A stretch of 64,000 nucleotides of DNA from Blastopirellula marina DSM 3645 (GTDB lineage Bacteria; Planctomycetota; Planctomycetia; Pirellulales; Pirellulaceae), in NCBI RefSeq assembly GCF_000153105.1, contig NZ_CH672376.1, positions 2,563,136 to 2,627,135 on the forward strand. Reading direction: 5' to 3'. The notes under the pieces are model-generated. The model saw only the letters and a list, made by a program, of their open reading frames with translations. It had not been told where the DNA came from and ran no database searches. Shown here piece after piece: positions 1 through 64,000 of the stretch (position 1 is the stretch's first letter; every line of letters starts with the position of its first letter). The position numbers and the translations under genes are program-made.

Positions 1-1
1 T

Positions 2-454
2 CGTCAGTCGGCTCTCTTTCCCCTGATCGCTTCGTCTCCGCTTTCGTTGGCCGCTTTGACCGAAACTTTGGAAATCTATCGGATGGGAGAGATGGTCAGC
101 GACGAGATCCCCCTCCTGTCGTTGCTGACGACCTCACAGGCGAACCTGGAACTGCGGGCCAATCGACTGGCCGAGCAGATCATCGCATCGCCGCTGGTCG
201 AATCGGTCGCCGTGGAGCCATGCAAAGCGCATCTGATCGCAGGCAGCATGCCGATCGATTCCGTTTGCATTTCGCTGGTCCCTGCCGATGGCGATGTCCC
301 GGCGCTGTGTGCCCGATTGCAGGAGAGTTTGTATCCGCTGTTTGTCCGTGCGACGGCGGAGCATATTGAGATCGACTTGCGAACAATTTTCCCGAGACAA
401 GACTTTTTGATCGCCGGAATGTTCCCATTGGGACTAGAAGAACCCTCCGAATAG
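2..454 (+). CDS. selA: L-seryl-tRNA(Sec) selenium transferase, C-terminal part
   Basis: The reading frame is open from the left window edge, so this is a 3' fragment of about 150 residues. SelA is the PLP enzyme that converts Ser-tRNA(Sec) to Sec-tRNA(Sec) in the cytoplasm. The visible part fits the SelA C-terminal domain: a segment SPLSLAALTETLEIYR followed by EIPLLSLLTTSQANLELRANRLA, then a small alpha/beta tail ending in a IDLRTIFPRQD stretch, where SelA proteins carry an LDLRT-type motif. The PLP lysine lies upstream, outside the window. No selB or selD is visible. The assignment rests on the pattern of the C-terminal domain and is fairly secure; the ATG/TTG codons inside the fragment are not its true start. 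Confidence 0.8.
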   Translation, partial: RQSALFPLIASSPLSLAALTETLEIYRMGEMVSDEIPLLSLLTTSQANLELRANRLAEQIIASPLVESVAVEPCKAHLIAGSMPIDSVCISLVPADGDVPALCARLQESLYPLFVRATAEHIEIDLRTIFPRQDFLIAGMFPLGLEEPSE

Positions 455-565
455 GCCGTTTGGTGGCTAACATTTCTGGGATTCATTGCGAAAGCTGCTT
501 CCTCAGCGTAGTTTAAGGAGAATTCATAGCCTTCGGGGTTTCGGTAATTTAGATCAGTGGGTGAG

Positions 566-1393
566 ATGTTACGACTTGCGATTTTGATCTGGCTGGCCAG
601 CGTCACATTTTGTGCGGCGCAGGATGCTCCGGATCTTCTCACTCCCCACGATCACCACGAATGGGCCCGTTTTGCCCCCGGCTCGTGGAAGAAGCTGCGT
701 CATACGACGCAGGTCTATAAGGATGGCGTGGCCGGCGCGATCAACGTGTCGACGCAGACGATCCGTCTGAAAGAGGTCGGTGACAACTATGTGGTGCTGG
801 AAACAGCGTCGCAATCGGAAGTAGGGGGACAAGTCTTTGATAAGCCGACCCTTTCATTTCGTAGCGGTCTCAGCGGCGAGCCCGATCGCTATACGGCGAC
901 GGTGACCCCCGGCGAGCAAGAGGCGCTGTCGGTCAACGGCGTGACCTACCCGTGCCAGCTACGAAAAGTGGTGATCACCGGTCAATCCGAAGAAATCAGC
1001 GGCAACATTTTGTATTGTCCGTCGACGGCGCCGTGGGTATTGAGACGGCGATTTGAAGCGAAAGCGATCGGCGGGGACGTGGTCACCAAAACGATCGCGA
1101 CCGATCCGATCGCACTGGAAATGCCTTTCCCTGTGTTAGCCGAGAACAAAACCGTCGCCTTTTTTCGGACTCGGATTATTATTCCGGAGAAAACTTCGAC
1201 AACTTCGGTTGAAATTCATTGCGCCGATGTGCCGGGCTTTGTTGTTTCCAGTTCGAGCACGACGGTCGACGCGTCCGGAAAGACGATTAACCGCACGACG
1301 ACCAATCTAATTAGCTACGAAGCGACGCCCGCCGAGCAGACGTCGGCGACGGCGATTCGCCGTCGCGGGCTGTTTAGCCGCCGCAATCGCTGA
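566..1393 (+). CDS. Secreted protein of unknown function
   Basis: This encodes about 275 residues. An N-terminal signal peptide (MLRLAILIWLASVTFCAAQ) points to export. ATG 566 is preferred over the in-frame GTG at 557 because it places the hydrophobic core close to the N-terminus. The mature protein is rich in beta-type residues, with no cysteine cluster or repeat, and ends in a basic tail (IRRRGLFSRRNR). I do not recognise a family. It stands alone between selA and guaB, with about 110 bp upstream and 140 bp downstream, and nothing around it suggests a pathway. Confidence 0.65.
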   Translation: MLRLAILIWLASVTFCAAQDAPDLLTPHDHHEWARFAPGSWKKLRHTTQVYKDGVAGAINVSTQTIRLKEVGDNYVVLETASQSEVGGQVFDKPTLSFRSGLSGEPDRYTATVTPGEQEALSVNGVTYPCQLRKVVITGQSEEISGNILYCPSTAPWVLRRRFEAKAIGGDVVTKTIATDPIALEMPFPVLAENKTVAFFRTRIIIPEKTSTTSVEIHCADVPGFVVSSSSTTVDASGKTINRTTTNLISYEATPAEQTSATAIRRRGLFSRRNR

Positions 1394-1485
1394 GCGGTCA
1401 GGCGGGGGAAAGTCGGTAAATAGTCGTCTTTCCTGCCTGCGACTCCCCGTGAGAGCGTTGCCAGCAGTCGCTTGGGCCGCAATAA

Positions 1486-4249
<2,764 letters not shown>

Positions 4250-4283
4250 GAACTACGAAGCTTGCTACTTGGGAGCGATTGGT

Positions 4284-4322
4284 AAAAGCGGCGGGATCGT
4301 CTGATCTCGCCGCTTTATTTTC
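4284..4322 (+). terminator. Rho-independent terminator
   Basis: A 14-bp stem (AAAGCGGCGGGATC against GATCTCGCCGCTTT, one mismatch) closes over a short loop and is followed by TATTTTCTT. It sits 35 bp after the SHD1-protein gene and before the next plus-strand gene. Confidence 0.75.
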
Positions 4323-4400
4323 TTGGGAAATTTTGGCCGCGTGCTCTAATAAGGTCGCTTGGGCGACGAATGAATAAGCGAACTCCCGGGAGAATTTGCC

Positions 4401-4814
4401 ATGCGTCGCGCTTATCGACACCAGCCGTACCGTTATCAATCCGAATCAAAGTTCTTCGGTCTGCCGATCGTTAGTATCGCCTACGGGCCAGAAGGCGCCG
4501 AGCCGATGGGCGTCGCGCGGGGAGTCTTCGCCTTTGGCGATGTCGCGATCGGCATGTTCGCCTCCGGTGGAATCTCGATTGGGCTCATCTCCTTTGGCGG
4601 GCTCTCGATCGGAGCGATCGGACTGGGGGGAGTCGGGATCGGCATCCTCGCCGCAGGCGGCCTGGCGATTGGGATCTTGGGCGCTGCCGGCGGCTGTGCG
4701 ATCGGGGCCGTTGCGGTCGGCGGGTGCGCCATCGGCTGGCAAGCTTTTGGCGGAACGGCGATACGAATTCCCGAGTTGTTCTCGATGGCGATCACCTATC
4801 TTCCCTGGCGATAG
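4401..4814 (+). CDS. Glycine-rich decapeptide-repeat protein
   Basis: This encodes 137 residues. After about 40 N-terminal residues it is built from eight tandem repeats of about ten residues with the pattern G-x-x-x-x-G-G-x-x-I: GVFAFGDVAI, GMFASGGISI, GLISFGGLSI, GAIGLGGVGI, GILAAGGLAI, an 11-residue variant, GAVAVGGCAI and GWQAFGGTAI. A short tail ITYLPWR follows. The regular Gly and Ile spacing suggests either packed transmembrane hairpins or a small beta-solenoid; sequence alone does not decide. No signal peptide is seen. Related glycine-rich proteins occur in planctomycetes, but I know of no assigned function. ATG 4401 is supported by GGGAGA nine bases upstream. Confidence 0.75.
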   Translation: MRRAYRHQPYRYQSESKFFGLPIVSIAYGPEGAEPMGVARGVFAFGDVAIGMFASGGISIGLISFGGLSIGAIGLGGVGIGILAAGGLAIGILGAAGGCAIGAVAVGGCAIGWQAFGGTAIRIPELFSMAITYLPWR

Positions 4815-4835
4815 GCGCCGCTTAATCGCCTATCG
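4809..4835. terminator. Inverted repeat between convergent genes
   Basis: CGATAGGCG and CGCCTATCG form a perfect 9-bp stem with a 9-base loop. It overlaps the stop codon of the repeat protein and lies just before the end of the convergent oxidoreductase gene. There is no clear T-run, so a role in termination or mRNA end stability is inferred from position only. Confidence 0.45.
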
Positions 4836-4856
4836 CGCGACGGAGTCCTTCGCGAA

Positions 4857-6875
4857 TTACTTCCACGAGGTCTCGCCGGCGGTAAACGGGAGCGCATCGT
4901 TCGCATCGGCGATCCCGTCTCCATCCGCATCGTCCGGCGACTGGCGCTCATAGGCCGGGATGGGTTGCGATTGAATCGCTTTCCAAAGCGCGATTGCCGC
5001 TTCGCGACGCGTCTTCGTCGGCATTATCGCGTTCACGGCGCAGTCATACCCCTGGGACTGTATGTGCTTCACCACTTCGGCCACCCATTCTGCTTCGGCC
5101 GGTGCGTCTGGCCGAAAACTGGTTTCATGGGGAGCAAGGGGAAATAAGCGGCGGACAGCCAATTGTTGAATCGCGACAAATCCATCGTCGTAGGGATCGA
5201 CATCATTGAAGGGCCAGATCACCACGGCGGCAGCGTCTTTCTGGGTGAGCAAGCCGGTCCAGACTTCGGCCAGGTATTGGGGATCGCGCCACATCTCGCG
5301 CGGAGACACGTCCTTTAGCAAGCTAACCGCCGCGACCGCTCCGCACGCTTGACCAGCCGCCATCGATTGATCGTGCAAGCGGCAAGAGGAACTGACGATG
5401 CTGGTGTACCCCAAGTTCTTCTGGGCTCCTAGCAAGCCATCCATCTCCTGCGGTACGAAACTGCGCAGCGGAAAAATCGATAGCCCTGTTCCTCCCACGC
5501 CGAACTTTCTCTGGCCGCGAAAAGTCGCGTCCCAGGGGCCTGCGGCGCCTTCGGAGCTGAGCCACTTCCGGGCCGTCGGATGGAAATCGAGTTCAAACTG
5601 CCAAGAGAAGACGCCATCGGCAAACATCGTCTGAGCGTAGTTGGACTGTGCGCCCGCTCCGACGACTTCCTGCTCTTTGATCATGTGCAGCGCTTTCAGA
5701 CGCAGGCTCTCTCTCACATAGGGTTTAGGCGGGAGTTTGTCGGCGGTGCCAAACTCATCGCTCATCGCCATTGTACGGAAGGAGGGGTATTTCTGTTGCA
5801 TGAAGTACAGATATTGCAAAGTTCGCAGCCGCGCGTCTCGAAAGACAATCTCCCGCTGCTGCGGCGTCAAGTCAACAAACTGTTTCTTTGATGCGCCTGC
5901 TTCCATCGCTTCTAGTGCGGCGGCTACGTCGGCCGTGAAGACATCCAGCGGATAGTCAACTTGCGGATTATTGATTAGGTAGATGTCGGCCTGCTGGCGA
6001 TCTTTGAGCGCTTTACCATCGACGAGTCGCCGCGAAGCGAAATTGAATTTGTCATCGATCCATTTCCATTGCCCGAGAAAGTCGCGTTCATCGTAGCCTG
6101 CCGGCTGAGGAATCAAAGCTTCTTCCGTCTGAGCGACGAGAATCATGCACCAGGTAATGGGATTCACATCGGTGTTTGGCTCCGGAGATTCTTGCGCTCG
6201 CGGTTCTCCATATTCGGAGCGAGCGTCCAGACCGAAATCATAAGGAGCGCCAGAAAGCTTGATCACGTCCCCCCAGTCGCTGGCGTCAATCGTCAATTGG
6301 GCGTGCACCTTTAACGGAGTCGCCGATTCGGCGAGCGGTTCAAAGGTTACAGCCTTTACTCGGCTGTCTTGCACCGTGACCGACTTCACCCGCAGATTAG
6401 AAAAGCGTTGAATTTGCCCCGACGCTTCGTACGGTTGAAGCAATGCTTCAAAGACCTCATTGGCGATCACCGGGCGACAGGTCGTAATGACCCGCGTATT
6501 CCCAGGGCGACGCACTCCGTAGAGTTCTTCGTTCTTATCCTCCATCGCGTCGATCACTTCCCGAAACAGGCCAGAACGCGGGATCGGGACTTTGCCGTTG
6601 TATTCATGCGCTCGATTCTCATCGATCGCTCCCAGAGCTTCGGAAGAGAACTGCCCGCCGACCCAATTGGTGTCGTTGACCAGCACGATTCGCTTGACGC
6701 CCATGCGGGCCGCTTGCACCGCCGCCGCGCAGCCAGACTCGGCGCCGCCAACGACCAGCAGGTCGGCTTCGATGACCGGCGGAGCAACTTCGTCGTTCGC
6801 CAAAGCGGCGCCGACATTCCCTAAAAGGATCGCTGCGATCAAGCAATTCAATCGATGCCGTGCGGTGAGCGACAT
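4857..6875 (-). CDS. Exported FAD-dependent oxidoreductase
   Basis: This encodes 672 residues of the FAD-dependent oxidoreductase family common in planctomycete secretomes (FAD_oxidored type). A signal peptide (CLIAAILLGNVGAALA) is followed by the dinucleotide-binding segment DLLVVGGAESGCAAAVQAARMG, about residues 36-60. A second FAD-family segment (QLTIDASDWGDVIKLSGAPY) follows mid-protein, and SIFPLRSFVPQEMDGLLGAQKNLG-like FAD-contact sequence lies near residues 480-520. The C-terminus DADGDGIADANDALPF matches a thrombospondin type 3-like calcium-binding repeat. ATG 6875 follows AGGAG; the frame extends upstream by 24 codons but lacks signal character. It is divergent from the IclR regulator, which is its likely controller. 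The substrate is unknown. Confidence 0.85.
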   Translation of the reverse strand: MSLTARHRLNCLIAAILLGNVGAALANDEVAPPVIEADLLVVGGAESGCAAAVQAARMGVKRIVLVNDTNWVGGQFSSEALGAIDENRAHEYNGKVPIPRSGLFREVIDAMEDKNEELYGVRRPGNTRVITTCRPVIANEVFEALLQPYEASGQIQRFSNLRVKSVTVQDSRVKAVTFEPLAESATPLKVHAQLTIDASDWGDVIKLSGAPYDFGLDARSEYGEPRAQESPEPNTDVNPITWCMILVAQTEEALIPQPAGYDERDFLGQWKWIDDKFNFASRRLVDGKALKDRQQADIYLINNPQVDYPLDVFTADVAAALEAMEAGASKKQFVDLTPQQREIVFRDARLRTLQYLYFMQQKYPSFRTMAMSDEFGTADKLPPKPYVRESLRLKALHMIKEQEVVGAGAQSNYAQTMFADGVFSWQFELDFHPTARKWLSSEGAAGPWDATFRGQRKFGVGGTGLSIFPLRSFVPQEMDGLLGAQKNLGYTSIVSSSCRLHDQSMAAGQACGAVAAVSLLKDVSPREMWRDPQYLAEVWTGLLTQKDAAAVVIWPFNDVDPYDDGFVAIQQLAVRRLFPLAPHETSFRPDAPAEAEWVAEVVKHIQSQGYDCAVNAIMPTKTRREAAIALWKAIQSQPIPAYERQSPDDADGDGIADANDALPFTAGETSWK

Positions 6876-6984
6876 GCTTTTTCTCCTGGGGATTTCAGCG
6901 AAGACTCGCGCGGCGAGGACAACGTCCGGCGCCTGAGAGTCGCTCAAGGAAATGATTTGCGAAAAATCTAGAAATTTGTTTGCT

Positions 6985-7008
6985 GTTTGTTATATGAAAC
7001 GATAGTTT
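6985..7008. promoter_or_regulatory. Putative operator in divergent intergenic region
   Basis: The intergenic stretch between the FAD oxidoreductase and the IclR gene is AT-rich and contains GTTT-N8-AAAC directly joined to AAAC-GATA-GTTT, so AAAC is shared by two overlapping dyads. IclR-family repressors of the KdgR type bind GAAAC/GTTTC-type palindromes between divergent genes, so this is a candidate autoregulatory site. The assignment is inferred from position and symmetry. Confidence 0.4.
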
Positions 7009-7064
7009 AAATGTCAAACAACTTTGGCCGACTAGCAGCGAAGCTCAACCATTGGGAAACATCC

Positions 7065-7880
7065 ATGACTACCGCGAAAATGCACGATGACGTCGTCGAG
7101 AACTCCCGATACCACGTTCCTAGCTTGGTGCGTGCGCTGCAGATTCTGGAACTGATCGCTGGCGATCCCTCGGCGCTCGGCGTTTCAGAAATGGCGGCGC
7201 GGCTCGGCATTCCCAAGAACAGCATCTTTCGGATCGTCACGACGCTCGCGGATTACGGATATCTCAATCGAGAGCCGGTTCTCAAGCTGTACAGCACTTC
7301 GACCAAACTGCTGGCGCTGGGGTACGCGGCGGTCAATGAGTCGCACCTGCTGGAAAAAGCATTGGGGCCGATGCGCTGTTTGCGAGACGCGACGCAAGAA
7401 ACCGTCTTGCTGGGCGTCCTCAGTGGAGGGCACGGCGTGGTCGTCGAGCAGTTGCTCAGCCCTCAGGCGGTCAAAGTAATGGTCGAGATCGGCCACCAAT
7501 TTCCATTGCACACGTCGGCGCCGGGGAAAGTGATGGTTGCGCATCTTCCTACGGCGGAAATGGAGGAGATCGTCGCGCAGATCGATTTCATGCGTTATAC
7601 GAATAACACGATTACGGATCGTACCGCCTACATCCAAGAGTTGGAACGAGTTCGCGAGCATGGTTTCGCCGTCGATCGCGAGGAGCAGGTCGAAGGGGTC
7701 AATTGCATCGCCGCCCCCATTCGAAATCGGCGAAATGAAGTCATCGCGGCGATCTGGGTGACCGGCCCCAGCGCTCGTTTCAAGAAGGCATCGCTCGAGA
7801 CGATTCGACGCGTGACGATCGAACAGGCGAACGTCATTTCAGGCCGTATCGGCTGGGCCTCGGCCAAATCGCCAGACTGA
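7065..7880 (+). CDS. IclR family transcriptional regulator
   Basis: This encodes 271 residues, the usual IclR length. The N-terminal winged helix-turn-helix covers about residues 15-85 (SLVRALQILELIAG, then VSEMAARLGIPKNSIFRIVTTLADYGYL). The C-terminal effector-binding GAF-like domain follows, with the conserved segments HTSAPGKVMVAHLP and GVNCIAAPIRN. ATG 7065 is preferred over ATG 7011 because GGGAAAC lies at good spacing and the length fits the family; the longer form would add 18 residues. The divergent position suggests control of the neighbouring oxidoreductase gene. The ligand is unknown. Confidence 0.9.
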   Translation: MTTAKMHDDVVENSRYHVPSLVRALQILELIAGDPSALGVSEMAARLGIPKNSIFRIVTTLADYGYLNREPVLKLYSTSTKLLALGYAAVNESHLLEKALGPMRCLRDATQETVLLGVLSGGHGVVVEQLLSPQAVKVMVEIGHQFPLHTSAPGKVMVAHLPTAEMEEIVAQIDFMRYTNNTITDRTAYIQELERVREHGFAVDREEQVEGVNCIAAPIRNRRNEVIAAIWVTGPSARFKKASLETIRRVTIEQANVISGRIGWASAKSPD

Positions 7881-8031
7881 TTTATTTCCGATAGGTCCTG
7901 TCCCCGCCAGAACAGAATTCAAGGAGTCATTTCGCGAGTATCCAAGTTTCAGCGAACTCCCATTTCCTTTGCTACGCAGTCAAGCTTGTCCCGCATCCTT
8001 CCCGTCTCATCTTATTCGCAGGAGATTAGCC

Positions 8032-9063
8032 ATGAATGTTCTTGTCGATCGAGGCCGTCATTTTCGACGCCGCGGTTTTACGCTGGTCGAATTGTTGGTG
8101 GTTATTGCGATCATCGGCGTGTTAATCGCTTTGCTATTGCCGGCCGTCCAGCAAGCGCGCGAAGCGGCGCGTCGCATGAGTTGCACCAACAAGCTGAAGC
8201 AGTTGGGGCTCGCGCTGCATAACTATCACGACACGTTCAGCGTGTTCCCGCCGGGCAATGTGATGTCGGCCAAACGCGGGTCTTATCCGACGAATTGGTG
8301 CACATGGCCTGCTTCCACCGCCTACAACGGCGCTCCCTGGTCGGTGCTGATTCTGCCGCAATTGGAACAGGGGAATCTCCATGCCCAGGTCGAAATGGGA
8401 TCACGATTTACGGGGATGGCCGATCATAGTCCGACGGATGACCCCAATGGTTCCGCGGCCAATCATGCGGTCTTTTTGACGCCCAATCCCGCGTATCAAT
8501 GTCCTAGCGATCCGAACTCGGCGTCGGACGCGAACAACAGCACTTACTTTGGAGTCATGGGCGGGGCGATCGGCAACGTCGCGACGCAAAAGCCGGATAT
8601 CTGCTCTTCGGGAACCGATCGCTACTTTTTTACCGAAGGCATTCTCTTTGTCGATTCCAAGATTAGTTTTCGCGATGTCCTCGACGGATCGACCAACACC
8701 TATCTTGTCGGCGAAACGAAGTATCAATTGCGACCCGGAGGACGAGCGGCGGCCTCCGCTACTTATCCCAACGCCTATTTTGGCTGGGCGTCGAGCGTGC
8801 GCAGCGTCGACGCCGGCGGCGGCGTCGCCGGTGTAATGACCGCGTCGCGATGGCAGATTAATTCGCTCGCTCAAGATGGATCGAAGATCGACACCGCTTT
8901 CTCGAATCGCGGCGCTCAAAACGGGACAATGGGCAGTTTTCATCCCGGTGGTTGCAATGCAAATTTTGCCGACGGTTCCGTTCGATTCATGAGCCAGACG
9001 ATGGACTTGGAAACGCATCGCGTCTTAGGTAGTCGCGACGAAGGAGTCGTCACAAACTTTTAG
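8032..9063 (+). CDS. DUF1559 pilin-like protein (copy 1)
   Basis: This encodes 343 residues. The N-terminus carries a type IV pilin-like prepilin signal: basic leader [13 protein letters not shown], with cleavage expected after Gly, then a hydrophobic helix reaching [15 protein letters not shown]. The family-typical [15 protein letters not shown] and the C-terminal FHPGGCNANFADGSVRFM (H-x-G-G-x-N-x-x-x-x-D-G-S) complete a DUF1559 protein. These are abundant in planctomycetes and are probably extracellular or envelope-bound. ATG 8032 follows AGGAG at good spacing. A small lipoprotein gene follows 114 bp downstream, as at the two other DUF1559 loci in this window. Confidence 0.93.
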   Translation: MNVLVDRGRHFRRRGFTLVELLVVIAIIGVLIALLLPAVQQAREAARRMSCTNKLKQLGLALHNYHDTFSVFPPGNVMSAKRGSYPTNWCTWPASTAYNGAPWSVLILPQLEQGNLHAQVEMGSRFTGMADHSPTDDPNGSAANHAVFLTPNPAYQCPSDPNSASDANNSTYFGVMGGAIGNVATQKPDICSSGTDRYFFTEGILFVDSKISFRDVLDGSTNTYLVGETKYQLRPGGRAAASATYPNAYFGWASSVRSVDAGGGVAGVMTASRWQINSLAQDGSKIDTAFSNRGAQNGTMGSFHPGGCNANFADGSVRFMSQTMDLETHRVLGSRDEGVVTNF

Positions 9064-9177
9064 TAGGAAGTCGATACTAAGTTCGGCTTTTTCACACGCG
9101 TTTCACCGTCGAATCGTTCGGCGCAACCGCGTCGCGCCCATCATGATTTTCTCTCCCTCTCCAGCGAGTTTATTGGA

Positions 9178-9591
9178 ATGAGATACTCTCACGCAAAAAC
9201 ATCGGCTCTTGGCGCTCTGCTCTTGTCCTGTTTGCTTGCCGTCGGCTGTTTTTCCGATCCATCCGGTCTGCGAACCTACCAATGTTCCGGCATCGTTACT
9301 TTTAATGGCGAGCCGGTGGAGTTGGGGTACATCAATTTTGAGCCCAACACCACCGCAGGTAACTCGGGGCCCGGCGCCAGCGCTAGAATTACGCAAGGGC
9401 GATACAAGACCGAAGAGGGCAAAGGAGTCGTCGGGGGGCCCTACCGTGTCGTTATCGTCGGCTACGACGGCAAGTCGCCGGATGGTTTAGGAGACGGAAG
9501 TCCGCTTTTTCCTGAGTTCGTCATCGAGCGTGATTTGCCGCGGGACGACTCGGATCAAGACTTTGAGATTCCACGCGGCGATCGCAAGTAA
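9178..9591 (+). CDS. Small lipoprotein of the DUF1559-linked type
   Basis: This encodes 137 residues. The signal peptide ends in a lipobox LLAVGC, so the mature protein should be lipid-anchored at Cys. The next segment, YQCSGIVTFNGEPVELGYINF, resembles the transthyretin/carboxypeptidase-regulatory-like beta-sandwich of planctomycete lipoproteins, followed by ITQGRYKTEEGKGVVGGPYRVVIVG. Its position after a DUF1559 gene on the same strand suggests a shared transcript and envelope role. The function is not known. Confidence 0.78.
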   Translation: MRYSHAKTSALGALLLSCLLAVGCFSDPSGLRTYQCSGIVTFNGEPVELGYINFEPNTTAGNSGPGASARITQGRYKTEEGKGVVGGPYRVVIVGYDGKSPDGLGDGSPLFPEFVIERDLPRDDSDQDFEIPRGDRK

Positions 9592-9615
9592 AACCGCGTG
9601 AGACGCCCTGCGAGG

Positions 9616-10347
9616 TTACCGTTCGCGTTTTGAAATGCGATCGCGGATTTGGGCGGCGCGTTCGTATTCTTCTTGGGCGACTGCTTCGGACAGTTGTTCT
9701 TGCAGCGTCTGTCCGACTTCGTATTGGCTGCGTAGTTGCTCGCGCAGTTCGATCAAGCGTTTGACGAGCTCGTCGTTATCGTATTCGTCTTCTAACTCGA
9801 ATTCAGTAAAGACCTCGCGCATCTCTTCGAGCCCCAGATTGATCACTTCAATCGCGCGTTCCGGCGTCAGATCGGTAAGCGTCGCTAGCGCGGCGGCTTG
9901 AATTCGATGGAAGAGAACAAAGGGGCGGAACTGTTCGTGCGAGTCGATCCACTCGTCATCGTCCGAGTGGTCGCGGCAGATGTCCATCAGCAGCAGCGTT
10001 TGATCGGCGTCGCGAACGGCCCGTTGATACTCACGCAGGCCGAGCCAGCAAATGCGGCGGTGATAGAACTGGATGAATTCTCGATCGATTTCGGTGCAAT
10101 CGCCGTCGGTCAGGATGTAATCGGGATCCTCATCGATCCGCTGTTGCAGGTAGTCGGCATAGGTTACAAAACCGAACGGCTCGCCTCCATCGGGGCGACC
10201 GTCGACCTCCATTTGCATCAAACCCATTTCGATCCGCATCTGAACCACGTCGCGACCATCATCGCCCGTTACGATTCGCGCGCTGAGGTGCCCGTTTTCA
10301 AAGGGCCAATCATTTAAGATGGAGTCGATATGCTCGGGATTTTCCAT
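9616..10347 (-). CDS. UVR-motif protein
   Basis: This encodes 243 residues and is acidic. The C-terminal 35 residues (LQEQLSEAVAQEEYERAAQIRDRI) form a UVR motif like those of UvrB, UvrC, ClpC and McsA, which mediates protein pairing. The rest is alpha-helical with no recognised catalytic motif. ATG 10347 (MENPEHIDS) is chosen over an upstream TTG. UvrB and UvrC nuclease or helicase domains are absent, so it is not a repair enzyme by itself; a partner-binding or regulatory role is possible. Confidence 0.8.
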   Translation of the reverse strand: MENPEHIDSILNDWPFENGHLSARIVTGDDGRDVVQMRIEMGLMQMEVDGRPDGGEPFGFVTYADYLQQRIDEDPDYILTDGDCTEIDREFIQFYHRRICWLGLREYQRAVRDADQTLLLMDICRDHSDDDEWIDSHEQFRPFVLFHRIQAAALATLTDLTPERAIEVINLGLEEMREVFTEFELEDEYDNDELVKRLIELREQLRSQYEVGQTLQEQLSEAVAQEEYERAAQIRDRISKRER

Positions 10348-10495
10348 AGACAAATTATAGCGCACGCTGCCTGTTTTGAGCTAGGCGGCGCGAATTTATC
10401 GAATGCTCGGATCTTGCCGCCGATTTGTAGTGCTAATAGAACCTACACGTGCCCCCCCGGCGAGAAGCAAACGGGGAGTTGCGGTTTGACGCGAT

Positions 10496-10927
10496 TTATT
10501 CAGGCGGAGCGCCGGGTGGACGGCGCATTTTTTTGGTTTCGCCCCGTTGCTTTTTGGCGTCGATTCGCCGTTCTACCGAACCGCGGCTGGGGCGCGTGGC
10601 GCGACGTGGTTTCTCTCGCGCGGCCGAATCTAGCAAGATGACGCGCAGCTTTTCTAGGCAACTGTCGATGTTCGCTCGTTGATCGCGGCTATTATCATCA
10701 CTGATAATGATCTCGCCGTTTTTATTGATGCGTCCTCCCCAGCGAGTTCGCAGACGCTCTTTGACGCGATCGTCGATATGCTCTGACTGGTCAAAGGCCC
10801 AGCGCAGCATCGCCTTGGAGTTGACCTTGTTCACGTTTTGCCCGCCGGGGCCGCTGCTGCGTGAGAAGGTAAACTTCAATTCCGTCAGAGGAATCTGGAT
10901 CGAGTTGTTGACGCGTAAAACGGGCAT
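10496..10927 (-). CDS. arfB: Alternative ribosome-rescue factor, release-factor-like
   Basis: This encodes 143 residues, the usual size of ArfB/YaeJ. It has the class I release factor catalytic core with the motif GPGGQNVNKVNSKA (GGQ near residues 28-30) that hydrolyses peptidyl-tRNA on stalled ribosomes. It lacks the codon-recognition domains of RF1/RF2. The C-terminal tail is strongly basic (KPRRATRPSRGSVERRIDAKKQRGETKKMRR), as needed to enter the empty mRNA channel. It stands on the minus strand, upstream of the UVR-protein gene with a 148-bp gap. Confidence 0.93.
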   Translation of the reverse strand: MPVLRVNNSIQIPLTELKFTFSRSSGPGGQNVNKVNSKAMLRWAFDQSEHIDDRVKERLRTRWGGRINKNGEIIISDDNSRDQRANIDSCLEKLRVILLDSAAREKPRRATRPSRGSVERRIDAKKQRGETKKMRRPPGAPPE

Positions 10928-11020
10928 CGGAGCACCTGGGAAAGCAATCGTCTGCTTGTCATTGTAGACTGGTAGTCAATCTCTCGCTTCGCATCGACCT
11001 ACCTACCGAACTATCCTGCC

Positions 11021-12415
11021 ATGAAAAATAAAAAAATCGCCGCACTAGCGGCTTTGGTATTTGGTATTCTCGCTTGCTTCTCGGCCGTGCGAGGGGACGA
11101 GACGCTCCCGCTGGATTTGGCGACGCGACACTCAGGCGTCGACTGGCCGATATTTCTAGGGCCCACGCGCGACAGTAAGTCGCCGGAGACCGGTTTAACG
11201 GCTCCTTGGTCGGCCGCGGGACCACGCATCGTTTGGCAACGCGAGTTGGGCACTAGCTATGGAATCGGTTCGGTCAGCCGCGGTCGTTTTTTTCAATTTG
11301 ATCGTTATGACGATGTCGAGCGACTGAGCGTACTAAACGCCGAAACCGGCGAGTTGCTCTGGAAGTTCGAATATCCGACCGCCTACGAAGATTCGCTTGG
11401 CTATAACAATGGTCCACGCACGTCGCCGATTATCGAGGGGGATCGTGTCTATATCTACGGCGCCGAGGGAAAACTCCATTGCCTGCAGATCTCGACGCAG
11501 AAACTATTATGGAAGGTCGACCTCAATAAAAAGTTCGCGGTGGTGCAAAACTTTTTTGGCGTCGGCAGTTCACCGGTGATTTTTGGCGACCTGCTGTTGG
11601 TGATGGTCGGCGGCAGCCCGCCAGAGTCGCACAATTTTGGCCGCTTTGATTTGGATCGCGTCGTCGGTAATGATAGCTGCGTGGTCGCATTGAACAAGCG
11701 AACCGGCGAAGTGGTCTATCACATTAGCGACGACCTGGCCAGCTACGCGAGCCTGACTTGGGCCCAGATCGGCGACCGACCGTACGCTTTCGCGTTTGCT
11801 CGCGCAGGGTTGCTCGCGTTTCAGCCGGAAACCGGCGTGATCGATTTTCAGTTTCCCTGGCGCGCCCGAATTCGGGATAGCGTCAACGCCAGCACGCCGG
11901 TAATTGTGGGAGACGAAGTTTTCATCTCCGAAACGTACGGGCCCGGCAGTGCGCTCTTGAAGGTCAAGACCGGCGGCTACGACATCGTTTGGCAAGATGA
12001 TGAGAAGAAGCGGGACAAGTCGATGCAGACTCACTGGAACACCGCGATCCATCACCAGGGATATCTGTACGGATCGAGCGGCCGACACAGCAACAACGCC
12101 GAGCTGCGCTGCGTCGATTGGAAAACGGGAAAAGTGATGTGGAGCGTTGCAGGTTTGTCACGCTCGTCATTGCTCTACGCGGACGGACACTTCGTTTGTC
12201 TCAGCGAAGATGGCGTCTTGCGGCTGATCAAAGCGAACCCGGAGAAGTACGAACTAGTGTCGGAGGTTAATCTGCTACAGGCAGCCAAGCCCGGCCAGCG
12301 CGAGCGTCCCCTGCTCAAATATCCCGCATGGGCGGCGCCGATCTTGTCGCACGGCTTGATGTATGTCCGCGGTGACGATCGGTTGGTTTGTTTGGAAGTG
12401 ATTCCAGAGAAGTAA
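11021..12415 (+). CDS. Exported PQQ-like beta-propeller protein
   Basis: This encodes 464 residues with an N-terminal signal peptide (KKIAALAALVFGILACFSAVRG). It contains repeated propeller blades of the PQQ-binding-like type: LNAETGELLWKFEYP, LHCLQISTQKLLWKVDL, VALNKRTGEVVYHIS and CVDWKTGKVMWSV. This is the BamB/quinoprotein-like fold widespread in planctomycete exported proteins. The residues that bind PQQ in true alcohol dehydrogenases are not evident, so enzymatic activity cannot be claimed. It is monocistronic as far as can be seen. Confidence 0.85.
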   Translation: MKNKKIAALAALVFGILACFSAVRGDETLPLDLATRHSGVDWPIFLGPTRDSKSPETGLTAPWSAAGPRIVWQRELGTSYGIGSVSRGRFFQFDRYDDVERLSVLNAETGELLWKFEYPTAYEDSLGYNNGPRTSPIIEGDRVYIYGAEGKLHCLQISTQKLLWKVDLNKKFAVVQNFFGVGSSPVIFGDLLLVMVGGSPPESHNFGRFDLDRVVGNDSCVVALNKRTGEVVYHISDDLASYASLTWAQIGDRPYAFAFARAGLLAFQPETGVIDFQFPWRARIRDSVNASTPVIVGDEVFISETYGPGSALLKVKTGGYDIVWQDDEKKRDKSMQTHWNTAIHHQGYLYGSSGRHSNNAELRCVDWKTGKVMWSVAGLSRSSLLYADGHFVCLSEDGVLRLIKANPEKYELVSEVNLLQAAKPGQRERPLLKYPAWAAPILSHGLMYVRGDDRLVCLEVIPEK

Positions 12416-12429
12416 CGATCCACTCAAAG

Positions 12430-12523
12430 ACTAGCCCGTTGCGGCAGCAAGGGAATACGGCTCGCCACTTCAATCCGTGTTCGAATCGCCAGCCGTATTC
12501 CCTCGCTCGCGCAACGGGCTAGT
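12430..12523. repeat. 94-bp palindromic repeat element
   Basis: Arms of 33 bp face each other across a 28-bp centre. The outer 13 bp (ACTAGCCCGTTGC / GCAACGGGCTAGT) and the inner 12 bp (GGGAATACGGCT / AGCCGTATTCCC) are perfect, with a few mismatches between them. It lies between convergent genes. The size and symmetry suit a REP- or MITE-like element; no second copy of this sequence is in the window. Confidence 0.7.
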
Positions 12524-12552
12524 GTGACGATTTTCCTGGGTCGAAGCCAAGC

Positions 12553-12584
12553 AAAAAGCGGCGCCTCTTGCGAGACGCCGCTTT
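12553..12584 (-). terminator. Rho-independent terminator for the oxidoreductase gene
   Basis: On the minus strand AAAGCGGCGTCTC pairs with an arm ending CGCCGCTTT and is followed by a T-run. It lies about 30 bp beyond the stop of the Gfo/Idh/MocA gene. Confidence 0.75.
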
Positions 12585-12611
12585 CATCCGATTTATCGAA
12601 CCAGGATCGAA

Positions 12612-14096
12612 TTACTTCGCCGGATCCTTGCCGTTGATCCACGGACCTTCCAAACTTTGATGGTCGGGATTGTTGATGGTCGAGCCGGTGTCGCCTGCTT
12701 TCCAGCCGGGGACATGTTCAGGCTTGCCGCGTTCTTTGGAGATCTTCTCCCACTTCTTCGACCAGGATCCGTCCGCTTCGCTGACGGTCATCTTCTCGTC
12801 GTCAAAGCGATAAATCTTCCCTTCACGGTGGCTGCGAGCGCCGAGGTTAACTAGCACGATCGCCGCAGCGCCCAGGTCTGGCGGATTGTTTACCGACTGC
12901 GGCTTGTTCTCTTCGATCGCAGTAATCCAGTTCGCGAAGTGCGCTTTGGTTTGATCCTTGGGCGCCTCTTTTTCGGCCTTGATGATCTGCTTTTCGTAAG
13001 GGAGCTCGGTCGGGCTGATGTGCGTGACCTGCGGACGTTCAGGGACGAACGTGAATTCTCCCGAGGTATCGGGGCGATCAAAGACGATCGAACCATTGTG
13101 ACCGCGGACCAGTTGCGAAATCGGCGTTTCTGAAGCGGCCATCGTCGCGGTAACCAGACCTTGGCAACCTTCGTTGAACTCAGCGACCACCGTCGCGACA
13201 TCCGGCACTTCGCGGCCGTCGTATTCCAGATACAAGCCGCCGCTGCCGGTAACCCGAGCCGGGAACCGTAGTCCCGTCGCTTTCATCATCTGGGTCGTGC
13301 GGTGGACGAACAGGTCGGTGAACATGCCGCTGCCGAACTGCCAGAAGCGGCGCCATTGGGCGAAGACGGCGCGATCGAACGGTTGGTCCTCGGCCAGCCC
13401 TTCATCGACGCCCAGGAAACGCTTCCAGTCGATTGTTTTGGGAGTCATCTCCTTCGACAGTTTGTAGTAGCGCCATTGGCCGATGTCCGAGTTGCGGAAA
13501 TACTCGGTCTGATACATCAGCACTTTGCCTAGCATCCCGGCGTCAATCTTCTCGCGAGCGGCGTCCCAGATCGGCAGACTTGTTCCCTGCACGCCGACCT
13601 GCATTACCTTGCCAGTGTCTTTCCAGACGCTGACCAGTTCGATCGCTTCTTCGACCTGCTTGACCATCGGCTTTTCGCAGTAGACATGCATGCCGGCCTG
13701 CATCGCTTCGATGGCCTGAATCGCATGCCAATGGTCGGGCGTACCAATGCTCACCGCATCGAGATTCTCTTTCTCGAACATGTCGCGGAAGTCGACATAA
13801 CGAGCGACCTTGCCGCCGTTCTCTTTTTCGATGTAGTCAGCGGCGCGGTTGCGATTGTGTTCGTACACGTCGCAAACGGCGACCAATTCGATATTGGAGC
13901 CTTCTTTGGCCAGGGCCGAAAGACTCTTCACATGCGCTCCAAAGCCGCGTCCGCCGACTCCGACGAAGCCGATCCGCAGTTTCGAGTTCGCGTCGGCGGC
14001 TTGCGATTGATGGGCTTGCACAGCGAGAGAAGTCGCGGCGACGCCTGCGGCGGTCGTCTTCAGGAAAGTTCGACGCGATGCATCGAAAGAATTCAT
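12612..14096 (-). CDS. Tat-exported Gfo/Idh/MocA family oxidoreductase
   Basis: This encodes 494 residues. The N-terminus SRRTFLKTTAAGVAATSLAVQAHQ is a twin-arginine signal. The NAD(P)-binding segment GFVGVGGRGFGAH (about residues 43-55), the VAVCDVYEHNR second strand and the conserved GTPDHWHAIQAIEAMQAGMHVYCEKPM (EKP catalytic lysine motif) are all present. A C-terminal alpha/beta domain follows. The family oxidises or reduces sugar and cyclitol derivatives, and the Tat signal places this member outside the cytoplasm. The substrate is unknown; the expanded planctomycete set is usually linked to polysaccharide use. The gene appears monocistronic. Confidence 0.92.
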   Translation of the reverse strand: MNSFDASRRTFLKTTAAGVAATSLAVQAHQSQAADANSKLRIGFVGVGGRGFGAHVKSLSALAKEGSNIELVAVCDVYEHNRNRAADYIEKENGGKVARYVDFRDMFEKENLDAVSIGTPDHWHAIQAIEAMQAGMHVYCEKPMVKQVEEAIELVSVWKDTGKVMQVGVQGTSLPIWDAAREKIDAGMLGKVLMYQTEYFRNSDIGQWRYYKLSKEMTPKTIDWKRFLGVDEGLAEDQPFDRAVFAQWRRFWQFGSGMFTDLFVHRTTQMMKATGLRFPARVTGSGGLYLEYDGREVPDVATVVAEFNEGCQGLVTATMAASETPISQLVRGHNGSIVFDRPDTSGEFTFVPERPQVTHISPTELPYEKQIIKAEKEAPKDQTKAHFANWITAIEENKPQSVNNPPDLGAAAIVLVNLGARSHREGKIYRFDDEKMTVSEADGSWSKKWEKISKERGKPEHVPGWKAGDTGSTINNPDHQSLEGPWINGKDPAK

Positions 14097-14477
14097 GGGC
14101 TGTTCTCCAATGGAAGGTTGGTGGGAGATCGATAGAGGATGTTGTCTGAGGCGAATATCGATGCTGACGAGAAGGCTCGCTACTCCGAAGACGGAAAACG
14201 AGCCGCAGGACTACTTTAGTTGCATTCTTCCGCTTTCTCAATCCTCTCGCGGCGCTGTTTCCCTCATCACAGCGAAAGCCGGTCAAATCGAAGCAAGTTT
14301 ACGCTGCGACCAACGAATACCCATTTGAGCTCAACCGCTCGATGGCTGAAGTTCGCCATCGAAAGCAGGAAAGTCTTCATTAGAAAAGCGAAACATTTGC
14401 GAAATTGCGATCGCCCGAACGAGGTTCGTGGCGTTACCCATCCATTTGGACTCGATTTTGTGAGAAAGGCGAAGGTT
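14097..14477. other. Intergenic region without a gene
   Basis: This 381-bp stretch lies between divergent genes. The open frame that runs into the downstream gene has no coding character before ATG 14478. I see no RNA gene or clear repeat; it should hold both promoters. Confidence 0.5.
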
Positions 14478-15125
14478 ATGTCTCGACTCCTAACGTTGAT
14501 CTTTTTGCTCGCTCTGGCATGTTGCGTCGTTCAACCGCAGGCTTGGGCTCAAGAGGAGAACCCTGATCCGCCCGCCGTCGCAGAAACGGCTCCGGCGGAG
14601 GAAGCGCCGCCGATTAAGGAAGAGTCTGCCGAGCCGGAAGTAGCCAATGAGCCGAAGAGCGATCTCCCGCAACAGTTGGACGAAATCGCGAAGAGCGTTG
14701 ACCACTCGGAGGCGGCCCAAGAAACGAGCGCTGGGATTTTGACCCCGATTTATCGGGTCGCCGAAGCGCTGGAATTTCCGGCCTTCCACTGGATCGCTTT
14801 TGCTTTGATGCTGTCTGGCGTCGTCGGTTTTGCGCTGCAGCTAGTCATCGGAAAACTGGTGGTGTTTGCTCACTATGGCTTTAGTCTGCGCGAGATTCTT
14901 TCGGATGCGCTCGGTTTCGTGATTAGCGCGGTTGGCCTTGTATTAACCACGCAGGCCGCCGTCCAAAACTCGACGTTCACGCAAAGTCCGTTCGCGGTCA
15001 TCTCGGCGAGTCTGGTCGGACTGCTCCTGGGCGTGACCCTTTACTTTTGGGGACAGTCGCAAGAGGTGGAAGCAGTTCGGGGGCGAATTGCTGCGGCGGA
15101 AGAAAGTGCTCGCAAAAAGAAATAA
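14478..15125 (+). CDS. Membrane protein of unknown function
   Basis: This encodes 215 residues. A cleavable-type signal (SRLLTLIFLLALACCVVQPQAWAQ) is followed by an acidic, Glu/Pro/Ala-rich linker (residues about 25-75). Three hydrophobic helices follow (FHWIAFALMLSGVVGFAL, LGFVISAVGLVLTTQAA, FAVISASLVGLLLGVTLYFW), and the C-terminus is short, charged and helical. ATG 14478 is chosen because the signal starts there; the frame stays open 86 codons upstream without plausible signal sequence. No family was recognised. It is a single gene with a terminator-like hairpin downstream. Confidence 0.72.
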   Translation: MSRLLTLIFLLALACCVVQPQAWAQEENPDPPAVAETAPAEEAPPIKEESAEPEVANEPKSDLPQQLDEIAKSVDHSEAAQETSAGILTPIYRVAEALEFPAFHWIAFALMLSGVVGFALQLVIGKLVVFAHYGFSLREILSDALGFVISAVGLVLTTQAAVQNSTFTQSPFAVISASLVGLLLGVTLYFWGQSQEVEAVRGRIAAAEESARKKK

Positions 15126-15208
15126 CCGGCTTGGCCTGCGAGCAATCTGCGCGACTCGAAATCCGTTGTTCGACTGAGCAGCGATCCCCATAAAGTGTCG
15201 CAGCAGTG

Positions 15209-15241
15209 CGCCTTGCTCTTGCTGTTCGCATGAGCAAGGCG
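15209..15241. terminator. Inverted repeat between convergent genes
   Basis: CGCCTTGCTC and GAGCAAGGCG form a perfect 10-bp stem with a 13-base loop, placed between the ends of a plus-strand and a minus-strand gene. It may act as a bidirectional terminator, although no strong T-run follows. Confidence 0.5.
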
Positions 15242-15255
15242 ACGGCCGCGATCAT

Positions 15256-15666
15256 CTACTTGGACTTCAATTCAAAGTCGATGTCGTTCGAGCCCGATTT
15301 GACTTCGGCGGTTAGTTCCGAGGTCGTATTGTATTTAGCCGGCAATTGGGGAACCTTGCGAACGGCGGGAGAATCGCCTTCTCCCATCGGTATCCCGACT
15401 TCGACCTTGACGAGATGTGGACCCAGAGGGGCTCCATCTTTAGATCCCGTATAGCGGAGCAGATACTGCCCTGCCCCGTCGGTTACGCCGTGAGCCGATC
15501 TTCCGCCAGCTTCAGGATAAAAACTGACCATCGCTTCGGGAAGCGGCTTTCCATCTAAGGTGACGGTTCCAGTCACTTGGCCCAATTCGCCCCCACTTTG
15601 CCAGCAGCCGGTCAGGCCGACCACTGGAACCAAGATCAGAACGAGTGTTGCAAAGCATCGAGTCAT
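15256..15666 (-). CDS. Small lipoprotein following DUF1559 (copy 2)
   Basis: This encodes 136 residues. The signal peptide ends in the lipobox VVGLTGC. The mature part VTGTVTLDGKPLPEAMVSFYPEAGGRSA shows the carboxypeptidase-regulatory/transthyretin-like pattern (GxVxxxGxPLxxAxVxFxP), and the tail ends in a repetitive beta pattern (NDIDFELKSK). ATG 15666 is taken in preference to the TTG one codon earlier. It lies 61 bp after the DUF1559 gene on the same strand, repeating the arrangement at 8.0-9.6 kb and 58-59.6 kb. Confidence 0.82.
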   Translation of the reverse strand: MTRCFATLVLILVPVVGLTGCWQSGGELGQVTGTVTLDGKPLPEAMVSFYPEAGGRSAHGVTDGAGQYLLRYTGSKDGAPLGPHLVKVEVGIPMGEGDSPAVRKVPQLPAKYNTTSELTAEVKSGSNDIDFELKSK

Positions 15667-15727
15667 CAACGTTGTCCCAAATTAGTTTGCGTTTTGACAA
15701 TTGAACACGAGACAATCGCCAGCGAGT

Positions 15728-16660
15728 CTAGAACTCGCCGAGGACTTCGCTGCCGTTGATCGTTCCCAGGCCCGAAAAAGTCCGGATATCTATCGTCTCA
15801 CCGATAAATCGAGCGGAACCGTCTCCCAACAGAAATTGAGCTCCACCGGGATGCGAACTACTAGAAGCATGGTTGATGGTTCCGTTGATTGCATATTGAG
15901 AGTCATTGGAGAGCCGATTGATTCGGACCCGCAGCATGAACGCGTTGTCGCCGGTCGTTGCGCCCGGTGCATACGAATGCCAACCAATCCACAATGAACC
16001 AACGTAGGGGGTCTTACTCGATCGTTCGGCGACAATCAGCGTATTGCTGGTTCCGTCGATAATATCGCGGAAACCGATTTTCGAGTTTTCGTAAAACGTG
16101 GCCTTTGTGTCCGCCGTCTTGGTCCCCGAACTGTTGTAAAGAGCGGCCGTGTAGGCGCCAACATAGTTCGATTTGCCAAACGCTCCGGGGTAAGTCGTGT
16201 CGTCAGACTTCAGACGTTCGTTCAATTCATCCGCCGGATCCGAAGGGCAGATATAGCCCGGAATCACCGTTTGGGCCAACGGCGTCGTACCGGTAGAGAC
16301 AATCGCAGGAATCGCGTACCAAGGCGGAACCGTCGTCGAGCCATTGATGCCGATAAACGCTCCGGCCGTATCCAACTGATCTCGCAGCGCGCCTTGTTCG
16401 ATCATCGGCAAAATCAGCGCCTGCCAACTGATTCGACTCACGGTGAGTTCGCCTGATGGAAACGTTCCGAACGTGTCGTGATAGTTGTGCAGCGCCAGTC
16501 CCAGTTGTTTCAGATTGTTGCTGCATTGCATCCGCCGAGCCGCTTCGCGCGCTTGCTGGACGGCCGGAAGTAAGAGTGCGATGAGAACGCCGATGATCGC
16601 GATCACCACCAAGAGTTCCACCAACGTAAAAGCACGTTTGGTTCGAATCGTATGAGCCAT
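15728..16660 (-). CDS. DUF1559 pilin-like protein (copy 2)
   Basis: This encodes 310 residues. It starts with the prepilin-type leader [12 protein letters not shown] and hydrophobic helix, then [33 protein letters not shown]. The C-terminal [19 protein letters not shown] corresponds to the conserved H-P-G-G motif. In the cleavage motif the position before FTLVE is Ala instead of Gly, so peptidase processing could differ from copies 1 and 3. ATG 16660 gives the short leader typical of the family. It is co-oriented with the following lipoprotein gene. Confidence 0.93.
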
Positions 16661-17254
16661 GAGATCACTAAGCCCTGTGCAATGAGAATGAAAAATAGCG
16701 ATCGAACGAGTTTGCATGCCGTTCGACGGAATAGGCTTGGAGCCAAGACAAGTGGGGGTTATCTAAAGCACTTCCCATGCCAATAGCACGTGCCGACTAC
16801 CCGAAATGGTTGCAAGCAACGGCCACGTTTAGAGTTAGAGATTTAACGTGATATCCTTCGGATGGCGCCCATTTCGTTACTAGTGCTGCTGCTTGCCTTC
16901 AATTCAGCAAAGAGCTGACGTGAAATTCAGCAACAGGCTGCGCGGCGCGATTCGACGTGTTGGAACCTGGTAAGAGAACCACGGCAATCGACGGTGGAAA
17001 AGTCTGGGAGGGCAAGAGACGCGATGTGTGTGCAATAAAATGGGAAGATCGGCGGCGCGTTGATCCTCGAAAGTTCAAGCGTCGGAACAGGTGGAGAGAA
17101 AACGCGCAGATTTCATCAGCGACGCACGATTTGCATCGCTTAGAAGAGCGGCATATCTCGGTCGCCTTTGGCTTCTTCTCACCGCATAATCTCGAAAGTG
17201 CGCCGCGGGCGACAGTCGATTTTGTGATCCGTACAAGCTCTTGGGCACGCTGAT
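16661..17254. other. Long intergenic region
   Basis: This 594-bp stretch holds a 98-codon open frame at 16957-17253, but it begins with TTG, is very basic and has no ribosome-binding site. I consider it non-coding. No RNA gene, palindrome or direct repeat was recognised. Confidence 0.45.
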
Positions 17255-18097
17255 TTATTTCAGCGGTTGCGACTGGGGGGCGGTCGTCGCGCCGACGATG
17301 TCGTTGAAGTAACCGCGAGTTTGGGAGATCAGTTGGTCGTAGTCCGTGTTCTCAATTTCGAGTCCCATTAGCTCGACATCGAAAGCTCCCTCGTAGCCCG
17401 CCGATTGCAGCGCGGTGACAATCTCGCGCAGCGGCAGTTTGCCGGAGCCGAGCGGGCGGCGATCGGGTTCGCCCATCGGGGCTTCGTCGGCGTCGGCAAG
17501 CTGAACCAACGCCAGGTAAGGAGTCGCTTGCTTTAACTGCTCGATCAGATTCTTTTCGCCGAATAGTTGGTAGACGTCGGCGACGATCTTGAGGTGGTCA
17601 CTCTCGAACTTCTTCGTCAGCTCGATCGCATCGGCAAGCGATTGCAGAAAAGTCCACTCGGCGCCTGCCGCGGGGTGCATCGGCTCGACGGCGAGCTGAA
17701 TGTCATGTTCTTCGGCGAGCGGCAGCAGTTCGCCTAGCGCGGACAGAAATAATCGCCGCGCGTGATTGACGGTGTGACCGCCGCGCGAGCCGCTATGGAC
17801 GACGATGATCGGCGCTTGCAATTCGGCCGCTTGTTCGATCGCCAGCTTGCCGTCGCTTAGTGCGTCGGCAAAAGTCCGGCCATCGCTGCCGGTAAAGCCG
17901 CCGGCCCAGCTTAGCGCGACCGGTTTAAGCCCATATTCTTCCAGCAAGTGGGCGCCTTTTTCGACGCCGTAGTCAACCAACTTTTGTCGCCAGACGTGCA
18001 CGCCTGGGATTCCGGCCTCGGCCAGTCGCCGAGCGTCCATTTCAAATGACCAGCGAAACGTTGTAAGTTGATTGATCGCGAGAAGCGGCACGCGCAT
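17255..18097 (-). CDS. Sugar phosphate isomerase/epimerase-like TIM-barrel protein
   Basis: This encodes 280 residues, typical of the xylose-isomerase-like AP endonuclease 2 superfamily. Barrel segments are visible in order: LAEAGIPGVHVW, ALSWAGGFTGSD, PIIVVHSGSRGGHTVNHARRLF, IQLAVEPMHPAAGAEWTFL (metal-binding Glu and His), LKIVADVYQLFGEKN, LVQLADADEAP and the final GAFDVELMG (Glu). These are the usual metal-ligand positions of sugar isomerases and epimerases. ATG 18097 follows a strong AAGGAGG site, so the 58 upstream codons are not used. The gene follows the TraB-like gene on the same strand with a 143-bp gap. The substrate is unknown. Confidence 0.85.
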   Translation of the reverse strand: MRVPLLAINQLTTFRWSFEMDARRLAEAGIPGVHVWRQKLVDYGVEKGAHLLEEYGLKPVALSWAGGFTGSDGRTFADALSDGKLAIEQAAELQAPIIVVHSGSRGGHTVNHARRLFLSALGELLPLAEEHDIQLAVEPMHPAAGAEWTFLQSLADAIELTKKFESDHLKIVADVYQLFGEKNLIEQLKQATPYLALVQLADADEAPMGEPDRRPLGSGKLPLREIVTALQSAGYEGAFDVELMGLEIENTDYDQLISQTRGYFNDIVGATTAPQSQPLK

Positions 18098-18240
18098 TGC
18101 CTCCTTGAAGTGAATAGGTCCGATCCTTCGGCTGGCGTCTCGGAAAGTAATCGGCCAGTATAGAAAGCCGCATCGTCCTGTAAACCGCCGCTGCCTGGGG
18201 TGGTTGCTAGCGGCGTTGACAGATGGAGAGCGCAGGTCAA

Positions 18241-19131
18241 CTACTTGGTCAGGTCCCAAGCATCGAGCCAACGCGTCGACTGAGGCTGCATTCCGAAGTC
18301 TTCGACCAATCGGCGATGCATATCGGCGAAGTGTCCCGCGCCATAAAAGACGCCGATTTTCTTTTTCCCAGCATCCAACTCTTCGCGCAGCACCTCAAAC
18401 GCTTTCGCATTGCGCTGCGAGATCAGGGTCGAACCGTTCTTCCCTTCGATCGCCCGCATTTGGCCTTCCATGTCATCCATTTGGGATGCGAAGATTCGTT
18501 TCATTCGCACCTGGCGATCATCGGCCAGCAGCGCCAGCAGCATCGCCGTGTTCATATCTTCTCCTTTGGTCTGCTGGACCAGACCTGCTCCCATCAAACG
18601 AGCGAACATCTGCAAGAAGCCATCCCCACGCTCTTCCATGTCGGCCGCCATTTCTGCGGGGCTCATATCCGCATGGACGAAATTTTTCGGCGTGTAGTCA
18701 ACCTGCTCCAGTTGAAACTCAAGTCCCAGCAAGTCTTTCATGCCGTTTTGCAGTCCGCTCACCGCGCTGCCGTTCTTTTTGGGGCCCCCTTTGGGGATTC
18801 GCGTTCCTTTGGGAGCGACGATCTCGTAGAGGAGCGCGTCGTAGTTTTTGAATTCTTGATTCAATTGGTCGTAATAAGCCTGTTCGCCGATATGAACGGC
18901 GCCGACCAGGTCCACATAGGCGTCCGGCTTTTTCGGATCGACGTAGCGGACGATCGCGGTCTGCAATGCTTGCGGAGCGCCGCTGGCGTCTTCATGAATG
19001 CGAAGAAACGTCGGGCTCGACTTTTCCTCCGGCGTTTTTTCTGGCGTCTCCGCAGCTCGGGCCGCTAGCAAAGCGGAGGTGAACTGGAAGATTAGTGCAA
19101 GAAGCAGGGAAAAGTAGGATCGGGCGGACAT
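18241..19131 (-). CDS. Exported TraB/TIKI-like protein
   Basis: This encodes 296 residues. An N-terminal signal peptide (YFSLLLALIFQFTSALLAARA) is followed by VDLVGAVHIGEQAYYDQLNQ, then LLYEIVAPKG and, near the C-terminus, GVFYGAGHFADMHRRL. The GAVHIG and GAGHF motifs with a conserved Glu (YE) are those of the TraB/PrgY/GumN/TIKI superfamily, in which such His and Glu residues are proposed to bind metal. Activity here is inferred only. It probably shares a transcript with the downstream isomerase-like gene. Confidence 0.72.
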   Translation of the reverse strand: MSARSYFSLLLALIFQFTSALLAARAAETPEKTPEEKSSPTFLRIHEDASGAPQALQTAIVRYVDPKKPDAYVDLVGAVHIGEQAYYDQLNQEFKNYDALLYEIVAPKGTRIPKGGPKKNGSAVSGLQNGMKDLLGLEFQLEQVDYTPKNFVHADMSPAEMAADMEERGDGFLQMFARLMGAGLVQQTKGEDMNTAMLLALLADDRQVRMKRIFASQMDDMEGQMRAIEGKNGSTLISQRNAKAFEVLREELDAGKKKIGVFYGAGHFADMHRRLVEDFGMQPQSTRWLDAWDLTK

Positions 19132-19427
19132 CGCGATCTCCGGGGAGGATAAGAATTACCTTCTTCAATATAGAACCGACCGGCGGCAGGCTCAACGAAT
19201 CGGCGGTTTTCAGGGTTAAAATCGTCGCAGTTTGCCTATGTCTCCTGGTGCTCCCTGTGTGATGTACGAGTCTGCCGATTGCGACGGTTTTTCGGCAGAG
19301 AAAGGCAATCTTACTGAACTCGCGTCAATGGGAATTCCGATACTACCGGCACAGCAGGATTTTTCCGATCAAATTGCGGCAGGCAAGCCCTCGAGCGCTG
19401 AAGCACTTTACAAGGTATAACCGGAAC

Positions 19428-20330
19428 ATGTTGATGAACCGAAAAATGCTCTGGGGACTCTTCGTCGTAGCATATTCGCTAGCGGCGACGACAGCATTTG
19501 CCCAGTACGACCAAAGTTATTCCGGTTTCTACCAGCCGTTTACGGACGTCCCGGTAGAAGACTACGACTTCCAGTGGTTCGCTCCGCCGATCACCGAAGT
19601 CTATGGTCAGGATGGAGTCGATCCCAAGACCGGCCCCTTCTTTGACTATCACCGCTTCTATGTGAATGTCACTCGCGGTGAAGCGGCCCCGGACAACAGC
19701 CAAGGGGATGTTACCTGGGGTAACAAGATTGACGCCGGCTGGATGTCGGACGAAGGTCACGGTTGGTTGCTATCGACCCTGCACATCGACGGACCGCAAG
19801 TCGCTGAACGGAACGTTGGTTCCACCGTGAGCGTTGGTTTGAACAAGATGTGGCGTTTAGATCAGTTCCATAGCGGACTCTGGATCGAGCCGATGATCGG
19901 CGTCCGTTACTTCCAATTCAAAGATCAATCCTTGCGGGTTTCCTACGAAGAACGTTTCTTCCCGATTCGTCAGATCGTCCCGGTCGATAACCATCTAGCG
20001 ATGGAAAACAATATGCTGCTCGGACAGTTGGGGGCTCGGATGTACACGCATCGCGGTCACTGGAAACTGTATGGAGAGGCTCAAGTCTTCGGCGGTAACA
20101 ACTGGGTCTATCGCATGAATCAAGACGACACCTACTCGACCGGCGTTGTTGGCGGCGAATGGACACTGGGCGCCGCCTACTACCTGACTCGCGAACTCGC
20201 GATCGACATCAACTGGAACACGATCTATATGGGACGCGGCGTCGGTCGCAACCCCTATGCTTCGAGCGGTGATCAACAGCAGTCGCTCTTCATGAGCGGC
20301 GTCGCCTTTGGGTTCACCTTCCATCGCTAA
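19428..20330 (+). CDS. Putative outer-membrane beta-barrel protein
   Basis: This encodes 300 residues. A signal peptide (LWGLFVVAYSLAATTAFAQ) leads a tyrosine- and phenylalanine-rich protein with alternating strands and a C-terminal strand ending FMSGVAFGFTFHR, an aromatic-terminated pattern usual for outer-membrane barrels. Repeated YFQF-, WIEPMIGVR- and NWNTIYMGRG-type strands support a barrel. Planctomycetes encode many such proteins. The start is ATG 19428 or 19434; neither has a strong ribosome-binding site. It is monocistronic, with a clear terminator after the gene. Confidence 0.65.
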   Translation: MLMNRKMLWGLFVVAYSLAATTAFAQYDQSYSGFYQPFTDVPVEDYDFQWFAPPITEVYGQDGVDPKTGPFFDYHRFYVNVTRGEAAPDNSQGDVTWGNKIDAGWMSDEGHGWLLSTLHIDGPQVAERNVGSTVSVGLNKMWRLDQFHSGLWIEPMIGVRYFQFKDQSLRVSYEERFFPIRQIVPVDNHLAMENNMLLGQLGARMYTHRGHWKLYGEAQVFGGNNWVYRMNQDDTYSTGVVGGEWTLGAAYYLTRELAIDINWNTIYMGRGVGRNPYASSGDQQQSLFMSGVAFGFTFHR

Positions 20331-20355
20331 ACGATGGCGTTGCTAAGATGCAATC

Positions 20356-20386
20356 AAAAAGGACGGCCAATCGGCCGTCCTTTTTT
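20356..20386 (+). terminator. Rho-independent terminator
   Basis: GGACGGCC-AATC-GGCCGTCC forms an 8-bp GC-rich stem followed by six T. It lies 30 bp after the barrel-protein gene, and the A-run on the other side could serve the convergent gene. Confidence 0.88.
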
Positions 20387-20428
20387 GCTGCGCTGAAGGA
20401 ATTGGTTATTGACTGTCGGCCGAATTGC

Positions 20429-23400
20429 CTATGCCGAAACGTTGGCGCCGCCGTTGCTCAAAAAGTCAGAGTCTTCACTGCGAATATCTTCGCACAGTTG
20501 ACGCAGAATATTGATCGTGCTGCGAATCTGAGCTTCGGTATGCTCAGAGTTGATAAAGAAACGCAACCGCGCCGCTGATTCGTCGACCGCCGGATAAATG
20601 ATCGGGCGGACGTTGATTCCTTGCAGCAGCATCCGCTGGGCGACGAACATCGTCATCATCGAATCTCCCAGGATCACCGGAACGATCGGCGTCTGCCGAC
20701 TGCGGCCCGTGTCGAGACCCGCTTGGCGCGCGATCCGCAGAAAGACCTCGGCGTTGCGATGCAACGAAGTAACCCGCTGCGGCTCTTCATCGATGATTTT
20801 CAACGCTTCCAAAGCGGCGGCCGCACTCGAGGGAGGCATGCCGACGCTGAAGACAAAACCGGGCGCCGTATACTTTAGGTACTCGACCAGGTCCGCGCTG
20901 CCTGCGATGTAGCCGCCGCAGCTGCCCAGCGCTTTGCTGAGGGTGCCCATCCAGATATCGACATCGCCGGGCGCTACTTTGAAATGCTCGGCGATTCCGC
21001 GGCCGGTGGCGCCCATCGTGCCGATCGAATGCGCTTCGTCGACCATCAACCACGCTTTGTGACGTTTTTTGATCTCAATAAAGCGAGGCAAGTCGGGGAA
21101 ATCCCCTTCCATCCCAAACACCCCTTCGGTGACGATCAAAACGCGACGATAGTCGCGGCGAATATCGTGCAGGATCTGGTCGAGCTCTTCCCAGTCGTTA
21201 TGCGGAAAGGGACGGCGACGTGCGCCGCTCAGGCTGGCGCCTTGGATGATGCTGTTGTGGGCCAACGAGTCATGCAGAACCAAGTCGCCGGTTCGAACCA
21301 GATGTCCGATCGTCGTTTCGTTGGTCGCGTGCCCACCTAGCATCGCGACGGCGGCGTCAACGCCTACCCAGTCGGCGATCGCCTGCTCAAGCTCGGCGTG
21401 AATCGGGCGTTCGCCAGAGACGAGACGACTGGCCGATACGCTGGCGCCATATTGATCGATCGCTTGTTTAGCCGCTTCGCAAACGCGCGGATGTTGAGCC
21501 AGGCCAAGATAGTTGTACCCGGCGAAGTTGACCAATTCGACGCCGTTGATCGTGGTCATATTTCCGGTCGCTTTGTCGTGCGACTGGAAATAAGGATTCG
21601 GCATCCCCAACGCTTCCAACTCATCCGACGTCTGTTTCACCTGACGATATTCAGGCAACGCCGAGAAGCTGTACATTTCGGCCGGGACGTCATCGGCGAT
21701 CGCTTGCGAACGGGGCTCGCCGCCGAGATAGATCTCGACCGCTTCGGATACCTCGCGGCACGTCTTGAGCGTCGGCAGGATGTGATCCGGGAACTGAACG
21801 CCGTAGGCGTCTTCGATCGATGCGATGATTTCCATCCGCTCGAGCGAATCGAGTCCGATCGCCAGCAGATCGGTATTCAGATCCAGGTTCGCCGCGCGTT
21901 CTTTCGCGACGGCATGAATTTTTTCCAGCACTAACTGCGTCGTGCGATCGCGAAGCTCGGGATCGGATACCGCCATCCCTTCGGCGTCGGCCCGAGCCAA
22001 CTCCAACTGTGAGCGACGAAGCCGAACTTTGCGGACTTCATCCAACAGATGGGCCTCGTCCCAACTGACCCAGCGATCGACAATCGACAACACGTTCTGC
22101 AAGAAGTGATTGCGACACGCGTGACGCTGAATCTTGCCGCTTGACGTTTTGGGGATCGAGCCGCGGCGAATCAAAGCGACGCCGTCGACCGCCATTTCAT
22201 GCTCTAACGCGACTTCTTTGCGTATCGCGCTGATAATCTGGCCGTAGTCCTTTTGACGAAGTCGCGGCGCTTCGGCGACAATGACCAAACGGTCCTTGCC
22301 AGCAATTTCAGCGGAAAACGCCGCGGCTGTCGACGTTTCGAGCAGCTCGTGCGAAGCGCAGACCGTCGCTTCGATATCTTGCGGGTACCGATTGACGCCG
22401 CGGACGATGATCAAGTCTTTCAGGCGGCCGGTGACGAATAGCTCGCCGTCCTGCATGAATCCAAGATCGCCGGTTCGCAGATAGGGGCCCGCGTTGGTGT
22501 CGGCCAAATGCGCCCGAAAACAACGCTCCGTATCTTCTTCGTTCCGCCAATAACCTTTCGCAATGCTGGGCCCGGCAATCCAGATTTCGCCCACTTTGTT
22601 GAACGGCTGCTGGAGCATCGTTTCGGGATCGACGATCAAGATCTCTTGGTCAGGCAAGCAGTTTCCACAGCCAACGACCGGCCGTGCGCCCGCTTCGTCC
22701 GGGTCAGCGTCAACGACTAGTCCTTGATCCAGGACGTCGCCGTCGACCGTGCGGATGACGGGAGGACTCTTTTTCAGGCCACCTGAGATGATGAGGGTCG
22801 CTTCGGCCATGCCGTAGCAAGGATAAAACGCTTCGCGCCGGAAACCGCATGGTTCGAACGCTTCGGTAAAGCGGTCGAGCGTTTCAGGCTTGATCGGCTC
22901 GGCGCCGTTAAACGCAAGTTCCCAACTCGAGAGATCGAGCTTGTCTTTTTGTTCCGAGGTGATCTTGTTGACGCACAATTCGTACGCAAAGTTGGGACCG
23001 CCGCTGACGGTCGCCTGACTTTTGGTGATCGCTCGCAGCCAACGAAACGGTTGCTGCAGAAACGCCATCGGAGACATCAGGATTGTCGGCTGCCCGATCT
23101 GCATCGGTTGCAGAACGCCGCCGATTAGCCCCATGTCGTGATACATCGGCAGCCAGAAAACGGCGCGCATACTGCGAGTATGCTCAAAGGCGTACGAGAT
23201 CAACGCCGAGTTGTGCATCATATTGCTGTGCGACAGCATGACCCCTTTGGGGGTTCCGGTCGAGCCGGACGTGTATTGCAAAAAGGCGAGCGTCTTTTCG
23301 TCAATGTCAGGCATGCGCCACTGATCGGCTTCAACCAGCTTTTCGCTGTCGGTCGCTAGCCAATGGATCTTCTTCAAGTGCGGCGTCTCGTCCAGCATCG

Positions 23401-23803
23401 GCGTAACGCGATCGAGCACATCGCTCGTCGTCAGCGCGATTTTCGCTTGGGCGTCATCGGCGATCGCTTGGATCCGCACCATGTTGCGGTTTCGGCGCGG
23501 CGGATAAGCCGGCACCGCCACAGCGCCGGCATACAAGCAAGCGTAAAACGCCGTAATAAACTCCATGCCGGGCGCAAACAACAGCAGCGCACGCTCCCCC
23601 TGCATGTTGAGCGCTTGCATGCGAGCCGCCAGCGCACGAGCCGCTAGATCGAGCTGCGCATAGGTCATCTCGAGTTTCTCGTCTTCCCCGTCAACGAGAT
23701 AGGCATAGGCGACTTGCGGGCCCTGATGTTCCGCCCGATAACGCAGTCGATCAACGACGGTTGATGTCGGGGGGGAAAACGAACCAGCAGATTCGGTTGT
23801 CAC
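20429..23803 (-). CDS. Fatty acyl-AMP ligase / acyl carrier / alpha-oxoamine synthase fusion
   Basis: This encodes 1124 residues in three parts. Residues about 15-590 are an AMP-forming ligase of the fatty acyl-AMP ligase type (P-loop YTSGSTGTPKGVMLSHSN, FYPCYGMAEATL, YLRTGDLGF). Residues about 620-700 are an acyl carrier domain (IGLDSLERMEI, pantetheine Ser). Residues about 730-1105 are a PLP alpha-oxoamine synthase (VMLGGHATN-like, LMVDEAHSIGTMG, catalytic Lys in TLSKALGSCGG). By family logic a fatty acid is adenylated, loaded on the carrier and condensed with an amino acid, with loss of CO2, to an amino ketone, as in serine palmitoyltransferase. GTG 23803 is chosen because GGAGG precedes it. 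No ketoreductase is adjacent. Confidence 0.9.
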   Translation of the reverse strand: MTTESAGSFSPPTSTVVDRLRYRAEHQGPQVAYAYLVDGEDEKLEMTYAQLDLAARALAARMQALNMQGERALLLFAPGMEFITAFYACLYAGAVAVPAYPPRRNRNMVRIQAIADDAQAKIALTTSDVLDRVTPMLDETPHLKKIHWLATDSEKLVEADQWRMPDIDEKTLAFLQYTSGSTGTPKGVMLSHSNMMHNSALISYAFEHTRSMRAVFWLPMYHDMGLIGGVLQPMQIGQPTILMSPMAFLQQPFRWLRAITKSQATVSGGPNFAYELCVNKITSEQKDKLDLSSWELAFNGAEPIKPETLDRFTEAFEPCGFRREAFYPCYGMAEATLIISGGLKKSPPVIRTVDGDVLDQGLVVDADPDEAGARPVVGCGNCLPDQEILIVDPETMLQQPFNKVGEIWIAGPSIAKGYWRNEEDTERCFRAHLADTNAGPYLRTGDLGFMQDGELFVTGRLKDLIIVRGVNRYPQDIEATVCASHELLETSTAAAFSAEIAGKDRLVIVAEAPRLRQKDYGQIISAIRKEVALEHEMAVDGVALIRRGSIPKTSSGKIQRHACRNHFLQNVLSIVDRWVSWDEAHLLDEVRKVRLRRSQLELARADAEGMAVSDPELRDRTTQLVLEKIHAVAKERAANLDLNTDLLAIGLDSLERMEIIASIEDAYGVQFPDHILPTLKTCREVSEAVEIYLGGEPRSQAIADDVPAEMYSFSALPEYRQVKQTSDELEALGMPNPYFQSHDKATGNMTTINGVELVNFAGYNYLGLAQHPRVCEAAKQAIDQYGASVSASRLVSGERPIHAELEQAIADWVGVDAAVAMLGGHATNETTIGHLVRTGDLVLHDSLAHNSIIQGASLSGARRRPFPHNDWEELDQILHDIRRDYRRVLIVTEGVFGMEGDFPDLPRFIEIKKRHKAWLMVDEAHSIGTMGATGRGIAEHFKVAPGDVDIWMGTLSKALGSCGGYIAGSADLVEYLKYTAPGFVFSVGMPPSSAAAALEALKIIDEEPQRVTSLHRNAEVFLRIARQAGLDTGRSRQTPIVPVILGDSMMTMFVAQRMLLQGINVRPIIYPAVDESAARLRFFINSEHTEAQIRSTINILRQLCEDIRSEDSDFLSNGGANVSA

Positions 23804-24106
23804 GCGGCTATCGCCTCCGCAGTAAGGGAAAGACCAAATACCGGGCGCCGTCGGGAGTTGGCGCACAGCGGGAGATATAGAGTTAGATCGGCGTACTGGT
23901 GTTAACTGTTTTAACCAAGCTGCGCAACCTTACGGCCAGGTAGCTTGGGTAGATTGAACCGGCATTTTATGGGATTTCTCGTCGCTGTCGAAGAAGCGTG
24001 CAGCGGAATTGAAGCCGGAAAGTTCATTTAACCGGAAGAAATTCGAGAATCCTGCTCGGATTGCGCCGAGAGGCCTAGTTTGCCGGAGCGTTAAGCTCGA
24101 ATCAGG

Positions 24107-24334
24107 CTACGCCCATCCGAGCCCGCTCGCCTTTTGCATCCGCTTTTCGTAGTCGCCGATCAACCCACCGATGATATCCCACCCTTCCGGGCGACGTACT
24201 TCGATGTCCCCTTGCTGATTGATGCGAACGATCGTCGATTCGTTAACGCCGGCCTTCGCCAGTTCGTCGGGGCTCAGTTCGTCTTCGTGCAGAGCGCCGA
24301 TGAGCGTTCCGCCAGTCATCTCGATGAATTTCAT
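24107..24334 (-). CDS. Small protein of unknown function
   Basis: This encodes 75 residues from ATG 24334 (MKFIEMTGGTLIGALHEDEL). It is acidic with a regular pattern: a strand-like start, DELAKAGVNESTIVRINQQGDIEVRRP (strand-turn-strand), and a helical end KRMQKASGLG. The short form is preferred because the upstream extension has no coding signature. No ribosome-binding site is obvious. No known domain was recognised, and it stands alone. Confidence 0.55.
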   Translation of the reverse strand: MKFIEMTGGTLIGALHEDELSPDELAKAGVNESTIVRINQQGDIEVRRPEGWDIIGGLIGDYEKRMQKASGLGWA

Positions 24335-24462
24335 AGAATCACTAACTAACCCGCACTGGAAGTTCGGAGGCGACGCAATCGCATCACCAGTCCAAGGGGC
24401 TATTATCCTCGATAAGTCGCGAGAATCCAAGCCGGCGTTTTGCGGTCGTCCGCGATTGATTT

Positions 24463-24479
24463 CCCCACTATTTGTGGGG
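24463..24479. other. Small perfect hairpin
   Basis: CCCCAC-TATTT-GTGGGG is a perfect 6-bp stem in the 478-bp region between the small-protein gene and the ECF sigma gene. Apart from this hairpin and the sigma promoter at 24730-24760, I see nothing in the region. Confidence 0.4.
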
Positions 24480-24729
24480 AGGAGAAAAGATTTAAATTGC
24501 GCCGGGTTGCTTGGCGCAGGCGTCATCAGCATGAACGCAGTCAGAGGACTTACCGGCCGGTTCTAGGAATTCCGCACTTCGCGCCGGTCTCTGCTCGGTT
24601 TGGTGTCGCTTCCTGGCAAAATTCAGTTTCCGGCGTTCATCATCTGTCCTCACTTTTTTGACCATTAGCGTTGGGGGATGAAAGCTCGCAATCCCACCGG
24701 CGCAATAAAATGCCTGTCGCATTTTCAAC

Positions 24730-24760
24730 AGTTGTCACACCTTCGCTGCAGGCGTGTCCA
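24730..24760 (+). promoter_or_regulatory. ECF-type promoter of the sigma gene
   Basis: AGTTGTCACA-N14-GTGTCCA, ending 52 bp before the start codon. The same two boxes with the same 14-bp spacing precede the SnoaL-like gene downstream (25712-25742). TGTCACA resembles the -35 element reported for ECF41-group sigma factors. Autoregulation by the encoded sigma factor is the simplest reading. Confidence 0.7.
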
Positions 24761-24812
24761 AGATGCAGAAACGCCTTTCAAGTCGTCATTTTCAGTCTCC
24801 TGGAGCCGCGCC

Positions 24813-25697
24813 ATGTTCAACCCGTTTAGCGAGAGGACCGAGGACGACGCATCCGATGCAGTTCTCGTCGAGCAAGCCAAGAATGGCGATCGTGCAGCGC
24901 TGGAGCAGCTGGTTTTGCGGCATCAGGCATGGATTTACAACATCGCTGTCCGCATGGTCTTTCACCCTCAAGATGCGGAGGAAGTGACCCAGGAAGTCCT
25001 GATCAAAGTCATCACCAAGCTCAGCACATTTAAGGGAGAGAGCAAGTTTCGCACTTGGTTGTATCGCATTGCCGCTAATCATGTGCTGAACATGAAACGC
25101 CGGCGTGCTGAAACCGGCGTAACGACGTTTGCCGAGTACGGAGCGGCGATTCGCAGTACGCCGGATGCAGACTTGCCTGATTCCAACAGCGTACCCGTGG
25201 CGCTGCCGATTCTGGTCGAGGAGGCCAAGAATAGTTGCACCATGGGAATGCTGCTGTGCCTTGATCGTCGACAACGGTTGATCTTCACTCTGGGCGAGAT
25301 CCTGGGGGTCACCGACACCGTCGGCGGCCAAGTCTTGGAGATAACCGCCGACAACTTCCGGCAATCACTAGCGCGTGCTCGCCGCGACCTGCACCGTTTC
25401 CTGAACAACCAGTGCGGGCTCGTGAACAAGACCAACCCCTGCCGTTGTCCCAAAAAGACGCGCGGCTTTATCGAGCATGGCCATGTGGATCCGCACCGGC
25501 TGCTGTTTGTGCCGGAGCGTGTCGAACGGGTGCGGGATGTTGCGGGTGAGACGGTCAGGGGAATCGAGGATGTGGTCGAGCGACAGCACGCAGACCTCTA
25601 TCGAGAACACCCGTTCCTTCGGCAAGCGGACGAGATTCACTGGCTGCGCCGAATGCTCCAGCGCGAGGAGATCCGCGGGGCGCTGCATTTGCCGTGA
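24813..25697 (+). CDS. ECF-type RNA polymerase sigma factor with Cys-containing tail
   Basis: This encodes 294 residues. Region 2 covers about residues 15-90 (ALEQLVLRHQAWIYNIAVRM, DAEEVTQEVLIKVITKL, FRTWLYRIAANHVLNMKRR). Region 4 covers about residues 140-195 (LCLDRRQRLIFTLGEILG, DNFRQSLARARRDLHRFL). A 95-residue tail follows, starting with NQCGLVNKTNPCRCPKKTRGF, whose Cys-x-Cys group could bind metal. That tail is not part of a minimal ECF factor and may be regulatory. No anti-sigma gene is adjacent; instead a SnoaL-like gene follows after 99 bp with its own copy of the sigma promoter motif. ATG 24813 follows TGGAG; the upstream open frame overlaps the promoter and is not used. Confidence 0.9.
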   Translation: MFNPFSERTEDDASDAVLVEQAKNGDRAALEQLVLRHQAWIYNIAVRMVFHPQDAEEVTQEVLIKVITKLSTFKGESKFRTWLYRIAANHVLNMKRRRAETGVTTFAEYGAAIRSTPDADLPDSNSVPVALPILVEEAKNSCTMGMLLCLDRRQRLIFTLGEILGVTDTVGGQVLEITADNFRQSLARARRDLHRFLNNQCGLVNKTNPCRCPKKTRGFIEHGHVDPHRLLFVPERVERVRDVAGETVRGIEDVVERQHADLYREHPFLRQADEIHWLRRMLQREEIRGALHLP

Positions 25698-25711
25698 AAA
25701 TTTTGAACCGG

Positions 25712-25742
25712 AGTTGTCACAGTCGGCCCCCGATAGTGTCCA
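25712..25742 (+). promoter_or_regulatory. ECF-type promoter of the SnoaL-like gene
   Basis: AGTTGTCACA-N14-GTGTCCA, identical in both boxes and in spacing to the motif before the sigma gene, and placed 54 bp before the start codon. The intervening 14 bp differ between the two copies, so this is motif conservation and not a simple duplication. Confidence 0.7.
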
Positions 25743-25796
25743 TGAAATAAAAGGAGCAAAGGCTCCCAGTCTTACAAACACAGGAAGGGATAAATC

Positions 25797-26123
25797 ATGA
25801 CGCTCCATCTGCCAGAACCGGTTACGGCCTATTTCCAAGCGGACAAAGCCGACAGTGAAACCGTTGCACGTTGCTTCACGGACGACGCCGTCGTGAAAGA
25901 TGAAGGCCACGCTTACCACGGTCGCGTCGCGATCAAAAAGTGGAAGGAAGAGACGTCGGCGAAGTACGTCTACACATGCGAGCCGCTGAAATGCGAGTCG
26001 CAGGATGGCAAAGTTGTCGTCACTTGCCGCCTAGACGGCAACTTTCCGGGCAGTCCGGCCGACCTGCGGTTCTTCTTCGAGCTAACGGGCGAGCAGATTG
26101 CGTCGTTGGAAATTATCCCCTAA
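25797..26123 (+). CDS. NTF2/SnoaL-like protein
   Basis: This encodes 108 residues of the nuclear transport factor 2-like fold: PVTAYFQADKADSETVARCFTDDAVVKDEGHAYHGRVAIKKW is the helix-strand pattern of SnoaL-like domains, followed by beta strands ending in LEIIP. Such domains bind small hydrophobic ligands or act as isomerases or hydrolases. ATG 25797 follows AGGAAGGGA. In ECF41-type sigma factors a SnoaL-like domain is fused to the sigma C-terminus and tunes its activity; here the domain is a separate protein under the same promoter motif. A sensing role is inferred. Confidence 0.88.
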   Translation: MTLHLPEPVTAYFQADKADSETVARCFTDDAVVKDEGHAYHGRVAIKKWKEETSAKYVYTCEPLKCESQDGKVVVTCRLDGNFPGSPADLRFFFELTGEQIASLEIIP

Positions 26124-26147
26124 CAAGTGCTGCTCGGGCGCTCCATC

Positions 26148-26741
26148 CTAACGCACCCATCCCACCCGCGTCATGGGCCATGCAATCAACCAAGCACGGC
26201 CCATGATCCGATGGGCAGGGACGGGACCGTTGAATCGGCTATCGTCGGAATCTTTCAGGTCGTCCCCCAGCACATAGTAACCATCGCCGCACGGCACAGG
26301 CTTGCCGTCGACTAGATTGCCAAATCTCAAATACTTCACGTCGAGCGACGGTGGGCATTCCATCGGTTGGCCATCAATAAGCAATTCACCATGGCGAACC
26401 ATTTGAACGCTCTCGCCCGGCAGCCCGACGACACGTTTCATTCGCTTGTCGCCGGTATCGCTAATGAACGTGATTACCTCCCAGCGGCGAGGGCTACGAA
26501 ACCAGCAACTCACTTTTTCGGTGATCACGCGGTCACCGTTATCTGGATTGGTTCCCATCAGCGTGGGTGACATTGAGGGAGAGATGACGACGGAAATATC
26601 CATCGTCAGCCAGTAGAAAGCGACGAGCGCCCCGAACACAGCGAGCCCGCGCTCGATCCAGCGCAGGCTCTGGCGAAAGACCGAACCACAACGGCTGCGA
26701 ACCGTCGCGCTACTGTTGTTGGGCGTCGCAGGATTTGGCAT
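26148..26741 (-). CDS. lepB: Signal peptidase I
   Basis: This encodes 197 residues. One transmembrane helix (about residues 32-48) is followed by the S26 catalytic serine in SPSMSPT (Ser56) and the catalytic lysine in RMKRVVGLPGE (Lys102). The C-terminal box GYYVLGDDLKDSDDSRFNGPV is the conserved GDN-x-x-S-x-D-S-R region, with Asp at the Asn position. It cleaves signal peptides at the outer face of the membrane. The ATG start overlaps the end of the upstream small membrane protein gene by 32 bp, so the two are coupled and belong to the radical SAM operon. It may be specialised and not the housekeeping enzyme. Confidence 0.92.
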   Translation of the reverse strand: MPNPATPNNSSATVRSRCGSVFRQSLRWIERGLAVFGALVAFYWLTMDISVVISPSMSPTLMGTNPDNGDRVITEKVSCWFRSPRRWEVITFISDTGDKRMKRVVGLPGESVQMVRHGELLIDGQPMECPPSLDVKYLRFGNLVDGKPVPCGDGYYVLGDDLKDSDDSRFNGPVPAHRIMGRAWLIAWPMTRVGWVR

Positions 26742-26985
26742 CGCGCACGGCTTGTTCGATTTGTAAGTTTCGCTCTTCCCACTGTAATTTGGTCGACCGA
26801 GTGGCTCCAATAGTCGGGGTCGTCAAGCCAGCGAGGAGCACGAACGCTCCGGCGCCCGCCACGATGACTGTCACAGCATTCAGGCCTCGATTACTGGCCG
26901 ATAAAGGCGGCGCAGTGACAGGACTGGGCGGTACATCCGCCAGCGACTCATTCAGCGACTCATCGGATTGGGGGCGTTCGTCCAT
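26710..26985 (-). CDS. Small membrane protein in radical SAM operon
   Basis: This encodes 91 residues: an acidic and Ser/Pro-rich N-terminal part (about residues 1-35), one transmembrane helix (AVTVIVAGAGAFVLLAGLTTP) and a charged, helical tail with one Cys (QIEQAVRDAKSCDAQQQ). ATG 26985 follows AAGGTG. It begins 8 bp after the radical SAM gene ends and overlaps lepB. I do not recognise it. It might be an accessory anchor or a substrate of the neighbouring enzymes, but it is not Cys-rich and lacks an obvious leader/core organisation. Confidence 0.72.
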   Translation of the reverse strand: MDERPQSDESLNESLADVPPSPVTAPPLSASNRGLNAVTVIVAGAGAFVLLAGLTTPTIGATRSTKLQWEERNLQIEQAVRDAKSCDAQQQ

Positions 26986-26993
26986 AATGCACC

Positions 26994-28061
26994 TTAGGTA
27001 GAGGCGAGAACTCGCGACTCAAGAACGCGGATCGTTTCTCGGTAACAAGCTTGATCCAACAAACAGAGCAATCCATCGGGTCGGTTCACGTCGCCCGTCC
27101 GGATGAAATTACTGCATCGACAAGTTTTGGTGCTGCAAAGTGATTGCAGTGCGCAAGGGGCGCATTCAGCCGGCGTCATGCCTGGAAGCGGAGCGTGGTC
27201 AAGGAAATCATCCCCATCCAACGCATGACCGGAGAGACGCATCGGATTACCTGGCTCGTCGGCGCCGACGAGGCGCTCACAAGGAAACAAATTTCCCGCA
27301 GGCGTAACCGCGATCTCGGCGTGGCCAAACCCGCAGCGTGCTGTCTCGGTCAGCGGAATACCCGCGGCTTGCGCCCCCTTTTCATCGAACCAACTGACAC
27401 TGCACTCCGGCAGCCGCTCGCCCCAAAAGTCGGCGGCGCGGCGGATGGCGTCGTTCAAGCGTTCGCCATCGGCCCTGGTCCAGGTTGCCCAGAGATTGAG
27501 TGACGGGTTAAATCGCCGTACGCCGAGCGTGTAAAGGAACTCCATTCCATCAGGCAAAGACGCAACACTGTCTGGCTGAACCACCATGACGATGCGGAAT
27601 TCTTTGCCCGCATCGATCAGACGAGCCATCGTATTTTGGACGCGAAACGAACTTGGCAGGCCATCGACCGTGACCCGATGACCATCATGAGCGCTCGGCA
27701 AGCCATCATGGCTAATCGCCAATTCGAGCTGCGGCAGCGTCATTACCGACCATGCGGCGGCGGACTCAATCGTGCCGTTGGTCGTCATGCTTAACGCCAG
27801 GCGGACATCCTGCTCATCGGCCGCGGATCGAGCATAACGCACAAGATCCAAGATCAATTCGGCTTCGATCAGAGGCTCGCCGCCAAAGAACGACAGTTCA
27901 AGCGTCCCATCGCGGCGCACGGACCGGATCGCCCGGTCGATCGCCTTGCGCCCGGTTTCTGGCGACATCGGTCGTCGGATTTTCTCGCCGGTGTAGCAAT
28001 AAGTACAACGGAGATTGCACGCATGGTTGACGACGAGCGTCAGTCCAAATCTTGCGTGCAT
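26994..28061 (-). CDS. Radical SAM/SPASM-type peptide- or protein-modifying enzyme
   Basis: This encodes 355 residues. The radical SAM cluster CNLRCTYC lies at residues 15-22 (CxxxCxxC), and SFFGGEPL (SAM-contact GGEP) is near residue 60. The C-terminal part holds a SPASM-like cysteine set: CGFGHAEIAVTPAGNLFPCERL, then CAPCALQSLCSTKTCRC and a last CLLDQAC, suitable for auxiliary Fe-S clusters. Such enzymes modify ribosomal peptides or mature sulfatases; the substrate is not assigned here. ATG 28061 follows AGGAG. It is the first gene of a minus-strand operon with the small membrane protein and lepB, a layout that suggests a modified, exported substrate. Confidence 0.9.
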   Translation of the reverse strand: MHARFGLTLVVNHACNLRCTYCYTGEKIRRPMSPETGRKAIDRAIRSVRRDGTLELSFFGGEPLIEAELILDLVRYARSAADEQDVRLALSMTTNGTIESAAAWSVMTLPQLELAISHDGLPSAHDGHRVTVDGLPSSFRVQNTMARLIDAGKEFRIVMVVQPDSVASLPDGMEFLYTLGVRRFNPSLNLWATWTRADGERLNDAIRRAADFWGERLPECSVSWFDEKGAQAAGIPLTETARCGFGHAEIAVTPAGNLFPCERLVGADEPGNPMRLSGHALDGDDFLDHAPLPGMTPAECAPCALQSLCSTKTCRCSNFIRTGDVNRPDGLLCLLDQACYRETIRVLESRVLAST

Positions 28062-28301
28062 CCGCCTGCTCCTAAAGAACTAAATCGACCGAATCCGATC
28101 CGCTTGGTCGCGGCCGCAGCAAATATTCTCCCACACGGTGCGCTATGTGCAAGCATTTGGGAGGCTTTGATCCGTGTTCTAAGGGTTCAGCGACTTCGTG
28201 GTGAAACCAGAGGCCAAGATAATCGTATGCCTGAAGGACTTGGGATTACCTCGCTTCCTTTGATCTCACGTCCCGATGGATCTCCGGCATCATCCCTGAC
28301 A

Positions 28302-29399
28302 TCAAGAGTCCAGCGCTCCGGCCACATGACGAGACGCCAGTTCTCGGGGATGCGGCGTGATTGCTCGAGCGGGAAGCGTCGTCAGGATGACGCAAACGGT
28401 ATCGCTGTTGGGGTCTGCCCAGCAAATCGTGCCGGTCGAACCGGAGTGCCCAAAGACGTTGTCGCAGACGGGCCCGTTCAAATCGCTGCCGAGATCGAAT
28501 CCAAGGCCACGAGCTTTCATCTGGAGTGGATTGTGATTCCGGATCATCATGCGAGCGGTCTCCGGCTTCAGCATTTTGCCTTGCGGATGCAGAAACGCAT
28601 TCAGGAACTTCGCGACATCGCCTGCAGATGCAAATGCTCCGCCCCAGGGAGCTCCCAAGCGACGCCAGAAATCGCTGTTCCAATCCCAGGTCTTGGTGGT
28701 GGGGTCTCCCGCGCCCGATTCCGGAGCCGCATGTTCGACCTGACAGCGCATCAAGGAATCTTTCTCCAAGCGACCGATCCCCAGCGCCGTGTGGTGGAGC
28801 TGTAGCGGCTGTATCACTAGTTGGTCCACCAACATGGCAATCGGTTGTTTCGTGATTCGCTGAGCCACTTCCGACGCCAGCAAAATGGCCATGCTGGAGT
28901 AACTGTATTTCGACCCCGGTTTGAACAGCAACGGAGTTCGAATCGCGGCAGCGCTGAATTTCGACAACGTTGCCTGAGCCGCGCGCATCTTCGCATTCTG
29001 TGGCAACTGATCAGGCAGTCCTGAGATGTGCGTCAACAGCTGCCGCATCGTGATTGCTTCGCGGCCATCCCCCTGGAACTCGGGCAGATACTTCACGACA
29101 CGATCATCGAGCTTGAACTCGCCTGCATCCAATAGGGACATGATCGCCGTCACCGCGATGGGCTTGGTAATCGACCCCAACAAAAAACTGGCGTCCACCG
29201 TCGCCGCACCGCCGAACGCCTGGGAGAAGATATCGTCTTTTTGGCGCACGTAGATGGTAGCGGATTCTACCTGGCCGGACGCGGTCGCTTTCTGCAAAAC
29301 GTCCACGGCAGGCTCGAAACGCCCTTTTTTGACGTCAGCAAACAGCGAGTTTCCCATCGTCAAGCCCAGCCCAACTTGAAGAATTTGGCGACGTTTCAT
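28302..29399 (-). CDS. Exported serine hydrolase, class C beta-lactamase fold
   Basis: This encodes 365 residues. The N-terminus MKRRQILQVGLGLTMGNSLF is a Tat-like signal. The active-site SxxK is SITK (Ser76, Lys79), and the second motif YSYSSMAILLASEVAQR matches the Y-x-N-type position with Ser in place of Asn. The C-terminal FGHSGSTGTICWADP (H-x-G) is the third motif. Members include carboxylesterases, D-aminopeptidases and penicillin-binding enzymes; this one need not act on antibiotics. It lies 240 bp upstream of the radical SAM operon on the same strand and could be co-expressed. Confidence 0.9.
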   Translation of the reverse strand: MKRRQILQVGLGLTMGNSLFADVKKGRFEPAVDVLQKATASGQVESATIYVRQKDDIFSQAFGGAATVDASFLLGSITKPIAVTAIMSLLDAGEFKLDDRVVKYLPEFQGDGREAITMRQLLTHISGLPDQLPQNAKMRAAQATLSKFSAAAIRTPLLFKPGSKYSYSSMAILLASEVAQRITKQPIAMLVDQLVIQPLQLHHTALGIGRLEKDSLMRCQVEHAAPESGAGDPTTKTWDWNSDFWRRLGAPWGGAFASAGDVAKFLNAFLHPQGKMLKPETARMMIRNHNPLQMKARGLGFDLGSDLNGPVCDNVFGHSGSTGTICWADPNSDTVCVILTTLPARAITPHPRELASRHVAGALDS

Positions 29400-29568
29400 C
29401 GTTCAACTTTCGCTGTCTGATTGACCCTGTTGGGGCGACCATCCGTGATGATGTAACGCCTCTAAATTTCTAACGTCAATCGCCGTTGAACGAAATATTG
29501 GAGCACATTCATGGCCACGCAAGTCTGTGGTCAGGGCGTCCGTGCTCAAATTCAAGACAAAATACTGT

Positions 29569-29606
29569 AAATAGTCATTGACGACTATTTGCGCACCACC
29601 TAATTT
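29569..29606 (+). promoter_or_regulatory. Dyad and possible promoter before the Cys-rich gene
   Basis: AAATAGTC-N6-GACTATTT is a perfect 8-bp dyad (29569-29590). A -35-like TTGACG (29579-29584) lies in its centre, with TAATTT 16 bp downstream as a weak -10. The gene starts 40 bp further on. An operator overlapping the -35 box would suit repression, but this is inferred. Confidence 0.45.
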
Positions 29607-29646
29607 AACTATTTCCTAGTTGTCGGACTCTCCATCGGAAACAATC

Positions 29647-30165
29647 ATGTCTATATTACAAAAAATACAAGCGACAAATAACGCACAGAGAATGTACACG
29701 GTTCGCGGTGATCTGAGTGAAGAGAGTCCGGGCCAATTTCGCGTCACTTTCACGAAGGACGCATACGCCCTCATTGCTATGAACAATATCCACCCGGATT
29801 TCATTCTCCCATTGGCCCGTGGTGAAGATCCGAGCGGTCGGAATAGCAAATTCGCGTTTAAGTTACTTGAGGGTGCGGAGGTCGAGCTCCATGTTGATAC
29901 TTTGACGCACAAATTTAAGGTCGCTCAAAAGGAGCGAGCGTTCTATATCGACGAGCATGACCTGTCCGTGGTTTACTTGGACTCACTTAAGCTAAGAGAC
30001 TGCCCTTTCGAATGTCGGAAATACGTGACAGTCGTTGACGTGTACTGTTGCGGAAACGGTTTCACAAAGGCCGGTTACGGCTACGTCGGGTGCGCAGACA
30101 TGTGGTGCGATGAAAGCCGATGTTGTCCCGACAGAGTTCGAGGGCACAAATGTGGTTGCGCTTAG
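29647..30165 (+). CDS. Protein with cysteine-rich C-terminal tail
   Basis: This encodes 172 residues. The first 118 contain no Cys and look like a beta-rich domain (GQFRVTFTKDAYALIAM, FAFKLLEGAEVELHVD). The last 54 residues hold ten cysteines, at positions 119, 123, 134, 135, 149, 154, 159, 160, 169 and 171, among many Gly, Tyr and Asp, ending GHKCGCA. There is no signal peptide. The gene is more A+T-rich than its neighbours and stands alone, which suggests recent acquisition. The tail could be a disulfide or metal-binding module, or a core peptide modified by the radical SAM enzyme 1.6 kb away. I recognise no family. ATG 29647 follows GGAAAC; the upstream TTG is less likely. Confidence 0.7.
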   Translation: MSILQKIQATNNAQRMYTVRGDLSEESPGQFRVTFTKDAYALIAMNNIHPDFILPLARGEDPSGRNSKFAFKLLEGAEVELHVDTLTHKFKVAQKERAFYIDEHDLSVVYLDSLKLRDCPFECRKYVTVVDVYCCGNGFTKAGYGYVGCADMWCDESRCCPDRVRGHKCGCA

Positions 30166-30242
30166 TATGAAAATCAGTTACCGTACCAAACTCTGGCTGC
30201 ATACGGATTTCTAGTCGTTTGTAACTTGGCAATACGGGCTCA

Positions 30243-30278
30243 GGCGCCATGCCCCCGCTAGGCCGTGGTCATGGCGCC
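30243..30278. terminator. Inverted repeat between convergent genes
   Basis: GGCGCCATG and CATGGCGCC form a perfect 9-bp stem around an 18-base loop, between the end of the Cys-rich gene and the end of the lactonase gene. It could be a terminator or the remnant of a small palindromic element. Confidence 0.45.
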
Positions 30279-30290
30279 CCTGCTCAACCT

Positions 30291-31571
30291 TTACTCGGGA
30301 CTCGGCAGAGCAACGAAAACGATGCTCGACGGATTTCCGACTGGCGCGTAATGACCGGTAAACTGGAGCAGTCCGGTGTCGCGATTTACTTGAAATACGG
30401 TCACATGGTCTGCGCGCTGATTGCAGCAGTAGAGAAACTCGCCGGTCGGATCCAAGGTGAAACTGCGGGGGTAGTCGCCGCGAGTCCACTCGTCGGCGAC
30501 GTGCGTCAACTCGCCGTCGCTTCCTACCGCGAAGATCCCAATGCTGTCGTGCAGACGATTGCCGGCGTAGACAAATCGACCATCGGCCGAAACAAGAATC
30601 TCCGAGCAGAAATTGCTGCCGGCGAAATTCGGCGGCAATGTCGAAATGGTCTTGCGCTGCGACAATCGGCCCCCTCTCGCGTCGTAATCAAACAACACGA
30701 TCGTCGAGCCCTCTTCTTGAATCGAGTAGAACCACCGACCATTGGGATGGAAATGAAAATGCCGCGGGCCATCTCCCGGCGGCAAAGAAACGGTCGCCGG
30801 ATTATTCGCAGTTAGCTTGCCCCGGGCAGGGTCAAATTTCCAAATGAAAATCTGATCCAAACCCAAATCAACATGCAGCACAAATCGCCCTGCCGGGTCG
30901 GCCTGAATCATGTGAGCGTGCGCGGTGTCATGCCCGCTAAACGCGAAACTCCCGGGAGGCGCGTGGACCGCTTTCGTCGGACCAATCTTGCCGCTGTCAC
31001 GTTTGATATCGGTAGGATTGCCGAGCCGACCATCGTCCAAAATCGGTAACACGGCGATCGAACCACCGAAGTAGTTGGCGACAAAGAGATGTTTGCCTGC
31101 GGGATGAATGCTCACATAGGTCGGACCGGCGCCGCCGGAGCGCACCGTGTTGACGAGCGTCAAGCCGCCGCTGGCCGGATCAATTGCGAAACTGCTAACC
31201 GTTCCCTCCTTGTTGTCACCAACGCGATCGGTCTCGTTGGACGAGTAGAGTCGCGTCCTCGCCGCATTGACCGTTAGACAACTGGGGCTCGTTCCCATTT
31301 CGTGCACAACCGCCGCGGTCAGCGCTCCCGTAGCGCGGTTCACTCGAAAGCCATGGATGCCTCGGCCATTGCCGGGGGGAAGATCGACTTGCGTATCGAG
31401 AACATCCTTGAGCGGCGAACTGAACGTACCGACATAGGCCATGAGCGGTTGTTCGGTATTCGTGTCTTCGGCTGAAAACAAATCACTAGCAAGCTGACTC
31501 GTGCCTGCCACTGCGATGCTGTAGGCCAAGAAGGAACGACGGGAAGGATTCGTGAACGTCATGTCTACCAT
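30291..31571 (-). CDS. Exported lactonase-family beta-propeller protein
   Basis: This encodes 426 residues. A Tat-like signal (NPSRRSFLAYSIAVAG) precedes a seven-bladed propeller of the 6-phosphogluconolactonase type (Lactonase, YkgB-like). Typical blade sequences are YVGTFSSPL, GIHGFRVNRATGALT, PSCLTVNAARTRLYSSNE, PTYVSIHPAGKHLFVANYFGGSIAVLPI, GPRHFHFHPNGRWFYSIQE and YPRSFTLDPTGEFLYCCNQ. The export signal argues against a pentose-phosphate role, so the substrate is open. The start is ATG/GTG near 31571 or the Met three codons later. Confidence 0.88.
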   Translation of the reverse strand: MVDMTFTNPSRRSFLAYSIAVAGTSQLASDLFSAEDTNTEQPLMAYVGTFSSPLKDVLDTQVDLPPGNGRGIHGFRVNRATGALTAAVVHEMGTSPSCLTVNAARTRLYSSNETDRVGDNKEGTVSSFAIDPASGGLTLVNTVRSGGAGPTYVSIHPAGKHLFVANYFGGSIAVLPILDDGRLGNPTDIKRDSGKIGPTKAVHAPPGSFAFSGHDTAHAHMIQADPAGRFVLHVDLGLDQIFIWKFDPARGKLTANNPATVSLPPGDGPRHFHFHPNGRWFYSIQEEGSTIVLFDYDARGGRLSQRKTISTLPPNFAGSNFCSEILVSADGRFVYAGNRLHDSIGIFAVGSDGELTHVADEWTRGDYPRSFTLDPTGEFLYCCNQRADHVTVFQVNRDTGLLQFTGHYAPVGNPSSIVFVALPSPE

Positions 31572-31688
31572 TGCTTTTGAGCGAAGAGACGGCGAACGGA
31601 GGAAGTTGGGCCGTGTTACATAATAGTCGAAGCCGCACGCTAGTCGAATCGGGAAGCGGCCTGCGTCAGCGCCTGTCATCCTCGATAT

Positions 31689-33614
31689 TTAACGCGGCCC
31701 GCGTTTCCGCTTTTTGCCGAGTCTGCGTTTCGATGAATCGCGTTTCAAAGCGGCAAATCTCGCGCACATCCATTCGATAAAGCCTTCGGTCTCTGACCAT
31801 GACTCCATCTGTCCTTCGATCAAGATCGCAGCTTCCTCGGCGCTTCCTAGCGTATAGCGCTCCGGCATCGTGGGAGGAGGCCCGGCGATCAACAACTCGA
31901 TAACGTGTGGATTGAATTCGATCGCGGCGGCGATTGCTTTGTCGGCCGATTGACCGTTACGGCCCTCACGGCGAAACTCGATTTGTGCTTTGAGGTAAAG
32001 CCAATTTCCGGTTTCCTCTGGATAGCAATCGAGAATCTCGACCGCTTCTTTCTCTCGATGTTGGCTTAGCAATAGCGGAATAATCTGATAGCGGACTCCC
32101 TGATTGTCGTTCGAATTCAGCCGCAGGATGTCCAACATTTGCGCAATCGCTTCATTGGCTTGCCCATCTGCTGCGAGGGAGTTGGCAAGCCCGGTTTTGG
32201 CTCGCATTAACGGTCGCGTTTCAGAAATCTCCCAAAATTGACCGACTGCCGTTTCCAGTAGGTCGGCGAATTGGGCCTCGCCAAATTCGACTGCTTGTCG
32301 AAACAGCTCAATTTTATGCGACGTTTCGTGAACCGATTCAGCGAGCAGCACATTGGACTCGATGTGTGTTGGATCTTCCTGCAACGCTTGTCGAATCAGC
32401 TGAATCCTGCGGCGGCCGTGCGCGTCGATTGCCGCGTAGCAAAGGTTCTCAGCGCGATCAAACGGCGTTTCCGACGGATAATCAAAATCGTCAATGGAAC
32501 CAGTAAATTGCTGGTTTATCAAGGCATTCAGGTCTTCCAGTTCCATTCCTTCGTTCTGTGCGATTACGGCTTGAACCAATCGGAAATGCCGTTCGTTGCC
32601 GCGCGGCTCTGGAAACATGCCTCGATCGAGCCATACTTTTCTGTCAGGAGGGGCAAGCAAGTCGGGAATCGAAATCTTGCAGCGTTTTTTCTTGCCTTGG
32701 ACCAATATCTGTTTTGACCATTCACCCGAGTCGATCTCCGCTTCGGTTGTCTCGGCCAACGCCGCCAACAAAACGGTGACATATTCCAGTTCTTTGGGCT
32801 TCGGAGCACGCGTGTTGTCGCGCGAATAGAACAGAAACTGCGGAAATGCATCCCCCGTTTCCAAGGGAAAGTCATGCTCCTTCCATAGCGCTGCGTCACT
32901 TTCGATGGCTTCGCTGATTGGGTTGAAGGTCAAGCTGAACACTTCAATCAAGTCCATATTCAAGCGCTGCGCAAGCATGTCCCAGTGCGTAGCGGATGAA
33001 TCATAAAATCCCAGCCCGAATTCCTGCCGTCCGGCGCCTAGAACCGTGACATGTTTTAAATGCTTGGGCGGCTTGGGCGTTTGAACTTGAAGCAAGTCTG
33101 CGTCGTCAAGATATTGCCAAGGGCGCGCACGATAGAAAGCGGCGGCGGCTTCTGCGTACGCGTGGATCTGCAACAGGGAACAACCCGACTCCGCCAGTGA
33201 CGGGGCCGCCATCGTACCCCGCATGTGTTCGCCCATGCTCTCTTTGACTTCACACCAGAAATCGGGTTCCACGTTCCACGTAACGGTGGTTCCAGAGCCT
33301 GCGAAGTTCGCATTGAGCTGGCTCGCCAACGCTTGGTCCGTAACACAGATGCGCGCAGGGCGATATTCGAGCTTGTGCAATTCCGTGAATTCGAGCAGTT
33401 CCAAGATCAACAAATCAAGGGGCGCACCATCGATCGAAGGCTTGCCATGGATGAGTTCACGCTCTCGGGAAACCCACAGGACCATTTTTGCGGCTGACAT
33501 CGGCGAATCCGCAAAGGCTCCGCCAGCGAGATCGCTGAAATCAAAGACTCCGCATTGCCATTCGGCCTGCGGTTCGACTGGGTAATTCAGTAATCGCTCG
33601 AGACGCGCATCCAT
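31689..33614 (-). CDS. Large TPR-like cytoplasmic protein, ST7-like C-terminus
   Basis: This encodes 641 residues. No signal peptide or membrane segment is visible. The N-terminal about 320 residues resemble DUF6930/DUF7309-type domains (LDLLILELLEFTELHKLEYRPARICV, then KHLKHVTVLGAGRQEFGLGF). The C-terminal half is helical and TPR-like (IQLIRQALQEDPTHIESNVLLAESV, TGLANSLAADGQANEAIAQMLDILRLNSNDNQGVRYQI, LLSQHREKEAVEIL), with resemblance to the ST7 family, and ends in a strongly basic tail KRRLGKKRKRGPR. The function is unknown. The domain resemblance is a judgement from pattern only. Confidence 0.75.
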   Translation of the reverse strand: MDARLERLLNYPVEPQAEWQCGVFDFSDLAGGAFADSPMSAAKMVLWVSRERELIHGKPSIDGAPLDLLILELLEFTELHKLEYRPARICVTDQALASQLNANFAGSGTTVTWNVEPDFWCEVKESMGEHMRGTMAAPSLAESGCSLLQIHAYAEAAAAFYRARPWQYLDDADLLQVQTPKPPKHLKHVTVLGAGRQEFGLGFYDSSATHWDMLAQRLNMDLIEVFSLTFNPISEAIESDAALWKEHDFPLETGDAFPQFLFYSRDNTRAPKPKELEYVTVLLAALAETTEAEIDSGEWSKQILVQGKKKRCKISIPDLLAPPDRKVWLDRGMFPEPRGNERHFRLVQAVIAQNEGMELEDLNALINQQFTGSIDDFDYPSETPFDRAENLCYAAIDAHGRRRIQLIRQALQEDPTHIESNVLLAESVHETSHKIELFRQAVEFGEAQFADLLETAVGQFWEISETRPLMRAKTGLANSLAADGQANEAIAQMLDILRLNSNDNQGVRYQIIPLLLSQHREKEAVEILDCYPEETGNWLYLKAQIEFRREGRNGQSADKAIAAAIEFNPHVIELLIAGPPPTMPERYTLGSAEEAAILIEGQMESWSETEGFIEWMCARFAALKRDSSKRRLGKKRKRGPR

Positions 33615-33947
33615 CGATATCTGGTCCGTTTGCAGTTTGGGTTGGGCGAGAGAGCGTAGTATAAGAAATCTCGAGCAGGCTGAGAATCGAGCGCGCGGCC
33701 AGGCCCCGTCGATTGCCGCGCCTTGGTGACGATGATTGTGCGCGGCAATTCGGTTGCGGTGGCGCCCTTGCTGAAGTCTCCGTCATTCACTCTACGAAAG
33801 GAGCGTTTGCGCGACGAAACAGCTGAAAAACGGAGTGTCGCGTCTCTATGACGCTACTTTCGCAGAGCGAAAGGCGACTATTCGGACGCGGCCCGGCATC
33901 AAGATAATCGGGATCCATTGGCGCGCCGGCCGCTCGGATCCCCGACA
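33615..33947. other. Intergenic region with small hairpin
   Basis: This 333-bp stretch has no credible gene. A perfect hairpin CTTTCGC-AGA-GCGAAAG lies at 33857-33873, close to the end of the aminotransferase gene, and may assist termination on the minus strand. Nothing else was recognised. Confidence 0.45.
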
Positions 33948-35168
33948 TCACATCTCCTGCTTGGCCATCCACGGAATCATCCGTTGGAACGCTTCTTCGA
34001 TCGTCTCCATCGAGGTCGAATAGCTGATGCGGAGCGAGTTGATACAGCTTTCTCCAAACGCTTCGCCGGGGACGACGCAAACGCCGATCTCTTCTAGCAT
34101 CCGCAAGGCCAGCGTGCTGCCGTTGCACGTGCGCGGCAGCGACGGAAAGATGTAGAATCCTCCCTGGGGCCAATAGCCGGTCAGGTTCGGCGTCTCGCTG
34201 ACCAATTGCACGACGCGATCTCGGCGGCGGCGATATTCGCGGACCATCTCGTCGACGCACGCGGTTGTCCCTTGCAGCGCCGCGACGCCTGCCCATTGGG
34301 CCGGAGTGTTGGCCACCGTCGTGGTGAACATGTGGTAGCGGCGCAACATTTTGATCGCTCCCTGACTGGAAATGATCCAGCCGATGCGTAGGCCCGGCAT
34401 CGCGTAGGTTTTTGAGAAACTGCTCGCGATCATCACATGATCCAAGTCGGACGTATGCCGCAGCACGCTCGCATATTCCAGGTCGTCCAAAATCAGATGG
34501 TCGTACACTTCGTCGCTGATGACGCGAATCCCTTGATAGGCGGCTTCTTGCACGATGGCCTCGATCGTCTCCGGCGGATAGACCGTCCCCGTTGGGTTGC
34601 TGGGCGAGTTCAAGATGATCGCAAAGGTGCGGGGGCCGATCGCGTCAATCACTTCCTGAGGGTCAAGTTGGTGTCCATTTTCAGCGCGGGTCGGGATCGC
34701 TTTGACTTCGCCGCCGTGCATTCGAACCAAGGGAGCGTAGAGCGGGAAAGTCGGATCGGGAATCAGAAATTGCCGGCCCGGCGCCGAGGTCACGCTGATC
34801 GCTAAGTACATCGCTTCGGTCGCACCGGTCGTGATCAGGATATTATCCTCGGTGATTTCTCGCTCCGTACGTGCGGTGTAGTACTTGGCGAGTTCCGTCA
34901 AGAGTTCAGGAAGCCCAGCGTCCATAGTGTAGCCGAGATGGCCGGCTCGCAGCGCATCGATATGCGCTTCGACAATATGCTGCGGACATTGAAAGTCAGG
35001 CTGGCCGATTGAAAGATGGATGACGTCCTTCATCGTCGCCGCCAAGTTGACCATGCGGCGAATCCCCGGAACCGGCAACGCGCGTAAAGCAGGGCTCCAT
35101 TCCATCGCCTCATCGTTGGAAGGGATCTTCAATCCGTCCTGTAGTTTCTCGCTCCTGGGATTAGTCAT
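33948..35168 (-). CDS. Class I/II PLP-dependent aminotransferase
   Basis: This encodes 406 residues of the aspartate aminotransferase fold. Visible marks are IGQPDFQCPQHIVEA, LITTGATEAMYLAI, ILNSPSNPTGTVYPPE (PSNPTG), ISDEVYDHLI (PLP-contacting Asp and Tyr), the PLP lysine in ASSFSKTYAMPGLRIGW, and the Arg of LRISYSTSMETI near the C-terminus that binds the substrate carboxylate. It is a cytoplasmic amino-acid transaminase of the AspC/AlaT type; the substrate cannot be fixed. It is divergent from the TIM-barrel/amidase pair, with 271 bp between. Confidence 0.93.
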   Translation of the reverse strand: MTNPRSEKLQDGLKIPSNDEAMEWSPALRALPVPGIRRMVNLAATMKDVIHLSIGQPDFQCPQHIVEAHIDALRAGHLGYTMDAGLPELLTELAKYYTARTEREITEDNILITTGATEAMYLAISVTSAPGRQFLIPDPTFPLYAPLVRMHGGEVKAIPTRAENGHQLDPQEVIDAIGPRTFAIILNSPSNPTGTVYPPETIEAIVQEAAYQGIRVISDEVYDHLILDDLEYASVLRHTSDLDHVMIASSFSKTYAMPGLRIGWIISSQGAIKMLRRYHMFTTTVANTPAQWAGVAALQGTTACVDEMVREYRRRRDRVVQLVSETPNLTGYWPQGGFYIFPSLPRTCNGSTLALRMLEEIGVCVVPGEAFGESCINSLRISYSTSMETIEEAFQRMIPWMAKQEM

Positions 35169-35439
35169 GGCGCATTACTCCTCGTGATTGGGCGGATGTG
35201 AATGATTTCGATGCGCGAGATGAAGACTCCAACGCACCTTGAGCTCGTCGTCGTTATTTCCTTGGAAGAACAGCTTGCGCACTTTTCGTTTCACGCTTAA
35301 TGCAACCTTAGCCGCATTTGCACGGTTCCGTCGATAGTGTATGTGGGGTAACCTGAAGAAAACTTTTCGATGTGTCGGCGGCGACACGACAGCGTGGGGC
35401 GCCTGATCGATCTTTTCGCATTCCACAGGAGCAAGTACT

Positions 35440-36384
35440 TTGTCCGTCATTGATAACGCCCAGTTGGAGAAAGCTCTTGAGGAATTGGGGCTGACGACGC
35501 GAGACAATTACGCCCTCCCCTCGTCAAATAGTTCCTTTGTCGACGGCGGCCACTTTCGCATCGAGATCGCCGGGGTCGAACGACTCTCGGCGTTGGAAAC
35601 GATGCTCGACGAAGCGGAAAAGTTGAACGTCCCCATTCACCGCATCATCGCAACCGTCGGCGGCGCTACGTTTCTCACGCAGAAAGAGCTCCGCGAATTT
35701 TCGGCCCTGGCGCGGGAAAAGAAGATCGAAGTCATCATGACTTTGGGGCCGCGCCGCGGCTGGGATACAGGGCGACAAATCGCAACCAGCGAGGGGATCG
35801 TGTCTGGTATGCGGCTTCGCGGAGTCGATAGCGTTCGGCATTGGTTGAAAGATTGCGATCGCTGTTTGGAAGCCGGTTTTCGCGGGTTTCTCGTTCCTGA
35901 CGAAGGGTTGCTATCGTTGGTGAGCGATCTGCGTGAGAAGTCGGTAATTCCCGCCGAAACAATTTTCAAGCTTTCGGTATTCGCCGGACATGCGAATCCG
36001 GCAGGCGCAAAACTCGCGCAAAAGTTGGGCGCGAACAGCTTCAATCCGTTGGCCGATTTGACCCTGCCGATGCTCTCGAGCATTCGCAGCGCGATCGACA
36101 TTCCGATGGATATCTACTTGTGCCTGGTCAATGCGATGGGGGGCTTTGTGCGGTTTTATGAAGCGGCCGAGATCGCGCGACTCTGCGCGCCTTGCTATTT
36201 CAAAATCGAACCAGGCCCGTCGGAAGAACAAATCTACGCTCCCTGGAACACCCGCGAGTATCACGACGCCCAGATTAAAGAACGCGTGCGCAACGCGGCG
36301 GTCGTGATGGAATTGATCGAGCGCGAAGGGGCGCCGGTGAAATGCTCTCCCGTCGGCGGCGGAGACTTGGTGATTCCTCGCTAG
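35440..36384 (+). CDS. TIM-barrel protein resembling peptidase U32
   Basis: This encodes 314 residues from a TTG start that follows AGGAG at proper spacing; no better ATG is in frame near it. The protein shows alternating strands and helices: HFRIEIAGVE, PIHRIIATVGGATFL, IEVIMTLGPRRGWDTG, FRGFLVPDEGLLSLV, IFKLSVFAGHANPAGAKLAQKLGANSFNPLADLTL and IDIYLCLVNAMGG-like strands, compatible with a (beta/alpha)8 barrel as in U32-type proteins. No catalytic residues are assigned. It lies 49 bp before the amidase gene and very probably shares its transcript. The pair may handle one small-molecule substrate. Confidence 0.6.
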   Translation: MSVIDNAQLEKALEELGLTTRDNYALPSSNSSFVDGGHFRIEIAGVERLSALETMLDEAEKLNVPIHRIIATVGGATFLTQKELREFSALAREKKIEVIMTLGPRRGWDTGRQIATSEGIVSGMRLRGVDSVRHWLKDCDRCLEAGFRGFLVPDEGLLSLVSDLREKSVIPAETIFKLSVFAGHANPAGAKLAQKLGANSFNPLADLTLPMLSSIRSAIDIPMDIYLCLVNAMGGFVRFYEAAEIARLCAPCYFKIEPGPSEEQIYAPWNTREYHDAQIKERVRNAAVVMELIEREGAPVKCSPVGGGDLVIPR

Positions 36385-36433
36385 CGGACCGGCGCCTGTT
36401 TCTCATCCTTCAACCTTGCGGAAGAACAAGCGA

Positions 36434-37852
36434 ATGTCTTACGAACCGACCCAAGTCGCGGATATGACCGCGGGTGAAATGACGGTCCTGTTTGAAACGG
36501 GCGAACTTTCGCCGGTAGAAGCCGCTCAGGCCTGTCTGCAGCGCGTGCATGACCATAATCCAAAAGTGAACGCCTACAACCTGCTCAACGAAGAACTGAC
36601 CTTCGAGGCCGCTCGCTATTCGGAAGAGCGGTGGCGATTGGGAACGCCGCTGGGCCCCATCGACGGCGTTCCCGTCGCGGTAAAAGATATCTTTCTCACG
36701 CAAGGTTGGCCAAATCGCAAAGGTTCGCTCTTAACATCGGCCGAACCGCAAACCGTCGACGCTCCGGCGATCGCCGCGCTGCGCCGCAATGGGTTCGTCC
36801 CTTTGGGGCGCACGACAACGCCCGAGTTTGGTTGGAAAGGAGTGACCGACAACCCGCTGGACGGCGTTACCTGCAACCCGTGGGATCCGACCAAAGTTTC
36901 TGGCGGATCGAGCGGCGGCAGCGGCGCCGCTGTCGCATTGGGGATGGGTCCGTTGGCCTTGGGGACTGACGCCGGCGGTTCGATTCGCATTCCGGCCGGC
37001 TTTTGCGGCGTCGTCGGTTTTAAGCCGACGCACGGCTTGTGCCCGATGTGGCCGCCGAGCGCCTTCGATCCATTGGCCCACGTCGGGCCGATGACCTGGA
37101 CCGTGGCCGATAACGCGCTGTTGCTTGACGTGTTGGCCGAACCCGACCCGCGTGACGTCACGTTGCCTGCGAATCAGGTTTCGTTCCGCGACGCATTGGA
37201 AGATGCCAACGTGGCGGGCCTGCGGATCGCGTTCAGTGCGAACTTCGGCTTTGTTGACGTCGATCCCGAAGTCGCTGCGGCCGTAGCGGCGGCGGCGAGC
37301 CAGTTTGAAGAAGCTGGCGCGATCGTCGAAACCTGCGATCCCGGTTTTTCAGATCCGTTGGAAGCGTTCAATCGGCTCTTCTACGCAGGCGCCGCGAACG
37401 CGCTGCGAGATATTGGCGCCGAAGATCGCCAAAAGATGGATCCCAACCTGATCCATGTCGCCGAGTGGGCCACCGGACTGAGCCTGTTGGAATTTATGCA
37501 AGCCCGCAATGAACGAGCTGCTCTCATCGAGCGCATGAGCAAGTTCCATCAAAAGTGGGATCTGTTGTTAACCCCTTCGCTGCCGATTCCCGCGTTTGAC
37601 GCCGGGCTCGAAGTTCCCCAAGGCTGGCCGCACGAGCGTTGGCCAACTTGGACGCCGTTTACCTACCCGTTCAATATGACCGGGCAACCGGCGATTTCGG
37701 TTCCGTGCGGATTCACCAAGTCAGGGCTGCCGATCGGTTTGCAGATCGTCGGGCCGCGACATGCAGATGTCGCCGTGATTCAGGCCGCCCATTTCTATCA
37801 GCAGACTCGACCACTGACGTCGATTCGTCCCGCTTGGATCGGTTCAACCTAA
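36434..37852 (+). CDS. Amidase-signature hydrolase
   Basis: This encodes 472 residues. The catalytic triad of the amidase signature family is complete: Lys84 in VPVAVKDIF, cis-Ser159 in GGSSGGSGAAVALG, and nucleophile Ser183 in GTDAGGSIRIPAGFCG. The 75- and 24-residue spacing equals that of GatA. The substrate-binding C-terminal part WTPFTYPFNMTGQPAISVPCGF is typical of general amidases more than of GatA, and no gatB or gatC is near. It hydrolyses an amide or carbamate in the cytoplasm. ATG 36434 is six codons inside a longer open frame. The stop codon overlaps the convergent rsmA stop by two bases. Confidence 0.92.
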   Translation: MSYEPTQVADMTAGEMTVLFETGELSPVEAAQACLQRVHDHNPKVNAYNLLNEELTFEAARYSEERWRLGTPLGPIDGVPVAVKDIFLTQGWPNRKGSLLTSAEPQTVDAPAIAALRRNGFVPLGRTTTPEFGWKGVTDNPLDGVTCNPWDPTKVSGGSSGGSGAAVALGMGPLALGTDAGGSIRIPAGFCGVVGFKPTHGLCPMWPPSAFDPLAHVGPMTWTVADNALLLDVLAEPDPRDVTLPANQVSFRDALEDANVAGLRIAFSANFGFVDVDPEVAAAVAAAASQFEEAGAIVETCDPGFSDPLEAFNRLFYAGAANALRDIGAEDRQKMDPNLIHVAEWATGLSLLEFMQARNERAALIERMSKFHQKWDLLLTPSLPIPAFDAGLEVPQGWPHERWPTWTPFTYPFNMTGQPAISVPCGFTKSGLPIGLQIVGPRHADVAVIQAAHFYQQTRPLTSIRPAWIGST

Positions 37853-38760
37853 CCCACCGCTTGCAGCTTCAAGCGAAACATTTCGCTCATCGCCAGCACT
37901 TCGTCCGGGGTGAACTGCTCGGCTCGCGCATCGGGTTGCAGACCGTTCTCGGCGATCACTTCGTCGACCTGGGTTTTGGTGAGTTGCTCTTTGAAGGCGC
38001 TCATCAGCACGCTGCGGAGAAACTTGCGGCGATGGAAAAAGATCGCGCGGGTAAAGTGATGAAAGAACTCGCGGTCCGGTATCCGGCCGCGCAGTTCATC
38101 GTCGACCTGAAGATGAATAATGGCCGAGTCAATTTTCGGACGGGGCCAAAAGACGCCTGGTCCCATGATCCGGACGATCTCGCAGCGGCATTGTGATTGC
38201 ATCCAAATGCTGAGCGCGCCGTAGTCCTTGGTGCTGGGGACGGCGATGATGCGCTCGGCGACTTCCTTCTGGATCGTCACCGTCATCGAAAACGGCGTGA
38301 TCTCGCTACGCAACAGATTGGACAAAATCGGCGTCGCGACGTTGTACGGCAAGTTCGCGACCAATTTCAGCCGGCTGTCGGGGATCTCGGCCAGCTTTTC
38401 CTTGATCGTCTCCATCACCTCAGGACGAAACGCGTTTTTGTTTTTCAGAACGTCAAACTGCAGCATCGTGACGTTGTCGAACTCGAACAGTTCTTCGGAC
38501 GCCAACGTGAATAGATGCTCGTCGATCTCGACCGTGATCACGTGCCCTGCTGCGGCCGCCATGCGCGTGGTCAACGATCCGGTGCCGGTGCCGATTTCCA
38601 ATACGACATCTTGCGGCCCCAGATCGGCCGAGCTGACGATCATATCGAGCAAATTCATGTCGATCAAAAAGTTCTGACCATGCTTCGAAACCGGGCGAAG
38701 GCCGACTTCACGAAATCGCTTGGTCAAAAAGGAGATCGTCTGATTCTGAAATTTAGGCAT
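37849..38760 (-). CDS. rsmA: 16S rRNA dimethyladenosine transferase
   Basis: This encodes 303 residues. It dimethylates the two adjacent adenines of the helix 45 loop in 16S rRNA, using SAM. The family marks are present: RPVSKHGQNFLID near the N-terminus, the SAM-binding VLEIGTGTGSLTTRMA, and the catalytic NLPYNVATP (NLPY). The C-terminal helical domain FHRRKFLRSVLMSAFKEQL completes it. The frame begins 26 codons earlier, but ATG 38760 (MPKFQNQTISFLTKRF) gives the normal length. It lies 37 bp downstream of ribE on the same strand and is probably transcribed with it. Confidence 0.95.
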   Translation of the reverse strand: MPKFQNQTISFLTKRFREVGLRPVSKHGQNFLIDMNLLDMIVSSADLGPQDVVLEIGTGTGSLTTRMAAAAGHVITVEIDEHLFTLASEELFEFDNVTMLQFDVLKNKNAFRPEVMETIKEKLAEIPDSRLKLVANLPYNVATPILSNLLRSEITPFSMTVTIQKEVAERIIAVPSTKDYGALSIWMQSQCRCEIVRIMGPGVFWPRPKIDSAIIHLQVDDELRGRIPDREFFHHFTRAIFFHRRKFLRSVLMSAFKEQLTKTQVDEVIAENGLQPDARAEQFTPDEVLAMSEMFRLKLQAVG

Positions 38761-38797
38761 GCGTAAGGCGGTATTTCCGCCGAGTAAAAGTAGCGGC

Positions 38798-39400
38798 TTA
38801 AGAACTGGCGGCGGCGCCGCGCAGTTGTCGCTCGACATATTTGGCGAGCAAATCGGTCTCGATATTCACAGCGTCTCCCACTTGGCGCCCGCCCAGCGTC
38901 GTTACCGACAACGTATGCGGAATCAGCGCGACGCTAAAACGTTCGTCCTCGACATCGACCAGCGTCAAGCTGACGCCGTCAACCGCGACCGAACCTTTTG
39001 CGGCCATCTGCAGCGCCAGCTCCGGCGCAACGCGAAACCAAAACTTCGACCACTCGGCGTCGTCCTGGCGCTGGTCGACCTGCCCTACTCCGTCGACATG
39101 ACCGGTGACGTAATGTCCGCCGAGTCGATCCCCGGCGCGCAGCGCTCGCTCGAGATTGACTGCGTCGCCGCCTGCGAGTCGGCCGAGGTTGGTTTTGCTC
39201 AACGTTTCTTCGCCCGCTTCGAAAGCCAACTGCGATCCCGACATCTCAATCACGGTCAAACAGCAGCCGTTGATCGCGACGCTGTCGCCGATCGCGGCGC
39301 CTTCGGCGACCAGTCCGCACTCGACCAGCATCAAAACGCCGGGGCCCTGCCGCGTGACGGCGACGATCGAGCCGAGCGTTTCGACAAGTCCCGTAAACAT
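38798..39400 (-). CDS. ribE: Riboflavin synthase alpha chain
   Basis: This encodes 200 residues. It converts two 6,7-dimethyl-8-ribityllumazine molecules to riboflavin plus the pyrimidine precursor. The invariant N-terminus MFTGLVE fixes the start at 39400 even though the frame opens 30 codons earlier. Two similar lumazine-binding halves are visible: AIGDSVAINGCCLTV with GGHYVTGHVDGVG, and KGSVAVDGVSLTLV. The two halves correspond to the family's internal duplication. No FMN riboswitch signature was seen in the 300 bp upstream. Confidence 0.96.
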   Translation of the reverse strand: MFTGLVETLGSIVAVTRQGPGVLMLVECGLVAEGAAIGDSVAINGCCLTVIEMSGSQLAFEAGEETLSKTNLGRLAGGDAVNLERALRAGDRLGGHYVTGHVDGVGQVDQRQDDAEWSKFWFRVAPELALQMAAKGSVAVDGVSLTLVDVEDERFSVALIPHTLSVTTLGGRQVGDAVNIETDLLAKYVERQLRGAAASS

Positions 39401-39508
39401 GAGCAATCGCCTTCCGAGTGGATCAAGGTGGAAAATCAGCGCCGCAATCGCAGCGCAGCGGCGACAGACAGCTTTGGCGGTGAGACGCACCGTCGCTAAT
39501 GAATGTAG

Positions 39509-40987
<1,479 letters not shown>

Positions 40988-41023
40988 GCGGCTGCATTGC
41001 GAACAGTGCGAAAAAAAAGAAAG

Positions 41024-41055
41024 AGGCGCCGGTCCTAATGATCGGCGCCTTTTTT
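41024..41055 (+). terminator. Rho-independent terminator of eno
   Basis: AGGCGCCG and CGGCGCCT form an 8-bp stem with an 11-base loop, followed by five T. It lies 37 bp after the eno stop, with an A-run before the stem that could let it also serve the convergent gene. Confidence 0.88.
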
Positions 41056-41086
41056 GTTTCTTGAAGTTCGAGAACGCCGCGCGTCG

Positions 41087-41689
41087 TCACCGCTGAAATT
41101 TGGACGGTATTCCAGGCGACTCCTTCCAAGGCGCCGTACTAGGAGTGGCCATGGACTGGCGAACGCCGCGTGGGTTGGTTTCCGTCGCTTCGCTGATTAC
41201 AGGGCGAACCAGAATAACGAGCGATCGCGATTCCGAAAGCTTCACCGTCCGACCTTGGGGCGGCTGTTGCGCCGCTAGCTTCGGATCGATCTCAGCGCCT
41301 TGCAGCGTCATTCGCAGGTCGACCGTCTCCTGATGCACGAGCGTAACTCCGGCCTCGTTTTCAATTTCCTCGCTCCGATGAAGCGTCGCCTGCAATTGGA
41401 TTTGGCCGTTGGCGCTGGGGCGAAAGATCCCTTCAAACCGTATGCCTGTTCTCAGTGGAGGCCCAGCGAACTGCGGATCAGCTGGCAAGGCGGGAGAAAT
41501 GTCGAGCAAGAACGGGTGATTGACCAGAGTCTGAATCGTCGGCCGAGCCAGGTAATCAGGACGCTCGCTGGTTGGCGACGTTCCCAACAGCTCTAGGTGA
41601 ATCTCGTATAACCCTTTGTGATTGTTCGCCGCTAAAAGTTGCGACGTCGTCAAAACCGCCAGCAGAATCGCGAGAGCGTATCGAAGCAT
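41087..41689 (-). CDS. Secreted protein, paralogue of the protein at 43.5-44.0 kb
   Basis: This encodes 200 residues with a signal peptide (YALAILLAVLTTSQLLAA). The mature part begins LYEIHLELLGTSP and then LARPTIQTLVNHPFLLDISPALPADPQFAGPPLRTGIRFEGIFRPSANGQIQLQ. This aligns with the protein at 43491-43958 (LAEPKVMATVGRKFSYL, then IPPDPKFGGEGLEFGTRMDGIIRTNTDGQAQMLL). They are clear paralogues on the same strand, now separated by an IS element. The C-terminal tail (residues about 165-200) is specific to this copy. The function is unknown. Confidence 0.7.
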   Translation of the reverse strand: MLRYALAILLAVLTTSQLLAANNHKGLYEIHLELLGTSPTSERPDYLARPTIQTLVNHPFLLDISPALPADPQFAGPPLRTGIRFEGIFRPSANGQIQLQATLHRSEEIENEAGVTLVHQETVDLRMTLQGAEIDPKLAAQQPPQGRTVKLSESRSLVILVRPVISEATETNPRGVRQSMATPSTAPWKESPGIPSKFQR

Positions 41690-41811
41690 CGTTGCATCCT
41701 TGTCGTTCGGATCAGGCTAGAGCGGTTGCCTGCTAGCCAATTCATTATTGATTTTCCACCGATAGCAAGCGCGGAAGCGGAGACAGTGGGACAAGGCGCC
41801 CCTATATCGAC

Positions 41812-41893
41812 ATCAGCCGCACGGCGTTAGCCGCGGTTTCTTGTATTCCTATTCCGTCGACGATACGTTCCTGTCAGAAACCGCGGCTAACGC
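41812..41893. repeat. Palindromic repeat, left part (interrupted by IS)
   Basis: The left arm (ATCAGCCGCACGGCGTTAGC and on through CGCGGTTTC) pairs with a right arm that starts at 41875 (CAGAAACCGCGGCTAACGC) and resumes after the IS element at 43422-43433 (CGTGCGGCTGAT). With the IS and one target copy removed, the element is 94 bp with arms of about 30 bp. It is probably a REP- or MITE-type repeat that served as IS target. Confidence 0.75.
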
Positions 41894-43413
41894 CCAATGC
41901 CGCTTACTTTGACGAAATCCTAGCCGCGATTTGGTTTGGGTACGAGATTTGCGCCAAGTTGAGAGATTTGATTTCTCTGTCACAATGGCGGCAAGTCATG
42001 ATTGCACCTCCCAGCCTGCCTGATTCGCCCGAAGAGCAGTTTGTCGCCGCCAGAACTTTGCTCAGTGAGATTCTGCGCGTTCCGCAAATCGAGGCGATCG
42101 TTGATTTTGATGATCGACCTAACACCAAGATGGTCTACACCCAGGCCGTCACCATTTGGCTGTTGATTTTGCAACGACTTCGCGGCGGCGCATCGCTGCA
42201 AACGGTCGTCTCGGAAGCGGTCGAGCATCAAGCCGATCTATTTCCTGACAATAAGCGGGTCCATGAAGGCACGTTGGGGGAGAACACCTCCTCGTTTAGC
42301 GCCGCACGCAAACGCCTGCCGCTGGATGCGATCGAAAGGTTCTCGCGATGCGTTTGCGATCATCTCGGACGGACCGTCGAGCCTGTTTTCGATGATCGAC
42401 GCGTGTTCATCATCGACGGGACCACGATCACGCTACCGCCAACGCCTGTTCTGAAGAAGGCGTTTCCGCCGGCGACCAACCAGCTTGGCGAAACGGTTTG
42501 GCCAGTCGCGATGCTGATGGTGGCCGCCGAGATGCAAACCGGCTGCATCTTAGTTCCCAAGATCGATCCCATGTACGGCCCGAACAATTCCAGCGAGGCC
42601 AAGCAAGCACGCGAGATTGTCGGCGACCTGCCCAGTCGCAGTATCGTTTTAGCGGACAGCTGTTTCGGGATCTTCAGCGTGGCCCATCACACGCGAGCCG
42701 CCGGGCACGATTTTCTGTTTCGTCTGTCGATGCTACGGTTAAAAGCGCATCGCAAGAAAGCCGAGCTCATCGATCAAGGCGAAGGCTATAAGAGCTGCCG
42801 CTTGACCTGGCGTCCCTCGGCCAAGGAACGCAACACCAATCCCGACTTGCCAGCGGACGCTTCCTTGGATGTATTTCTGCACGAAGTCGAACTGGAAGAC
42901 GGGGCGACGTTGGCGCTGGTGACGTCAATGAGCTTCGACGCGTTGTGCTTGGCGGAGCTTTACCGTCGGCGTTACGACATTGAATTCGATATTCGCGATT
43001 TAAAGGTGACAATGGATACGGAGAACCTGCGCGCCAAAAGCGTCGAGATGGTAATGAAAGAGTTGATGGGTTCCGTAATTGCGTACAACTTGGTGTCGCA
43101 ACTTCGTCGCGGCGCCGCGAAGCTGGCCCGAGTCGAGCCGCGACGACTGAGCTTCACCGGAGTCTGGGTGAGCTTTCAAGTCCAACTGCTGGGCAGGTCA
43201 TGCGAAACATTCGAACAGTGGAGCAAGGCATTTACGAAAGCCTTGGTCAGCGCGTCGAAGCGAAGACTCCCCAATCGCAAGTCGCCGCGCAGCTACCCTC
43301 GCGTCGCCCATCCTCGCCGCGCAAAGACGACGAAGTTTCAAAAGTCACTCCGCAAAAAAACAAAATCACCTGACCCGCCACCCCCTGAATAGCCACAAAG
43401 TAAGCGGCATTGG
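41894..43413. mobile_element. IS4-family insertion sequence, complete
   Basis: The element is 1520 bp. Perfect 18-bp terminal inverted repeats CCAATGCCGCTTACTTTG (41894-41911) and its complement (43396-43413) enclose one transposase gene. GCTAACGC occurs directly outside both ends (41886-41893 and 43414-43421), an 8-bp target duplication. The intact repeats and open frame suggest a recent, possibly active insertion. Confidence 0.9.
41998..43392 (+). CDS. IS4-family DDE transposase
   Basis: This encodes 464 residues. The DDE residues are visible: first Asp in RVFIIDGTTITLP, second Asp in SIVLADSCFGIFS, and Glu in the IS4 signature YRRRYDIEFDIRDLK, which satisfies Y-(2)-R-(3)-E-(6)-K. The N-terminal part is helical and the C-terminal tail is basic (RRLPNRKSPRSYPRVAHPRR). 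ATG 41998 is the likely start; in-frame TTG 41959 would add 13 residues. The stop lies close to the right inverted repeat, so the gene fills the element. It catalyses cut-and-paste movement of the element. Confidence 0.92.
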   Translation: MIAPPSLPDSPEEQFVAARTLLSEILRVPQIEAIVDFDDRPNTKMVYTQAVTIWLLILQRLRGGASLQTVVSEAVEHQADLFPDNKRVHEGTLGENTSSFSAARKRLPLDAIERFSRCVCDHLGRTVEPVFDDRRVFIIDGTTITLPPTPVLKKAFPPATNQLGETVWPVAMLMVAAEMQTGCILVPKIDPMYGPNNSSEAKQAREIVGDLPSRSIVLADSCFGIFSVAHHTRAAGHDFLFRLSMLRLKAHRKKAELIDQGEGYKSCRLTWRPSAKERNTNPDLPADASLDVFLHEVELEDGATLALVTSMSFDALCLAELYRRRYDIEFDIRDLKVTMDTENLRAKSVEMVMKELMGSVIAYNLVSQLRRGAAKLARVEPRRLSFTGVWVSFQVQLLGRSCETFEQWSKAFTKALVSASKRRLPNRKSPRSYPRVAHPRRAKTTKFQKSLRKKTKSPDPPPPE

Positions 43414-43490
43414 GCTAACGCCGTGCGGCTGATTCTGACGGAGAAGCCGGAGCGAAGGGGGACGATTCGTTTGGCTTGTTGAAAAACGCT

Positions 43491-43958
43491 CTAATCGCCG
43501 ACGGGTTCAACCCGCAGTTTGAGCGTGCAATTGGGGGCGAGCTTGACCTCTTTTTCTTGGGCTTGCGAGAGATTGAGTCGCACCTTGCAGATGCGCCCCG
43601 CTACTACTTCTGCATCCGTTTCCTTCCCGGAAACATTTTCGGTAAGTTGGAAGATCAGCAACATTTGCGCTTGCCCGTCGGTGTTCGTGCGAATGATGCC
43701 GTCCATACGCGTCCCAAATTCCAGCCCCTCGCCGCCGAATTTGGGATCGGGTGGAATCTCACCGCCGGAGAGATACGAAAACTTTCTGCCGACTGTCGCC
43801 ATCACTTTCGGTTCGGCCAAGATCTTGGCCGGCGGTTGCTCGCCCCGTAATTCGTAGAAGGTGGCCGTTATGATGTACTGTTGCGGCGCTTGGGCGAGCA
43901 GAAATCGTGGAGCGGCTAGCACGGCCAAAGCGCAAACGGCGAGCGGTAACAAACGCAT
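43491..43958 (-). CDS. Secreted protein, paralogue of the protein at 41.1-41.7 kb
   Basis: This encodes 155 residues with a signal peptide (RLLPLAVCALAVLAAPRFLLAQ). It contains the shared segment LAEPKVMATVGRKFSYL, EIPPDPKFGGEGLEFGTRMDGIIRTNTDGQAQMLLIFQLTEN and a C-terminal beta pattern KLAPNCTLKLRVEPVG. ATG 43958 gives the signal peptide at the very start; the longer open frame overlaps the divergent gene's promoter. It is divergent from the membrane-protein pair at 44089. The function is unknown. Confidence 0.72.
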   Translation of the reverse strand: MRLLPLAVCALAVLAAPRFLLAQAPQQYIITATFYELRGEQPPAKILAEPKVMATVGRKFSYLSGGEIPPDPKFGGEGLEFGTRMDGIIRTNTDGQAQMLLIFQLTENVSGKETDAEVVAGRICKVRLNLSQAQEKEVKLAPNCTLKLRVEPVGD

Positions 43959-44075
43959 ACGAAGACTCCGTCGAGAGCGAACAGACGACATTGCCGACAG
44001 CGTAGGCAATTCGGCCCCCCAAGTCTGCGCCGGTTGGGGCGCCTGCAATTTCGACCCTGTTTCGCGCTTGCCGTG

Positions 44076-44081
44076 TATAAT
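44076..44081 (+). promoter_or_regulatory. -10 box TATAAT immediately before a start codon
   Basis: A perfect TATAAT ends seven bases before ATG 44089, so transcription starting at the usual distance would begin at or next to the A of the start codon, giving a leaderless mRNA. A weak -35-like TCGACC lies 19 bp upstream. There is no ribosome-binding site. Confidence 0.5.
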
Positions 44082-44088
44082 CGCTTCT

Positions 44089-44439
44089 ATGGAAAAGCAG
44101 CTGACCCCGATCGCCGATTCTCCCTGGTTTTGGCTCTATCTGTTCGCCATGTGCGCGTTGGCCGGCGGATTGGTGATGGCGCCCAAGTATGGGGCGCGGC
44201 AAGCGACCCTCGAAAAGCAGCATCAGGCTCGACAGCGAGCCGAACAGATTCGCCAAGGGATCACGCCGGAGGGAGAAATCTCCAGCGCCGGCAATACGCT
44301 GATTGATCTACGGCCGATCTATCTGGTGCTGTTGGTGTTGGTGAGCGTCGGTTGGGCGCGGCTGTGGTGGACGCGGTGGGTTTCTACTTCACAGAACGCA
44401 ACCTCGGCAAGGGGAACGTCACATGAGCATCCTGTTTGA
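44089..44439 (+). CDS. Small membrane protein
   Basis: This encodes 116 residues. Two hydrophobic helices (FWLYLFAMCALAGGLVMA and YLVLLVLVSVGWARLWW) flank a hydrophilic helix rich in Gln and Arg (KQHQARQRAEQIRQG). The start at ATG 44089 is supported by the -10 box directly upstream; the longer open frame would run through the promoter. It overlaps the next gene by 17 bp and is therefore co-transcribed with it. No family was recognised. Confidence 0.7.
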   Translation: MEKQLTPIADSPWFWLYLFAMCALAGGLVMAPKYGARQATLEKQHQARQRAEQIRQGITPEGEISSAGNTLIDLRPIYLVLLVLVSVGWARLWWTRWVSTSQNATSARGTSHEHPV

Positions 44440-44986
44440 GCAGCAAACGACCATTCTGGTGATTGGTCTCATCGGCGCCGCGGTAATCGCCGGTTGTCTG
44501 GTGCAGACCGGCAAAAAGATGTTCATCCCGGTCTTCTTTTTATGGATCGCGATGATTGCCTGTGCGTCGCTGATGGAGATGTCGATCGTCACGCCGACCG
44601 AAAAGGTCCGCGACTCGGTCCACTATTTCGGCGCCGTCCTGCAAAGCAACAACAAGGCGAAAGTGTTGGAGACGATCACCGACATTCGCCCCGAGATGAA
44701 ACGCCGCGCGAGCTTCATCCTGGATACCGTCGAACTCGATAGCGTCAGCATCAAAGACCCGATCGAAGTTATCTTCTTCGACGCTCCCCAAACGCATTGC
44801 CACGCCAAGTTCAACATTGTCGTCACCGGCCGATTGAAAAAGGGGGGCTACGGCGGCGGAGATCGCTTCGCCTCGTTTCTGGTCTTGGACATGATCCAAG
44901 AAGAAGACGGCAAATGGCGCGTCGCTGGCTACGAGGCGTACGATCCGCGCGGTGAACAAGCTGGCCGGCTGGTCGAACCAATCTAG
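44423..44986 (+). CDS. Membrane protein with NTF2-like extracytoplasmic domain
   Basis: This encodes 187 residues. Two N-terminal helices (TTILVIGLIGAAVIAGCLV and FIPVFFLWIAMIACASLM) are followed by a soluble domain with the order helix-helix-beta sheet: EKVRDSVHYFGAVLQSNNKAKVLETI, then strands VELDSVSIKDPIEVIFF, HAKFNIVVTGRL, ASFLVLDMIQEEDGKWRVAGYEA. That arrangement resembles an NTF2-like fold. ATG 44423 overlaps the previous gene. The role is unknown, though the pair probably forms one membrane unit. Confidence 0.7.
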   Translation: MSILFEQQTTILVIGLIGAAVIAGCLVQTGKKMFIPVFFLWIAMIACASLMEMSIVTPTEKVRDSVHYFGAVLQSNNKAKVLETITDIRPEMKRRASFILDTVELDSVSIKDPIEVIFFDAPQTHCHAKFNIVVTGRLKKGGYGGGDRFASFLVLDMIQEEDGKWRVAGYEAYDPRGEQAGRLVEPI

Positions 44987-45011
44987 CGCGAGTGATATCG
45001 CCCCAAGGTAG

Positions 45012-45029
45012 GTCAGGCCTCGGCCTGAC
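45012..45029. terminator. Hairpin after the membrane-protein pair
   Basis: GTCAGGCC-TC-GGCCTGAC is a perfect 8-bp stem, 25 bp past the stop of the membrane-protein gene. It stands at the left edge of the palindromic repeat array and may itself be a fragment of such an element. Confidence 0.5.
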
Positions 45030-45063
45030 GAAGCGCAAAAGCATCGGTCCGACCACAAAAATC

Positions 45064-46101
45064 GTAGGGTGGGTGGAGCAAAACCGCGCTCGATTTGACC
45101 ATCACCAATCGACATGACCGGTTTGCGCAACCCACCGAACCTGCTCGTCAGCATGGCGGCATTGGTGGGTTGCGCAAGCGGTGATGTTGTTCGAAATTGG
45201 TGGCCGGATATCGCTTGCTCCACCCACCCTACATCTCTTGACGAAGCGCACGGACCCCGGGTCAACTACAAAAATCGTAGGGTGGGTGGAGCAAAACCGC
45301 GCTCGATTTCACCATCGCCAATCGACATGACCGGTTTGCGCAACCCACCAGAACCTGCTCGTCAGCATGGCGGCATTGGTGGGTTGCGCAAGCGGTGATG
45401 TGGTTCGAAATTGGTGGTCGGAAATCGCTTGCTCCACCCACCCTACATCTCTGAGCAGCCCGCCAAAAATTGTCTCTTGACGAAGCGCACGGACCCCGGG
45501 TCAACTACAAAAATCGTAGGGTGGGTGGAGCAAAACCGCGATCGATTTGACCATCACCAATCGACATGACCGGTTTGCGCAACCCACCGAACCTGCTCGT
45601 TAACCTGGCGCATTGGTGGGTTGCGCAAGCGGTGATGTTGTTCGAAATTGGTGGCCGGAAATCGCTTGCTCCACCCACCCTACATCTCTGAGCAGCCCGC
45701 CAAAAATTGTCTCTTGACGAAGCGCACGGACCCCGGGTCAACTACAAAAATCGTAGGGTGGGTGCAGCAAAACCGCGATCGATTTCACCATCGCCAACCA
45801 ACACGACCGGTTTGCGTAACCCACCAGAACCTGCTTGAGAACCGATCATTGGTGGGTTGCGCAAGCGGTGATGTTGTTCGAAATTGGTGGTCGGAAATCG
45901 CTTGCTCCACCCACCCTACATCTCTAAGCAGCCCGCCAAAAATTGTCTCTTGACGAAGCGCACGGACCCCGGGTCAACTACAAAAATCGTAGGGTGGGTG
46001 GAGCAAAACCGCGCTCGATTTGACCATCACCAATCGACATGACCGGTTTGCGCAACCCACCGAACCTGCTCGTCAGCATGGCGGCATTGGTGGGTTGCGC
46101 A
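45064..46101. repeat. Five-copy array of nested palindromic repeats
   Basis: Units lie at 45064-45232, 45277-45446, 45516-45683, 45753-45919 and 45989-46101 (the last truncated). Each full unit is 167-170 bp and starts GTAGGGTGGGTGGAGCA (GTGCAGCA in the fourth) and ends with its complement TGCTCCACCCACCCTAC. Inside lies a second palindrome, TGCGCAACCCACC against GGTGGGTTGCGCA. The spacers are also repeated: three of 69 bp, and the first of 44 bp lacking a 25-bp block. No credible gene lies in the array. The whole 44987-46198 region is otherwise empty. Confidence 0.9.
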
Positions 46102-46198
46102 AAAGGAAACTCTAATTATTCCCCGACAATTGGTTGGGGACGCTCTGCGCGCACTTCTGTCGAATCTACTTCTCTACTCTCAAAATGAGGCGACTCCC

Positions 46199-47866
46199 AT
46201 GGGAATCAAGCGACTTCGTCAGCGGAGAAAGCGATTGCGAAAACGGAACTCGGCGGTGCGCAGTGATTCGTCGCTGGAAGTTTTTGTTCACTGCCGCGAA
46301 TTGAGCGATCTCGACTCCGTCCTTTCGCAATTGCAAGCCGAGGGAGAATCGGTCCACGACATGCCGCTGCTGATCGACCGGATGTCGGCCATCGGATATC
46401 GCCCCGAACAGACGATCGCCATGCTCCACAAAATCATGAACCCCGACGACGAATGCGGCGGGGCGAGCTTGGAGCAGCCGCCTTCGAACGACGACACTTT
46501 GACCGACGCCGATGACGAAGATTTGTCAGGCGACGGAAAAACTCTCCAGCTCGATGCGACGAGCGACAGCCCGTTTCTGGAATTCACCACGGCGCAACTT
46601 GTCAACGAACAACCGCCGCGCGCGTGGCTAATGCCAGGCGTCCTGGCGCGGCACGAACCGGCGGTGATCGTCGGGCCGAGCAAGTGCATGAAGACGTCGC
46701 TGGCGGTCGATTTATGCAGTGCGTTAGCGAGCGGCGGCAAGTTCCTGGGGCAGTTCGCCGCCGAGCGTTCGTTTCGCGTCGGGTTCATCAGCGGCGAAGC
46801 GGGGCGACACTCGCTGGTCGAACTCGCGCGGCGCTGGAGCGAATCGAACAAAGTCGTTCCAGGCCAGCTGCCGAATTTGGTTTGGGCGCTGACGATGACC
46901 AGCGCAGCAGGCCCGGTGAACTTGAGTTACCTGCGCGACTGGATTTCGCGGCATCAGTTAGAGGTGGTCTTGATCGATCCGCTGCAACTGACGGCGCCGC
47001 GCGGAGCGAAGCAAGCGGCGCAGCTTGGCGAGTTGGTCCGCTGCTGTCTCGAAGCAGGCGCGACGCCGATTGTCTGTTGTCCGACGCGCCGATCGATCCC
47101 GCTGCGCGCCATGAAGATTGCCGACATCCAAAGCACCGGCTGTCAAGATTTCGCCCGGCAATGGATTTTGGTCAACCGCCGCCAACCGTACGAACCAGGC
47201 GGCGGTCGGCATCACCTCTGGCTGACGCTCGGCGGTAACGCAGGTCACAGCGGAGCATGGGGCGTCGATATCGACGAAGGTCGCCTGGAAGATCCGACCA
47301 GCCGCAAGTGGAACGTCACGCTGCACGAGGCGGAGTCGCTGCGCGGCGAAGCGGTCGAACAAGAGGTGCGCACGCAAGAGCAAAAGCTGCGATCCAAAAT
47401 TCGAATCGCGTGCAGGCGTCTCGATCCGGAGAGAGCGACCAAGTCCAAAATTCGCGAACAGAGCGGAATCAGTGGAACCAAATTCGCCCCAGTCTGGGAC
47501 GAGATGATCGCCGCCGGCGAAATCGTGGAGACGAGTCACCCGCAGGTAGGAGAACGCTGGGCCTATGCCCGCTATCACCTAGCCGATCGCGTAGCGCCGA
47601 CAGAAAAAAAGGATCCGGTCCAGTCCAACGTTTCAGTTCAGTCCCATGATCCTGTTCTGTCCAACGATTCTGTCCTGTCCAACGATTCTGTCCTGTCCAA
47701 CGATTCTGTCCTGTCCAACGATTCTGTCCTGTCCAACGATTCTGTCCAGTCCAACGATCCTGGCCTGTCCCATGATTCGGTCCTGTCCAAGTCTCCGAAG
47801 GTGCGAAGCCGTCGCGAGATTAACCGGCGACGAGCCAAAACAAAACGCCGCCTCGCCAAACGATAA
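46199..47866 (+). CDS. RepA-like AAA ATPase with repeat-bearing tail
   Basis: This encodes 555 residues. A basic N-terminus (GIKRLRQRRKRLRKRN) is followed by an acidic linker and an AAA_25/RepA-type ATPase domain from about residue 135. GPSKCMKTSLAVDL (about 159-172) is the nucleotide loop, in which Met occupies the usual second Gly position of GK[T/S]. VGFISGEAGRHSLVELARRW and LEVVLIDPLQL (Walker B) follow. The C-terminal winged-helix-like part SKIREQSGISGTKFAPVWDEMIAAG precedes ten hexapeptide repeats (SNDSVL type) and a basic end. Related proteins act as replicative helicases of plasmids and phages. ATG 46199 is the likely start. Confidence 0.8.
   Translation: MGIKRLRQRRKRLRKRNSAVRSDSSLEVFVHCRELSDLDSVLSQLQAEGESVHDMPLLIDRMSAIGYRPEQTIAMLHKIMNPDDECGGASLEQPPSNDDTLTDADDEDLSGDGKTLQLDATSDSPFLEFTTAQLVNEQPPRAWLMPGVLARHEPAVIVGPSKCMKTSLAVDLCSALASGGKFLGQFAAERSFRVGFISGEAGRHSLVELARRWSESNKVVPGQLPNLVWALTMTSAAGPVNLSYLRDWISRHQLEVVLIDPLQLTAPRGAKQAAQLGELVRCCLEAGATPIVCCPTRRSIPLRAMKIADIQSTGCQDFARQWILVNRRQPYEPGGGRHHLWLTLGGNAGHSGAWGVDIDEGRLEDPTSRKWNVTLHEAESLRGEAVEQEVRTQEQKLRSKIRIACRRLDPERATKSKIREQSGISGTKFAPVWDEMIAAGEIVETSHPQVGERWAYARYHLADRVAPTEKKDPVQSNVSVQSHDPVLSNDSVLSNDSVLSNDSVLSNDSVLSNDSVQSNDPGLSHDSVLSKSPKVRSRREINRRRAKTKRRLAKR
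47618..47797 (+). repeat. 18-bp minisatellite inside the ATPase gene
   Basis: Ten 18-bp units encode hexapeptides of the type VLSNDS. The five central units are almost identical at the DNA level (GTCCTGTCCAACGATTCT); outer units are diverged (VQSNVS, VQSHDP, GLSHDS, VLSKSP). The unit keeps the reading frame, so copy-number change would alter protein length without frameshift. Confidence 0.92.
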
Positions 47867-48342
47867 AGTCGATTCTGGCGCCAGGGCGACGGAAAAAATG
47901 GATCCTGTCCGGTCCTACGTTCTAAAGCCCAACGGGCTGTTCTAATCTAGACGTAGGGTCCGCTGTGCAGACCAGAAGCGTTGGAAAACTTGCAAGCAAT
48001 GCACAGGGCCGCTGGTCCGCTTCACGGGCCCTACTTTCTGGAGTCCAACGAGGGGGGATTGGGCCTGCTCGCCGAGCGCCAGCTGCAAGCATCGACAGCA
48101 GTTGATCCGACTGCCAAATTGAACGCCAGAAAGCCGGTATTCGGTAAATCCTGCAATCCTGGTTGTAAGTATGTACACCAACTGTCCAGGTTGCTATCAC
48201 GGGGTGAATTGCCGTAAGTGCATATGGGTTAATTGTTTGCGTTAATTCGTAAAGAGGTGGTTGGTCTTTGGCATGGCAAGTGCAAAGAATCCTTTCGCAA
48301 TCGCTTACCCAAGGATTTCTTCCAAACAAAGGAGTGTTTACG
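47867..48342. other. Intergenic region containing an imperfect palindrome
   Basis: This 476-bp region precedes csrA. At 47953-47973 and 48014-48034 lie GTAGGGTCCGCTGTGCAGACC-like arms (15 of 21 positions pair) around a 40-bp centre, an element that begins with GTAGGG as the array units at 45 kb do. The remainder should hold the csrA promoter. No gene was recognised. Confidence 0.5.
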
Positions 48343-48723
48343 ATGTTGGTCCTCACCCGGAAACAACAAGAAAAGATTCAGATCGGCGACGACATTGTGA
48401 TCACCATTTTGAAGGTGAAAGGCAATTCGATTCGCGTGGGGATTGAAGCGCCGAAGGACGTTCGAGTGGTTCGTGGAGAACTGCCCAAGTCAGAAGAACG
48501 GGCTCTGCCGGAAACTGCCGACAACGAGCAGACCACGGCGACGCAACCTGGTGAGGATAGCCAACCGGGCATCTCTCCCTTTCTGAGTAACCACCAAGAC
48601 TCGGACGATTATCGCGTTCTTTCGTTCCGCATTACGGCCGAAGAGCCGCAGCAAGAGCCGACGCAGTTTGAACGTCCGAAAGCTCGCGTGCAGACGATGC
48701 GTGAATTCATCGCGAATCGCTAG
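48343..48723 (+). CDS. csrA: CsrA-type RNA-binding regulator with C-terminal extension
   Basis: This encodes 126 residues. The first about 60 are a CsrA domain: [45 protein letters not shown]. CsrA dimers bind GGA motifs in mRNA leaders and control translation and stability. A 65-residue acidic, Gln/Pro-rich tail follows and ends [14 protein letters not shown]; most CsrA proteins are 60-75 residues, so the tail is unusual. ATG 48343 follows AAAGGAG. A second, shorter csrA lies at 53.5 kb. The upstream open frame is not used. Confidence 0.93.
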
Positions 48724-48734
48724 GCGAAAACAAA

Positions 48735-48761
48735 GACGCCTGGTTCGACGCGCCAGGCGTC
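48735..48761. terminator. Terminator between csrA and the lipase-like gene
   Basis: GACGCCTGG and CCAGGCGTC form a perfect 9-bp stem with a 9-base loop between the converging genes. TTTT occurs a little downstream on the plus strand. Confidence 0.6.
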
Positions 48762-48778
48762 GCTAACGCTGCTTTTGA

Positions 48779-50869
48779 TCACCACGGTTTCTCGTTGGAC
48801 GGAGTCAACAGAGATGATTCAGGCATCGGCGGAGCGTAGGTCCCAGCAGGCGGGACGCCGTTTTGAATCGGCGTTGAATGCCCTGCTTGCATCACGGTGG
48901 AATTTGGAAACGCTGGATGAAGGGGAGCGCCTTGTTGCATCGCGGCGACATACTCCTGACGCAGTTCTTCGACATGGTCTCGTAGAATGCTGCGGACACG
49001 TAAGATGCTACGTGGATGTCGGTGAACATTATTGTGATCCGAAGTAACGACCAGTTCCGACGCCGCTTCATCCAAGTGAGCGCTTGCGTACTCGACCACT
49101 CCGTCACTTCTGCCGGCAAATGTGCCTAGCCATGTGTTTTGGTCGATCACCCCGATGACTGTGTGGTATTTCACCCACGGCGCCTTCGGCGCATCCAAGA
49201 TCTTGGGCAACACCGGAGAGTCGGGAGCCAGCGAATCAACGCTGGTTGCGACCGCTAACATCTCGTCGCGAAAGTAGTTGGGGTTGGCGGCTTTCAAGCG
49301 TTCTTCCGCAATGGTCAGCGACTCTGGCAGCGCAATCAAGTGCCGACCGAGCCATTTGGTCGCCGAGTTGGCGAAATCGCTGCCGCGATGCGGAGTTCCC
49401 AGCGTAATCACCTGACGGACCGACGGACTCGGCTCGAAGAAGAGCATGCTCATCAACTGCTGCTTGTCTTGGTCCGTCCCTTGCAACGCTTGCGGCGATT
49501 GATCGGTGACCAGCGTCCAAAAATCTTGTTGGCTATCGATGGTTTGCATGCGTGAAACAAGTCCGCCCATGCTATGCCCAATCAGCACCGATTGATCGAG
49601 CGCCAGCGCTTGATGTTTGGGATCGAGATCTTCCCGCGCCTTCTGCAAATCGCGACGGAATTGCGTGGCGCTGATCCAGAACGGTTCGCCAGTCGGGTAC
49701 AGATAGAACCAGAACTGGTAGTTGTCGCGGATCTCGGGCTGAGCGCGGAGATCGTTAAACATTTCCATCCAAGTGATCGGGCTCGACCACAACCCGTGAA
49801 CCATCACAACCGGAATCTTCTGCGGATCGTACGGTTCAAGCATATACAGCCCCTGCACCGCTTCGGTATGTCCGGGAAGCAGCAGTCCCCAGGTCGCGAG
49901 GTCGGTCTCGCGGAATTGCGGTTGATCGAGATAGTAGGCCAGCGGCGTGCTGATATCGGCTTCGAGCGGAGTCGTTTTGCGGCCGATCTTTACTTCGCTT
50001 TGCATCAGCGGATCGTAAAGTTCGATCTTGCAGAAGTGGACGGCGGCGCCCTGCTCTTGCTTTTGCGGCGTCACTTCCAAAAACGCCGTGAGCGGATAGG
50101 CCAGCCCCGGCGGCAGATACTTGTCTTCCGGCTTGCCGGTTTTGGCGCCTTTGCAGATCGCGATCAACGGTACGCCCAGTCCATATTGGCGATGTTGATT
50201 GCGGAGGCCATTCACTTCGTAGTCCGAGGCGAACTCAAAGTGATCAAAGTCTTCTGGATCCCAGCGTCCCGAAAGTTGCAGCGCGACTTGGAACTCGTGC
50301 CGCGGCGTATTGATGCGATAGACCGAGCCGGGGGTCAGTTTGCCTTGAGCGCGGACGATCCGTAGGGCCGCTTCGAGCGAACCGTTGTACAAATCGCATG
50401 CGCCCCGGAACTGGGGATCGTAAACATGGTCCTGACGCGAGAACTTGGGGTCAAACAGATAGTAGTAGGAATGGGCGGCGCTGGCGGCGAACAGCTCCAG
50501 CGCGGTCGCCTTCTTCCCGAGCGCTTCGGCTCGATTGCCGGCGATGTACGAAAGTTCGGCGTAGGCGTAGGTTTTCTCGGCAGTCGGCTCCAGCTCCAAC
50601 TCTTTGGCGAGTGCTTCGAGCGCCTCGCGATGATCGCCTTCGGCCAGTTTTTCGAGATCATATTGCCGCAGCAATTGCTTGGTGCGTTCGGTCGCTTGCG
50701 GACCCTGCCGCGAGAGCAGTTGCAGTTGCGCAGCGAGCGGATTGCGCGGAGTTTTGCGCACCGACTTCCAAGAAGAGCCGGCGCAACCGGTCGACAACAG
50801 CAGCACTGCGACCAGGCCGAGTGCGATGAGAGTGCGTACGTACGGTGTTGTATTTGTCTGTTTCGGCAT
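48779..50869 (-). CDS. Alpha/beta-hydrolase lipoprotein
   Basis: This encodes 696 residues. The signal peptide ends with the lipobox LLSTGC, so the protein is probably lipid-anchored. The N-terminal third is helical and TPR-like (LAEGDHREALEALAKELELEPTAEKTYAYAELSYIAGNRAEALGK). The C-terminal half is an alpha/beta-hydrolase: VVMVHGLWSSPITWMEM (oxyanion-hole HG), QSVLIGHSMGGLVSRMQ (nucleophile Ser in GHSMGG), then VITLGTPHRGSDFA and a late His in DHNNVHRHP. This is a lipase or esterase-type enzyme of the envelope. ATG 50869 follows a GGGGGA site. The frame extends 81 codons upstream into the divergent sulfatase region and is not used. Confidence 0.88.
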   Translation of the reverse strand: MPKQTNTTPYVRTLIALGLVAVLLLSTGCAGSSWKSVRKTPRNPLAAQLQLLSRQGPQATERTKQLLRQYDLEKLAEGDHREALEALAKELELEPTAEKTYAYAELSYIAGNRAEALGKKATALELFAASAAHSYYYLFDPKFSRQDHVYDPQFRGACDLYNGSLEAALRIVRAQGKLTPGSVYRINTPRHEFQVALQLSGRWDPEDFDHFEFASDYEVNGLRNQHRQYGLGVPLIAICKGAKTGKPEDKYLPPGLAYPLTAFLEVTPQKQEQGAAVHFCKIELYDPLMQSEVKIGRKTTPLEADISTPLAYYLDQPQFRETDLATWGLLLPGHTEAVQGLYMLEPYDPQKIPVVMVHGLWSSPITWMEMFNDLRAQPEIRDNYQFWFYLYPTGEPFWISATQFRRDLQKAREDLDPKHQALALDQSVLIGHSMGGLVSRMQTIDSQQDFWTLVTDQSPQALQGTDQDKQQLMSMLFFEPSPSVRQVITLGTPHRGSDFANSATKWLGRHLIALPESLTIAEERLKAANPNYFRDEMLAVATSVDSLAPDSPVLPKILDAPKAPWVKYHTVIGVIDQNTWLGTFAGRSDGVVEYASAHLDEAASELVVTSDHNNVHRHPRSILRVRSILRDHVEELRQEYVAAMQQGAPLHPAFPNSTVMQAGHSTPIQNGVPPAGTYAPPMPESSLLTPSNEKPW

Positions 50870-50997
50870 CGATCCGCCATCCCCCTGCCCTAGCGGAATT
50901 CCCAGAAGAGAACTGGACTCGCTAGTTTCGTCGGGGGACAATACGAATTCTTCCCACCCTACGTCAAGGCAATCTCCCCACCCTAATGAGGATTTCC

Positions 50998-52317
50998 ATG
51001 CACTTCTATCACTGCTGCCGTTCCTTACTGCTGGCGATCTGCCTGTGCGGTGGGGCCGTCGCGGCCGATGCTCCGCCGAACGTCGTATTGATCTTGTCCG
51101 ATGATCAGGCATGGACTGACTATGGTTTTATGGGGCATAAGACGATTCAGACCCCCAGTCTTGACCGCTTGGCGCGAGAGTCCCTGACTTTTACCCGCGG
51201 CTATGTGCCGGACAGCCTGTGTCGTCCGTCGCTAGCAACGATTATCTCGGGCCTTTATCCGCATCAGCATGGAATCGTGGGGAACGATCCTCCCAAGCAC
51301 GCCCAAGGAGAGAATTCCGCCGCGACGGACCCGCGCTATCAAACCGGCACGCGCAACGACTTTTTGCAGCACGTCGATCGGATGCCGAAACTGGCCGAGA
51401 TCCTTTCGCGTGAAAAAGGATACGTTTCGCATCAGTCAGGCAAATGGTGGGAAGGCAACTACGCGCGCGGCGGATTTGATGAAGGGATGACGCACGGCGA
51501 TATCACGCGCGGTGGTCGTCACGGCGACGTGGGACTGTCGATCGGTCGCCGGGGGATGAAACCGGTCTTTGACTTCGTGCGTCAGGCGAAAGCCGACGAC
51601 AAACCCTTCTTTGTTTGGTATGCGCCGTTTTTGCCTCACACGCCGCATACGCCGCCAGAACGGATCCTGGCCAAATATCGCGATAAAACTTCGAGTCTAC
51701 CGATCGCCAAATATTGGGCGATGTGCGAGTGGTTTGATGAGACGTGCGGCGAGCTGCTCGACTTTTTGGAAGCAGAAAAGGTCGCCGACAACACGATTGT
51801 GATTTACGTCTGCGATAACGGTTGGATCAATCAGGAGGACGCGAGCAAATACGCGCCGCGCTCGAAACGCTCGCAGTATGACGGCGGCACGCGCACGCCG
51901 ATCATGGTCCGTTGGCCAGGTCACGCGACGCCGGAGATCAACACGACCGAGCTGGCCAGTTCGATCGACATCGTGCCGACCGTCTTGGCGGCCGTTGGGA
52001 TCGAAAAAATGCCGGAGATGGAAGGGATTAATCTATTGGACGCCAAAGCGGTCGCCGCACGCGACGCGATCTATGGTGAGATTTTCGAGCATGACATTCG
52101 AGCGATGGACGATCCCGTCGCGAGCCTCCGCTTTCGCTGGGTCATCGACGGGCCGTGGAAATTAATCGTCCCCTATGCGCCCAACGAGCCGAAAGCGAAG
52201 ATCGAATTGTTTCAAGTCGTGAGCGACCCGCTGGAAGAATCGAATCGAGCGGCGAAAGAGCCGGAAGTGGTGAAACGATTGCAGGCGAAGCTGGACGCGT
52301 GGTGGCCGGCGCAGTGA
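50998..52317 (+). CDS. Exported sulfatase
   Basis: This encodes 439 residues with a signal peptide (YHCCRSLLLAICLCGGAVAA). The sulfatase fold is evident: NVVLILSDDQAWTDYGFMG (metal-binding DD), the active-site region PDSLCRPSLATIISGLYPHQHG with Cys75 as the likely formylglycine residue, KPFFVWYAPFLPHTPH, and IVIYVCDNGW. The motif is C-R-P-S-L where the usual formylglycine signature is C-x-P-x-R. Such sulfatases remove sulfate from polysaccharides outside the cytoplasm. ATG 50998 follows GAGGA and fits better than ATG 50986. It is coupled to the next gene by a GTGA overlap. Confidence 0.92.
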   Translation: MHFYHCCRSLLLAICLCGGAVAADAPPNVVLILSDDQAWTDYGFMGHKTIQTPSLDRLARESLTFTRGYVPDSLCRPSLATIISGLYPHQHGIVGNDPPKHAQGENSAATDPRYQTGTRNDFLQHVDRMPKLAEILSREKGYVSHQSGKWWEGNYARGGFDEGMTHGDITRGGRHGDVGLSIGRRGMKPVFDFVRQAKADDKPFFVWYAPFLPHTPHTPPERILAKYRDKTSSLPIAKYWAMCEWFDETCGELLDFLEAEKVADNTIVIYVCDNGWINQEDASKYAPRSKRSQYDGGTRTPIMVRWPGHATPEINTTELASSIDIVPTVLAAVGIEKMPEMEGINLLDAKAVAARDAIYGEIFEHDIRAMDDPVASLRFRWVIDGPWKLIVPYAPNEPKAKIELFQVVSDPLEESNRAAKEPEVVKRLQAKLDAWWPAQ

Positions 52318-53393
52318 GTGAATCGGACTCTCCTTCATCACCGCACTGGCCTCTTGCCGATGACGACGTACGCGACGCTTTGCTGGCCGCGTACGCCGAC
52401 GGCAGTTGGGGGAAATACCACGGCGCGTACGTTCCTCGTTGGGAAGCGGAACTGGCCGCCTATCACGCCGTGCCGCATGCGCTGACGTGCGCCTCGGGAA
52501 CGATCGCCGTTGAAATTGCGCTGCGCGCGTTGAATCTGCCGGAGAACGCTGAAGTCTTGCTGGCGGCGTACGACTTTGCCGGCAACTTTCGGGCAATCCA
52601 AGCGGCCGGTTTGCGGCCGGTACTAGTCGATTTGGCGCCCGATAGTTGGCGGATCGACACCGCTCAGATAGAAGCGGCGATCACGCCAGAGACGCACGGG
52701 ATCCTCGTTTCGCATTTGCATGGTGATCTGGCGGAGATGCCCAAGATCATGGAAATCGCCGAGCGCAATCAGTTGCAAGTCGTTGAAGACGCGTGTCAGT
52801 CGCCGGGAGCAATGATCGGTGATCGCAAAGCAGGAACCTGGGGAGATGTGGCGACGCTCAGCTTTGGCGGCAGTAAACTGTTGACCGCGGGCCGCGGCGG
52901 CGCCGTCATCACTTCGCGCGCTGACATCCAACAGCGAGCGAAGATTTTCTGCGAGCGCGGCAATCACGCGTTTCCCCTCAGCGAGTTGCAGGCAGCCGTT
53001 TTAAGTCCGCAACTAGCGAAACTCGACGCATGGAATCAGCGACGTACGGCGGCTGTGGCCCGACTGCGCGACGCGACTCGCAATTCGGCCTTCTGGATTT
53101 CTCCTGCGCCCTGCGAGGGAAACGCAGCGTACTACAAAGTGGGCTGGTTCCTCGCCGATCCGGCGACGCGCGCCGCGACGTCCGCTCGCTTGCGGGAAGC
53201 CAGCATTGCGGTCGACGCCGGTTTTCGCGGTTTTGCCCGCCGACCCTCTACGTGGTGCCGAAAAGTGGGTGCTCTGCCGCAGGCTCGGCGAGCGGCGGAA
53301 GCGACCGTGACGCTCCATCATCCGGTCTTGTTGGCCAGCGAAGCGGAACTGACGCGAACGATCGACGTGATCGCAGCACTCGCCGGTGCGTAA
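52314..53393 (+). CDS. DegT/DnrJ/EryC1 family PLP aminotransferase
   Basis: This encodes 359 residues from GTG 52314, which overlaps the sulfatase stop as GTGA, so translation is probably coupled. The family marks are ALTCASGTIAVEIALRAL, VLLAAYDFAGNFRAIQAAGLRPVLVDL, VVEDACQSPGAMIGDRKAGTWGDVATLSF and the PLP lysine in GGSKLLTAGRGGAV (Lys188), followed by NHAFPLSELQAAVL. These enzymes transaminate keto sugars or act in amino-sugar metabolism; a link with sulfated amino-glycan use is inferred from the coupling only. Confidence 0.88.
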   Translation: MSESDSPSSPHWPLADDDVRDALLAAYADGSWGKYHGAYVPRWEAELAAYHAVPHALTCASGTIAVEIALRALNLPENAEVLLAAYDFAGNFRAIQAAGLRPVLVDLAPDSWRIDTAQIEAAITPETHGILVSHLHGDLAEMPKIMEIAERNQLQVVEDACQSPGAMIGDRKAGTWGDVATLSFGGSKLLTAGRGGAVITSRADIQQRAKIFCERGNHAFPLSELQAAVLSPQLAKLDAWNQRRTAAVARLRDATRNSAFWISPAPCEGNAAYYKVGWFLADPATRAATSARLREASIAVDAGFRGFARRPSTWCRKVGALPQARRAAEATVTLHHPVLLASEAELTRTIDVIAALAGA

Positions 53394-53424
53394 GGCGCCA
53401 AAGTAGGGTCAAGAATGCAAACGA

Positions 53425-53446
53425 CCCGGCTTCCACCTTCGCCGGG
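53425..53446. terminator. Weak hairpin between DegT gene and second csrA
   Basis: CCCGGC and GCCGGG form a 6-bp stem over a 10-base loop between convergent gene ends. No T-run follows, and the role is uncertain. Confidence 0.35.
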
Positions 53447-53480
53447 CCATTTGACTGGAGATTGCACGGTTCTTCGCGGC

Positions 53481-53720
53481 TTAGCGGGCCACGGCGCTAA
53501 TCGGTAAGGTTTCCGACAGCATCTTATGCGTGGAAAGACAGCCCGGCTCTTCGGCTTCTTGCGCTTCTTCCGGGTCGAGAACCTCGCCTCGCAAGATGCG
53601 CACTTGATTGGGGGCTTCGATCCCCACGGTCACTCGGTTGCCCGAGATTCGGTTGATCACGATGGTTACGTTGTCACCCACGTGGATCGTCTCACCAATT
53701 TTTCGACTGAGGATTAACAT
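53481..53720 (-). CDS. csrA: CsrA-type RNA-binding regulator
   Basis: This encodes 79 residues, close to the normal CsrA size. The sequence MLILSRKIGETIHVGDNVTIVINRISGNRVTVGIEAPNQVRILRGEV is canonical, including the IEAP loop and the VRILR strand that contacts RNA. A 25-residue tail with one Cys follows. ATG 53720 follows AAGGAA. It is the second csrA in 5.4 kb and is closer to the consensus than the first. The two may regulate different mRNAs or form mixed dimers. Confidence 0.95.
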   Translation of the reverse strand: MLILSRKIGETIHVGDNVTIVINRISGNRVTVGIEAPNQVRILRGEVLDPEEAQEAEEPGCLSTHKMLSETLPISAVAR

Positions 53721-54225
53721 GTTTGGGTTCCTTCCAGGGATCGCTGGATAAGTGCGTTCTTCGCAAATTCAGGGGGGAGTAGGTTCGCGTCCGTCAGAAG
53801 GCGACGTTTCGCATTGACCTGCCCTCTAGTGAATGCAACCCGAAGGCCAAACTTGAAAAAATCTTCAATCAGAGCGTCGCTATATTCCGTAAGTGTTTGT
53901 CGTTAAGTCATTTACGTGAATTGTTTTTCGCGTGCAAACGTCGCTCGGACGCTATGGCGAACCTCTCGTGCCCGTCTCAATCTGAGACGGACTCTTCATT
54001 GTGAGAAGCTTTCGCGGGAGAAACTTGAAGAAAAATAAGAATTTTTGACCATAAACCGGCTCGGTTTACGCAACGAATATGGGTGGGAAGCGAATGCTCC
54101 TACCGCTGGTCGTTAGAAAGAAACGATATGGCCGTCACCGCCGGGTCTTCTAGAAAGTCGACCGCCTGCTTGCCGAACCAACCATTCGCGTATTACTATT
54201 TCAGAGGGGAACCTCAAAGGGTGGT
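53721..54225. other. Long intergenic region with hairpin
   Basis: This 505-bp AT-rich stretch separates csrA from the divergent gene at 54226 and must contain the csrA promoter. A perfect hairpin CCGTCTCA-ATC-TGAGACGG lies at 53972-53990. No gene or RNA family was recognised. Confidence 0.45.
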
Positions 54226-54696
54226 ATGAACTACTCAATTAGGATCACTCACGGCTCGAGTACTTCTTGTTTCTCCTCAAGGGATGGAATGGCTAAGGAG
54301 CAAGTTTTTCTGTGCGGAGTTCCCTACCGCATGACGTCCCGGGGGCCCGTTTTTTGTCTCACTTCCAATTCCAGTGGGGCTCGTTGGGGCTTCCATATGA
54401 CGCCCGACGAAACTGCGAACGGCGAGCAACTGCTCGATGCGCTCTCGCGGGACATTGGGTTGGGGTGCTCATTTCGTTTTACCGATCCGATCGACTCCTT
54501 TCCTACTTCGCGCAATGAAGTGCATGGGCATATTCAAGCCTATCTATTGCGGGTCGATGTCGAATACGCAATTTGGTCGCGCAGCTCCGAATTTCGCCGC
54601 CGCTGGTGTCTATCGGACGAAGCGCAGCTGCGGGTTCGCCGCAAGCCGATCCAGCGCTTGATTGACAACGCGGTCCGAAGACTCGAAAAAACGTAG
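54226..54696 (+). CDS. Degenerate Nudix-like protein
   Basis: This encodes 156 residues. The order CGVPYRMTSRGPVFCLTSNSSGARWGFHMTPDETANGEQLLDALSRDIGLG follows the strand-loop-helix pattern of a Nudix hydrolase, and FRRRWCLSDEAQLRVRRKPIQRLIDNAVRRLEK resembles the Nudix C-terminal end. The catalytic Nudix box REUxEE is absent: the helix reads LLDALSRDIGL, lacking the metal-binding Glu pair. It should therefore be inactive as a pyrophosphohydrolase and may bind a ligand. The ATG start lacks a strong ribosome-binding site (GGGGAACC is far upstream). Confidence 0.55.
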   Translation: MNYSIRITHGSSTSCFSSRDGMAKEQVFLCGVPYRMTSRGPVFCLTSNSSGARWGFHMTPDETANGEQLLDALSRDIGLGCSFRFTDPIDSFPTSRNEVHGHIQAYLLRVDVEYAIWSRSSEFRRRWCLSDEAQLRVRRKPIQRLIDNAVRRLEKT

Positions 54697-54738
54697 GCCC
54701 TGATTGACGGCCTCCGCTGCTCTCGTTGGAATCGTGCG

Positions 54739-55527
54739 ATGCGTTTTTTCCTTTGGTCGATGTTTTTGCTTCCGGCCTGCACCGTAATCTTGCCGGTCGC
54801 GCGGGCCGCAGACGAATCGGCCGAACAGCTCGCGTTGCAAGCTCGGTCCGCGGCGTCCATCGGCGAGCATTCGCGTGCGGTCGAGTTGGCCACTCGAGCG
54901 ATTGAACAGGATCCGCAACTCGCGGCGATGTACTACGTGCGCGGTCGCGAGCATTTTCGCTTAGGAAAGATCGCTGAGTCCGCCGCCGATTTTGACAAGT
55001 ACGCCCAGTTGCAGCCGCAGGAAAAGCCAAAGCTGTGGGAACGCGGAATCACGCTCTACTACGCCGGACGCTTTCAAGAGGGCGCCGATCAGTTCGCGCT
55101 CTACCAAAAGTATCTCAGCAATGATGTCGAGAACGCCGCTTGGCGGTTTCTCTGCATGGCGCAAGCCGATGGCGTCGACAAAGCGAAAGCCGAGCTGTTG
55201 CCGATCGCAGGCGATGGGCGCGTTCCGATGATGACGCTCTATCGCTTCTACCGTGGTCAGGCGACCGAACAGCAAGTTCTGGACGAGGTCGAAGCGGACG
55301 AAATCGGGGAAACCCAACGAGCGGGCCGCCGATTCTATGCGGCCCTTTATCTGGGACTGTATCACGAAGCGACCGGCCATGCGGACAAAGCGGCGCCCTA
55401 TTTGGCTCAAGCGGCGAGCAAAGAATTGCGAGACGCGGCCCAGGGCGCGATCAACGGCTACATGGCCGACGTGGCGCGGATCCACTGGACGCGAAAGCAA
55501 GCGGCGAATAAGGGCCTCCGCGACTAG
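54739..55527 (+). CDS. Exported TPR protein
   Basis: This encodes 262 residues with a signal peptide (RFFLWSMFLLPACTVILPVARA). Tetratricopeptide-type repeats fill residues about 25-145: AEQLALQARSAASIGEHSRAVELATRAIEQDP, AAMYYVRGREHFRLGKIAESAADFDKYAQLQP, and PKLWERGITLYYAGRFQEGADQFALYQKYL. The C-terminal part (YAALYLGLYHEATGHADKAAPYLAQAA) is another helical-repeat-like stretch. It resembles NlpI-like scaffolds. The partner is unknown. It lies 42 bp after the Nudix-like gene and may be co-transcribed. Confidence 0.8.
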   Translation: MRFFLWSMFLLPACTVILPVARAADESAEQLALQARSAASIGEHSRAVELATRAIEQDPQLAAMYYVRGREHFRLGKIAESAADFDKYAQLQPQEKPKLWERGITLYYAGRFQEGADQFALYQKYLSNDVENAAWRFLCMAQADGVDKAKAELLPIAGDGRVPMMTLYRFYRGQATEQQVLDEVEADEIGETQRAGRRFYAALYLGLYHEATGHADKAAPYLAQAASKELRDAAQGAINGYMADVARIHWTRKQAANKGLRD

Positions 55528-55850
55528 CGGGCGCCAACTGCAAATCACCGCGGCACTTTCTAGCAGCGCCTCGTTCGGTTCTGCGGAAAGATGCCGAACT
55601 TCAGAGACAAGCACCCGGCGCTTGGTCGGAACCATTCTCGAGAGCTCTCTTTCTAGCTCTCGACGACGAAAAGCAGAATGTTGATGCAAATTCTGGGCAT
55701 CCGAAGCAGCGGATATCTGCTCTTTCCAAGCGTGCCCCCCTTCGCTTAGGTCGTTGTGACTCCGGAAAGATATTCGAGATTTTTCTCTATTTTTTTGCGA
55801 GAATCGGCGAGATTCCGAGCAATTACTTACGAGCGTCAAAGGGTTCGGTA
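55528..55850. other. Intergenic region upstream of ECF sigma gene
   Basis: This 323-bp stretch becomes AT-rich near its end and should hold the promoter of the sigma/FecR operon. The AGTTGTCACA/GTGTCCA motif of the other ECF locus is not present. No gene was recognised. Confidence 0.45.
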
Positions 55851-56378
55851 GTGACGATTTGCGATAAGAACGAGGAATTTGTACGACTTTTTGCCCGTGC
55901 AGAGGGCAGATTGCGCCGCTACGTATCCGCCATGCTGCCGGTACCTAGCGATGTGGATGACGTGATGCAAGAGACGGCGATTTCGTTGATGCGCAAGTTT
56001 GACCAATACGACCCCGAGCTTCCTTTTTTCAATTGGGCCTGCCGGTTTGCTCAATTTGCCGTCAAGAAACATAGAAATCGCATGAAGTCCAACGGGCGCC
56101 AATTCTCCGACGAGGCGATCGAAGCGATCGCGGCGGAATATCCGTGCCATTTACAGCTATCCGTAAAACGAGAGAAGGCGCTGAACGATTGCCTGAACCA
56201 TCTGGGTGACGAAGATCGGCGCTTGGTCGAGTTGCGCTACTTCAGTGAAGAAACGGTCGATAGCTTGTCGCAGCGAACAGAAGAACCGGTCGCTCGGTTG
56301 TATCGTTCGCTTTCCCGGATCCGACGAGTATTGGCGCAATGCGTTCGTAAGAAACTGACTGAAGAGGAAATCATATGA
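55851..56378 (+). CDS. ECF-type RNA polymerase sigma factor
   Basis: This encodes 175 residues from GTG 55851, preceded by AAGGG. Region 2 is LRRYVSAMLPVPSDVDDVMQETAISLMRKFDQYD with FFNWACRFAQFAVKKHRNR. Region 4 is LNDCLNHLGDEDRRLVELRYFSEETVDSLSQRTEEPVARLYRSLSRIRRVLAQCV. The pattern matches the planctomycete ECF group with FecR-like anti-sigma partners. The stop overlaps the FecR-type gene start as ATGA, so the two are translationally coupled. It probably directs the downstream surface operon. Confidence 0.92.
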   Translation: MTICDKNEEFVRLFARAEGRLRRYVSAMLPVPSDVDDVMQETAISLMRKFDQYDPELPFFNWACRFAQFAVKKHRNRMKSNGRQFSDEAIEAIAAEYPCHLQLSVKREKALNDCLNHLGDEDRRLVELRYFSEETVDSLSQRTEEPVARLYRSLSRIRRVLAQCVRKKLTEEEII

Positions 56379-58066
56379 GTTCTCCCCTCGATTCTGTCAG
56401 CAAAGACGAAGTCAGCAAACTGATTGAAGCTTTGCTAGATGGCAAGATCAGTGACGAGCAATTTGGCCGACTGGACCATTGGATCTCGACCAATGCCGAC
56501 GCGCGACAACTCTATTTCGACTATCTGCAGATTCACCAAGATCTGCCGAACTTGCTCGCACGTCAGGAAGTTGCGACGCGTCGCAATAGGGCGAAGCCGA
56601 AGCTTTCCTCACGTTCCGCGATCCGATCGCCGCGGCGTAAGTCGCGATGGCGTACAAAGACCGCTGCGATTCTCGCGATGGCGTTGTTAGTGCCGATCGC
56701 CCTGTTCATCGGCATCTATCTCGGGAATTCCTCTTCGGGTTCAAAGGCGGAAGTCGCGAATGCCCCTGGAGATAAACCTGCACCGGAGATGGCGAGCGGC
56801 GCGTTTTTTACGAATCTCGCTCATGCACGATTTTTCGGCGAGTTGCCTCCCCAGATTGGCGCTGCACCCACCTTGAATCGGGACTATGTGCTGATTCAAG
56901 GAATGGTCGAACTTGGCTTTCCAAACGGGGCTTCTGCCGTGATCGAAGGACCAGCCGCATTCCGTGTCGATGCAAATGATCTCTTGGCGCTCGATATTGG
57001 AAGATGCAGCGTGCATGCGCCCCCGGGCGCAGAAGGGTTTCGCGTCGAGACGCCCGAGATCAGCATCGTTGATCGCGGCACCCGGTTCTCGGTCGACGTT
57101 TCGCAAAACAGCGAAACCGATATTCAGGTCCTCGAAGGAGCGGCCGATCTCTATCGAAAACCGCCACGTGATAACGCCTCGGCGAGCGTGACCGGTGCTC
57201 CCTTACGCTTGCAAGAGAAAGAGGCGATCCGCTTCGCGTTCATCAACCAGCGAGAAGCGGTTCCCGTCCCCTTTGATCAGACGCGTTATCAGTACGGACT
57301 TCCGGATCGAGTGATCTCGTACGAAGCGACGACCAGCGCCGAGGGGCGAGCGAAATTGTTGACCAGCGTCACTGTGCAACGTGGACAAAAAATCGAAACG
57401 ATCCCCGTTGAGAAGCTGATCAACTCGAAAGTGACCTGGTTTCATGCGTCCAATTACATCGGCTACTTAGCAGGCGACGAGAAGTTGCCGAGCCCGCGCG
57501 TCAGTTTGGCGGCGGATCGAAGTCTGCAAACCGGCGTTATTAATATCGGCGGCAGTCGTCAGCCGCTGACCTCCGATCCGATCATGGCCATCGACGAGAG
57601 CCGGGATGACTTTGGCACGCCGGGGATGGCCGTCCAATTTGATCGTCCGGTGCGCAACGGACCAGGCGCCGACGTCGTCCTCTTTGAGATTCAATTGTTT
57701 ATGAATCCGCTTGAGGGAGATTCGTTCCACGTTAGTCCCCTTCGATTTGAGGCCGGATTGCATTCGCATACGATTCACGCGTTCGACTTAACGATGGAGT
57801 CTCCAGAATCACTGCAACTAGACGACCTTTACTTCCATACTTTCGCAGAGCCTCCGCGCTCGTTGGAACAACTGGAGTCATTTCCTAATACCCCGCTTTT
57901 TCAAGTCTGCAAGCGCCATGCGATCGCAGTTGGCATTGATTTGTCCGACCTTGGCTACGCCGAGGGCGCGCTGGTCGACGGTTTGTTCTTTCAAGATGAC
58001 CTCGGGGATGAAGATTTCCTCGACCCTGTCTTGATCGTCGGCCTGCCGGAGGCGAGTCAACCGTGA
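56375..58066 (+). CDS. FecR-domain anti-sigma-like membrane protein
   Basis: This encodes 563 residues. The cytoplasmic N-terminus (KDEVSKLIEALLDGKISDEQFGRLDHWI) resembles anti-sigma segments that bind ECF factors. One transmembrane helix (TAAILAMALLVPIALFIGIYLG) lies at about residues 94-115. FecR-domain sequence (FRVETPEISIVDRGTRFSVDVSQ, then QVLEGAADL) is near residues 220-260. The C-terminal 250 residues are an unassigned beta-rich extracytoplasmic region. It most likely transmits an envelope signal to the sigma factor encoded just before. It overlaps the sigma gene by 4 bp. Confidence 0.9.
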   Translation: MSSPLDSVSKDEVSKLIEALLDGKISDEQFGRLDHWISTNADARQLYFDYLQIHQDLPNLLARQEVATRRNRAKPKLSSRSAIRSPRRKSRWRTKTAAILAMALLVPIALFIGIYLGNSSSGSKAEVANAPGDKPAPEMASGAFFTNLAHARFFGELPPQIGAAPTLNRDYVLIQGMVELGFPNGASAVIEGPAAFRVDANDLLALDIGRCSVHAPPGAEGFRVETPEISIVDRGTRFSVDVSQNSETDIQVLEGAADLYRKPPRDNASASVTGAPLRLQEKEAIRFAFINQREAVPVPFDQTRYQYGLPDRVISYEATTSAEGRAKLLTSVTVQRGQKIETIPVEKLINSKVTWFHASNYIGYLAGDEKLPSPRVSLAADRSLQTGVINIGGSRQPLTSDPIMAIDESRDDFGTPGMAVQFDRPVRNGPGADVVLFEIQLFMNPLEGDSFHVSPLRFEAGLHSHTIHAFDLTMESPESLQLDDLYFHTFAEPPRSLEQLESFPNTPLFQVCKRHAIAVGIDLSDLGYAEGALVDGLFFQDDLGDEDFLDPVLIVGLPEASQP

Positions 58067-58152
58067 GCCAGCTTCCTGCTCTTGATTTTGCAATGCACGA
58101 TTATTCCGCGAAATCCTCTCATCTCCTCTCTTCTCTGGATAAGGTACGCGTT

Positions 58153-59073
58153 ATGAAACCCCCGATCTGCCGTCTTTCACGAAACGGATTCACGCTGGTC
58201 GAATTGCTCGTCGTGATCGCGATCATCGGCGTCTTGATCGCACTCCTGTTGCCGGCGGTGCAGCAAGCGCGCGAAGCGGCGCGGCGCATGCAATGCACGA
58301 ACAATCTGAAGCAGATGGCGCTGGCTTGCCATAACTATATGGACATCAACAAAGAGAGTTTCCCTTCCGCCGCCTTCAAGCAAGATGACAGTCACGGTTG
58401 GGCCCTCGCGATCCTACCGTTTATCGAGCAGAACGTACTCTACGATGGTTACGATTTCTCGAAAGGACCTTCGGCGTCGGAGAATGCTTCGATTCGTCGA
58501 ACCGTCATCCGCGGATACATTTGCCCCAGTTTTAGCGGCAACTCCAGCAATACGGCGAGCGTCGCCTACTCCGATGGCGGCCTGTTGACATATCAGGGCG
58601 TCAACGGCGTCTACTACAACGACTCCACTTTGGATTCCGGCCTGCAGGGGGTCGCTGGCGCAGGATTTATTCCTGGCAACGGCGTGTTTCGCATTAATGG
58701 AGCTCGACCGGCTGCGGAAATCACCGATGGTCTAAGCAACACGATCCTGATCGGCGACTATGTCCATGCGGACCGAACAGGAGTCAACAGCGGGTTTCCT
58801 GGCAATGTGCGCGTCTGGATCGTGGGCGCCTATTCCACCGTCGACGGGATTTATAACACCAAAGCTATTTATGAAGACACGATTAACTCGCCTCGAGATC
58901 GTGCCAACGAAAGTGTCGCTTTCAATCACCTCCCTTTCTCCAGCCAACATCCCGGCGGCGCCAACTTCGCCGTCGCGGACGCCAGCGTTCGATTTTTACC
59001 GGAGACGATCAATTTTGACGTCTATCAAGCTGTTGCGACGATCAACGGAGGCGAGCCGCTCCAACTTCCGTAA
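58153..59073 (+). CDS. DUF1559 pilin-like protein (copy 3)
   Basis: This encodes 306 residues from ATG 58153 with the prepilin leader [13 protein letters not shown] and helix to [15 protein letters not shown], then LKQMALACHNYMDINKESFPSAAF. The C-terminal FSSQHPGGANFAVADASVRFLPE carries the conserved H-P-G-G motif. A GTG at 58063 overlaps the FecR stop as GTGA and could start a form with a 30-residue longer leader; the shorter leader fits the family. It lies within the ECF-controlled operon and is followed by a lipoprotein gene. Confidence 0.92.
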   Translation: MKPPICRLSRNGFTLVELLVVIAIIGVLIALLLPAVQQAREAARRMQCTNNLKQMALACHNYMDINKESFPSAAFKQDDSHGWALAILPFIEQNVLYDGYDFSKGPSASENASIRRTVIRGYICPSFSGNSSNTASVAYSDGGLLTYQGVNGVYYNDSTLDSGLQGVAGAGFIPGNGVFRINGARPAAEITDGLSNTILIGDYVHADRTGVNSGFPGNVRVWIVGAYSTVDGIYNTKAIYEDTINSPRDRANESVAFNHLPFSSQHPGGANFAVADASVRFLPETINFDVYQAVATINGGEPLQLP

Positions 59074-59170
59074 GCGCTCTTTCTGGTGATCCAAGATCCA
59101 GTCCGCCGCCGAGTCCTGCTTGTGCGACGCCTGGCGAATTTCAACGCCACACGACTCAAGGTGACACGTT

Positions 59171-59593
59171 ATGCGTTCCATCCTCATTCCAATGTTGCTG
59201 ATCGGATTGGTCGGCGGCTGCTCTTCTGGCGGTTCGCTGGAGACGGCGACCGTGACCGGGAAAGTCAGTTACCAGGGCAAACCGCTTCCCTATGGATCGA
59301 TCAGTTTTCGTCCCGAAGCTGGATCGCCGGCTTACGCCAAGCTTCGAGAAGATGGCACGTATTCGTTAAGTACTTTTGGAAACGGGGATGGCGCCGTGAT
59401 CGGAAAACACCAAGTGCTGATCATCGCGACCGAGACCGACGCCGGCATCGCGCCGGCGAATGACTCTGGGATCGAAATGCCGGTCACCAAATCTGTTATC
59501 CCTCGGAAGTACACGAGTTTTTCCACAAGTCAGCTGACTGCCGAAGTCATTTCCGGCAAGAACAATGAATTCAGTTTCAATCTCGTAGACTGA
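59171..59593 (+). CDS. Small lipoprotein following DUF1559 (copy 3)
   Basis: This encodes 140 residues. The signal peptide carries a lipobox LIGLVGGC, so the mature protein is lipid-anchored. The pattern VTGKVSYQGKPLPYGSISFRPEAG is the carboxypeptidase-regulatory/transthyretin-like start shared with the lipoproteins at 9.2 and 15.3 kb, and the end TAEVISGKNNEFSFNL mirrors the copy at 15.3 kb. It lies 97 bp after the DUF1559 gene, so the three DUF1559 loci share one arrangement. Confidence 0.82.
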   Translation: MRSILIPMLLIGLVGGCSSGGSLETATVTGKVSYQGKPLPYGSISFRPEAGSPAYAKLREDGTYSLSTFGNGDGAVIGKHQVLIIATETDAGIAPANDSGIEMPVTKSVIPRKYTSFSTSQLTAEVISGKNNEFSFNLVD

Positions 59594-59639
59594 TCCGCTT
59601 TCCCTTCCGCTCCATTTCGCTTTCCCGCCGACCATTCCA

Positions 59640-62600
59640 ATGCCGCATCCCCCTAAAAACATCATGAAACCGATTTGTCATCTCTGGATTGTGGCTGCGA
59701 TGTCAGCATCGATCTTGGGCGCCGCGGCCACAAGTTTGCATGCTGACGAACAGCCGATCGCGCTTTGGGAATTTGGCCCCGAGGAACAAACGCCGCTGCA
59801 TCCCGTGGGAGGGATCCATCGTGATGTGCCTGGACCTCGCCCGCCGAAGTATCCCGATTTTTCGATCAACAACGCGTCGGTCAATTTCGATGGGAGCGGC
59901 TCTTGGATTTGTGTTTGACGATCCTGGTGACAATAGCGCGTTCGTAATTTGCGAATGGGGACGAAATCACGCTGGAAGCTTGGGTGAACATTCGTGATCT
60001 TGATGACGGCGACTTCACCTACATCATTGGGAAGGGAAGAACGGGAAGGCCCGGGTTTTCGCCCGACAATCAAAACTGGGCGATGCGAATCAGCGGAATC
60101 GCCGGGGAAGCGCGTCCTAGTTTTCTATTCGCCACCGTGCCGGTGGAGCCCGATCAAGGGAACTGGCATCGATATACGAGCCTGAAAGGCTTTCGTCCCC
60201 GAACCGGTTGGCATCACATCGCGATCGCCTATCGCTTTGGTGAGCCGAACACGATGCAGACCTGGATTGACGGCAAGAAGGTCGATGGTCGCTGGGATGC
60301 CGGCGGCCCTACCACCAAAACGCCGGCGATCGACAACGATCAAATTTGGATCGGTTCGGCGCTCGGCGGTTCTCCGGGCAATAGTTTTCGCGGCGGGCTC
60401 GATTCCATTGCAATTCATCGCGTGATCCTTGACGATCAGACGCTGCAAACTCGCTTTCGTCGTGTTGGGGAAGAGCCTGAACCGGAAGCCGAATCGAACC
60501 GCATGCCCGAACTGGGGCCGCTGCCAGCAGACAAGGTCACTGTGACCTTTCACGAGGGGCTGCGGACGCATGATCACTGGCCCTACGCTGACGAACCGTC
60601 GCCGCCTGCGGCGATGCAGTGGTCAGGCAGCGCTCTGCTTCTCGACCAGATCCCGCTCAAGTACGACAGTTGGGGAATGCGCGACGGCTGGAAAGCGCCT
60701 GTCTTGGTTCGAATGGCTGCCGACGTCGCCCTTCCCCGGGGCAAACATACCGTGCTGATGCGTTCGCGCGGATTGGCGCGAGCCTGGATCGATGGACGCT
60801 TGGTGACTCGCGCCAAACCGTTAACGGGCGCTCCTCATGGTGAAGAACCGATCACCCCTGTCACGCCGCCGCCGGCGCTTGGTCAACGTCCCACTTGGCA
60901 CCGCTGTCAGGAAGTCTTCGCCGAGATCGAGATCATCGACGCGAAGCCTGTCCGCGTTGTGTTTGATGCGATCGCCGGAGGAAAGCGATTTCGGGCGCAA
61001 CCGGGCGAGCTGACCCTCGCGGTTCGTCTGGAAGGAAGCGACTCATTTTCTGTCTTGCGCCCCATCGGGCTCTCGGAAGAGCCGCTGCCGTTGACCGACG
61101 AGGCCGTCGAAGCGGAACTGAATCAAATCAACGCTTCGATGTCGCAGATGAACGATCGACATCGGCATGCGGCTGCGGCCGACCAGAACGCCTATTGGGC
61201 TCAGCGTCATCAGACGGCCCAAGCCTGGCTAGAATCGCACCCGGCGCCGGCGATTCCGAAAAATGATCCCCAGACGCAGCACCCCATCGATGCTTTTATT
61301 CAAGCTCACCTAGACGAAGTCGACGCGCCTGCTGGCGGCGTTGCTCCCGCTGCGGATAGCGACTTTTTTGCGAAGGTGTCGCCCATCTTGAAGAGCGAGT
61401 GCTTTCGCTGTCACGGCGAAAAGGATAAAGGAGGACTGTCGCTCGCTTCGCGGGAACTGGCGATGCTCGGCGGCGACTCCGGCGAGACTGCGATTCAGCC
61501 GGGAGATCCTCACGCGAGCGAAATCATCCGTCGCCTGCGTAGTGCAGACGACGATTTGCGAATGCCTCCTTCCGGCGAGCGGCTCTCGGAGGAGAAGATC
61601 AAAATCTTGGAGAAATGGATTGCCGACGGAGCGAAATGGCCTCAGACCACCTCGGCGCCGATCAGCAGTAAAAAGTCGGCAGTCATCAGCGATGCGGCCT
61701 TCATTCGACGAGCCTACCTCGACACGGTTGGCGTTGTTCCGACGGACGATGACGTGCGACGTTTTCTGCAGGACGCCGCGGCGGATAAACGCGAGCAACT
61801 GATTGATCAACTGCTGGACGATCCGCGCTGGGCCGACAACTGGATGGGCTATTGGCTCGATCTATTGGCCGAGAACCCAACGTTGATCAACGCCAGTTTG
61901 AACAGCACCGGTCCATTTCGCTGGTACCTCTACGACGCGCTGCGCGACAACAAGCCGATTGATCAAATGGTGTCGGAGCTGTTGATGATGCGCGGCGGAG
62001 CGTACGACGGAGGGAGCGCCGGCTTTGCGCTCGCCGCTCAAAACGACGCTCCCTTCGCCGCGAAAGGGCACATCGTAAGCACCGCTTTTTTAGGCATCGA
62101 ATTGCAATGCGCCCGGTGCCACGACTCGCCGTATCACTCGACCACGCAGCAAGATCTTTATTCGCTGGCGGCCATGTTTGCCCGCAAGCCGGTCAGCGTG
62201 CCGAAGTCCAGCACGGTTCCTCCGGGGTTCTTTTTAAACAAGTCGCGTGAATCGTTGATTCAAGTCACCCTGAAGCCGGGCGAAAATGTCAGCCCTACTT
62301 GGCCCTTCGCCGAGCAAACCGGCGTTGAAGATGACGACGCTTTACGATCGCTGCTGCAAAACCAGGATGATCCTCGCGAGAAGTTGGCGGCCTTGATTAC
62401 GGCGCCGCAAAACGTGCGGTTTTCGCAGGTGATCGCCAATCGTCTGTGGCGGCGACTCATCGGCGCCGGGATCGTCGAGCCGCCGCATGACTGGGAAGGA
62501 AATCCCCCCAGCCATCCGGAACTGTTGGAGTGGTTAGGAAAGGAGCTGATCGCAGGCAACTACGATCTCAAACAGTTGACGCGCGTCATTATGACCTCGC

Positions 62601-63400
62601 AGCTTTATCAACAAGAAGCGGTCGGAACCAATCGAGAAGCGGATCCAGAGCATCGCCTGTTTGTCGCTCCCGACCGACGACGGCTGACCGCCGAACAGAT
62701 TGTCGATTCGCTTTATCAGGCGACTGGTTGTGAGATGGATATCGAGGAAATGACGCTGGATCCCGACGGTCGGGCGACGGTGAATTCGCGAAACACCTAT
62801 GGCGACCCGCATCGCAGTTGGATGTTGGTCAGTCTTTCCAATGAGCGAGATCGTCCCAGCTTGACGCTGCCGCGGGCCGCAGCCGTCGCCGAAATGCTAA
62901 CGGCCTTTGGCTGGAACGCGGATCGCCAGGCGCCCAAAACCGATCGAGAAATTTCCCCCAACGTCTTGCAACCGGCGGTGATGGCCAACAGCACGCTGAG
63001 CATCTCGTTGACTAGGGCCGCGCATGAAAGCGTCTTGGCGGATCTTGCCGTTGACGCGACATCTGCGGAGACGCTGCTCGAGTCGCTCTTTCTACGTTTT
63101 GTCAGTCGACCTCCCACATCGGCCGAGCAACGCGTCTTCTTAGGCGTGCTGCGTGACGGCTTTGACGATCGACTTCTTCCGGAAGACCAGGTAGTGCTTC
63201 CCGAGACCCCGGAGCGACTGCCCCAAGTCACCTGGTGGAATCATGTCCGCAACGAAGCCAACACCATCCAACAAGAGCAGGCGCGCAGGGTGCGGTTAGG
63301 TCCGCCTGCCGATCCGCGCCTGAATCCAGAATGGCGCTCACGGTATGAAGACGTTGTCTGGAGCATCGTGAATCTGCGTGAGTTCGTTTGGATGCCCTAG
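59640..63400 (+). pseudogene. Planctomycete cytochrome protein, frameshifted near the 5' end
   Basis: About 1250 residues would be encoded if two single-base insertions, near 59901 and 59944-59947, were removed. Frame 1 gives a signal peptide and VNFDGSG; frame 2 gives GFVFDDPGDNSAF; frame 3 gives FANGDEITLEAWVNIRDL and continues to the end. Together they read as one concanavalin/LamG-like domain. Then follow PSCyt1 (ILKSECFRCHGEKDKGGLSLAS, CxxCH haem site), DUF1549 (AYLDTVGVVPTDDDVRRFL, then LQCARCHDSPYHSTTQ), and DUF1553 (IANRLWRRLIGAGIVEPPHDWEGNPP). Such proteins are encoded next to DUF1501 genes and are presumed envelope proteins. It could be a true pseudogene or carry sequence errors. 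Confidence 0.8.
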
Positions 63401-63456
63401 CCAAAATGACCTACCTGCTTGCAGCCTGCCTTTAAAAACTCAATGAGACAATAGCC

Positions 63457-64000
63457 ATGTTCAAATCCCCGACTTCTCATTTAGATCGCCGACAGTTTCT
63501 GGCCGCCGGCGCAACTGCCGCCGGTCTGGCCGCAGCACCAACTTGGGCCGCCGCGGCAGCGTCGCCGCGCGTTCAAGGACAAGCCGAACACGTCATATCG
63601 ATCTGGCTAGGCGGCGGCATGAGCCAGATTGATACCTTCGATCCTAAGGCGAAGGGGAATCCCGGCAAGCAAAAAGCAGGCGCCTACTACGACCCGATTC
63701 CTACGGCGGTCGACGGCGTCTCTGTCTGCGAGCATCTGCCGAAGGTGGCCGGGCTCATGGACCGCGTCACGGCCGTTCGCACGGTTCACCATTCGGTCAT
63801 CGACGAACATGCCGCCGCGACCAATTGGATGCATGTCGGCCGCCCTGTGAGCGGCACGGTCGTTTATCCGTCGCTCGGTTCCATCATTTCGCACGAGCGC
63901 GGCGCTCTTTCAGAATCGGCGCCCTCTTACGTGTTGATCGGCTATCCGAATAGCTCACGCGGACCTGGTTTTCTAGGGGCCCAACATAGTTACTTGTATT
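63457..64000 (+). CDS. DUF1501 protein, partial
   Basis: The frame runs off the right window edge after 181 residues. The N-terminus [26 protein letters not shown] is a twin-arginine signal. It continues [22 protein letters not shown], typical of DUF1501 (sulfatase-like fold), and [29 protein letters not shown]1501 genes regularly follow DUF1549/DUF1553 genes in planctomycetes, and this one starts 56 bp after its partner. The family is presumed to act outside the cytoplasm on an unknown substrate. Confidence 0.92.

Follow-up and report, generated by a model that had tools for sequence, protein, structure and literature searches.

The ECF sigma factor encoded in the window (the whole 64,000-nucleotide stretch of DNA that was analysed) rather likely forms a one-component, self-activating module, which comprises its own gene and an exchangeable next gene and reads its signal through cysteines. 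Within this reading, activation by the sigma factor of its own gene and of one adjacent output gene is the best supported prediction from sequence. Comparison of related loci revealed that a promoter-like motif, its spacing and its position, as well as five cysteines of the sigma factor, are conserved, and that the output gene has been exchanged. The features concerned are as follows:

24730..24760, + strand: promoter-like motif 1, before the sigma gene (-35 TGTCACA, N14, -10 GTGTCCA)
24813..25697, + strand: ECF sigma factor of 294 aa, sigma2 and sigma4 plus a C-terminal extension of ~95 aa (from Pfam, the family alignment and model m98612f48a90e)
25236..25259, + strand: C142-x6-C149 at the start of sigma4, codons 142-149, invariant in 103/103 distinct homologues
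25353..25382, + strand: presumed -35 recognition helix N-F-R-Q-x-L-x-R-A-R, codons 181-190, conserved in the family
25413..25448, + strand: cysteine tail C201-x8-C210-x-C212, codons 201-212, invariant in 103/103 distinct homologues
25712..25742, + strand: promoter-like motif 2, before the SnoaL gene, boxes as in motif 1
25797..26123, + strand: free SnoaL/NTF2-fold protein of 108 aa, probable target gene (Pfam SnoaL_2, 5.5e-07)

A promoter-like motif shared by two adjacent genes

The two motif copies share the sequence AGTTGTCACA-N14-GTGTCCA with exact boxes (10 bp and 7 bp identical), and the spacers between the boxes, both of 14 bp, differ (CCTTCGCTGCAGGC vs GTCGGCCCCCGATA). From the box end to the ATG there are 52 bp for the sigma gene (ATG at 24813, favoured over 24678 since homologues share an N-P-F start) and 54 bp for the SnoaL gene (ATG at 25797). 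A previous reading of this DNA from its letters alone (the sequence-only reading) had described the same boxes, the same spacing, both distances and the differing spacers, and all of these are exact. With up to three mismatches allowed, two motif matches are present in the window vs 0.04 expected, a number reached by one of 100 shuffles. The genome-wide search that the sequence-only reading had proposed found the core TGTCACA-N14-GTGTC at two sites in the 6.66-Mb source genome, both at the sigma/SnoaL pair already noted, with none in reversed controls, and widening the spacer to 12-18 returned the same two sites and no others. A wider regulon in the source genome (G000) was considered and rejected, as TGTCACA-N14-GTGTCYA has no 1-mismatch site there and its sites at exactly two mismatches (10) do not exceed those of the reversed controls (18 at two or fewer mismatches).

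An origin of the motif by chance, or by recent duplication of one promoter fragment, would account for the identity of the boxes; however, the spacers are unlike and the motif pair is kept across genera, and this explanation can practically be dismissed.

Conservation of the motif across relatives

Protein searches of 199 genomes of the same family located the sigma gene in 22 (E <= 1e-25), and among 392 genomes of the phylum it was present in 17 (E <= 1e-30), of which 13 are close and four distant; to these were added 80 relatives, the best of 195 that emerged when named genomes were scanned. According to their record names, these best 80 belong to Planctomycetes, Acidobacteria, Rokubacteria, Nitrospinota, Proteobacteria, Bacteroidetes, Ignavibacteria and others, and the closest homologues of the source sigma factor among them are planctomycetes. 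After removal of 10 duplicates (including L044, on the same contig as L009), the 118 sigma loci were reduced to 108 distinct ones: 58 planctomycete-type loci, 46 other-phylum loci, most of which were taken from metagenome-assembled genomes and could carry a wrong assignment, and four distant loci (L035-L038), which were counted apart. One locus with a frame disruption (L092) was left out of the protein counts and kept in the motif counts.

The motif was scored as TGTCACA-N15-TGTC over 11 positions and was called present when at least nine matched within 150 bp upstream of the sigma gene. On this scale it was present in 53/58 planctomycete-type loci (44 perfect) and in 26/42 loci of other phyla (15 perfect); related loci are not independent in such counts, and Fisher values are therefore no more than indicative. 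Random control windows from the same loci gave 16/931 (none perfect) and 9/720 (two perfect), in a set that also samples loci with real motifs further upstream; another control draw gave 17/959 and 5/722, none perfect. The sequence-only reading had made the presence of the motif before orthologous pairs one of its tests, and the motif is indeed retained at those 53 loci. Among the 21 loci without an upstream motif, 12 have a match of at least 10/11 within 3 kb upstream (reversed controls, 0/21), in three the spacer is longer by one base, and six remain without it, three of which have less than 600 bp of upstream sequence. Upstream of the four distant sigma relatives (L035-L038), the motif was found in 0/4. 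Behind the sigma gene, it occurs in 56/57 planctomycete-type loci and in 6/46 other-phylum loci, and the lone planctomycete-type miss (L025) has a motif further off, at +115. The loci yield the consensus YTGTCACA-N14-GTGTCYAA(G), in which the distance to TGTC hardly varies, with N15 in 65 cases, N16 in three and N8 in one (one duplicate included).

Of the 199 family genomes, 13/22 with the sigma gene contain the strict motif vs 1/177 without it, and 16/17 strict sites are situated at sigma loci, including one that is 1.3 kb upstream of the sigma gene (G025). No motif site at 0-1 mismatches was found in two genomes of the same genus that are without the sigma gene. One genome (G092) contains one strict and six 1-mismatch sites, yet no close sigma; its strict site falls within an opposite-strand ORF of 247 aa and was set aside as a chance match. 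This pattern marks the motif as promoter-like and conserved, and autoregulation of the sigma factor through it appears well supported; the autoregulation suggested earlier is probable, as the motif upstream of the sigma gene is conserved across phyla.

Some genomes show variations on this arrangement. Three sigma paralogues are present in G053 (L010, L023, L024), each with both motif copies, two before a SnoaL gene and one before an SDR gene. In addition, an exported-looking protein of 255-370 aa is encoded upstream of the sigma gene in L014/L055 and L020/L063 (the L055 copy is without a Pfam match), with the motif near or before its start, perfect in L020 and 10/11 in L014.

Exchange of the gene behind the sigma factor

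At the 58 planctomycete-type loci, the gene behind the second motif encodes an SDR oxidoreductase in 40 and a SnoaL/NTF2 protein in 17, and the remaining locus reaches the contig end. When these labels were placed on the sigma tree (which includes the duplicate L044), three changes were needed vs ~14 for shuffled labels. The simplest reading is that the SDR gene came first and that the SnoaL gene would have been gained once and lost twice (L003; L009). Both of these loci belong to the SnoaL clade and to genomes that are 99% complete (G137 and G163, respectively), in which the SnoaL gene was not found at E <= 1e-5 and the sigma gene and motifs are kept.

Within ~3 kb on either side, where the sequence allows, the 46 other-phylum loci contain genes for NTF2-like (12), carboxymuconolactone decarboxylase (CMD; 6), MFS (6) and SRPBCC (2) proteins, the MFS search having used a seed partly in the wrong frame (four stops), with Pfam confirming MFS for L085 only. 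Examples of NTF2-like, CMD, glyoxalase, SRPBCC, SDR and MFS neighbours were confirmed by Pfam. In these phyla the gene behind the sigma gene is mostly without its own motif (40/46), and it either forms an operon with the sigma gene or is not a target. Directly behind the sigma gene in 11 loci, mostly of Ignavibacteria, a secreted, beta-helix-like protein was recognised by eye; for the copy in L096, Pfam sees the secretion tail only.

The SnoaL-like protein of the source genome was described in the sequence-only reading as a free protein, which Pfam and a confident NTF2-type model (pLDDT 93.6) bear out. The best Foldseek match of this model is SMa1630 of Sinorhizobium meliloti (PDB 4u13; 38% identity, TM 0.90), likewise a free-standing SnoaL-fold protein, of 109 aa, for which a limited literature search found no functional study. 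SigG1 (7qh5) and SigJ (5xe7) are not among the 50 matches listed for the model, which excludes nothing. In a profile comparison of the SnoaL protein with the SnoaL extension of ECF41, hhalign returned a probability of 0.5% and an E value of 0.11 from shallow alignments (9 vs 5 sequences).

The sequence-only reading had further proposed a split ligand-sensing system. On this hypothesis, the sigma factor is a split ECF41, and the free SnoaL protein acts as its ligand sensor or anti-sigma partner, like the fused domain of ECF41. The SnoaL gene does adjoin the sigma gene in all nine close copies, from eight sigma-bearing genomes, NTF2-like neighbours recur in 12/46 other-phylum loci, and the ECF41-type -35 box is common to both systems. 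However, an SDR gene stands in the place of the SnoaL gene behind the motif in 40/58 loci, and the two partners also occur apart: G137 and G163 have the sigma gene and motif without the SnoaL gene, whereas in G114 a SnoaL orthologue (64% identical) is present and a search for the sigma gene at E <= 1e-30 gave none. Three of the NTF2-like neighbours (L074, L091, L113) begin with signal-like segments and by eye would be exported, while L083 and L106 do not; the profile comparison gave no significant similarity to the ECF41 extension, and the sigma factor falls in a clade separate from ECF41. A split sensor is accordingly unlikely. The sequence-only reading had also proposed collecting homologues of the sigma factor, and of the two elements expected beside it the motif is conserved and the SnoaL gene is not, being present in 17/58 planctomycete-type loci. 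As the neighbour gene varies (SDR, SnoaL and others) behind the same motif, these genes are better regarded as output genes than as a sensor partner. Thus, the SnoaL protein is most likely a target of the sigma factor rather than half of its sensor, and it may hold an auxiliary role within the SnoaL clade.

The SnoaL orthologue of G114 (L159, 1045-1827) is divergent from a gene for an HxlR-type regulator, without sigma gene or motif. In G097, the sigma gene is accompanied by an SDR gene, and a distant SnoaL (37%) lies elsewhere in the genome. Downstream of the SDR or SnoaL gene there is often a gene for a protein of ~130-200 aa (21 loci, namely L003, L005, L006 and 18 others, duplicates included); the one example submitted to Pfam (L065) is without a match.

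Relationship to ECF41

TIGR02957 was taken to represent ECF41, an assignment backed by WLPEP in its matches: by eye, eight of the ten retrieved (L143-L150) carry WLPEP, L151 carries WLPSP and L152 carries neither. For the source sigma factor, NCBIfam returned general ECF models, and among the 25 matches listed only the superfamily TIGR02937 was above the cut-off.

Wecke 2012 (PMC3426412) describes ECF41 sigma factors (Ecf41Bli, Ecf41Rsp, SigJ) as having a fused extension, a WLPEP motif in the sigma2-sigma4 linker, a promoter of the form TGTCACA-n16+-1-CGTC, whose TGTCACA is called ECF41-specific, and adjacent COE target genes (carboxymuconolactone decarboxylase, oxidoreductase, epimerase). The present sigma factor resembles ECF41 in the -35 TGTCACA, the ECF-type -10, the C-terminal extension, the lack of an anti-sigma neighbour and the very small regulon made up of its own gene and an adjacent gene, which in ECF41 is of the COE type. 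The sequence-only reading had associated TGTCACA with ECF41, and the box is present in both promoters and matches the published ECF41 -35. COE-type neighbours likewise recur, with SDR genes in 40/58 planctomycete-type loci and CMD genes near the sigma gene in 6/46 others, whereas the SnoaL gene of the source genome is non-COE.

In other respects the two differ. Pfam recognises no SnoaL domain fused to the source sigma factor, which has a cysteine tail instead, and WLPEP is absent from it. In a 31-row tree that included eight of the ten TIGR02957 matches, the family (98/98) and ECF41 (100/99) formed separate groups. The family promoter has a -10 of GTGTCYAA with 15 bp to TGTC, as against 16+-1 to CGTC in the ECF41 description; the 15 bp lie within the published ECF41 spacer range, and the -10 box reads TGTC, not CGTC.

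In the presumed recognition helix, R183 is present in 103/103 sigma homologues and Q184 in 100/103. At the corresponding positions, nine TIGR02957-type proteins have C-R-Q (4), C-R-K (3) or V-K-T (2), and five other planctomycete ECFs have V-R-S in 5/5. It is plausible that the -35 code is shared with ECF41 through the R-Q pair. No TGTCAC was found within 300 bp upstream of the ECF41-type L143-L152 or of the other ECFs L136-L142, and two weaker matches lie downstream, at L148 and L151.

The description of TGTCACA as ECF41-specific raises the alternative that the motif belongs to another regulator or to a genuine ECF41 sigma factor that this genome also encodes. This is highly improbable, however, as no TIGR02957 (ECF41-like) match was found in G000 at E <= 1e-30 and as the presence of the motif tracks the sigma gene across the 199 genomes.

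Cysteines of the sigma factor

Pfam recognised Sigma70_r2 in the sigma factor (3.4e-17) and, weakly and below the cut-off, Sigma70_r4_2 (0.046). All five cysteines (C142, C149, C201, C210 and C212) are present in 103/103 distinct homologues; for C149, the invariance among L039-L118 is partly built in, as this residue lies inside one of the two seed peptides. The loci from whole-genome protein searches with no cysteine-bearing seed (L001-L034) have all five in 34/34, so that the cysteine-containing tail noted from the sequence alone is both present and invariant. The five cysteines are also kept in relatives from Leptospira and Runella (46% and 37% identity) and persist in the distant L035 and L037, while L036 is without the first and L038 is cut. 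Two of these five-cysteine homologues (L164, L165) are located on plasmids of Leptospira interrogans and Runella slithyformis, and 20 plasmid records match the sigma factor (Leptospira 14, Enterococcus 5, Runella 1); in L164, a 9-of-11 motif precedes the gene upstream of the sigma gene.

The sigma model (m98612f48a90e; pLDDT 77) comprises a core of the ECF type and an extension that is in part disordered, with low confidence for residues 234-266. Its best match is SigW as bound to RsiW (Z 16.6, with 152 residues aligned at 1.7 A), and SigG1 (7qh5) and SigJ (5xe7) rank 7 (E 5.9e-05) and 30 (E 0.018), respectively. A compact SigW-like arrangement would suit an off state; it may also reflect modelling bias.

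The cysteine layout recalls CorE. CorE and CorE2 were assigned to ECF44, now ECF238 (PMC3107203, PMC8999054), and in CorE a cysteine-rich tail is reported to control activity, with cysteines that sense metal (PMC3107203). Only a part of the new ECF238 has the linker CxC, and ECF287 and ECF288 are described as having cysteine-rich extensions. As in CorE, the present family has cysteines behind sigma4 that end in C-x-C, cysteines between sigma2 and sigma4 and no linked anti-sigma gene. The patterns nevertheless differ: the tail is C-x2-C-x7-C-x-C, invariant in CorE-type proteins, vs C-x8-C-x-C here, and the linker has CxC in CorE vs C142-x6-C149 in the source sigma factor. No copper genes were recognised by eye among the neighbours of the five-cysteine sigma factors, and no anti-sigma gene was recognised by eye beside the sigma gene at the loci. 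This CorE-like layout together with the lack of a linked anti-sigma suggests an on-board sensor, and by analogy the sensor of the sigma factor is probably its own five invariant cysteines, operating with CorE-like logic.

The invariant cysteines may, however, be structural (zinc) only. In that case the module would still regulate itself, and its activity would be set by an unlinked regulator such as an anti-sigma factor, a kinase or a protease. The invariance of the cysteines would be expected of a structural zinc site no less than of a switch, and the compact monomer model resembles SigW in complex with RsiW, with the bias noted above. On the other hand, no partner gene conserved beside the sigma gene across phyla was seen, and the positions of the cysteines, near the linker and behind sigma4, resemble those in CorE, where cysteines are reported to sense metal. 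An unlinked regulator is rather unlikely on balance.

Proposed module and its significance

In the on-board sensor model that we favour, the sigma factor would bind TGTCACA (-35) and GTGTCYAA (-10) at its own gene, giving positive feedback, and would read the same motif at the next gene, with no further targets or very few. The gene that follows would be an exchangeable output, probably an enzyme for the detoxification or conversion of small molecules: SnoaL in the source genome, SDR in most planctomycete-type loci, and NTF2-like, CMD, glyoxalase or MFS elsewhere. The two cysteines at the start of sigma4 and the three just behind the recognition helix could form a metal or thiol switch, which would release an autoinhibited state of the sigma factor in response to thiol-reactive or electrophilic compounds, or to metal. 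The nature of the output genes points to reactive small molecules as the source of stress, although the secreted beta-helix-like neighbour in 11 loci does not fit an output of detoxification. Taken with all of its parts, the picture of a widespread family separate from ECF41, with a converged TGTCACA code (R-Q), a one-gene regulon, a five-cysteine switch for thiol-reactive compounds or metal and interchangeable SnoaL/SDR outputs, is possible and should be regarded as tentative.

For a large sigma family that crosses phyla, these findings supply a precise promoter motif, a regulon predicted to be tiny and a five-residue sensor hypothesis. They also suggest that a separate family uses the TGTCACA box ascribed specifically to ECF41, and predictions of ECF promoters from TGTCACA therefore need care. 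A combination of one sigma factor, one motif and an exchangeable output could serve as a simple orthogonal expression switch. Within a partial coverage of the literature, no paper was recognised as describing the five-cysteine family, which may already have been given a group number in the 2021 ECF re-classification.

Other gene groups in the window

Two further groups of genes near the sigma locus were observed by eye. At 26148-28061 (- strand) and 29620-30165 (+ strand), a signal peptidase-like gene, a 91-aa ORF and a gene for a radical-SAM-like protein are arranged in a row, near which a 181-aa protein with a cysteine-rich C-terminus is encoded; this is possibly a peptide-maturation cluster. 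At 20429-23866 (- strand), a 1145-aa ORF appears to be a fusion of an acyl-AMP ligase, a carrier protein and an AONS-type enzyme.
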